A model generated the notes under the pieces. It saw only the letters and a program-made list of their open reading frames with translations, made no database searches and was not told the origin of the DNA. Below, piece by piece: positions 1-39,919 of a stretch of 39,919 bases of DNA. The position numbers were made by a program, and so were the translations under genes. Every line of letters starts with the position of its first letter. The stretch's first letter is position 1. The DNA lies in assembly GCA_011390265.1 (NCBI GenBank), contig JAABSU010000002.1, positions 1 to 39,919 on the forward strand, written 5' to 3'. The DNA is from Spirulina sp. (GTDB lineage: Bacteria > Cyanobacteriota > Cyanobacteriia > Cyanobacteriales > Spirulinaceae).

Positions 1-429
1 CTGTGGTACATCTCGAACCCGCTCGCGGTAATCAACTCGCTGTTGTTGACCTTCTTCTGTTGCCACTTTTTCTGAGCGGTAAGTTTTTTTTTGAGTTAAT
101 TCCTCTTTTTTGAGAAATCCACACATCCCTCCCACACTGACATAAACATCCTGCTCGTTCAGGAGATGTTCTCGATACTGTCGAACTGTCCAATCTGGGT
201 AATCCTGTACCATCTGAATGATAAACTCTCGATAAGGTTCCAGCTTTCCAGGACGATTCGGCCCTGGCTTTTTAGGAGTTAGATCTTGAGTTTCTCGGTA
301 TTTTTTGATATAACTATGAACAGTAGCAGGACTAATCGTAAATTGATCTGCAAGTTGCCGAATTGAGCCTTTGCCCAACTTATAGGCGGTGACAACTTTT
401 TCCCTAAGATCAACAGAGTAACGGCTCAT
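1..429 (-). mobile_element. IS630-family transposase, N-terminal part, continues beyond left edge
   Basis: Open frame from ATG (complement 427-429) to base 1: MSRYSVDLREKVVTAYKLGKGSIRQLADQFTISPATVHSYIKKYRETQDLTPKKPGPNRPGKLEPYREFIIQMVQDYPDWTVRQYREHLL...; helix-turn-helix typical of IS630 transposases. Confidence 0.85.
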
Positions 430-530
430 GGGTGAATCTGGTCTGAATTGACTTCAGCATCAGTTTATCACAAAGGTGTTACAAGTATCTACCGAACAAG
501 CTGTAATTCCTGATCATGATGACACTAAAG

Positions 531-776
531 CTAGTCTTGGGGGTGGAAGTCGCGGCAGAAGATCGCGGTTTCCGTGTTTGCCCAATCGGGATGGACTGTG
601 CATTTTAACACCGTTTGATTGGTGAAAAATTGGCATTGAGTACAGGGAATGCGGTGCATTGTTGCCGCTCGTATCCAAAGATCGCGCACAAAAGACCCCA
701 AACGCCACAGGGTTAACCCGAAAAAAATCCAAGCAAATGCCCCAAAGATGAGCCTTCCCCAAGATTCCACACCCAT
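531..776 (-). CDS. Small conserved-type membrane protein with Cys-rich segment (CTQCQFF...LKCTVHP)
   Basis: 81 aa ORF with one hydrophobic N-terminal segment followed by CxxC and further Cys; same strand as downstream genes. Confidence 0.6.
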   Translation of the reverse strand: MGVESWGRLIFGAFAWIFFGLTLWRLGSFVRDLWIRAATMHRIPCTQCQFFTNQTVLKCTVHPDWANTETAIFCRDFHPQD

Positions 777-787
777 TGAAAAACCTC

Positions 788-1729
788 CTAAGAGACTTCC
801 GACAGTAACTTCACCAACTGCCCCACCTGCTGCTTATCAAAGGCCCGTAACAACGTCCGCGCCGCCGCCTTTGGCTCCACCGGGATCAGGATTTGGGGAA
901 CTTTTGCCGTGGCCAACTGCCGCAACTCTGGGCTGATCTTCACTTGATCTCCCTGCTTGAGGGCGAGGCGATCGCTCCCCTGCTTTAACTCCTGAATCAC
1001 CACCGGGGCCAACGTCCGATAACCAAACTTCGGATTCCCCACCGCCTGATGGCAAGCCTTTGTCAACCGCTGCCAGGGCTTCACATTGGGGGCCAACTTC
1101 GCTAGCCGCACACAGCGCTTCTGTAGCTCCTTGCGCCCCGCCGGACTGGGCTTCTGCTTAAACAGCGTCAGCATTTCCTTGAGCAATACCGTCACCTTTT
1201 TACTAAACTCCGCCTGCTCTGGAGCCATGGCCATCGGAGCCGCCTGCACTACCGGAGCCGGAGCCGGAATCACCCCATTCACCAACTGGTTTAAATAGGC
1301 TTCCAACTCCGCAAAATCCGGGTCAGCGGCCGCCGTAATCTTATCCGCCTCCTCATCCCGTAACCCAAAGGGGCTTTCTAACTGATCAATTAGCGTGTGG
1401 AGCGTGTCATAGCCCTTGAGAAATAAAGACTCTAACTTCGAGTCGGCGGGAATATCATGCTCCTTGAGGATTTTGAAACAATCCTCTAAACGGTGGGCCG
1501 TCCGTTGGATGCTGTTGTAACCCAACATCGCAGAGCCACCCTTCACCGAGTGCGCCGCCCGAAAGAGTTCGTTAATCTCTTCCGGGTCGCTGATCACCTT
1601 GGACAAGTCCATTAAACCCTCTGCGAGGGTTTCCAGATGTTCCTTGGCCTCCTCGATGAAGTACCCTAAAATTTTCTGCTGGTTGGCCGCATCCAAGGCT
1701 GTTGTTCTCCCGGTTGAGTCTGAAGGCAA
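788..1729 (-). CDS. Hpt (histidine phosphotransfer) domain-containing protein
   Basis: N-terminal Hpt motif FRAAHSVKGGSAMLGYNSIQRTAHRLED; probable TTG start. Confidence 0.85.
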   Translation of the reverse strand: MPSDSTGRTTALDAANQQKILGYFIEEAKEHLETLAEGLMDLSKVISDPEEINELFRAAHSVKGGSAMLGYNSIQRTAHRLEDCFKILKEHDIPADSKLESLFLKGYDTLHTLIDQLESPFGLRDEEADKITAAADPDFAELEAYLNQLVNGVIPAPAPVVQAAPMAMAPEQAEFSKKVTVLLKEMLTLFKQKPSPAGRKELQKRCVRLAKLAPNVKPWQRLTKACHQAVGNPKFGYRTLAPVVIQELKQGSDRLALKQGDQVKISPELRQLATAKVPQILIPVEPKAAARTLLRAFDKQQVGQLVKLLSEVS

Positions 1730-1747
1730 AGTGAGGTTGATGGCGCT

Positions 1748-2422
1748 TTAGTCCGCAGGCTTGGCTTCCACCAATGGCTCCCGTTTAAGCAGATAGGGCT
1801 TGATCCCCGCTGCCTTGGCTCCTTTATAATCATTTTCTACACTATCGCCAATGTAAAGGGCTTGATTGGGGGCGCAATGGTGTTTTTTCAAGGCTACTTG
1901 GAAAATTTTCGCCTCCGGTTTAGCGGAGCCAATCACTGAGGAGAGGGTGATGGTTTTGAAAAATTGCATCAGGCCGAAGGTGTCGAGGATGGCATAGATC
2001 CGGGTGTCAAAATTGGAAATGATCCCCAGTTCGATTTCTTCGATTTCCTGCCAGCGGTAGAGCATTTTTTTGACATCAGGATAGAGAATCCAGGCATCGG
2101 GGAGGGCAAAATAGCCGTAGAGCCGGTTAAAAAAGGCATCGAAGTCTTCAAACTGGTCGATTACCCCCACTTGCGTAAACGTGGTGCGGGCGATCGCCTC
2201 CCACCAGGCATATTCCTTTTCCGGTAATTCCATCAGGGAAATATCGGGGAAAGCCAGGGGGGGAGAGGCTTGGAAGCTTTCATAAAAGGCTTGATTCACT
2301 GCCGCCGCTGAGGTGGAAACGCCAAAATCGCGGGCGATCGCACTATAGGCTTTCCCCACACTGCCCCGCACCCCGAACAACGTCCCCACCGCATCGAGAA
2401 AAATTACCTTTGGTTTTGCCAT
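1748..2422 (-). CDS. HAD-IA family hydrolase
   Basis: FLDAVGTLFG motif I, ISNFD motif II, K...YIGDSVENDYKGAKAAG motif III/IV. Confidence 0.85.
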   Translation of the reverse strand: MAKPKVIFLDAVGTLFGVRGSVGKAYSAIARDFGVSTSAAAVNQAFYESFQASPPLAFPDISLMELPEKEYAWWEAIARTTFTQVGVIDQFEDFDAFFNRLYGYFALPDAWILYPDVKKMLYRWQEIEEIELGIISNFDTRIYAILDTFGLMQFFKTITLSSVIGSAKPEAKIFQVALKKHHCAPNQALYIGDSVENDYKGAKAAGIKPYLLKREPLVEAKPAD

Positions 2423-2428
2423 AATCCC

Positions 2429-3649
2429 CTAAGTCTCTTGCACCAAGTGATTGAGTAACGGTCGTGTTAACCAGTTCAGCCCGACGGTGAGTTGATGTTG
2501 GAGCGTGGGCAGGCGGTAGAGGTAGGCCAAGCGGCGGGCTAAGTAGGCCCCCGGCCCGGTTAACTGTAACCCCAACCCCGTTAGCGTCGCTGCATCCACC
2601 CCTAAACTGAGCATTTCCCCCAAGGGTTGATAGCGGAAAGGCAGCAGCGGCCGGTCATTGAGGGAGGCCCAGACATTCCAGCCGCAGAAATCCGCCTGCT
2701 GGAGCGCCACCTGACCCGTCGCCGGGAGCATCTGCCCCGTGGCATCAATGCAGTCCGTGGCATCCCCCAGGGCAAAACAGGAGGGAAAACCCGGTACTTG
2801 CAGGGTGGGTTCCACCTGTACCCGACCTTGGGCGGTTTTGGGTAAGGGTAAATTTTGGATCAGTTCCCCCACGGCTGTCCCCACAGTCCATAACACAAGA
2901 TCCGCACTGATGGTATCCACCTGTCCTTTATACCGTAAAGCGGTCGCAAAGCGTTGCGGAGGCAACATCGCCTCGGGGTGAATTGCTTCAATCTCGGTGT
3001 CAAAATCGAGCCAAATTTGGCGATCGCTTAACGCCTGTTTTGCCGCTTCTCGATTAAATGGGGGGGAACCTTTGAGGATCTCGCTACCGCGATCCACAAT
3101 GCGAATCCGCCCCCGTTGCCCCAAGCGATCAGCCAACTTACAGGCCAATTCCACGCCCGTATAGCCCCCCCCCACAATCACCACCCGGATATGCTCCCGG
3201 TCAGACTGTTCTAAATGGCGCAGGCGTTGCTGAAGGTGGTGGGCATCGGTGAGGGTACGAAAGGGGAGGGCGTGTTCTTTTACGCCGGGGATATCCGTCG
3301 GGGGCGTTTTACCGCCAAGGGCGAGAACGAGGCGATCGCACTTCAACGCCGTTCGGTGGGCGAGATGGACGGTGTGACTGGCCACATCAATACCGGTAAT
3401 TTCATCCTTAATGAACACCACCCCCGTATTCGCCAACAACTCCTCATAGGGGGGAGCCACCTCCCAAGCCTGCATTTCCCCCGTCACTAACTCGTAAAGG
3501 AGGGGAGAAAAAACAAAGCGATCGCTCTTGTCGATCAGGACAATTTCCGGCCGGGGGCCTTCCCAAACCAATTGATTAAGGCGTAGGGCCGTGTATAAAC
3601 CACCAAAGCCACCGCCGAGAATACCAATGCGTAGGGGTTGTTGTTGCAT
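2429..3649 (-). CDS. ndbB: Type II NAD(P)H dehydrogenase / demethylphylloquinone reductase NdbB-like
   Basis: GILGGGFGGLYTALRL dinucleotide fold, VVIVGGGYTGVELA second fold, C-terminus YQPLGEMLSLGVDAATLTGLGLQLTGP...LTVGLNWLTRPL resembling cyanobacterial NdbB. Confidence 0.82.
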   Translation of the reverse strand: MQQQPLRIGILGGGFGGLYTALRLNQLVWEGPRPEIVLIDKSDRFVFSPLLYELVTGEMQAWEVAPPYEELLANTGVVFIKDEITGIDVASHTVHLAHRTALKCDRLVLALGGKTPPTDIPGVKEHALPFRTLTDAHHLQQRLRHLEQSDREHIRVVIVGGGYTGVELACKLADRLGQRGRIRIVDRGSEILKGSPPFNREAAKQALSDRQIWLDFDTEIEAIHPEAMLPPQRFATALRYKGQVDTISADLVLWTVGTAVGELIQNLPLPKTAQGRVQVEPTLQVPGFPSCFALGDATDCIDATGQMLPATGQVALQQADFCGWNVWASLNDRPLLPFRYQPLGEMLSLGVDAATLTGLGLQLTGPGAYLARRLAYLYRLPTLQHQLTVGLNWLTRPLLNHLVQET

Positions 3650-3730
3650 AACAATTCGGAGGAGGGTTTCGCCTTTTAGGATAGGCCACGGGAATAGGCA
3701 ATTGGGGACTAGAGAGTGGGAAGCCGCCCC

Positions 3731-3891
3731 GCCTAGGGTTAAAACCCAAGGCTAATAGCGGAAGTGGGCTAAAGCCCACTCATTCCCCAACCCGTTTTAA
3801 CGGGTTTGAGCTATGAGCCAGGAACTTCAGTTCCTGGCGGTGGAGTGGGACACTTGCACCCTCCACCGCCTCAGGAATCCGACTAGATTCC
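3731..3891. repeat. Cluster of six consecutive intergenic hairpins
   Basis: GCCTAGGGTTAAAACCCAAGGC (3731-3752, imperfect), AGTGGGCTAAAGCCCACT (3763-3780), AACCCGTTTTAACGGGTT (3789-3806), GCCAGGAACTTCAGTTCCTGGC (3817-3838), GGCGGTGGAG-N15-CTCCACCGCC (3836-3870), GGAATC-N6-GATTCC (3874-3891). Confidence 0.85.
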
Positions 3892-3901
3892 CCGTTCCCT
3901 C

Positions 3902-6900
3902 CTAAACCGCCACCGCCACCGGCTCACACACCTCCGGCGTATCCGCCTCCGAAGGGGGAACCGCTTGCCAGAATTGGGGCAGATAGGTAGCCCAATCCGC
4001 GAGGATCACCTTCGCCTTGGGGCTGCCGGTGCGATCAGCGTGGGCGGTAATCATCTCTTTCAGTTGCGCTTCCCCTGCGGCGGTTTGTACCCGTTGGATT
4101 TTGATAATTTCCGGATTCACCCGCGCCGGGAAATTCCCCGCCTCATCCAAGAAATAGGCTAAACCGCCGGTCATCCCTGCCCCCACATTGCGCCCCACAG
4201 AACCGAGAACGACAATTACGCCCCCGGTCATGTATTCGCAACAGTGATCCCCGGCTCCTTCAATCACCGCCTCACCCTTGGAATTGCGCACCGCAAACCG
4301 TTCCCCGGCACGACCGTTGGCGTAGACTGTGCCACCTGTGGCCCCATAGAGGCAGGTATTGCCGATCAGCGCATTGGTGGCCGCTTCATAGCTAGCCTCT
4401 GGGGGCGGTGTGATGATGATTTCACCGCCATTCATGCCTTTGCCCACATAATCGTTGGCTTCCCCTTGCAGGTGAAGGATCATCCCCGGCAGGTTAAAGG
4501 CCCCGAAACTTTGCCCCGCTGATCCGTTGAAGTTGAGGCGAATTTCCCCCTTAAATCCATCGTTGCCGTAGCGTTGGGCCAGGTGGCCAGCAATGCGAGC
4601 GCCGACGGTGCGATCGGTGTTGAGGATTTTCAGGGTTTTGGTGATGTTGCCGTGGTGGGCGATCGCCTCCAAAATTTCCCCATCAGCAAGAAGTTGCTCC
4701 TCCAAAACTGGGCCATTGCCGTGGGTTTCCCCATGGTTGAGCCAATCCCGGCTTTCACTCACAGGGGGAAGGGTTAAGCAGGCCATGGTCAGGGCGGCGG
4801 TTTTCGCCACGGCGGCATCGGGCCGCTGTACTAACAAATCCGACCGGCCGATCACCTCTTCCAACCGGGCATAACCCAACCGGGCTAAGAGTTGGCGCAC
4901 TTCTTCAGCGATGAAGTAGAAGAAGTTCACCACATGATCCGGCGTACCGGGGAACCGTTGCCGCAGCCGTTCCTGTTGCGTCGCCACCCCCACGGGGCAA
5001 TTGTTCGTATGGCAGACCCGCGCCATGATGCAGCCTTCGGCAATCATCGCCACGGAACCAAACCCGTATTCTTCGGCCCCCATTAAGGCCGCAACTAAAA
5101 CATCAAAGCCGGTCTTAATCCCGCCATCAGCCCGCAACAGGACGCGATCGCGCAGTTGGTTTTCCATCAAACTGCGATGCACCTCCGTTAAGCCCAATTC
5201 CCAGGGAACCCCGGCGTGTTTAATCGAACTCAAGGGGGAGGCTCCCGTGCCGCCATCATGGCCGGAAATTTGGATCACGTCGGCATTGGCCTTCGCTACC
5301 CCGGCGGCGATCGTGCCGATGCCAATTTCCGCCACCAACTTCACAGAAACTTTAGCAGTGGGGTGGATTTGATGGAGGTCAAAGATGAGTTGGGCCAGGT
5401 CTTCAATGGAATAGATATCGTGGTGGGGGGGCGGGGAAATCAGGGGAACACCAGGCTTGGAGCGGCGCAACATCGCAATATATTCGCTCACCTTTTTACC
5501 GGGCAATTGTCCCCCTTCACCGGGTTTCGCCCCTTGGGCCACCTTAATTTCTAACTGTTGGCCACTCATTAAATATTCCGGCGTGACACCGAACCGCCCT
5601 GAGGCAATTTGTTTAATGGCAGAGGTGGCGCGATCGCCCTTTTTCAACCCCTTCAAATGGGCGAACGTGGCAGAATGTCCCGTCTCATCCACATCGTTAA
5701 TCGTCGTGAACCGCAAGGGATCTTCTCCCCCTTCCCCGCAGTTGGATTTGCCGCCGATGCGGTTCATGGCCACCGCCAGGGTTTCGTGGGCTTCCCGCGA
5801 GAGGGAACCCAGAGACATCGCCCCAGTACAGAACCGGCGCACAATTTCCTCGATCGGTTCCACTTGTTCAAGGGGAATCGAGGGGCGATCGCTCTGGAAA
5901 TCCAACAAATCCCGCAACGCCGTCAGCGGCCGCCCCTTTAACTGCTCCATATAGGTGCGGTAATGGTCATAGCGCTCGGCAATTAACGCACTGGCCCCCG
6001 TGCCGTTGTGGGCCAAGGTTTCAAAGCCCCGCACCGCACTATGAAGGGCTTTCGTCATTTCCGGGGAATTCATGTGATATTCCCCACCGGGTTTAAAGTT
6101 CACCAACCCATAGTTTTCTAACTTTTTCCCAGAGGGTTCCGGGAAAGCGAGGGCATGGAATGTCAGGGCCTCACGGGCTAAATCGGCGACGCTCATCCCC
6201 CCCAGGCGGGAAGTCGTGCCGGTAAAGGCCAGGTCAATCACCTCAGTTCCTAAGCCAATGGCCTCGAAAATTTGCGCCCCATGGTAGGAGGCTAGCAACG
6301 AAATCCCCATTTTCGAGAGAATTTTGAGAATGCCGGCCTCTACGGCTTGGCGGTAGTGGGTTTGGGCCTGGGCGAGGCTGACAGTTTCAATTTTGCCCCG
6401 CTCCATCAGGTTTTGGGTTTTCTCCTCCTGCCACCACACCCGGATCGTTTCCAGGGTGAGATAGGGGCAAACCGCCGAAGCCCCAAAGCCGATTAAACAG
6501 GCGAAATGGTGCGTACTCCAGCATTGGGCGGTATCCACCACCAGGGAGGCTTTGAGCCGTAGCCCCGCTTTAATCAGGTGTTGATGGACGGCTCCCACGG
6601 CGAGAAGGGGCGGAATGTAGGCGGTTTCACCTTGGAGGGGGCCATGGGGACGGTCACTCAAAATCAGGATTTCACTACCCGCCCGGACTGACTCCACCGC
6701 CTGTTGACACAGTGCAGCAATGGCGGGTTGTAATCCTTCTGGCCCAGCATCACTGGGGAACAGCGTCGAAAGTTCCGTCACCTTCAGCCCCGCCCCACGA
6801 ATCTGATCCAATTCCGCCTCATTGAGCACTGGGCTATCAATGGTCAGCACCACATTATCCTTCGGCGTGGTTTCGAGGAGATTGCCCCGTTCCCCCAAAA

Positions 6901-8557
6901 ACATACTCAACGACATCACCAAACTTTCCCGCAGGGGATCAATGGGGGGGTTCGTGACTTGGGCGAAGCGCTGTTTGAAGTAGTCGTACAGCAGGCGGGG
7001 TTTTGCCGAAAGGACTGCGAGGGGAATATCATCCCCCATGCAAAACGTCGGCTCTTTCCCTTGCAGAGCCATGGGAACGACGACCATTTCCACATCTTCG
7101 GCGGTATAGCCAAAGGAGGTTTGCTGTTGGAGCAATGCCGGGCCATCGAGGTAGCTAGCAGATTCAAACTCCTGGCGAGCAATGGGGGTGCGGTGCTTTT
7201 CCATCCATTGGCGATAGGGATGCACCTGGGCAATGCGCTGTTTAATTTCCCAGTTGTGGAGAATTTCGTGGGTTTCCAGATCCACCGCCATCATTTGACC
7301 GGGGCCAAGGCGACCCTTCTCAATAATCGCTTCGGGGGGGAAGTCCACTACGCCAGCCTCAGAGGCAACGATGATATAGCCGGTGTTCGTGATGCTGTAG
7401 CGGGCGGGGCGCAGGCCGTTGCGATCCAATGTTGCGCCAACGGTTTTACCATCACTAAACACCAAGAGGGCGGGGCCATCCCAAGGTTCTTGGATGCTGC
7501 TGTAGTAGTCGTAAAAGTCGGTAATTTCGGGGTAATTTTCCAGTTCCGGCTGGTTTTTGTAGGCCTCCGGGACGAGGATCATCGCTGATTCAAAGGGGGT
7601 GCGGCCGGTGCGCACGAGCAATTCCATGACGCTATCGAGGTTGGAGGAATCGCTATTGGCGGCGTTGACAACGGGGGTTAACCCTGCAAGGTCATCGTGT
7701 TTCCACCCGGCGGATTCGAGGCTGCTTTCCCGCGCCGTCATCCAGTTAATATTCCCCAACAACGTGTTAATTTCGCCGTTGTGGCCGAGAATGCGCATCG
7801 GTTGGGCCAGGAGCCACTTGGGCATCGTGTTGGTGCTGAAGCGGCGATGGTAGACGGCGAATTTGCTTTTATACAGGGGGTTGGTGAGATCGAGATAGAA
7901 CCGCCCCAGGACTTCGGAGCGCACCATGCCTTTATAAACGAGGGTGCGGCAAGACCAGGAGCAGGCGTAGAAGTCATCGGCCAAGCGTTTGCCGACGCGA
8001 CTGCGGGCCACATAGAGGCGGCGATCGAGGGCATCCCCCGCTAGGTCGGCGGAGGTGATGAAAACTTGCTCAATGCGGGGCAGGTTGGCCCGGGCCTGTA
8101 CGCCTAAAACATCGGGGTTGGTGGGGACGGCTCGCCAACCGAGGACGGTGAGGCCTTCGGAGCGGGCGATGGTTTCCACCAGTTGCCGCCGCTCTTGGGC
8201 TACGGCCTCATCCACCGGCAGGAAGAACATGCCTACACCTAATTTTTCCGGCTCTGGTAAGGTCAGGCCCTGCTCCTCAAACCAGGGTTGGAACAGTTCA
8301 CGGGGAATGCCGGTCATCATCCCCGCCCCATCGCCAGAATCGTAGTCAGCACTACAGCCGCCGCGATGTTCTAGGCAACTGAGGGCCATTAACGCCTGTT
8401 CGATCAAATGATGTTCGGCGGCGTTTCTGCTGTTGGCAATGAATCCAACGCCGCAGGCATCGCGCTCTTGAACGAGCCAAGGTTGACCGGGATAGGGGTG
8501 TTGGGGGTCAGCGGTGGGGTGGGACAGTTGCGGGGTTGGCTCCATGATCTGATCCAT
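3902..8557 (-). CDS. glsF: Ferredoxin-dependent glutamate synthase (Fd-GOGAT)
   Basis: 1551 aa; CGVGFIA Ntn Cys, [20 protein letters not shown]-binding [21 protein letters not shown], Fe-[14 protein letters not shown]. Confidence 0.93.
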
Positions 8558-8810
8558 AGTGAGTAATATTGACGAAAATGATAGAGATTGCTGTAATAGC
8601 GAACGTAAAAAGTGTGAACCGCTGCGGATCCTCTGTGAGGATGGTGAGCTGCTCCCAACTTAAATGTTCTCGTTTAAGGGGATGAAACGGAGCGGGATCG
8701 GTTAGGGTGACGTGATACCAGGAGATCCTCGGTTATCGCTGTAGCGGCTTAACCGGTTGGGCGATCGCGCTCACCGTTGGATTGAATAATTATTATAGGA
8801 AATTTGTGCA

Positions 8811-10019
8811 TTGAGCAAGAGAGCGCAACGGATCAAACTCAGGCTACGGCTGTGGATCTCTCACGGTAGCATCCCATTCTTGGTAATGGGCTTTTTTGGG
8901 GCGATCGCGGCGGAATTAGCCCCCCGCCCAGCGATGGCAGAATCTGCCCTCGCACCGCTACAACTGGCTCAGGTGGATCATGCCACTTTTGAGCCGGAGG
9001 ATACCCGCTGGCAACCGGGGATCCGCTGGCAAAAACGCTATGTCGTGTTAGGGAGCGATCGCTTTCCTGTTTTTTCCTTGGAGTTTGCCGCCAATAATCG
9101 CGGGGTGGCGTTGCGGCCAATCTGGAGCGATCCCTATCGCATGGAGGGAACGAGTCCCTTAGCGGAGATGGGGCAACGGTGGGGAACGTTTGCGGCGATT
9201 AATGCCGGGTTTTTTAACCGCAATAACCGTCTGCCTTTGGGGGCGATGCGGCGGGATGGCCGTTGGTTCTCGGGGCCGATTCTCAATCGAGGGGCGATCG
9301 CCTGGAACGATGAAGGCCGGTTTAGAATTGGCCGCCTCAGTTTACAGGAAACGATCACCACCGCCACGGGGCAACGGCTCTTTCTCTCTCACCTCAACAG
9401 CGGCTACGTTCAAGCGGGCATGGCCCGCTATACCCCCGATTGGGGCGTATCCTACCGCCCCCTCACCAATAATGAAATTATCATTTATGTGGAAGGGAAT
9501 CAGGTACAGGAGCACTATGCCGGGGGGACGGCGGGGGAGGTGGAATTTCCCTTGCCTGCGGATGGCTATTTGTTGGTGATTCGCGCTGGGAGTGTGTCCC
9601 GCGATCAGTTGCCGGTGGGAATGCGGCTGACGCTGACGAGCACAACCACGCCCCAGGATTTCGGTAACTACCCCCATATTATGGCGGCGGGGCCGCTCCT
9701 GTTGGAGGGGGGCCGGGTGGTGCTCAATGCGGAGGCGGAAAAGTTCAGCGCCGCCTTTGCCCAACAAGCCGCCTCCCGGACGCTGATCGGCACAACCGCC
9801 AACGGTAACGTCATCCTCGCAGTGGTACATAATCGCATTGAAGGCCGCGGCCCTTCACTGCCAGAACTGACAAGCCTAGCCCAACGGTTGGGCATGACCC
9901 ACGCCCTTAACCTCGATGGCGGCAGTTCTTCTTCCTTTTACCTAGGGGGGCAGTTGGTGGATCGGCCTCCAGCGGGTGCGGCGCGGGTGCATAACGCCAT
10001 TGGGGTGTATTTGCCTTAG
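8811..10019 (+). CDS. Phosphodiester glycosidase family (NAGPA/DUF2233-like) exported protein
   Basis: Signal-like N-terminus, AAINAGFFNRNNRLPLGAMRRDGRW, ALNLDGGSSSSFYLGG...HNAIGVYLP; TTG start. Confidence 0.85.
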   Translation: MSKRAQRIKLRLRLWISHGSIPFLVMGFFGAIAAELAPRPAMAESALAPLQLAQVDHATFEPEDTRWQPGIRWQKRYVVLGSDRFPVFSLEFAANNRGVALRPIWSDPYRMEGTSPLAEMGQRWGTFAAINAGFFNRNNRLPLGAMRRDGRWFSGPILNRGAIAWNDEGRFRIGRLSLQETITTATGQRLFLSHLNSGYVQAGMARYTPDWGVSYRPLTNNEIIIYVEGNQVQEHYAGGTAGEVEFPLPADGYLLVIRAGSVSRDQLPVGMRLTLTSTTTPQDFGNYPHIMAAGPLLLEGGRVVLNAEAEKFSAAFAQQAASRTLIGTTANGNVILAVVHNRIEGRGPSLPELTSLAQRLGMTHALNLDGGSSSSFYLGGQLVDRPPAGAARVHNAIGVYLP

Positions 10020-10079
10020 GGGCGATCGCCCCCTCGATTGGCTCACTCAGAAAACAGTCAAGGTGGCAGGAACCCTTCT
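10018..10079 (+). repeat. Direct repeat copy 1 (palindromic HIP1-containing head plus unique tail), left of PLD gene
   Basis: AGGGGCGATCGCCCCCTCGATTGGCTCACTCAGAAAACAGTCAAGGTGGCAGGAACCCTTC; second copy at 11072. Confidence 0.75.
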
Positions 10080-10151
10080 TTGCTCATCTTGACTAATTTG
10101 ACCCAGTTTAATACATTACAAAGCTATTGATTGCCCATCTGTTTTGATTAA

Positions 10152-10871
10152 CTATATTGAAAAATCATCAGGCCAAATAAAATACGGGCCATATTTTTGA
10201 CTCATTTTGAATTCACCCCCTGCTTCTTTGCCTTTATCTGTGAGGTAGTTCTTTCCTTCTTTAACCTCAATATAACTAGAACTAATAAGTTTATCAAGAA
10301 GGATGTTTGTTTTTATGCCAAGTTTCTGTGCCAATTTTGATGTAGTAATTTTTTGATGAGTGCCATTTTCAGATTCTAATTTCGGATCTATTTTGCTTGA
10401 TACTTTCTTTACTTTCTCCAGTGAAATTTTTATTTCATCACTGATTCTGATGATTCGTTGAGCTTCTTCGTAAGCATCCTTGTATAAAACAGCATCCTCA
10501 CCTCTACGAATGAGAATTCCCATCTCGTTATTATTGATCTGGCTGAACTCATAAAGATTGAGACTTGTTACAATACATAATTCTTCATTGATGTAGCATT
10601 TAGCATGAAGATTTTTACAAAAACTTGTTCGGATATAGTTAAGTTCCTTGAGCCAATTTATTTCTTGATGTTGAAGTTCATTTTTTCCATAAACTATTCT
10701 GACATCAATTTTAAGCCTATCTTTATCTTCAAGAAGTTCTTTGAGCCTGTCATTCAGCTTAAGAAATGGGCTAATTAAAATAAGACGATCTTTTGCTGTT
10801 TTGATAAGTTCTTCAAGAAAATAATTCGTAGCACTTGTATTTAGAAATTTTGCCATTGTTCCTTTCCTCAA
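10152..10871 (-). CDS. PLD-superfamily (single HKD-like) protein with C-terminal winged-helix-like region
   Basis: LILISPFLKLNDRLKELL, HAKCYINEELCIVTSLNLYEFSQINNNEMGI (HxK motif); C-term ITTSKLAQKLGIKTNILLDKLISSSYIEVKEGKNYLTDKGKEAGGEF...GPYFIWPDDF. Confidence 0.75.
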   Translation of the reverse strand: MRKGTMAKFLNTSATNYFLEELIKTAKDRLILISPFLKLNDRLKELLEDKDRLKIDVRIVYGKNELQHQEINWLKELNYIRTSFCKNLHAKCYINEELCIVTSLNLYEFSQINNNEMGILIRRGEDAVLYKDAYEEAQRIIRISDEIKISLEKVKKVSSKIDPKLESENGTHQKITTSKLAQKLGIKTNILLDKLISSSYIEVKEGKNYLTDKGKEAGGEFKMSQKYGPYFIWPDDFSI

Positions 10872-11071
10872 ATTAAAATTAATACCATCTAACTTTTTTT
10901 AAGAGGGCTAACTATTAATCAGATAGTGATTAGCAACCAAGCTGTTTTAAGATGCTGGAAAGCCGAAACCCTTTCAAAACTGCACTTGACGGAAACTTTA
11001 GCATATAAATGCTGAGGTGTCAAAAATTGCCAGATCATCTACAAACTTTCATGGGCAACAGTGTTGGTGTG

Positions 11072-11143
11072 AGGGGCGATCGCCCCCCAATTGGCTCACT
11101 CGGAAAACATCTCAGCCAAGGTGTCAAGAACTCCTCCCCCAAT
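11072..11143 (+). repeat. Direct repeat copy 2, right of PLD gene
   Basis: AGGGGCGATCGCCCCCCAATTGGCTCACTCGGAAAACATCTCAGCCAAGGTGTCAAGAACTCCTC aligns with 10018-10079. Confidence 0.75.
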
Positions 11144-11175
11144 ACAAAGCACTGATCACCTCATAGAATAGTTTG

Positions 11176-11241
11176 TCAATCTAGTGCCGTAACAAATCGG
11201 GACAAATGACCTACATTGGTTGTTGCGACAACAATCGGCTC
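11176..11241 (-). pseudogene. Relic C-terminus of a PIN-domain VapC-type toxin
   Basis: Complement reads E-PIVVATTNVGHLSRFVTALD-stop, matching the usual VapC C-terminal motif, directly overlapping the stop of the antitoxin-like ORF. Confidence 0.65.
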
Positions 11242-11539
11242 ATGGAAATAGCGGACGCTCAGACAAGCGATCTTCATCCAAAGCGGTTTTCAAAAAGTCC
11301 CATGCTTGCTGATGCTCTGCTTCATCCTGATCATCACCCAGCCATGAATCTAAAAGGTCTACGGCTGCTTGATTTTTTCGTGCTTGTTCAGGATCAATAG
11401 TTGAAGGAGTTGATACAACATTCTGTCGAAACTGACGTAAGATGTCTAAAATTTCTCCCCAATAAGTCTGGGGTGTTGCCTCAATTTCATGGAGCAACAA
11501 ATTGAGGGATGTTGGAGAGGGGCTAGAAGGGTCTGCCAT
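11240..11539 (-). CDS. Antitoxin-like small protein (partner of deleted PIN toxin)
   Basis: 99 aa ORF, start MADPSSPSPTSLNLLLHEIEATPQTYWGEILDILRQF; its stop overlaps the PIN C-terminal relic. Confidence 0.5.
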   Translation of the reverse strand: MADPSSPSPTSLNLLLHEIEATPQTYWGEILDILRQFRQNVVSTPSTIDPEQARKNQAAVDLLDSWLGDDQDEAEHQQAWDFLKTALDEDRLSERPLFP

Positions 11540-11617
11540 CGCAGAAATCTCGTCGCATAACTATAAATTGATTCTAGCGCAGGACTGATTGGTGTGTGTA
11601 GGTGAGCGACTCGTTTT

Positions 11618-11740
11618 TCATCTTGTGCATTGCAGGAGGATACCAAACAAACCACAAATATTTTTTATTCTAAAGGGATCTAAAAATTTAGATGCTTGTA
11701 GGATAATGTCGATCATGACATCGGTGTCGACTATATACAT
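11618..11740 (-). pseudogene. Relic N-terminus of PIN-domain VapC toxin fused to unrelated tail
   Basis: Complement ATG at 11740: MYIVDTDVMIDI-ILQASKFLDPFRIKNICGLFGILLQCTR-stop; first 12 aa match PIN N-terminus, homology then stops. Confidence 0.6.
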
Positions 11741-11771
11741 GGGCTACCTAGGCTCTTTCGCGTTTTTCAGC

Positions 11772-12008
11772 TTAGTTACGCAATCGGCGGGCGTGTTCCT
11801 GGCTGTCAGCGATATCGGGTCGAGAGTTGATTCCGCCAACGCTTTCCCGGTAATCAACGAGATCTAGTCCTGTTTTGGGAGGGTTTTGGAGGAAAGGGCG
11901 AAAGGAGAGAACGCGAAGAATATACTCTGACAGAGGCAATTTAAGTTGGGATGCCTCAGCGGAGAGTTTATTTTCCAGATCAGAAGGCAACTCTATGCTA
12001 ATATTCAC
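11772..12008 (-). CDS. Antitoxin-like small protein, copy 1 (GTG start)
   Basis: VNISIELPSDLENKLSAEASQLKLPLSEYILRVLSF...RPDIADSQEHARRLRN; AAGGAGAG upstream of GTG; paralogous to 12666-12878. Confidence 0.6.
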   Translation of the reverse strand: MNISIELPSDLENKLSAEASQLKLPLSEYILRVLSFRPFLQNPPKTGLDLVDYRESVGGINSRPDIADSQEHARRLRN

Positions 12009-12024
12009 GATTCTCTCCTTAACT
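11841..12024. repeat. 184-bp direct repeat, copy 1
   Basis: Aligns without gaps to 12711-12894 with 9 mismatches counted by eye. Confidence 0.9.
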
Positions 12025-12420
12025 AAAAGGGTTGACAATTTTTAGCCCATCAATATCTGAATACCCAAAGTCTTCTGTATAGAGAGTTGCAACGTTTGCT
12101 TCTAAGCAAGCAGCAACCACCATCGAATCCCAGTGGGACAGACTAAAACGATTCATTAAGTCCTCAGCACGATCAATAACAGCCCAAGTGGGCAAAACTG
12201 TGTACCAAACTTGTTGCAAGTCGCGAATGTCTTGATAAGCCTGCACTCTGTTATAACCCAATGCTTCCAGCTTGCGACTTGCTGCCAAGTACTCACAGGC
12301 AACTTGCCAGATCAAAACCCCGTCTGTTAATGAAGATACCAAAGAAGCTGCTATTGTTTGTTTAACAGGATCGCGGGGATCATTAATGTAAATCAGGATA
12401 TTTGTGTCAACCGCGTTCAT
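12019..12420 (-). CDS. PIN-domain toxin (VapC-like)
   Basis: MNAVDTNILIYINDPRDP...SLSHWDSMVVAACLEANVATLYTEDFGYSDIDGLKIVNPF; start trimmed to internal ATG 12420. Confidence 0.85.
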   Translation of the reverse strand: MNAVDTNILIYINDPRDPVKQTIAASLVSSLTDGVLIWQVACEYLAASRKLEALGYNRVQAYQDIRDLQQVWYTVLPTWAVIDRAEDLMNRFSLSHWDSMVVAACLEANVATLYTEDFGYSDIDGLKIVNPFS

Positions 12421-12649
12421 GCAACATATCCCGTGTAAAATGAGGAGCATGAGCAGGAATAGGGTTTTGTTGCATTCGCTCAACCAATAGTTTTAGAAAG
12501 TTTTGTCTAGCAGTAATATCAGTAATCCTAGGTGGAGCAACTTGGGCTGATTGCACAAAAAGCTCAACTTCAATGCCTTCAGGTAAGTTACAGGCTGACT
12601 GAAGAATAAATGTGCCATTTTGGTAAACTGCTTTTAAGGCTTGGGGCAT
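12407..12649 (-). CDS. AF2212/DUF104-like antitoxin
   Basis: MPQALKAVYQNGTFILQSACNLPEGIEVELFVQ; overlaps PIN toxin start by 14 nt. Confidence 0.8.
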   Translation of the reverse strand: MPQALKAVYQNGTFILQSACNLPEGIEVELFVQSAQVAPPRITDITARQNFLKLLVERMQQNPIPAHAPHFTRDMLHERG

Positions 12650-12665
12650 AGGAAGACTCCATATA

Positions 12666-12878
12666 TCAAGAAACCTTACGGGTGGTGACTATAATTCTAA
12701 CCCAAACTATGCTTTCCCAGTAGGCAACGAGATCTAGTCCTGTTTTGGGAGGGTTTTGAAGGAAAGGGCGAAAGGAGAGAACGCGAAGAATATACTCTGA
12801 CAGAGGCAATTTAAGTTGAGATGCCTCAGCGGAGAGTTCATTTTCCAGATCAGAAGGCAACTCTATGCTAATGTTCAT
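12666..12878 (-). pseudogene. Antitoxin-like protein copy 2, C-terminally truncated
   Basis: MNISIELPSDLENELSAEASQLKLPLSEYILRVLSFRPFLQNPPKTGLDLVAYWES then unrelated IVWVRIIVTTRKVS. Confidence 0.6.
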
Positions 12879-12894
12879 GATTCTCTCTTTAACT
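12711..12894. repeat. 184-bp direct repeat, copy 2
   Basis: See 11841-12024. Confidence 0.9.
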
Positions 12895-12900
12895 CACTTC

Positions 12901-13629
12901 TTAACTAAGGTAATCATTATTCATCTCTTTGAGTTTCATCCAAGAAGATAAATCCTTGAGAAAGATTTTGTTGAAAAATTTTATCTCAACTAACTTCCTT
13001 AATTCGTTATGAATTCTTTCGCGTTTCCACTTGTTTAATTCTCGTATATCGAGTATTATTTGATTATCGCGTACTCTCACCCATTCAAACCTTGGAAGTT
13101 TCCTGATTTCTATTGCTGGCTTCTCTGGAATCTCTATTATATATGTGCCCTCGCTGACAAAGAATTTCGCTGCGTTTTTATTATTGTAAATTAAGTCATC
13201 TAAATCATGTATAATCTTTGTGTGAAAATCATGAAATTCTTTTGCTTTATTTATTGATGATATTTTGCTTGAGTAATCGACGGGCATCATAAATTTATCG
13301 AGATGAGATACGAACTCTAGATCGTTGATCTCGCCCTGAAAAATTTCAATAAGCATTTTGCACTTTTCTAAGGCTGAAATATGAAACCATTCTGTTGAAC
13401 CATTTCCTAATTTGGATGTGTGAAATGAGTATTTATCAAGATATCCATGAACTCCAGACTCAATTTTTTCAACTATTCTTCTCTGTGGATGCTGATACAC
13501 CTCACTCTCCAGCTTGTTTATTTTACCAAAGCTAGCCTCAATAGAGTTTAAGCGAGACTCTATATTACTTGTTATACCTACCTTAAAGCATGGCTCTGTA
13601 GCTGAAACCAATATGTATAAATATTCCAT
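12901..13629 (-). CDS. GIY-YIG / T5orf172-like nuclease-family protein with novel C-terminal region
   Basis: MEYLYILVSATEPCFKVGITSNIESRLNSIEASFG...VEKIESGVHGYLDKYSF...STEWFHIS. Confidence 0.65.
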   Translation of the reverse strand: MEYLYILVSATEPCFKVGITSNIESRLNSIEASFGKINKLESEVYQHPQRRIVEKIESGVHGYLDKYSFHTSKLGNGSTEWFHISALEKCKMLIEIFQGEINDLEFVSHLDKFMMPVDYSSKISSINKAKEFHDFHTKIIHDLDDLIYNNKNAAKFFVSEGTYIIEIPEKPAIEIRKLPRFEWVRVRDNQIILDIRELNKWKRERIHNELRKLVEIKFFNKIFLKDLSSWMKLKEMNNDYLS

Positions 13630-13833
13630 CTTACAAGTGCAGAAATTTTTAATGTCTATATATTATAGCGGTTTCTCAATCCATAAGGTACATTCTGAAG
13701 CCCTTCGTCCTCTTTGGGAGAGGGGTTTAGGGTGACGGATATACCTCATGAATGCGCGGATATACACCTTAGCGTAAAAAGGCTATCAGCATTTGTTGTT
13801 AAGGGTTATAGTGCTAAAGTAAAGGAGTGTTAC

Positions 13834-13905
13834 GATAAACCAAATTCTCCCAGGCGCAAACATGATGGTGGCTGTGCTAGGTCGGGACTGAACAGCTTGT
13901 TAGGT
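13834..13905. other. Candidate attC-like imperfect palindrome (site B)
   Basis: Minus strand ACCTAACAAGCTGTTCAGTCCC starts 1 nt after the stop of ORF 13907-14359; arms pair in order TAA, TTC, TCCC, GCA with bulges; opposite core degenerate. Confidence 0.3.
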
Positions 13906-13906
13906 G

Positions 13907-14359
13907 CTAGATATCGATTAAATGCCATGCTTCCAGATGAAAATTATCAGGATCTCTGAAATTACGAATACTGGAATCTTTTCTTTCCGAACCATCACTC
14001 TTTTGACCCAAAAGCCATTCACGATGATTTCTAGATATATATTCAGCGACAATTTTGCTAGAAACAATATAGAATTGCGGTCGTGTACCAAGAGTTTTTA
14101 AGGAAACAAAAATATAGTAGTGATGATCAGAAAAAAATGTTTCTGATTTCTTATTGAGAATCCATTTGTTTTCACCTTTACTATTCGTTTTTACCTGAAT
14201 ACTTACTGATTTTGTTCCGTCTGAATTGCTTGCAACAATATCTATTCCTCTACTGTTACGCAAAGTAATCGATGCTATGTACCCTCGTAGTGTCAACTCC
14301 CCTGCCACTAAATACTCACCAGCAACACCGACAAGCGTAGACTCAAGTTTAAATTTCAT
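13907..14359 (-). CDS. Putative PD-(D/E)XK-fold protein
   Basis: GVAGEYLVAGELTLRGYIASITLRNSRGIDIVASNSDGTKSVSIQVKTN: E...GIDI...QVKT signature. Confidence 0.6.
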   Translation of the reverse strand: MKFKLESTLVGVAGEYLVAGELTLRGYIASITLRNSRGIDIVASNSDGTKSVSIQVKTNSKGENKWILNKKSETFFSDHHYYIFVSLKTLGTRPQFYIVSSKIVAEYISRNHREWLLGQKSDGSERKDSSIRNFRDPDNFHLEAWHLIDI

Positions 14360-14536
14360 TTTTAACCGCTAACGATTTATTAAACGGTGCTTAGAAGCCT
14401 AGGTAATTTAACATTGGATTCACCTCTAACCCTGCGATAAATTCGCCATATATGGTAAAAATATCATAAATGTTCAGGTGAAAAGCTGTGTCTGATCCAA
14501 TTGTATCGACTATCTAGGAAAACGTCAAGCCTTAAA

Positions 14537-14594
14537 GTCTAACGTCCAAGCTCACCCGCCGACGTAGGATGTCGAGTGGAGTGCAGGGTTAGCT
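14537..14594. other. Candidate attC-like imperfect palindrome (site A)
   Basis: GTCTAACGTCCAAGCTCACCCGCCGACGTAGGATGTCGAGTGGAGTGCAGGGTTAGCT; 58 nt, RYYYAAC at left, GTTAGCT at right (one base off GTTRRRY), imperfect stem with GTAGGAT loop. Confidence 0.4.
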
Positions 14595-14724
14595 GCCTAT
14601 ACGGTGCTGCATTATAAACCTCTTTCATGATTAGCTGTTGGGACTGGGGTTATCAGGGGTGTAGTCTGTTTTTGCTGTGGCTGCTATGATTTAGGCAGAT
14701 GATTTAAGCATTGGAGGCAAAAGC

Positions 14725-14964
14725 ATGAGTTTAGTCATTTCAGGCGATCTCGTAAGAGCTAGTGGCTTTTCGGAAGACGAGCTTTTTTTGGAAATTGTGT
14801 TGATGCTATTCCGACAAGACAAAATTAGTTTAGGGAAAGCGAGTGAGTTAGTTGGATTGCATCGGATGCAGTTTCAAAAACTGTTAGCAGATCGAGAAAT
14901 TTGTGTTCATTATGATGTCGCTGAGTTTCAAGATGATCTCAATACTCTACAGAATGCAGACTAA
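14725..14964 (+). CDS. UPF0175-family antitoxin
   Basis: LFLEIVLMLFRQDKISLGKASELVGLHRMQFQKLLADREICVHYDVAEFQDDL. Confidence 0.88.
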   Translation: MSLVISGDLVRASGFSEDELFLEIVLMLFRQDKISLGKASELVGLHRMQFQKLLADREICVHYDVAEFQDDLNTLQNAD

Positions 14965-14966
14965 TC

Positions 14967-15452
14967 GTGATTATAGTTAGTAATACTTCACCAATTTCAA
15001 ATTTAGCCAGCGTTGGGCAATTAAGCCTATTGCAAGAAATTTATGGAAAAATTCTGATTCCATCTGCGGTACGAGAGGAATTATTGGATGAGCGGGCTGG
15101 GGAAACAGTGATCACAGCGGTTCAAGCAGCAACTTGGTTGGAAGTTCATTCAGTGCAAAATCAAAAATTGGTTGCTGATTTAATCACTCGTATTAATATT
15201 GGTGAGGCGGAGGCAATTGCACTGGCGATTGAAGTGGGAGCGGGTCGATTATTAATTGATGAGCGTTTGGGTAGACAAGCTGCAAAAAATGTTGGTTTGA
15301 AAATTACGGGTGTTTTGGGAATTTTGCTATTTGCAAAACGCCTCAATTTAATTAGTGCGGTTAAGCCAATCATGAACGACTTGACCACTCAAGCAAATTT
15401 TAGAATCAGCAGCCAACTTTATGCAGATGTTTTAAGTGAAGCGAATGAATAA
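14967..15452 (+). CDS. DUF3368/PIN-domain toxin
   Basis: MIIVSNTSPISNLASVGQLSLLQEIYGKILIPSAVREEL...INIGEAEAIALAIEVGAGRLLIDERLGRQAAKNVGLKITGVLGILLFAK; GTG start 3 nt after antitoxin. Confidence 0.9.
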   Translation: MIIVSNTSPISNLASVGQLSLLQEIYGKILIPSAVREELLDERAGETVITAVQAATWLEVHSVQNQKLVADLITRINIGEAEAIALAIEVGAGRLLIDERLGRQAAKNVGLKITGVLGILLFAKRLNLISAVKPIMNDLTTQANFRISSQLYADVLSEANE

Positions 15453-15454
15453 GT

Positions 15455-15571
15455 TCATGATTTTGCTAACTCAATCAAAGCTTTGTGATATTTCTTGATG
15501 CCTCGTCGAGCCGCTGCGATTTTCTTCACAAAATCAGGGTTGTTGCTTGGAATTTTAACATTTAGAAGCAT
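15455..15571 (-). CDS. Small basic ORF of 38 aa
   Basis: MLLNVKIPSNNPDFVKKIAAARRGIKKYHKALIELAKS preceded by AAGGGAGGTGCTT-ATG, a strong Shine-Dalgarno. Confidence 0.45.
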   Translation of the reverse strand: MLLNVKIPSNNPDFVKKIAAARRGIKKYHKALIELAKS

Positions 15572-15725
15572 AAGCACCTCCCTTAAGTGAATCGCTATTG
15601 TGATCCTGATTGTCTCCAATGTTACTACAAATGTTGTAACGCACAACCCTTGGTGATGACCTAGGATTAGGCCAGGGGGGAACGATAGGTACGCTATCGC
15701 GGATCGCCCCCCCACCTCATCAAAT

Positions 15726-17426
<1,701 letters not shown>

Positions 17427-18014
17427 TTAACCCGCCAGGATTTGAGCAGCGGTGAGGGGGAGATTGCCCAAGCTGGGGGAATGGAAAGGTGTATCCCCTT
17501 GATAGGTTTGGGCTTCATAGAAGCCATCCACCAATTCAAAACACACGATCTGTGCCAACTGGGGATCAATAATCCAATATTCCGGAATCCCCCGCGCCCC
17601 GTATTCGGAACGTTTGTAGCGATAGTCGCGGTCGCTATTTTCCTTCCCTGGTGAAACCACCTCCACCACGAGAGCCGGGGGCGGTAGGTCAATGGTGATG
17701 GTCGCTCTGGTTGCCCCGCTCAGGCTCAGGGCTAACTCTTCCGACAGTAGCGTTAGATCCGGAATCCGCACCGTCGCCCTTGCCCCCGTGACCACCAATT
17801 CAATCCCCATTCTCAGCCGTTGGGGCGCAATACCCTGCTGTAACAGGAGGGCAAAGAGCAGGGAGGTGATCCGTTGATGGCGATCGCTCGCAGGGGGCAT
17901 AGGCAGCAGTTGACCGGCTTCTAGTTCAGCAGAAGGTTGATCAGCAATGTCCCGCTCAAAATAAGCGGTTAAGGTGAGGAGAGGGGGAGAAGCAATGGCC
18001 ATGATTGATCTCAA
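17427..18014 (-). CDS. Uma2-family (DUF820) putative endonuclease
   Basis: RIPDLTLLSEELA...PPPALVVEVVSPGKENSDRDYRYKRSEYGARGIPEYWIIDPQLAQIVCFEL. Confidence 0.85.
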   Translation of the reverse strand: MRSIMAIASPPLLTLTAYFERDIADQPSAELEAGQLLPMPPASDRHQRITSLLFALLLQQGIAPQRLRMGIELVVTGARATVRIPDLTLLSEELALSLSGATRATITIDLPPPALVVEVVSPGKENSDRDYRYKRSEYGARGIPEYWIIDPQLAQIVCFELVDGFYEAQTYQGDTPFHSPSLGNLPLTAAQILAG

Positions 18015-18105
18015 AAACAGAGCCTATCCCCCTTGTTGTAACATCCCGTAGGGGCGTTGGCGTAAGCCTGCCGGAGGCACAAAAATTTTTCCCCTTGGGG
18101 TGGGA

Positions 18106-19059
18106 TCAACCCCGCTCATAGGAATAGATATCCCCAGATTGGGGGATCAGTTGGCGGGCCGTATCCGAAAGGGTTTGTAAATCGGCGGCGGCAATGGGGC
18201 GATCAAGGGCCTCCATATTTTGCTGAATTTGTTGGCGGTTAGTGGTCAGACCCGTCAGGATTGGCCCCACACCGGGCTGATGGTGGAGCCATTGGAGGGC
18301 AACTTGGGAAATGTTGAGGTTATAGCCTTTGGCGATCTTGGCCATAATTTTCAACAAACTTTGCACCCCCGGCCAACCCCCATGGTGGGCGATCATCGTT
18401 GTGTAATGGAATGTGCGGCCGTGATCCATTTCCTGAGGCGGTTGCTGGTCAAATTTAAGGAACTTATTCGAGAGAAAACCCCCCGCCAACGAGCCGTAGG
18501 GCAGGATCGTAATCCCCCGCTCTAAACAGAGGGCTTGCATCGAAGCTTCAACCCGGCGATCGATCAAGTTGTATTGCAATTGATGGGTTTGGATCGGCGC
18601 ATATTTTAAAGCCTGCTTCAACATTGGCGTGGAAAAATTGGTCACGCCCAATTGCCGAATTTTCCCCTGGGCTTGGTAGGTGCAAAGTTTTTCCCACAGG
18701 GGCGCAAAATCCATTGTTGGGTTGTGCCAATGGACTTGGACATTATCGAGATAGTCCCGTTGGAGGTTACGGAGGGAATTTTCCAGCTTGTGCTGAATGT
18801 GCTGGGCGGTGGGGGCTTCGTCAAAAAAGACCATTTTTGTGAAAATGCGGCAATCATTGCGGCCCTTCAGGCATTGCCCGAGGAGCTTTTCACTGCGGCC
18901 ATAGATATCGGCTGTATCAAAGCTGTCCACCCCCCAAGCGAGGTAAGTATCAACACTGCGCTGAATTTCAGCAACGGGGAGACTGAGCCAACAGCGATCG
19001 TCCAGTTGCCAGCAGCCAACGATGAACTGATTGTGACGGGGAGAGGGGGATGGGGCCAT
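18106..19059 (-). CDS. Aldo/keto reductase
   Basis: YLAWGVDSFDTADIYGRSEKLLG, QVHWHNP, QLGVTNFS, LQYNLIDR. Confidence 0.88.
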   Translation of the reverse strand: MAPSPSPRHNQFIVGCWQLDDRCWLSLPVAEIQRSVDTYLAWGVDSFDTADIYGRSEKLLGQCLKGRNDCRIFTKMVFFDEAPTAQHIQHKLENSLRNLQRDYLDNVQVHWHNPTMDFAPLWEKLCTYQAQGKIRQLGVTNFSTPMLKQALKYAPIQTHQLQYNLIDRRVEASMQALCLERGITILPYGSLAGGFLSNKFLKFDQQPPQEMDHGRTFHYTTMIAHHGGWPGVQSLLKIMAKIAKGYNLNISQVALQWLHHQPGVGPILTGLTTNRQQIQQNMEALDRPIAAADLQTLSDTARQLIPQSGDIYSYERG

Positions 19060-19125
19060 GGGGATGAAGCGAGAATCTCGAAGGGGAGGGAGCGGCGATT
19101 AAAGGTCTAACGCAGGCGATCCTCC

Positions 19126-19563
19126 CTAAACGGGATTAAACAGATCCAAGGGCAAATGGCCATAGGTACCATTGACGAGATCCTCCTCGGATTGGCAGGA
19201 GACTAAGACACCGCGATACTGTCCTTCGTAGGGTTCGGCGTAGTGTTTTTGGGTGGTGCTGATGAATTTGATATAGACCGGAGTGGGGTCGGGGGCAATG
19301 GGTGCGCTCATTGCACCAATGCTGATCGCCTCCCCATCAAAACTCACGGGATACCCACAGGCGGCTAGATAGCTCCCTAGAGCGCGGTAGCCCTGTTGGG
19401 CATTGTCCGCACAGATCCCAAAGTTTTCTGCTTCGGAAGCCTCGACAATCTGCAAGAGCGCATTCTGAAGGGCTTGTCGCTCATCATCGGAGGTAATCTG
19501 CTTTTGCTCCACACAACTGTATTGATCGAGGAGTTGGCGGGCTGCCGTCAGCGAGGGGGACAT
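19126..19563 (-). CDS. DUF1824-family protein
   Basis: FGICADNAQQGYRALGSYLAACGYPV...PVYIKFISTTQKHYAEPYEGQYRGVLVSCQSEEDLVNGTYGHLPLDLF. Confidence 0.8.
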   Translation of the reverse strand: MSPSLTAARQLLDQYSCVEQKQITSDDERQALQNALLQIVEASEAENFGICADNAQQGYRALGSYLAACGYPVSFDGEAISIGAMSAPIAPDPTPVYIKFISTTQKHYAEPYEGQYRGVLVSCQSEEDLVNGTYGHLPLDLFNPV

Positions 19564-19743
19564 AGGGTTGAAACTGCAAACAATAGGACGCTAACCTAGC
19601 ATACAATGCTTTTCCTCCCTCACGATCGCCCTGAGCCAGGGAGAAAGGGGAAACGCTTTGAGCTATCATAAACAGGCCCATCCTGCCGCTGTCTCCTTTG
19701 GAGTTGGTGACAATGACGGTAGGGTCTGCCCTGGTTGGACGTT

Positions 19744-20748
19744 ATGGATTTAATTGGTTTACAACATACCCTCGATAACAGTGCCTTTGCGGTGCTATTG
19801 GTGACAATGCTGCTCTATTGGGCCGGGGCGGCCTTTCCCCAGATCCCCTATCTCAAGAGCTTGGGAACCGCTGGGATGGTGAGCGCGAACTTGGCGATCG
19901 CCTGCCTCCTCGGTGCTCGCTGGATTGAAGCGGGCTATTTCCCCTTGAGCAATCTCTATGAATCCCTCTTTTTCCTCGCGTGGGGGATCACGGCCATTCA
20001 CCTTTTGGCGGAAAACATGATGCGATCGCCCCTCGTCGGCGTATTCACCGCCCCCCTCGCCATGGGGATCACCGCCTTCGCCGCCCTCACCCTCCCCCCG
20101 GATATGCAGCAGGCGGAACCCCTAGTTCCCGCCCTCAAATCCAACTGGTTAATGATGCACGTCAGCATCATGATGCTCAGTTACGCCACGCTCATGGTGG
20201 GGGCGATGCTGGCCATTGCCTTTTTAATTTGGACAAAAGGCGAAGCGATTACGCTCCATGGCAGTTCCTACGGCGGCGGGGGCGATCGATACGCCAACGC
20301 CGCCGATCGCCTCCAGGAACTCTCCGCGCAATCCCTCAACCTCGAAACCACCCCCACGACCGGCGGCACCGCCACCGCCACCGCCACCCTCCCCCCATTA
20401 ACCGCTCCCCTCCTCTCCCCCCAACGCCTCAGCGTCGCCGCCACCCTCGACAACCTCAGCTATCGAATCATCGGACTCGGCTTTCCCCTCCTCACCATCG
20501 GCATCATCGCCGGAGGTGTTTGGGCTAACGAGGCTTGGGGTTCCTACTGGAGTTGGGATCCCAAAGAAACCTGGGCGCTGATCACCTGGCTCGTATTTGC
20601 TGCCTATCTCCACGCCCGAATCACCAAAGGCTGGCAGGGCCGCAGACCCGCCCTCTTAGCCGCCAGTGGTTTTGTCGTCGTCTGGATTTGCTATCTTGGG
20701 GTGAATTTGTTAGGAAAAGGGTTGCATTCCTACGGGTGGTTTTTCTAG
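19744..20748 (+). CDS. ccsA: Cytochrome c biogenesis protein CcsA (Ycf5)
   Basis: Multi-TM protein with [28 protein letters not shown] tryptophan-rich motif and SYGWFF C-terminus. Confidence 0.93.
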
Positions 20749-20888
20749 GGTGAGAAAAAAATCGACCCTGTTTGATCACAGCGGGAGAATTTCACCCTAA
20801 ACTTTTAGGCAATGTCCCTTTATTATGGTGTCCCTGTCCAAATCCGGCAGGTTAACGAGAAACGCTTAACCAGTGGAGTAAAAGAACT

Positions 20889-22145
20889 GTGGAAAATCGC
20901 TTTGAACCCCTTGATGGAGATGAGGTGCTTTCGGTTGATGAGTCTTTCCAGATCCTCATCGGCCATCGCACCTTCCGTGTTGGTGAAATTGCCACGGCCC
21001 TCAAAATGCAACTCCTAGAGTATGGGATTGGTGGCATCACCACGGAGAAAGAAGGGTGGTTCAACCCCGATGGTATCCCCTGCGAAGCCCTCAAATTCGG
21101 GGCCAGTCGTTGGCTCAAAGGTAGAGTCAAAATCAGTATTGATTTCTGCCCCGATACGGTTCAAACCCCCAGTCGCCCCCCCGCTGCTGCCGCAACCCCT
21201 GTGGCTGCCCCTCAACCTGCGGCGGCAGTTATACCACCCGTCGCGCCGCCCGTCACCGATGAATTGGTCACAGCAGATCAAGATACGGGGGCGCTGGATG
21301 ATGATTTGTTAGAAGCGGTGACGATGGCGGAGCCGGAATTGGAGGAAGTGGAAACCCGTGGCGAGGCGGAAACGGAAGATTGGTTTTCAGCAGAAACGGA
21401 GGCCACGGAAGAATTAGCCCTTGATGATGACCTTGAAACCTTGGGGGATGAGCCGGCTCAGGCGGATCAAGCAGCGGCTGAATTTTGGGATGAAGCCGAT
21501 GATGATGAACTGGATTTTGCCGCTGAGGCAGAGGATGAGCTAGGTTTAACCGTCGGCGGCGATGAAGATTTTGGGGAAGATCTTGATTTTGCGGCGGAGG
21601 CGGAGGATGAAGGCTTTGGGGATGAGTTGGATGATTTTGACCTTGGGGAGGAAACTGCGCCGGAGGCAATTGCCCCCAATGTTGCTGAGGAAGAGGATCT
21701 GTTTGGTGCGGATGATGAAGATGATCCCTTTGGAGAGGGGGACGATCCCTTTGGGGAAGATCTGGAAATTGAAGAGGCCAGCGATGCCCTAGTAGATGAT
21801 GTTTTTGAAAATGCGCCAACGAATCTGACGGCTGAGGGAGATGATGATTTCGACCTTGGCGGTGATATTTTCGGTAGTGATGAGCTAGAAGCGGAAGATG
21901 ACGGCACGAGCGATGATAGTTTGTTTGATATTTCCGATGAAGATGAGTTTGAGGCGGGGGTCGCTGCTTCTGGAGATGAGGTGATTGCCCTGGAGGATGC
22001 GGAAGATATTTTTGGGGATGATGATGATACGGATTGGGGCCTCTCTGGTGATGATGAGGATGATCTGTTTGGCACAACGGTACCTGGAAATAAGGGCGAG
22101 GATGTGATTGCAGATATCTGGCAGGATATTGATGAACTGAGCTAA
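20889..22145 (+). CDS. KGK-domain protein with long Asp/Glu-rich tail
   Basis: N-term SFQILIGHRTFRVGEIATALKMQL...GWFNPDGIPCEALKFGASRWLKGRVKISIDFCPD; remainder highly acidic with repeated DELDFAAEAEDE / DPFGE motifs; GTG start. Confidence 0.75.
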   Translation: MENRFEPLDGDEVLSVDESFQILIGHRTFRVGEIATALKMQLLEYGIGGITTEKEGWFNPDGIPCEALKFGASRWLKGRVKISIDFCPDTVQTPSRPPAAAATPVAAPQPAAAVIPPVAPPVTDELVTADQDTGALDDDLLEAVTMAEPELEEVETRGEAETEDWFSAETEATEELALDDDLETLGDEPAQADQAAAEFWDEADDDELDFAAEAEDELGLTVGGDEDFGEDLDFAAEAEDEGFGDELDDFDLGEETAPEAIAPNVAEEEDLFGADDEDDPFGEGDDPFGEDLEIEEASDALVDDVFENAPTNLTAEGDDDFDLGGDIFGSDELEAEDDGTSDDSLFDISDEDEFEAGVAASGDEVIALEDAEDIFGDDDDTDWGLSGDDEDDLFGTTVPGNKGEDVIADIWQDIDELS

Positions 22146-23122
22146 TGGTGTGGAGTGATCTCCATTGTCGTGTTGATCGGGAGTTGCGAGGGCGATCGCT
22201 CCTCCCCCCCGGATCAACTCTGCTGTTGGCGGTTTCTGGGGGTCAAGATTCCCTCTGTCTGTTGAAACTTTGTGTGGATCTCCAACCCCGTTGGGGTTGG
22301 CGGTTGGGGGTGGCCCATTGTGATCATGGTTGGCCCACCGATGAGGGAATCGCGGCCCATGTGGGGGCGATCGCCTCCACCTTCCAACTCCCCTACCACC
22401 AAACCACCGCCGACAACCTCCCCCAAACCGAAGCCGCCGCCCGGAACTGGCGCTATCAGTCCCTCTCAGCCATTGCGCAACAGGAAGGCTATGGGGCGAT
22501 CGCCACGGGCCACACCCAGAGCGATCGCGCCGAAACGGTGTTATACAACCTGATCCGGGGGGCCGGCCTCACCGGCCTTGCCGCGCTCCCCTGGCAGCGT
22601 CCCCTGACGGATTCCATCCAACTCATCCGCCCATTACTGACCCTCACCCGCCCCGAAACCGGGGCATTCTGCCAACGCCATCACCTCCCGGTGTGGGAAG
22701 ATGTCCTCAATCAAAACCGTCATTACCGCCGCAATCGCCTCCGCCTCGATATCTTCCCCCAACTGCGCCAACAGTTTAATCCCCAAGTAGATCGAGCCAT
22801 GGCCCAAACCGCCGAACTCCTCACCGCCGATCTCGACTATCTTGAGCAACAAACCGCCCAACTCTGGCAAGCCAGCTACAGCGCCCACCCCCCCCAATTG
22901 GCCAGGAAAATCGTCGCCCAGAGCCATCTCGCCCTCCAACGGCGAGTCCTACACCAATTTTGCCAACAGCACCTCCCCCAAGCCCCCACCTTCCCCCAAA
23001 TCGAAGCATTACTCCCCCTGCTCACCGCCCCCCAAGGCAGCCAAAGCAGCACGATGCCGGGGCAATTCATCCTTAGAGTTGAGGGGGATTGGCTGCGCTG
23101 GGTTGATAGTAGGCGTGGTTAA
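22145..23122 (+). CDS. tilS: tRNA(Ile)-lysidine synthase
   Basis: LLLAVSGGQDSLCLLKL, HCDHGW, AARNWRYQSL, ATGHTQSDRAETVLYNLIRGAGLTGLAAL. Confidence 0.93.
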   Translation: MVWSDLHCRVDRELRGRSLLPPGSTLLLAVSGGQDSLCLLKLCVDLQPRWGWRLGVAHCDHGWPTDEGIAAHVGAIASTFQLPYHQTTADNLPQTEAAARNWRYQSLSAIAQQEGYGAIATGHTQSDRAETVLYNLIRGAGLTGLAALPWQRPLTDSIQLIRPLLTLTRPETGAFCQRHHLPVWEDVLNQNRHYRRNRLRLDIFPQLRQQFNPQVDRAMAQTAELLTADLDYLEQQTAQLWQASYSAHPPQLARKIVAQSHLALQRRVLHQFCQQHLPQAPTFPQIEALLPLLTAPQGSQSSTMPGQFILRVEGDWLRWVDSRRG

Positions 23123-24116
23123 GGTAGGGGGCAGCTTGGAGCGTGGCCATCTGATCGCCCACTTCCACCGTTGAACCCGCTTCCCCGGCTTTGGTTTTGA
23201 CATAGCCCAGGGCCATGGCCCCCCCTGCAATGGCCGCCACACTGGTGATCTCACCCACCTTTGCCCCTCCTTGATTAATGGCCGTCCCCACCGCTACAGG
23301 GGCCGATAGGGGAATGTGCCAGAGCCGTTGCTTCACCCCTTGATAGGTATTTAATCGGGCAATGGTTTCCTGGCCAATGTAGCAACCTTTCGTGAAGGAA
23401 ATCGCCCGCCACAATCCCGCCTCAAGGGGGTTATATTGTTCCGTTAATTCTGTTCCGGGCGCAGGGCGGCCTTGGACAATCCGCAGCGTTTCCCAATGGG
23501 TATCCTCTAAAGGAACGGCCCCCGCCACCATCAAAGCTTGCCAGAGGCTCGCGGCCACATCCGTAGCAACCCAAAGCTGATAACCTGGCAAATCTAACCC
23601 CGTCCCCGCCATCAATTGCACAGGAATCCCCGCCAGATCAACGGAGCAGTGGGCAAAACCAGGGCTGGGAAGGTTCGTGATGCCGCAACGGTTGAGGAGA
23701 GCGGCTCCTTCGGGGCCAACGAGGGTGAAGAGGGTATGGGTTTCCGAAAGATCGGTGATCGTGACGCGATCCATGGGGAAGATGTAGCGATCCAGCCAGG
23801 TGATCAAGGGGGCTGCTTGACCAGGGGAGACCGTAAGCCAAAGGCGATTCGCGTTAGCGCATTCATCGCCCCAACACAGCACCGTTGCTAAATCCAGCGT
23901 CCGAGCTGTGGAATTGACAAAAACCGTTTCGCAACCTTGACCCGGTTGGAGGGCGGCGATCGCATTCGTCGTTTGGTTATGGAGGAATTGACGACAATCC
24001 GCCCCCGTTAATTCGAGGCGGCCCCCTGCACTGCTATCCACCAGAGCCACCCCCGATTGCAAAGCGACTTCAGCGGCCGTATTTTGGCCAAAATCAAGAC
24101 TGTGGGCAAGAACCAT
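23073..24116 (-). CDS. ygfZ: Folate-binding YgfZ/GcvT-like protein
   Basis: KGCYIGQETIARLNTYQGVKQRLW motif. Confidence 0.88.
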   Translation of the reverse strand: MVLAHSLDFGQNTAAEVALQSGVALVDSSAGGRLELTGADCRQFLHNQTTNAIAALQPGQGCETVFVNSTARTLDLATVLCWGDECANANRLWLTVSPGQAAPLITWLDRYIFPMDRVTITDLSETHTLFTLVGPEGAALLNRCGITNLPSPGFAHCSVDLAGIPVQLMAGTGLDLPGYQLWVATDVAASLWQALMVAGAVPLEDTHWETLRIVQGRPAPGTELTEQYNPLEAGLWRAISFTKGCYIGQETIARLNTYQGVKQRLWHIPLSAPVAVGTAINQGGAKVGEITSVAAIAGGAMALGYVKTKAGEAGSTVEVGDQMATLQAAPYLNHAYYQPSAANPPQL

Positions 24117-24158
24117 AACAAACCTGTGAAAAGGAGCAACAATAGATTAGATTTTAAA

Positions 24159-24368
24159 TTATACCTGATGCTTCAAATTAGGTTGTTTTTCCTGTTCATT
24201 GGAGGGAATAAATCCATTTAAAACCCAGTTAAGATAGTGCAATCCTTGTAAAATCGACGTTTTGCCATAACTATTTTGGCCAACCAGCGCATGAAGACGT
24301 GATTGATCAAGATTAAGCCTTGTGGATTGATGACCTTTAAAGTTCTTCAATTTAACAGCTTCAAGCAT
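24159..24368 (-). pseudogene. Truncated AAA/OLD-type ATPase N-terminus
   Basis: MLEAVKLKNFKGHQSTRLNLDQSRLHALVGQNSYGKTSILQGLHYLNWVL: Walker A present, stops at 69 aa. Confidence 0.65.
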
Positions 24369-24438
24369 TGCCTAATCTTTTCGAGAATAATGGCATTCGG
24401 ATGTTTCAGGATATCAGGAATGGTTGCATATTAGCTAT

Positions 24439-24537
24439 AGCGGATTGCGAAAATATGAGAACGCCACTTCCCCCTTTTTAAGGGGGATTGAGGGGGATCT
24501 TTCTACCTCAAGTTTATGAAAACCGCTGTGTGCAACT
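24439..24537. repeat. MITE-like element with imperfect ~21-bp terminal inverted repeats and internal CCCCCTTTTTAAGGGGG hairpin
   Basis: AGCGGATTGCGAAAATATGAG ... complement of CTCAAGTTTATGAAAACCGCT, 15 of 21 positions matching. Confidence 0.5.
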
Positions 24538-24586
24538 TCAACGATAAGGCCAGAACCAGGTTAATCGAATGGTGAGTCCTGTTAAC

Positions 24587-25447
24587 CTATGTTTCCACAT
24601 TTCCCGGCGGCTCGATGCCCTGGGCTTGGAGCTGGGCTTTCAGTTGGGCTAACTCCGCCAAAGCTGCCTCTGCCCGTTGGCGTTCAGCTTCCGCTCGTTG
24701 GGATTCGGCTTCTGCTCGTTGGGATTCGGCTTCCGCTCGTTGGGATTCGGCTTCTGCTCGTTGGGATTCGGCTTCCGCTCGTTGGGATTCAATTCGGGCC
24801 TGTTCCTCTGGCAATAACACCAAATCCCCTTCCGGCGTGAAAAAGCGTAACCATGGGGCGGTTTCCCTTTGCAGTGTTCCCTCCCAAATCCCCAACCAGA
24901 GGCCGAGGGATTCACACCAGAGCCAGCCGCGATCGCTCTTTCCTAACGGCTCATAACCCTGACCCCCCAAATGCCAACCCTGCAACGATTGAGGGGCAAA
25001 GGGATCATAAACAAAATAGTCCCGCGTGCTAAAGACCCGCTCATAGATCTGCTTTTTCGTCACCTGATCCTCCCGTGCCGTGGAGGGAGACATTAACTCC
25101 ACAATCACATCAGGGTAGCGGCCCCCCTCTTCCCAAACAACCCAACCCTGCCGCTCTTGGCTCCCGTCCACATCCAGAACGGCAAAAAAGTCCGGGCCGC
25201 GAAAATCCCGATTCCGGGCCTGCTCACTGCTGAAATAAATGAACATATTGCCGCCGGTGAAATAGTCATCTCGCTCCGCCAGGGCAACATGGGTGGCAGC
25301 GATGAGCACATTCATGGCAATGCGGTGGCGATTGCTTTCCAAGGGTTCTCCATCGTCAAAAATGAGATCCGTGGGGGGCATGGGTGGCTCCCAGGGAGTC
25401 GCCTCTGCCTCTACTATTGGTGTATCTTGCGTGAGTTCAGCAGCCAT
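24587..25447 (-). CDS. Uma2-family putative endonuclease with heptad-repeat tail
   Basis: PPTDLIFDDGEPLESNRHR...RNRDFRGPDFFAVLDVD...GRYPDVIVELMSPSTAREDQVTKKQIYERVFSTRDYFVYDP; tail (SQRAEAE)5. Confidence 0.88.
   Translation of the reverse strand: MAAELTQDTPIVEAEATPWEPPMPPTDLIFDDGEPLESNRHRIAMNVLIAATHVALAERDDYFTGGNMFIYFSSEQARNRDFRGPDFFAVLDVDGSQERQGWVVWEEGGRYPDVIVELMSPSTAREDQVTKKQIYERVFSTRDYFVYDPFAPQSLQGWHLGGQGYEPLGKSDRGWLWCESLGLWLGIWEGTLQRETAPWLRFFTPEGDLVLLPEEQARIESQRAEAESQRAEAESQRAEAESQRAEAESQRAEAERQRAEAALAELAQLKAQLQAQGIEPPGNVET
24687..24791. repeat. 21-bp tandem repeat x5 (heptad codons)
   Basis: GCTTC[C/T]GCTCGTTGGGATTCG, alternating C/T/C/T/C. Confidence 0.95.
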
Positions 25448-25527
25448 CAGGATTGCCCCCGCGAGAATGTTGGATGGTATAAATTTATCACAAATACACT
25501 CAAAGCAGTAAATTGGAGAATGTGCTT

Positions 25528-26208
25528 ATGACCCGCTACATTCAAGCAAACCCTTACCCCTACCCCTATAACGGCGATCTGCGCCCGGAAAATACGGCAT
25601 TGATCATCATCGATATGCAGACGGATTTTTGTGGGGTGGGGGGGTATGTGGATCGCATGGGCTATGATCTGGCCCTGACCCGCGCCCCTATTGAGCCGTT
25701 GCAGCGACTTTTGGCGGTGATGCGATCGCAAGCCTTCATGATCCTCCATACCCGTGAAGGCCACCGCCCGGACTTGACGGATTTGCCCCCCAATAAACGG
25801 TGGCGCAGTCAACAGATCGGCGCAGGTATTGGTGATCCCGGCCCCTGTGGGCGGATTTTAATTCGGGGGGAAGCGGGTTGGGAAATTATTCCGGAATTGG
25901 CCCCCTTGCCGGGGGAAGCGGTGATCGATAAGCCCGGCAAAAGTGCCTTCTATGCCACAGATTTAGAGTTATTACTCCATCGCAACGGCATTGAGAATTT
26001 AATCCTCACCGGGATTACCACCGATGTCTGCGTTCATACGACGATGCGCGAGGCCAATGACCGGGGTTATGAGTGTTTAATTCTCTCCGACTGTACCGGC
26101 GCAACAGACCACGGCAACCATCAAGCTGCCCTCAAAATGGTGACGATGCAGGGGGGCGTATTTGGGGCGGTGGCAGATTCCGGGGCAGTGCTGGAGGCGA
26201 TCGCCTAA
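25528..26208 (+). CDS. Isochorismatase-like cysteine hydrolase, biuret hydrolase-like
   Basis: [24 protein letters not shown]...[51 protein letters not shown]...[38 protein letters not shown]. Confidence 0.85.
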
Positions 26209-27287
26209 GCCGCCATCTGGATTTGGCCATGGAGTAATGCCTCACCCTGACTGGCGATCACCGGCTTAGAAAACCAATAGCCTTGGAGGGCGTGACAACC
26301 GAGGGCGGCGATCTGCTGCACATCATTCTCGGTTTCCACCCCCTCCGTAATCACCGTTAAACCGATACTTTTCGCCAATTCAACAATGCCTCGGATCATC
26401 TGCCATTGCTCTTGCACCACAAAAGAGCGGTCAATTTTTAACACATCCACCGCCAACTCATGGAGACGAGCCAAGCAAGAATAGCCTGTACCAAAGTCAT
26501 CCAAATAAACTTGCAGGCCGGAGGCTTTCAGCGCTTGGAGCGTGGCAATGGCGATCGGGTTTTCAATCACGGTGCTTTCCGTAATTTCCACCCGCAGGCT
26601 ACCGGGGGCCACCGGATACTGTGCGATAATCGCCGTCACCTGGTGGGCGAGGTTACTGCGCAACAACTGCAAAGGAGAAAGATTAACGCTCATCGTTAAG
26701 GGAGCGGTGCGGGGAAATTTGGCTTGCCAATGGGCCAGTTGTTGACAAGCCTGTTCAAAGACCCAAAGACCCAGATCATGGATTAAGTGCAATTCTTCAG
26801 CAATGGGGATAAATTCAGCGGGGGAGATAAAGCCTCGGTGGGGGTGCTGCCAGCGAATCAGGGCTTCAAACCCCTGGATTAAATGGGTCTTTGCGCAGAC
26901 GATTGGCTGATAGTAAACGGCAAAATCCCGGCTATCCCAAGCCTGCAAGAGGTCTTTTTCGAGGCGGAGTCGGGCTAAACCGGCAGCGGTGAGGAGAGAC
27001 TGGGCAACCATTTGATCATCTTCAATGGTCGTTGTCAGGCGGATGAGCCGATCCGCATTGTTGGCCGCAATATGGAGAAGATGCTGCCCCTGTTCCGTAT
27101 GGACATTAATTTTCCCGCTGAGCAATAAGCCCAGGGCCCCCCGAATTGAGGTGAGTGGCGTGCGCAATTCATGACTAATCTCTGCGGTAGAGAGCGTCAG
27201 ATCATCCCGGAGTTTGGGGTGGATGTAATGGGATGGAGGGGAGTCCATGATGATTGGGGGGTTTGCCAATGTGGGAACAAACGTCAT
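26205..27287 (-). CDS. HisKA-like domain fused to EAL domain (putative c-di-GMP phosphodiesterase)
   Basis: [23 protein letters not shown]-box followed directly by EAL domain with [35 protein letters not shown]. Confidence 0.85.
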
Positions 27288-27613
27288 ATTACCCTTTCTT
27301 GAGTTTAAGCTTTACGGGAGCGATCCGGCTAAGTGGTATTATCCGTGATCCTGTGGTTTATCCTAAGCAACACTTGTGAAAAACTTGGGAAGAATTTGGA
27401 CTTAAGCCTCAGTAAAATTCTCTAGAATCTCCCCCTATTTTTATCCTCTTTCAAAAATCTGCGGTTTATTTTCCGTAAAATCTCTAGGTATATGCCCCTT
27501 TCCATCCCCCTGCAAGCGGAGATCCAATCGGCCAAAGCCCCGCTGAGGGGGTGGGGTAGTTCACAACAGCGGGGCAACGATGAAGCCAGGGGGAAGCCAG
27601 AGAAAGCGATCGC

Positions 27614-28252
27614 CTATAGGGGTAGAGGATTGCTTAAGGTAATGTCGAAATCAGCATTGGGATCAACGGTATAGAGATCGACGGAGCGTCGTCCTAAAAG
27701 TAAGCCGCCCAAGGCACCGGCCCCCGCTCCGCCGAGAATGCTGCCCACAGAAATCCGCGAACCTGTAAGTACAGAAATCACGGAAGCCGCTGCGGCTCCA
27801 ATGGCGGCCCCTTGAAGAATTGAATCTCCATCTGCACCGCGTCGCACCCGCTCCGTTTTGGTGACCAGTTGCGATTGGCCCTCTAAAACGAGGCGATTAT
27901 GGCCCACTAAAATTTCTTTGGCCACAAACCGCACCCCCTCATCTTCGAGAACTTCAATTTCTCCTTCAATAACCGTGCCTTGGGGGATGAGAACGCGATC
28001 GCGGCGATCGCGCACATTCGCCGCCAATACAAGGGTAAAGGGCATCTCCTCCGTTTCATTTTTAGCCAGGAGGATTTTTTCCGTCTCAGGATCGGCGGCC
28101 TGGGTGGGCAACGTCGTGCCGTCGGGAATCGTAGCTCGGGAAATATCCGGCAACCGTTGGGCCATGGCCACGGGCATCAAGGGCAGGGCAGCGGTGAGGC
28201 TAAGGGTGGCGGTGAGGAGGGTGGCGGTGGTGCGCCGCGTCAATGCAATCAT
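27614..28252 (-). CDS. Exported glycine-zipper-containing protein
   Basis: MIALTRRTTATLLTATLSLTAALPLMPVAMAQ signal-like peptide; C-terminal GAAIGAAAASVISVLTG...GSILGGAGAGALGGLLLGRR. Confidence 0.65.
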   Translation of the reverse strand: MIALTRRTTATLLTATLSLTAALPLMPVAMAQRLPDISRATIPDGTTLPTQAADPETEKILLAKNETEEMPFTLVLAANVRDRRDRVLIPQGTVIEGEIEVLEDEGVRFVAKEILVGHNRLVLEGQSQLVTKTERVRRGADGDSILQGAAIGAAAASVISVLTGSRISVGSILGGAGAGALGGLLLGRRSVDLYTVDPNADFDITLSNPLPL

Positions 28253-28315
28253 GGGAAAGGTTAGGGTAGGAGGTATGGGCCCGCGACGTTCAGATTGTGA
28301 TGGGAGTTCCGTACT

Positions 28316-29410
28316 GTGGCTAAATTTACCCTCAGCACCCGCCTCTTGCTTTCCCACCTCTTGGTGATGGTGGTGGGCTTGGGGACGTTTGTGATCATTG
28401 CGAAGTTGTCCTCGCCGCGTTTCTTTGTGTTGCGTTTAGAGCAGTTGGAGCAGCGGGGTTTAGTGACGGTGCGATCGGCCCGCACCTATTTAATTGATGG
28501 TTTTGAAAGTGCCTGGAATAGTAGTAGCCTTTGGTCGGTGGTGATTGGGGGGACAACGGCGGGGGCCTTGAGTCTGTGGCTCTCCCACCGGATCACCCAG
28601 CCCTTGAGCGAGATGAGCAAAATCACTCAAAAATTTGCCTCGGGTCAGTTGCAGGAACGGATGCCGGCGACGGAAATCCCGGAATTGAATGCGTTAGCGC
28701 AAAGTTTTAACCGGATGGCGAAAAGTTTAGAGGGGGTAGAAAGCCGTCGCCGGGAATTGATGAGCGATCTTACCCATGAGTTGCGCACCCCCTTGACGGT
28801 GATGCGGGGCTATTTGGAGGAGTTGGCCGATGGGCGCTTAGACCCTTCAGCGGAACTGTATATGCGTCTGGTGCGGGAAACCCAGCGGTTAGAGCGCCTC
28901 ACCCATGATTTACAGGAATTATCGAAGGCGGAAGCGGGTTATTTGCCAATTCATCTGGAGTCGGTGGACTTGTTGCCGCTGTTGCAGGGGGTGATGGAGC
29001 GGTTTCAGGATCAACTGATGGATGATGCCCCGGTGTTGGTGTTGGATTGCCCAGGGGATTTACCCGCAGTTTGTGCGGATTTTGACCGCACAGAGCAGGT
29101 GATGATGAATTTGGTGGGCAATGCGTTGCGCTATACGGAGGTGGGGACGGTGCAGATTCGGGCGTGGCGATCGCCCCCCGTTGTTTGGATTGCCGTGGTA
29201 GATACGGGGATCGGCATTGCCCCGGAGGATCTACCCTATATTTTTGAGCGGTTTTGGCGGGCGGAGCGATCGCGCTCCCTCCACAGTGGCGGCACGGGCA
29301 TTGGTTTGGCCATTAGTCGCCGTTTAATTGAGTTACAAAATGGCCATATTGAGGTGAGAAGTGAACTGCATCGGGGTAGCACCTTCCAATTTTGTCTGCC
29401 CGTGGCCTGA
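28316..29410 (+). CDS. HAMP-domain sensor histidine kinase
   Basis: Two TM segments, [73 protein letters not shown]. Confidence 0.92.
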   Translation: MAKFTLSTRLLLSHLLVMVVGLGTFVIIAKLSSPRFFVLRLEQLEQRGLVTVRSARTYLIDGFESAWNSSSLWSVVIGGTTAGALSLWLSHRITQPLSEMSKITQKFASGQLQERMPATEIPELNALAQSFNRMAKSLEGVESRRRELMSDLTHELRTPLTVMRGYLEELADGRLDPSAELYMRLVRETQRLERLTHDLQELSKAEAGYLPIHLESVDLLPLLQGVMERFQDQLMDDAPVLVLDCPGDLPAVCADFDRTEQVMMNLVGNALRYTEVGTVQIRAWRSPPVVWIAVVDTGIGIAPEDLPYIFERFWRAERSRSLHSGGTGIGLAISRRLIELQNGHIEVRSELHRGSTFQFCLPVA

Positions 29411-29473
29411 GAGGATGGGTTTGGCTCGCGGAAATTCTGCGCTAAGATCAAGATCTAAGGACTGCATAGATTT

Positions 29474-30352
29474 ATGATCAACGCCACAATTGAGTATTGT
29501 GTGGAGCGGCTTCGAGCTGGCCATCGCCAACTCTACGGTTCTGAACCCACCCCTTGGCTCGACATCCTCACTGAAGCAACGACGGTAATCCTGAAGGCGA
29601 TCGCCACCAGTGATGCCGCCTATCACGATGTCGAGCATACTCTGTTGGTGACACTCACCGGAGCGGTTTTGCTCCAGGGTAAGCAGCAGCGGGAGGGCGG
29701 TGTCACCGTGGAAGATTGGGGTCATAGCCTCTTGGCGTTGCTGTGCCATGATATTGGCTATGTGCGGGGGGTTTGTGAGGGCGATCGCCCCAGTTATCAG
29801 CTTTACACCACCGGGATCGGGGCACAAATGATCAGCCTCCCCCCGACGGCCACCGATGCCAGCCTCACCCCCTACCATGTGGATCGCAGTCTTTGCGTTG
29901 TGGCAGAGCGCTGGAGTCAGTATCCCGAAATTGATCTCGCCCGCGTCCAAGCCGGGGTCGATCGCACCCGTTTCCCCATCCCCAAGGGAGCACCCTATGA
30001 CAACACCACCGATTACCCAGCCCTAATCCGCGCCGCCGATTTATTGGGGCAACTGGCGGACCCCCGCTATTTACAAAAACTCCCCGCCCTTTTTGCCGAA
30101 TTTGCCGAAAATGGCACAAATCAGCAATTGGGCTATAGCCATGCGGGGGATTTACGGGCCGGGTTTCCTGGTTTTTTTTGGCGGGTGGTTTATCCCTACA
30201 TTGAACCCAGCTTGCCCTATCTGAGCGCAACCCAAGCCGGTCAGCAGGTGATTGCCAATCTTTACGGCAATGTTTTCACGGTGGAGCATGAGTTAAACTC
30301 AAGGGCAGTGCAACAGCAGAGTTGTGGGAAACCCCTTGCATCTAACCCTTAA
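29474..30352 (+). CDS. HD-domain metalloprotein (cyanobacterial)
   Basis: YHDVEHTLLVTLTG...LLALLCHDIGYVRG...RAADLLGQLADPRYLQKLPAL. Confidence 0.8.
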   Translation: MINATIEYCVERLRAGHRQLYGSEPTPWLDILTEATTVILKAIATSDAAYHDVEHTLLVTLTGAVLLQGKQQREGGVTVEDWGHSLLALLCHDIGYVRGVCEGDRPSYQLYTTGIGAQMISLPPTATDASLTPYHVDRSLCVVAERWSQYPEIDLARVQAGVDRTRFPIPKGAPYDNTTDYPALIRAADLLGQLADPRYLQKLPALFAEFAENGTNQQLGYSHAGDLRAGFPGFFWRVVYPYIEPSLPYLSATQAGQQVIANLYGNVFTVEHELNSRAVQQQSCGKPLASNP

Positions 30353-30366
30353 ACCCCTCCTTGATC

Positions 30367-31140
30367 ATGCCCAGTCCCGTTCCGCTCCTCGCCCTTGATT
30401 TTGACGGTGTGATCTGTAATGGTTTGTCGGAATATTTCCAAACCACTTGCCGGGCCTATGGTGAAATCTGGGGTGTGGAAAATTTGGGAGATTGGGAGGC
30501 AGATTTTTGTGCGCTGCGGCCGGTGATTGAAAGTGGTTGGGAAATGCCGATTTTATTGCGGGCCTTGGCCATGGGGGTGACAAGGGAGGCGATCGCCCAC
30601 CATTGGACTCCTCTGCGGGATGAAATTGTCAAAGCGGAACAGTGCGATCGGATTAAAATCGCTACGGTGGTGGATCAGGTGCGCGATCGCTGGATTCAGG
30701 AAGATCTCAACGGTTGGTTCGCCCTCCATCACTTCTACCCCGGCGTTTTAGATCAAATCCAAACCTGGCTGTTGGCCAAAACCCCGGAACTCTGGATCAT
30801 CAGCACCAAAGAAGGCCGCTTCATCGCCCAACTCCTCCACCAACAGGGGATCGACTTCCCCAGCGGCCACATTTTCGGCAAAGAAGTCAAACGCCCCAAA
30901 GCCGACTCCCTACGGCAATTGCTATTCAAACAGCCCAGCGCCTGGTTTGTGGAAGACCGGATGGAAACCCTCGAAAACATTGCTGACCAGCCCGATCTGC
31001 AAGTGGTGGAGTTATTCCTGGCGGATTGGGGCTACAACACGCCGAAAATGCGCGACCTGGCCCAGCAACACCCGCGTATCCGCCCCCTCAGCCTGGCGCA
31101 GTTTCACGGTGATTTCGGGCATTGGCAGAACGAGGAATAG
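30367..31140 (+). CDS. HAD-family hydrolase
   Basis: LLALDFDGVICNGLSEYF, LWIISTKEGRF, FVEDRMETLENIA. Confidence 0.82.
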   Translation: MPSPVPLLALDFDGVICNGLSEYFQTTCRAYGEIWGVENLGDWEADFCALRPVIESGWEMPILLRALAMGVTREAIAHHWTPLRDEIVKAEQCDRIKIATVVDQVRDRWIQEDLNGWFALHHFYPGVLDQIQTWLLAKTPELWIISTKEGRFIAQLLHQQGIDFPSGHIFGKEVKRPKADSLRQLLFKQPSAWFVEDRMETLENIADQPDLQVVELFLADWGYNTPKMRDLAQQHPRIRPLSLAQFHGDFGHWQNEE

Positions 31141-31161
31141 GGAGATTTTACTTCCCACTTC

Positions 31162-31377
31162 TCACTTCCTACTTCCCACCAACACCGGCAACACCGCCCC
31201 CAGTAATAACCCCACCGCCACCGCCGCCGTTAAGATGATCCCAAAGGGGATTTGCACCGATTCCCAGGTGAGGAAGCGAAGGCTGAGGGGGGTGACGTTT
31301 TGGATGGAGACTGCGGCCACTAAGAGTAGGCAAGTGCTGAGGATGATGGCGGTGAGGAGATTGGCGATCGCCCGCAT
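31162..31377 (-). CDS. LapA/DUF1049-domain small membrane protein
   Basis: 71 aa, two TM segments with SIQNVTPLSLRFLTWESVQIPFGIIL. Confidence 0.75.
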   Translation of the reverse strand: MRAIANLLTAIILSTCLLLVAAVSIQNVTPLSLRFLTWESVQIPFGIILTAAVAVGLLLGAVLPVLVGSRK

Positions 31378-31486
31378 GGCTGAATTTTCCTGTGCAATTT
31401 CGAGCAGAGCGATTAAAATAAACCGTAACTTTTGAAGTCGATTGTATTCTAACCCTAACCTACCCGATTCAGGTCGTTAAACTGCC

Positions 31487-32038
31487 GTGAGTATTTCCGA
31501 ATCCACCAACGCCAACAGTCTCCGCAGCGAAATCAACCGCCTCAAAGAGGAGTTGCAAACCCGTGATCAACTGGTGCAGCAACTCTCTCAAGAACTTTTC
31601 CGCTTGGTCAAGGGCAACACTGAATTTATGCCCCAGCCGGAAGTATCCGATCGCCACAAGGCGGAAATGCGGATGTTACGGGAGCAGCTTCAGGAGGTGG
31701 AGCAGCAGGTGACGTTCTATCAACAGCAGATTGCCAGTCGGGATCAGGAAGTCCATAGTCTGCGCCGCTCTGTGCAGGAGTTGAGCGATCGCAGTCGGAT
31801 GTTAGAGCAAGCGTTGCAGGAAATGCCCCATATCTACCGCCGCAAGTTTGAAGAGCGGATGGTGCCGGTGAAGGAAAAAATCGAACGGATTCAACGGGAA
31901 AACCGGCAGTTGCACGTTGAACTCCAAAGTGTCAGCTATCGCCTCGCGGTGAAAACCCGGCGCACCACGAATAAAGTAGATTTACCCGCCTTTGGCCACA
32001 ACAACCCCGGCCCCATCCCCCGCTTCGGCACGGTTTAA
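31487..32038 (+). CDS. Coiled-coil protein (conserved cyanobacterial type)
   Basis: NSLRSEINRLKEELQTRDQLVQQLSQELFRLVKG...RMLREQLQEVEQQVTFYQQQIASRDQEVHSLRRSVQEL heptads; GTG start. Confidence 0.7.
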   Translation: MSISESTNANSLRSEINRLKEELQTRDQLVQQLSQELFRLVKGNTEFMPQPEVSDRHKAEMRMLREQLQEVEQQVTFYQQQIASRDQEVHSLRRSVQELSDRSRMLEQALQEMPHIYRRKFEERMVPVKEKIERIQRENRQLHVELQSVSYRLAVKTRRTTNKVDLPAFGHNNPGPIPRFGTV

Positions 32039-32043
32039 CCTCC

Positions 32044-32421
32044 TTAAATTGATGTCCCTGTGGCCAGGAGGTTTTGAATCGTGTGGAGCAGGGCTTGGGG
32101 TTTAAAGGGTTTGCATAAATAGGCATCGGCTCCCTGCTCCAGGCCTTGGGTGCGATCGCTCAGACTATCCTGAGTAGAGCAGAGAATCACATAAATCCCC
32201 TGGGTGCGGCGATTGGTTTTTAAGAACCGACAGACCTCATAGCCATTGAGGTGGGGCATCACCACATCGAGAATGATGATGTCGGGGAGTTCCTGGCGCA
32301 CTTGTTTGAGAGCATCCAGGCCATTGCCCACCGCCGTTACGGTGAAAGATTGAGTTTTAAGCCAATGGGCAATGAGATGTCGCTGCGTGCGACTATCTTC
32401 TACCACCATGATGTGAGCCAT
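32044..32421 (-). CDS. CheY-like response regulator
   Basis: HIMVVEDSRTQRHLIAHWL, IIILDVVMPHLNGYEVCRFLK, ILCSTQD, GADAYLCKPFKPQALL. Confidence 0.9.
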   Translation of the reverse strand: MAHIMVVEDSRTQRHLIAHWLKTQSFTVTAVGNGLDALKQVRQELPDIIILDVVMPHLNGYEVCRFLKTNRRTQGIYVILCSTQDSLSDRTQGLEQGADAYLCKPFKPQALLHTIQNLLATGTSI

Positions 32422-32660
32422 CAGACACCTTGCCAAACGAAGAGCTATCTACCAAATCCCCATCCCCAACCCCACAATCAGGGATGATCCATCCCCAATT
32501 GGAAATTGTCACCGCCAAACCCAGCCACAGGAGAGCCGGCCGGAATGGTTCCCGTTGCAAAAAACATCGGGGCGTAGATGCAGCCAAACCACGGTTGAGA
32601 CTGAATGACAACATGAGCGAATAATGCGATCGCGTTGGCGAAGCCTCGGAAAATCGCACC

Positions 32661-35600
32661 CTACTCCATTTTAAGAGAGTTCACAGGGTTCGCCATCGGA
32701 TTTATCGGGAAATTTGATGGTGAAAATGCGTAGGGGGTGATGGGGCAGGCATCCCAGGGGGGGAGTAAATCCGTCAAATTAGGGCTGCCTAACAGTACTG
32801 TAGCGGTGGCGGCGGTGAGGGGGCGGGCGAAAAAGTAGCCCTGGCCGAATTCACAGCCTAACTTTCTGAGGTAGTGAATTTGGGCCGCCGTCTCTACCCC
32901 TTCCGCCACAACATTCATCCCCAAGTTATGGGCCAGGGAAATAATCGTTTTAATAATCTCCGCCTCTCCCCCCTCAGTCTGCATGCATTGCAGAAAAGAG
33001 CGGTCGATTTTGAGTGTGTCCACGGGAAAATGGTGGAGATAGCTCAGGGAAGAATACCCGGTGCCAAAATCATCGATACTCAGTTGAATGCCCCGTGATT
33101 TCAAGGCCTGTAGCGTTTCCTGGGCGGCCTGAGCCTGGCCCATAATCGCACTTTCGGTAATTTCAAACTTGAGGGCGCGGGGGTTGATATGGGTGCGCTG
33201 CAACATCGTATCGATTTGGTTGAGTAATTCCGGCTGGGCAAATTGCTTGGCAGAGAGATTAATATTCATCGTCAGTTGCAGATCCCGGCCCCATTGCTGC
33301 TGCCAGGTTTGCAGTTGGTGACAAGCTTCAGCAATCACCCAGGCCCCAATATCGAGGATGAGGCGGGTTTCCTCGGCAACGGGAATGAATTGACTGGGGG
33401 CAATCCAGCCTTGTTCGGGGTGATGCCAGCGGATCAGGGCTTCAAAGCCGGAGAGTTTTCCCGTGGCGAGATGGATGATCGGTTGATAGTAGAGTTGGAA
33501 TTGATTATGCTCAATGGCCCAGCGGAGATTGGTTTCGAGTTGCAGCCGCTCGACGGCAGAGCTGTGCATGGCGTAGTTAAAGACGGCATAATGCCCTTTA
33601 CCGCCGGCCTTGGCCTGATACATGGCGGTATCGGCATCCCGAAGAAGCTCCTCGGGATGGTGGTAGTTGGGATGGGCGCAGGCAATGCCAATGCTGACGT
33701 TGGAGAAGATGGTGTGCTGGTCGATGGTGAAGGGCCGTAAAAAGGCATCGTGAATCCGTTGGGCAATGGCGATCGCCTCTCCCTCCTCCCGCACATGGGG
33801 AATCAGCACTGTAAATTCATCCCCCCCTAAACGGGCTAAAAGCTGCTCTGGCGCTAAACAGCCGCGCAAACGCCGGGCAATGGCCATCAAAAGATGATCC
33901 CCGACAGTATGGCCCAAGCCATCATTGACCATCTTAAAACTATCCAGATCGAGAAAGAGCACCGCAAAGGGAGAGCTGGAATGACTGTGGTAACTGTTAA
34001 TCGATTCCTGAAGGCGATCGAAGAAGTAAGCGCGGTTGGGCAGATCCGTCAGGGCATCGTAGAAGGCAAAATGCTCTAGTTGCGCCTCTGCTTGCTTGCG
34101 ATCGGTGATGTCCGTCAGCATCCCCAAGGCCCCCAGATAATCCCCGGCTTCATTGAATAAAGCACTGGTGGAAATTAAAGCCCACAGGGTTTGGCCATTG
34201 CGTCGCCGGAAACAAAAATCATGACGATCTTCTTCGCCATGCCGCCGCTTTGCGAGCTTTTCCTCAACGAGGGGCCGAGTCACCGGATCGATAAAGTCAA
34301 ACAACGATTTACCCCGCATCTCCTCTGGGGTATAACCCAGCATCTCTGCCATTTGGGCATTGACAAAGCTGGTTCGGTCTTGATTATCTAGCATCCAAAT
34401 CCCCTCCGCCGCTGTTTCAACAATGCGACGGTATTGGGCTTCACTGCTTTGGAGCGCCAGTTCTGTTTGATACCGTTGGGTAATATCATTCTGCACCCCG
34501 ACAAAGTTGGTGAGTTGCCCTTGCTCATTAAAGACCGGTGCAATAAACAGTTGGCTCCAGAAGGGGGTACGGTCTTTACGATAATTCCGCAGCGTCACAT
34601 GACATTCTCGCACTTCCTCCATGGCGGATCGGATCGCGGCGAGGGCATGGGGTTGGGTTTCAGGCCCCTGAAGGATGCGGCAGTTGTGGCCAATCATTTC
34701 TGCTGCGGTGTAACCCGTGATCGCCTCAAAGGCAGGATTAACATAAATGACGGGGTTATCGGGTTGGGTGGCATCGGTGAGGACAACGCCGTTATGGCTG
34801 GCGGCGATCGCCCGCTCCAAAAGTTTTAACTGTTCATCCGCCTGTTGACGAGCGATGGCGGTGGCTAAAACATGGGCAACGGCTTGTAGAAAGTGAATAT
34901 CATGCTCGGTGAAGGAGCGACGGCTTTGGGTATGAACGCCCAAAATCCCAAAGGGGAGAGCATCGGTCTTGCCCGCAATCAGGACATTGACCCCGGCAAT
35001 AATCTTGTTGTTGTGGAGTAAGGGGGTTCCCCCAAAGCGGGTTTCTGTGGGGAGATTGGTGACAATCACCGGCTGATTGAGGGCTAAGGTGTACCCGGCG
35101 TGGGACTGCCGCCCGGCACTGAGCACCGCATGGCCCACTAAGCTACGATCCCAACCCGTGCCAGAGCGAAGCAAAAAGGCTTGGCCATTGGGGAGCAACT
35201 CCAATATATAGCCGAACTTAACATCTAGGGTGCGGGCCACTAAACGGATGGCCTGCTGCATGAGGAGGTCGAGGTTTTGATTGGCGAGGGCTTTTTGCCC
35301 CAGTTTGGCGACGATCGCCTGTTGACGGAGCCGTTGATGGAGTTGGCTTTGGGTTTGGGCGCGATCGCGCAAATGGGCCTGTTGGCTGGTGATATCTCGG
35401 ATGATCGCTAAAACTTCAGAACTGCTATAGGTGGTGATCCGGGCTTCGTAGTCGTGGAGGCGGCCGGCATGGGGGAGTTGGTAGGTGAGGGTTTGGGTTT
35501 GTTGGCTACTGAGGGCGGTGGCGATCGCCTCCAGCAAAGTATTGGCTAAATCCGTCGGTAAGATTTCCCCCAAGGTTTTCCCGACCGTGTGCTCCGGGAT

Positions 35601-36308
35601 CAGATTGGTCAACGGCCCAACGGTGGGATAGTAATCCATCAACAGACCATCGGCACGACAACGAACCAGCAGGTCAGGAATGGCCCGGAGATAAACCGTT
35701 TCCGTGGAGGTGGAATGGGGGGTTACATCTTGGGCAATAACAGAAAGAGTGGGAAGGCGCGTAGTCGGTAAGGGTTGCCACCGTAGCCAAAACATCGAGC
35801 CGTTGCGATGGAGGTGGCGGGTCACAAAGGGGGCGATCGCCTCGCCCCGCTGCATTTGCCCCAAAGCGGCGGTGATCAGGCTCTGATCCGGTGGATAGGT
35901 CAAAGCCTGCCAAGATTGATGACTTAACTGAGCTACAGGATAGCCAAATTGCTGTTCCCAGGCAGGGTTTAGGTAGTTAAAATTACCCCCTGAGGTGATC
36001 ACAGCACAGAGGTCGCTCACCTGTTCTAAAAACCCCTGAGGTTCCCCCTTTGCCTCTGAACTGCCGCTGTCACGGCCATTGAGCATACGGATGGAACTAC
36101 CGGCCACTTGCCGTAGTTGCTCAATCCCTTTGACAAAGAGTAAAACTGTAGGAATCAGGAAAAACAGGGCAAAATAGTGGTGAGACGTTTCTTCTGAGCA
36201 GAAAAGCCATACCGCAGCAATACTAGTCACCAAACTCAGCATCCAACCTCTTGCTACTGAAAGGAGATATTCAGTTGATGGCGTGAATGCTGGGCAGGGG
36301 TAGATCAT
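32661..36308 (-). CDS. Membrane-anchored PAS/GAF/LOV-like/PAS-GGDEF-EAL protein
   Basis: N-terminal TM segments, PAS, GAF, LOV-like GHNCRILQGPET...[45 protein letters not shown]. Confidence 0.92.
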   Translation of the reverse strand: MIYPCPAFTPSTEYLLSVARGWMLSLVTSIAAVWLFCSEETSHHYFALFFLIPTVLLFVKGIEQLRQVAGSSIRMLNGRDSGSSEAKGEPQGFLEQVSDLCAVITSGGNFNYLNPAWEQQFGYPVAQLSHQSWQALTYPPDQSLITAALGQMQRGEAIAPFVTRHLHRNGSMFWLRWQPLPTTRLPTLSVIAQDVTPHSTSTETVYLRAIPDLLVRCRADGLLMDYYPTVGPLTNLIPEHTVGKTLGEILPTDLANTLLEAIATALSSQQTQTLTYQLPHAGRLHDYEARITTYSSSEVLAIIRDITSQQAHLRDRAQTQSQLHQRLRQQAIVAKLGQKALANQNLDLLMQQAIRLVARTLDVKFGYILELLPNGQAFLLRSGTGWDRSLVGHAVLSAGRQSHAGYTLALNQPVIVTNLPTETRFGGTPLLHNNKIIAGVNVLIAGKTDALPFGILGVHTQSRRSFTEHDIHFLQAVAHVLATAIARQQADEQLKLLERAIAASHNGVVLTDATQPDNPVIYVNPAFEAITGYTAAEMIGHNCRILQGPETQPHALAAIRSAMEEVRECHVTLRNYRKDRTPFWSQLFIAPVFNEQGQLTNFVGVQNDITQRYQTELALQSSEAQYRRIVETAAEGIWMLDNQDRTSFVNAQMAEMLGYTPEEMRGKSLFDFIDPVTRPLVEEKLAKRRHGEEDRHDFCFRRRNGQTLWALISTSALFNEAGDYLGALGMLTDITDRKQAEAQLEHFAFYDALTDLPNRAYFFDRLQESINSYHSHSSSPFAVLFLDLDSFKMVNDGLGHTVGDHLLMAIARRLRGCLAPEQLLARLGGDEFTVLIPHVREEGEAIAIAQRIHDAFLRPFTIDQHTIFSNVSIGIACAHPNYHHPEELLRDADTAMYQAKAGGKGHYAVFNYAMHSSAVERLQLETNLRWAIEHNQFQLYYQPIIHLATGKLSGFEALIRWHHPEQGWIAPSQFIPVAEETRLILDIGAWVIAEACHQLQTWQQQWGRDLQLTMNINLSAKQFAQPELLNQIDTMLQRTHINPRALKFEITESAIMGQAQAAQETLQALKSRGIQLSIDDFGTGYSSLSYLHHFPVDTLKIDRSFLQCMQTEGGEAEIIKTIISLAHNLGMNVVAEGVETAAQIHYLRKLGCEFGQGYFFARPLTAATATVLLGSPNLTDLLPPWDACPITPYAFSPSNFPINPMANPVNSLKME

Positions 36309-36568
36309 ATTATCCAGGTTTGGGGTGTATTCTCAAGCACCCTTTCACCCTATTCTAGGGGAAACGTTAAGGGAGCCGAAACTTTTCTGTAGTTAGCTTG
36401 CAGATTGTTACATTTTGTAAAGTTGTCTCTGCCCTTGATATCAACGCTGATCCCCGAAAATCTAGGGTATTCATGCCTGAAATAGAGGATACAACCTATC
36501 TGGTTAAGCCCCAAGACTCAAGCCATGGCATGGCTCCTTTGGAAATGCTTATTTTGGTTAATATTTTG

Positions 36569-36590
36569 ATTTTTTTAAGATTTTTTTAAG
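36569..36590. promoter_or_regulatory. Perfect 11-bp tandem direct repeat ATTTTTTTAAG x2 upstream of aldehyde dehydrogenase
   Basis: Read directly; 11-bp period could suit an OmpR/PhoB-type regulator. Confidence 0.3.
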
Positions 36591-36736
36591 ATTAATTTCG
36601 TGGGCTGAACTCACCCACTTTCACCGGAGCAGCAATAGCAGGCACTTCAGATGTTGTAAAATATTGTGTACATTGCATACAAAAAATTTCGGTATTGATT
36701 TTTCAGGATTAATTTTCTTAATTTGGCAAAACCATC

Positions 36737-38113
36737 ATGCTCGCCACTCAATCCACCGCGACGCTGGTTCAAGCCCAGCGAGACTATTTTCAAACCGGTC
36801 AAACCCGTCCCTACGAATTTCGCCGCCAACAACTCCAGGCCCTAGCCGCTGCCATTCAAGGGGCGGAAGTCCCGATTCAGCAGGCCTTGGCGGCGGATTT
36901 GGGCAAATCCGTATTTGAGGCGACATTGACGGAAATCAGCGGCGCGTTGAGTGAAATTCAGCATACGCTCAAGCATTTCAAGGCTTGGATGGCTCCGCAG
37001 CGGGTGCGGACGAGTCTTGTTCAGTTTCCGGCTCAGGGGGAAATTTGGGCGGAACCCTTGGGGGTGGTGTTGAATATTAGCCCCTGGAATTATCCGTTTC
37101 AGTTGGCCATGGGGCCGTTGATTGGGGCGATCGCCGCTGGCAATTGTATGATCCTCAAACCTTCGGAACTCTCCCCCCACACCTCGGGGGTGATTGCCGA
37201 GTTAATCGCTAAAACCTTCCCGCCGGAATATATCACCGTTGTGGAAGGGGATAAAACGATCACCCAAGATCTGCTCAAAAACCGCTTTGATCATATTTTC
37301 TTTACCGGCGGCACGGCCATTGGCCGGTTAATCATGGCAGCAGCGGCTCCCCATTTAACGCCGGTAACGTTGGAGTTGGGGGGGAAAAGCCCCTGTATTG
37401 TTGGGCCGGATGCGCCTGTGGAGTTAACGGCGCGGCGGATTGCCTGGGGTAAGTTCATTAATGCGGGGCAGACTTGTATTGCGCCGGATTATGTGTTGGT
37501 TCCCCCGGAGTTAAAAGCGCCGCTGTTGGGGCAATTGCGCCATTGGATCCGGGAGTTTTACGGGGAAAATCCAGCAGATAGCCCGGATTATGGGCGGATT
37601 ATCAATGAACACCATTGGCAGCGGTTGCGGGATTTAATTGATCCTGCTCAGGTGACGGTTGGGGGTGAGGGCGATTGCGCTTCTCGTTATCTGGCCCCGA
37701 CGGTGTTGGATGGGGTGGGTTGGGATGATCCGGTGATGGAGGCGGAGATTTTTGGGCCGATTTTGCCGATTTTGACCTATGGGGAGATGGAGGAGGCGAT
37801 CGCCGCCATCAATGCCCGGCCGAAGCCCTTGGCCCTCTATCTGTTCAGCAATGACAAAGATTTACAAAACCAAGTTCTGAGCCAAACCAGTAGCGGCGGG
37901 GTCTGTATCAATGACACGATCATGCATTTGGGTGCGCCGTCGATGCCCTTTGGGGGTGTGGGGGAAAGTGGTATGGGGGCATACCATGGCAAGTTCACGT
38001 TCGATACGTTTTCCCACCGCAAGAGCGTCTTAAAGCGCAAGTTCTGGCTAGATCTGGATCTGCGCTATCCCCCCTATCAGGACAAGTTGAAATGGCTGAA
38101 GTGGCTACCCTAG
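36737..38113 (+). CDS. Aldehyde dehydrogenase (ALDH3-like)
   Basis: VVLNISPWNYPFQLAMGPLIGAIAAGNCMILKPSE, FTGGTAIGRLIM, LELGGKSPCIV, GQTCIAPDYVL, MPFGGVGESGMGAYHGKFTFDTFSHRKSV. Confidence 0.93.
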   Translation: MLATQSTATLVQAQRDYFQTGQTRPYEFRRQQLQALAAAIQGAEVPIQQALAADLGKSVFEATLTEISGALSEIQHTLKHFKAWMAPQRVRTSLVQFPAQGEIWAEPLGVVLNISPWNYPFQLAMGPLIGAIAAGNCMILKPSELSPHTSGVIAELIAKTFPPEYITVVEGDKTITQDLLKNRFDHIFFTGGTAIGRLIMAAAAPHLTPVTLELGGKSPCIVGPDAPVELTARRIAWGKFINAGQTCIAPDYVLVPPELKAPLLGQLRHWIREFYGENPADSPDYGRIINEHHWQRLRDLIDPAQVTVGGEGDCASRYLAPTVLDGVGWDDPVMEAEIFGPILPILTYGEMEEAIAAINARPKPLALYLFSNDKDLQNQVLSQTSSGGVCINDTIMHLGAPSMPFGGVGESGMGAYHGKFTFDTFSHRKSVLKRKFWLDLDLRYPPYQDKLKWLKWLP

Positions 38114-38274
38114 CAGGATTTGACTGCGGCAAGGCTTAAGCCTTAGCCCCTGAGCGATCGGGTTTCTCGTTTCTCCGCCAAAGCTCGGTATGCTTAAGAC
38201 AGTGCTTTCTAGGGTCGGAATAGTCGAGATTCCTGGGTGGCTCTGGGGCTTTGTCCAGTTTTTGGGTTCCTGCG

Positions 38275-39919
38275 ATGTCAGCAAATAAGGTTTCTCGTTA
38301 TGTTCGGTTGGCAGTGGTTACGTTCGCTTTCATCCTCTCTACCTTTTTCATTAATCACTTAACTCGCGTTAACTTATTTTTATTGTTAAGTAATGTTCAT
38401 CCAATTTTGATACTTTTAGGGGCGATTATATTTGGGGCGATCGCGTTTGTTGGGCCGGATTGGTTAAAGGTTGAGGAAACGCCGCCGGAGGAGCTACTCC
38501 GGAAGTTATGGCAAAAGAATCATGATGAGATTGAGGAGCGTCTTAAAGGCTGCCTTGATCTAGACAAGTCTATTGATATTCACAGCACGGATGCCCCTGA
38601 ATATTTGGGGCGATCTCCTCAGCAAGTTCTCTCTACGCCAATCCCAACTCCTACTCCAGCGACGGTTAGCGGTGGGCGAAAGTGGTTTTTCTTTTGGCGG
38701 CCTCCTGCTGTAATTGAGCAGATTTTCCAGTCTAGTCCCACGATTGAAACGCGGCGCGATCTAGAGGATTTGGAAACTGAGGAGACGGAGGAAATTCCGC
38801 CCAGTAAGCCGATTTTAGAGATTTTTGAGGAGGCGGAACGTCGTCTGTTGATTCTGGGTGAACCGGGTAGTGGCAAAACGACGGAGTTGCTTAAGCTTGC
38901 CAAAGCTTTGGGGGATAATCCGAAGGAGCCGATCCCGATTATTTTTGAGCTTTCGGCATGGCGGGGTGAGCCGATGCTGGATTGGATGGTGGGGGAAATG
39001 GTGGCGCGGGTGGGTGTGAGTCCGAAGTTATGCCGCTATTGGTTGATTCATCATCGTATTTTGCCGTTATTGGATGGTTTGGATGAGTTGGGGGAGCAAC
39101 GAGCAAAGGAGGCGGTTTGGGCCATTGATGCTTTGCAGGAGCAGGCTACTGAGCAGCAAAACGGTCTGGTGATTTGTTGCCGTGTGGAAGATTATAAAAA
39201 GCTGATGGATGGGGAGGAGCAGTCGATACCGTTGGGGAAGATGAAGCGGGCTGTGCGGTTGCGGGCGTTATCTAATCGGCAGATTGAAGATTATTTAGAT
39301 CAGCGGGGGGCGGCGTTTTTGTGGAAGGATTTGCAGGCGCATTCGGGGTTTATGGCGTTGGCGCGAAGTCCGATGTTACTGCATTTGATGCCGGGAACTT
39401 ATCCAAAGGGGTTGCCGCAGGATTTGCCAGAAGCTGAGGCAGATTGTCAAGGGCGATTGTTTGATGATTTTTTACAGCAAAAGCTTTATCCACAGCCGGG
39501 ACGGCCGCAATGGCTGGCTGGGTACAAACCGGAGCAGGCGGAATATTATCTTGCATGGTTGGCGGCGAGTATGGGGCGTGAGGACATCAACCAACGGGAG
39601 TTTTTAATTGAGCGGTTGCAACCAACGTGGTTGGAAACTCAACAACAACGTAAGGAATATAAGCTGATTATTGGACTGATCATTGGGCTGATTAGTGGGT
39701 TGCTTTACAGTCTAATGTATGGGCTACTGTTTGGGTTGATTGGTGGGCTGATTGTCAGGATAATTATTGATGAAAAAAAACGAAATAAAGAATGGTCAAT
39801 TTATTTAATTAGTTTGACAGAAGCTTTTGACTTTTCTCAAAAAAATGTAAAACGTGCTGTATACCTTATCGCATCTCGTTCAGTAGCTTTTGGGTTGATG
39901 GGTGGGTTGATGGGTGGGT
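38275..39919 (+). CDS. NACHT-type NTPase with N-terminal TM pair and C-terminal Gly-rich TM repeats, incomplete at right edge
   Basis: Open frame from ATG 38275 to window end: MSANKVSRYVRLAVVTFAFILSTFF...RRLLILGEPGSGKTTELLKLA (Walker A)...HHRILPLLDGLDELGEQ (Walker B)...ICCRVEDY...KLIIGLIIGLISGLLYSLMYGLLFGLIGGLIV...AFGLMGGLMGG. Confidence 0.85.
   Translation, partial: MSANKVSRYVRLAVVTFAFILSTFFINHLTRVNLFLLLSNVHPILILLGAIIFGAIAFVGPDWLKVEETPPEELLRKLWQKNHDEIEERLKGCLDLDKSIDIHSTDAPEYLGRSPQQVLSTPIPTPTPATVSGGRKWFFFWRPPAVIEQIFQSSPTIETRRDLEDLETEETEEIPPSKPILEIFEEAERRLLILGEPGSGKTTELLKLAKALGDNPKEPIPIIFELSAWRGEPMLDWMVGEMVARVGVSPKLCRYWLIHHRILPLLDGLDELGEQRAKEAVWAIDALQEQATEQQNGLVICCRVEDYKKLMDGEEQSIPLGKMKRAVRLRALSNRQIEDYLDQRGAAFLWKDLQAHSGFMALARSPMLLHLMPGTYPKGLPQDLPEAEADCQGRLFDDFLQQKLYPQPGRPQWLAGYKPEQAEYYLAWLAASMGREDINQREFLIERLQPTWLETQQQRKEYKLIIGLIIGLISGLLYSLMYGLLFGLIGGLIVRIIIDEKKRNKEWSIYLISLTEAFDFSQKNVKRAVYLIASRSVAFGLMGGLMGG

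What the first reader, a model, noticed from the sequence alone, without database searches (positions are those of the whole stretch)
38275..39919. Membrane-bracketed NACHT NTPase running off the right edge
Hand translation gives an unbroken frame (missing from the ORF track because the stop lies outside). It has two N-terminal TM helices, a NACHT core with GEPGSGKTT and LLDGLDELGE, then repeated G-L-x-x-G-L hydrophobic segments. NACHT/STAND proteins include bacterial anti-phage sensors. TM segments on both sides of the ATPase suggest a membrane-disrupting effector, but that function is inference.
Basis: partly seen in the sequence, partly recalled or inferred. Interest (0 to 1): 0.65.

Follow-up and report, generated by a model that had tools for sequence, protein, structure and literature searches.

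The report
Membrane NACHT switch with dead-peptidase relatives
The end of this cyanobacterial contig carries most of a gene for an immune-receptor-like molecular switch that is threaded through the cell membrane; its close relatives end in a signal peptidase that has lost its cutting residues and is predicted to face outward, which suggests a sensor or decoy rather than a simple membrane toxin.

Summary
ATG 38275 opens a frame that runs unbroken off the contig end (the window is the whole contig C114). It encodes two N-terminal TM helices, a genuine NACHT domain (Pfam above cut-off; closest folds NOD2 and NLRC4), and the start of a glycine-zipper GLxxGLxxGL membrane block. The contig stops in a 12-bp coding repeat of that block. 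(1) The 189-272 aa membrane block is inserted inside the winged-helix domain of an otherwise ordinary NACHT protein. (2) In the window's own clade, all 10 genes readable to the end carry, or have a remnant of, a C-terminal signal-peptidase-I-like domain. The ten fused domains compared lack the catalytic Ser (10/10), mostly the Lys (7/10) and the GDNR box (10/10), and are predicted to face the periplasm. A 41-aa tail of this type opens contig C97 of the same MAG and is probably the missing end. N-termini swap between kinase, CHAT, TIR, cyclase and EAD domains, as in STAND conflict proteins. 'NACHT/STAND' is supported. 'Membrane-disrupting effector' is possible but unproven, because the constant membrane block looks like switch architecture. 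No neighbouring defence partner was found. This is a new variant of a known kind.

The parts
38275..39919 (+). 5' part (548 aa) of a membrane-integral NACHT STAND gene; ATG start; 3' end missing because the contig ends
   Evidence: open frame; protein start aligns with relatives
38296..38466 (+). N-terminal pair of TM helices (about residues 8-28 and 43-64), in the slot where other family members have kinase, CHAT, TIR, cyclase or EAD domains
   Evidence: hydropathy, AlphaFold helices 2-31 and 43-64, domain scans
38839..39300 (+). NACHT NTPase domain (P-loop 38857-38883, Walker B 39067-39096)
   Evidence: Pfam PF05729; Foldseek to NOD2 and NLRC4
39301..39639 (+). helical domain and first half of the winged-helix domain, ending ...LAWLAASMGREDINQREFLIERLQPTWLE
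   Evidence: profile-profile alignment with canonical XRE-NACHT proteins; AlphaFold
39640..39919 (+). start of the glycine-zipper (GLxxGLxxGL) polytopic membrane block inserted in the winged-helix domain; truncated by the contig end
39891..39919 (.). perfect 12-bp coding tandem repeat (TGGGTTGATGGG) at which the contig stops
   Evidence: Tandem Repeats Finder; contigs of three other family members also end in this block (L059, L070, L080)

Best explanation
The gene encodes a membrane-integral NACHT (NLR-related) STAND switch. Anatomy, by computation: N-terminal TM hairpin; cytoplasmic NACHT NTPase plus helical domain; a winged-helix domain split by a six-helix glycine-zipper membrane block; and, in the complete clade members and probably here, a ninth TM helix carrying a catalytically dead signal-peptidase-I-like domain on the outer face. 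Proposed mechanism, inferred: the resting protein is held ADP-bound by its winged-helix domain, as in NOD2 and NLRC4. A signal at the C-terminal sensor (peptide, inhibitor or envelope change bound by the pseudo-peptidase) is passed through the TM block to the winged helix. Nucleotide exchange follows and the protein oligomerises in the plane of the membrane. Clustering brings together the N-terminal module. Here that is a TM hairpin, so the output would be local membrane perturbation; in paralogues it is a kinase, CHAT protease, TIR or cyclase. The likely purpose is conflict or abortive-type immunity, or envelope-stress-triggered cell death.
For: NACHT. TM block inside the winged helix: excising it raises the hhalign score against canonical NACHT proteins to 183.2 over 282 columns through the winged helix; without the post-block segment the score is 166.8, 40 shuffles of that segment reached at most 170.7, and the segment alone lands on canonical columns 325-350. 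AlphaFold of a complete relative shows helix, beta-hairpin, helix at 609-641 after six TM helices. Helix parity and loop charges put NACHT and winged helix inside and the C-terminal domain outside. Dead peptidase: Ser 0/10, Lys 3/10, GDNR box 0/10 in fused domains against 18/18 for each in separate LepB proteins; fold matches SPase I and S. pyogenes SipA, TMt 0.70. The window sits in a 15-row NACHT clade (100/99) in which every gene readable to its end has the domain or its remnant. The C97 tail in the same MAG scores best with fused tails (25/38 and 24/40 identical) rather than LepB (best 16/40). Effector-slot swapping. The fused domain is kept under purifying selection, pairwise dN/dS 0.25-0.57.
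Against: The C-terminus of the window gene itself is not in the contig, and its link to C97 is inferred. No ligand, oligomer, membrane damage or phage phenotype is shown. The TM hairpin may only anchor the protein. No conserved operon partner or defence island was seen. The topology comes from a model and charge counts.
Confidence: 0.55

Rival explanations
1. One reading: the glycine-zipper TM block is itself the effector and forms a pore when the NACHT ring assembles, depolarising the membrane.
For: GxxxGxxxG runs favour close helix packing; six or more TM helices per subunit lie in the block; the block is tied directly to the winged helix, which moves on activation in NLRs (established knowledge).
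Against: The block is constant in members that already carry an enzymatic N-terminal module (kinase, CHAT, TIR, cyclase), so it does not behave like a swappable effector. It sits inside the regulatory winged helix.
Confidence: 0.2
2. It is not immune at all: an envelope or secretion-stress signal transducer that uses STAND mechanics for ordinary regulation.
For: The SPase-like C-terminus, and ClpS in other members, point to protein export and quality control; no defence neighbours; housekeeping genes flank it.
Against: Patchy distribution, absence of close orthologues in the same genus, tandem paralogues and TIR/CHAT/EAD N-termini are the usual pattern of conflict proteins.
Confidence: 0.25
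3. The window gene is a decaying or truncated copy that ends soon after the contig edge.
For: A close relative in Spirulina sp. CCY15215 stops after the winged helix, with a broken peptidase remnant downstream in another frame.
Against: 548 codons are intact here. The contig end lies in a repeat at which three other assemblies also break. A fused-type tail with its own stop opens C97.
Confidence: 0.12

Closest known systems
Bacterial NACHT proteins (bNACHT; NLR-related antiphage proteins, PMC12169576)
   Same: P-loop NACHT core, helical and winged-helix domains, tripartite plan with N-terminal module and C-terminal sensor; profile match to XRE-NACHT proteins of the same family of cyanobacteria
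   Different: A 189-272 aa polytopic membrane block splits the winged helix; C-terminus is a pseudo-signal peptidase, WD40 or TPR-ClpS instead of SNaCT/NCH; antiphage activity untested
Animal NLRs NOD2, NLRC4 and NLRP3
   Same: Best PDB fold matches of the NACHT module
   Different: No LRRs; membrane-integral; identity only 11-20%
Type I signal peptidase (Pfam PF10502, LepB)
   Same: Fold, preceding TM helix and predicted outward orientation of the C-terminal domain in relatives
   Different: Catalytic Ser, usually Lys, and the GDNRxxSxD box are lost
Streptococcus pyogenes SipA, a signal peptidase homologue needed for pilus polymerisation (PDB 4n31)
   Same: Signal peptidase fold with the best domain coverage, TMt 0.70; from my own knowledge SipA also lacks the catalytic residues
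   Different: Stand-alone pilus chaperone, not fused to a STAND NTPase
Plant NLRs with integrated decoys (discussed in e.g. PMC8813719)
   Same: STAND NTPase with a fused, enzyme-derived domain that no longer works as an enzyme; analogy only
   Different: No homology of the fused domain, no evidence of a pathogen effector that targets signal peptidase

Membership tests
NACHT (PF05729) STAND NTPase | Pfam NACHT above gathering score | tested here: met
   30.6 bits against 26.7; all 51 members of alignment A2 match
NACHT (PF05729) STAND NTPase | Walker A and NACHT-type Walker B (D-G-x-D-E) | tested here: met
   GEPGSGKTT and LLDGLDELGE; P-loop Gly/Pro/Gly/Gly/Lys/Thr and Walker B D-x-L-D invariant in 51 rows
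NACHT (PF05729) STAND NTPase | Helical domain plus winged helix after the NTPase | tested here: inconclusive
   First half present in the window; second half only in relatives, where it is met
NACHT (PF05729) STAND NTPase | C-terminal sensor region | tested here: inconclusive
   Beyond the contig end; inferred from clade and C97
Known antiphage bNACHT or other defence family | Match to a curated antiphage model at its cut-off | tested here: not met
   EruA 26.4 bits against 1000, HyoA 15.1 against 1200; PADLOC best mad8 E=1.3e-5 over the P-loop only
Known antiphage bNACHT or other defence family | Phage protection dependent on the NTPase | not testable with these tools
   needs an experiment
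Known antiphage bNACHT or other defence family | Defence-island context | tested here: not met
   No PADLOC hit in the two upstream neighbours tested (29474-30352, 36737-38113); neighbours not conserved; downstream side unseen
Type I signal peptidase (S26), for the fused C-terminal domain of relatives | S26 sequence profile and fold | tested here: met
   PF10502 E down to 3e-19; Foldseek to SpsB and SipA
Type I signal peptidase (S26), for the fused C-terminal domain of relatives | Catalytic Ser-Lys dyad and GDNRxxSxD box | tested here: not met
   Ser 0/10, Lys 3/10, box 0/10; controls 18/18
Glycine-zipper membrane pore | GxxxGxxxG TM helices | tested here: met
   3 in the window against shuffle maximum 2; long runs in relatives
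Glycine-zipper membrane pore | Pore formation | not testable with these tools
   needs liposome or patch assays

The most novel reading that the evidence does not exclude
A bacterial NLR-like receptor that signals across the membrane: a dead signal peptidase, held outside the cytoplasm as an integrated decoy or bait, senses attack on or saturation of protein export (by phage, inhibitor or competitor) and triggers a cytoplasmic NACHT oligomerisation switch through glycine-zipper helices built into its own winged-helix domain.
Probability: 0.2. Interest if true: 0.85.

Novelty: new variant of a known kind. Interest (0 to 1): 0.62.

Why it matters
Bacterial NACHT proteins are usually described as cytoplasmic switches with N-terminal effectors and C-terminal sensors. 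A common cyanobacterial branch (119 of 291 sampled genomes of the class; also found in Chloroflexota, Pseudomonadota and ANME archaea) has the membrane built into the winged-helix domain that controls activation. One clade hangs a dead signal peptidase on the far side of the membrane. If the topology holds, this offers a testable bacterial case of transmembrane NLR signalling, and possibly of the integrated-decoy principle known from plants.

Tried and rejected
Housekeeping with universal synteny: rejected. Simple two-sided TM anchor: rejected as a full description, since the C-terminal TMs are an insert within the winged helix. Armadillo-repeat and other phmmer hits in PDB sequences were treated as spurious against the fold search. 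A second close paralogue in the same MAG that could own the C97 tail was looked for; only a weak 30% P-loop match on C293 was found. Romo1, Tim17 and holin Pfam hits in the GL block are single-member or sub-threshold and treated as composition. Active signal peptidase at the C-terminus: rejected on catalytic residues. Single-origin test for the SPase fusion on the NACHT tree: the strict count gives 6 changes, but four of the non-SPase rows in the clade are contig-truncated and one is a decayed copy. The Moorena member L130 lies outside the clade, so a second gain or domain transfer is possible and unresolved. Literature: no paper in the held library joins NACHT with signal peptidase in cyanobacteria (one irrelevant hit) or with glycine zipper; the library is incomplete and the main bNACHT paper is not held. 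Laying the whole genome in the Python box was not available.

Full report
WHAT IS IN THE WINDOW. The window is a complete contig (C114, 39919 bp) of a cyanobacterial draft genome of 3.57 Mb in 343 contigs, 83% complete. The reported frame is real: it opens at ATG 38275 and runs without a stop to the last base. A start at 38275 is supported by alignment with relatives, whose proteins begin MSSKGRLSRYVRLA, MSKKENRFFRYARLA and so on. The stop is missing from the assembly, not overlooked. Pfam NACHT scores 30.6 bits (cut-off 26.7). AlphaFold of the 548-aa product (mean pLDDT 77, with the NTPase above 90) matches NOD2 and NLRC4 best among solved structures. The contig ends in a perfect 12-bp coding repeat, TGGGTTGATGGG, at 39891-39919. 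Three other assemblies also end inside the same GL block of this gene (L059, L070, L080), so the truncation is most likely an assembly break at a low-complexity coding repeat.

THE FAMILY. Homologues were found in 37 of 59 related genomes and, with a profile, in 119 of 291 genomes across the class. A scan of GTDB species added Chloroflexota, Pseudomonadota and ANME/Methanosarcinales members. Extracting complete frames gives one shared core: NACHT, helical domain, QTEFLIExxQPxWL, a long membrane block with GLIxGLI repeats, PNQGI, QHFxLRxxL, PWNYxxFLxYA, and VGGxYRFxHxxLxEHFA. The N-terminus is swapped: protein kinase, CHAT, TIR, EAD1, EAD7, class III cyclase or a TM hairpin. The C-terminus is usually short but can carry WD40, TPR plus ClpS, or a signal-peptidase-like domain. 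Swapped N-terminal modules around a constant NTPase are the STAND logic described for bacterial NACHT proteins (PMC12169576).

THE MEMBRANE BLOCK IS AN INSERT IN THE WINGED HELIX. Canonical NACHT proteins from the same bacterial family end their switch module with ...LLSQLA..FF......(I/V)L.(A/S)IE.QHGLL.ERA..IYSFSHLTFQEYL. In the TM family, LAWLA...REFLIE is separated from FLxYAxxxxxLxxVGGxYRFxHxxLxEHFA by 189-272 residues (53 sequences). With the block cut out, profile-profile alignment runs through the whole winged helix (score 183.2, 282 columns). Without the post-block segment it is 166.8. Shuffling that segment's columns 40 times gave 166.7 on average and at most 170.7. The segment alone aligns to the matching canonical columns. 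AlphaFold of the complete Roseofilum homologue L055 (pLDDT 81.8, pTM 0.70) shows the same: six TM helices between 392 and 583, then helix, beta-hairpin, helix at 609-641.

THE C-TERMINUS OF THE WINDOW'S CLADE. A maximum-likelihood tree of the NACHT core places the window in a 15-row clade (100/99; nearest Oscillatoria sp. HE19RPO, 70% identical over the core). Nine of the other fourteen carry an S26 signal-peptidase-like domain; four are cut by contig ends; one (Spirulina sp. CCY15215) has a broken remnant just downstream. A tenth fused protein (Moorena L130) lies outside the clade. The ten fused domains form one group apart from 18 stand-alone LepB proteins from eight genomes (the Moorena branch is long). 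All 18 LepB keep the catalytic Ser, Lys and GDNRxxSxD box. The fused domains keep Ser in 0/10, Lys in 3/10 and the box in 0/10. The fold is retained: Foldseek matches SpsB and, with the best domain coverage, SipA of S. pyogenes. The domain is conserved under selection (pairwise dN/dS 0.25-0.57) but changes faster at the protein level than NACHT; these are simple pairwise estimates without significance tests.

THE PROBABLE MISSING END. In the same draft genome, contig C97 begins inside a frame VIADNSNYPHLETYGTIIPRKNILGQLVLRVYPFDRFGPIP*. It lacks the LepB box and is most like the fused tails of Spirulina CCY15215 (25/38 identical) and Oscillatoria HE19RPO (24/40); the best LepB scores 16/40. These two are also among the nearest relatives of the window protein. 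No other close paralogue exists in the draft. The join C114-(about 300 aa missing)-C97 is therefore likely but remains inferred.

TOPOLOGY AND MECHANISM. With a TM hairpin, six TM helices in the block and one before the peptidase-like domain, NACHT and winged helix fall in the cytoplasm and the pseudo-peptidase outside. The positively charged loop GLRADLKVRQKPN and the acidic loop after the seventh helix agree with this. This is the side on which real signal peptidases work. The best-supported model is a membrane-integral STAND switch in which an outward sensor acts through the TM block on the winged helix, releasing NTP-driven assembly that clusters the N-terminal module. Shown by computation: domain identity, insertion, loss of catalytic residues, predicted topology. 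Inferred: ligand, direction of signalling, oligomerisation, output, immune role. Whether the N-terminal hairpin of this subfamily is the effector or an anchor is open.

CONTEXT. Upstream lie an aldehyde dehydrogenase and signalling or metabolic genes; no PADLOC hits in the two upstream neighbours tested. Neighbourhoods of relatives share nothing systematic. The two same-genus genomes have only distant family members. This fits an accessory, scattered gene.

Noticed in passing
L075:7701-10109, L086:7704-10076: TM-NACHT family members whose C-terminus is TPR repeats plus a ClpS-like domain (PF02617), a second case of a protein quality-control adaptor fused at the sensor position.
   Followed up: partly
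L054:9950-10222: Remnant of the signal-peptidase-like domain downstream of a stop and in another frame in Spirulina sp. CCY15215, i.e. recent decay of the C-terminus in one close relative.
   Followed up: partly
window 1-429 (-): Helix-turn-helix transposase-like fragment cut by the left contig end, so both contig ends lie in repeat-prone sequence.
   Followed up: no
window 24587-25447 (-), repeat 24675-24790: Uma2-family protein with a 21-bp coding tandem repeat (QRAEAES units) at its C-terminus.
   Followed up: no
window 10152-15452: Cluster of small accessory genes: PLD-like protein, PIN-like ORF, DUF3368 protein matching PADLOC candidate PDC-S70; about 23 kb from the NACHT gene.
   Followed up: partly
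G050:C48 (L048:4685-9805), G043:C11, G012:C99, G021:C1: Several genomes carry tandem or multiple TM-NACHT paralogues, including a kinase-NACHT-TM gene next to a TM-NACHT-TM gene.
   Followed up: no
L043:8273-8624 and relatives: The GL membrane block is a coding minisatellite with 12/24/36-bp units, so helix length may vary in whole four-residue steps.
   Followed up: partly
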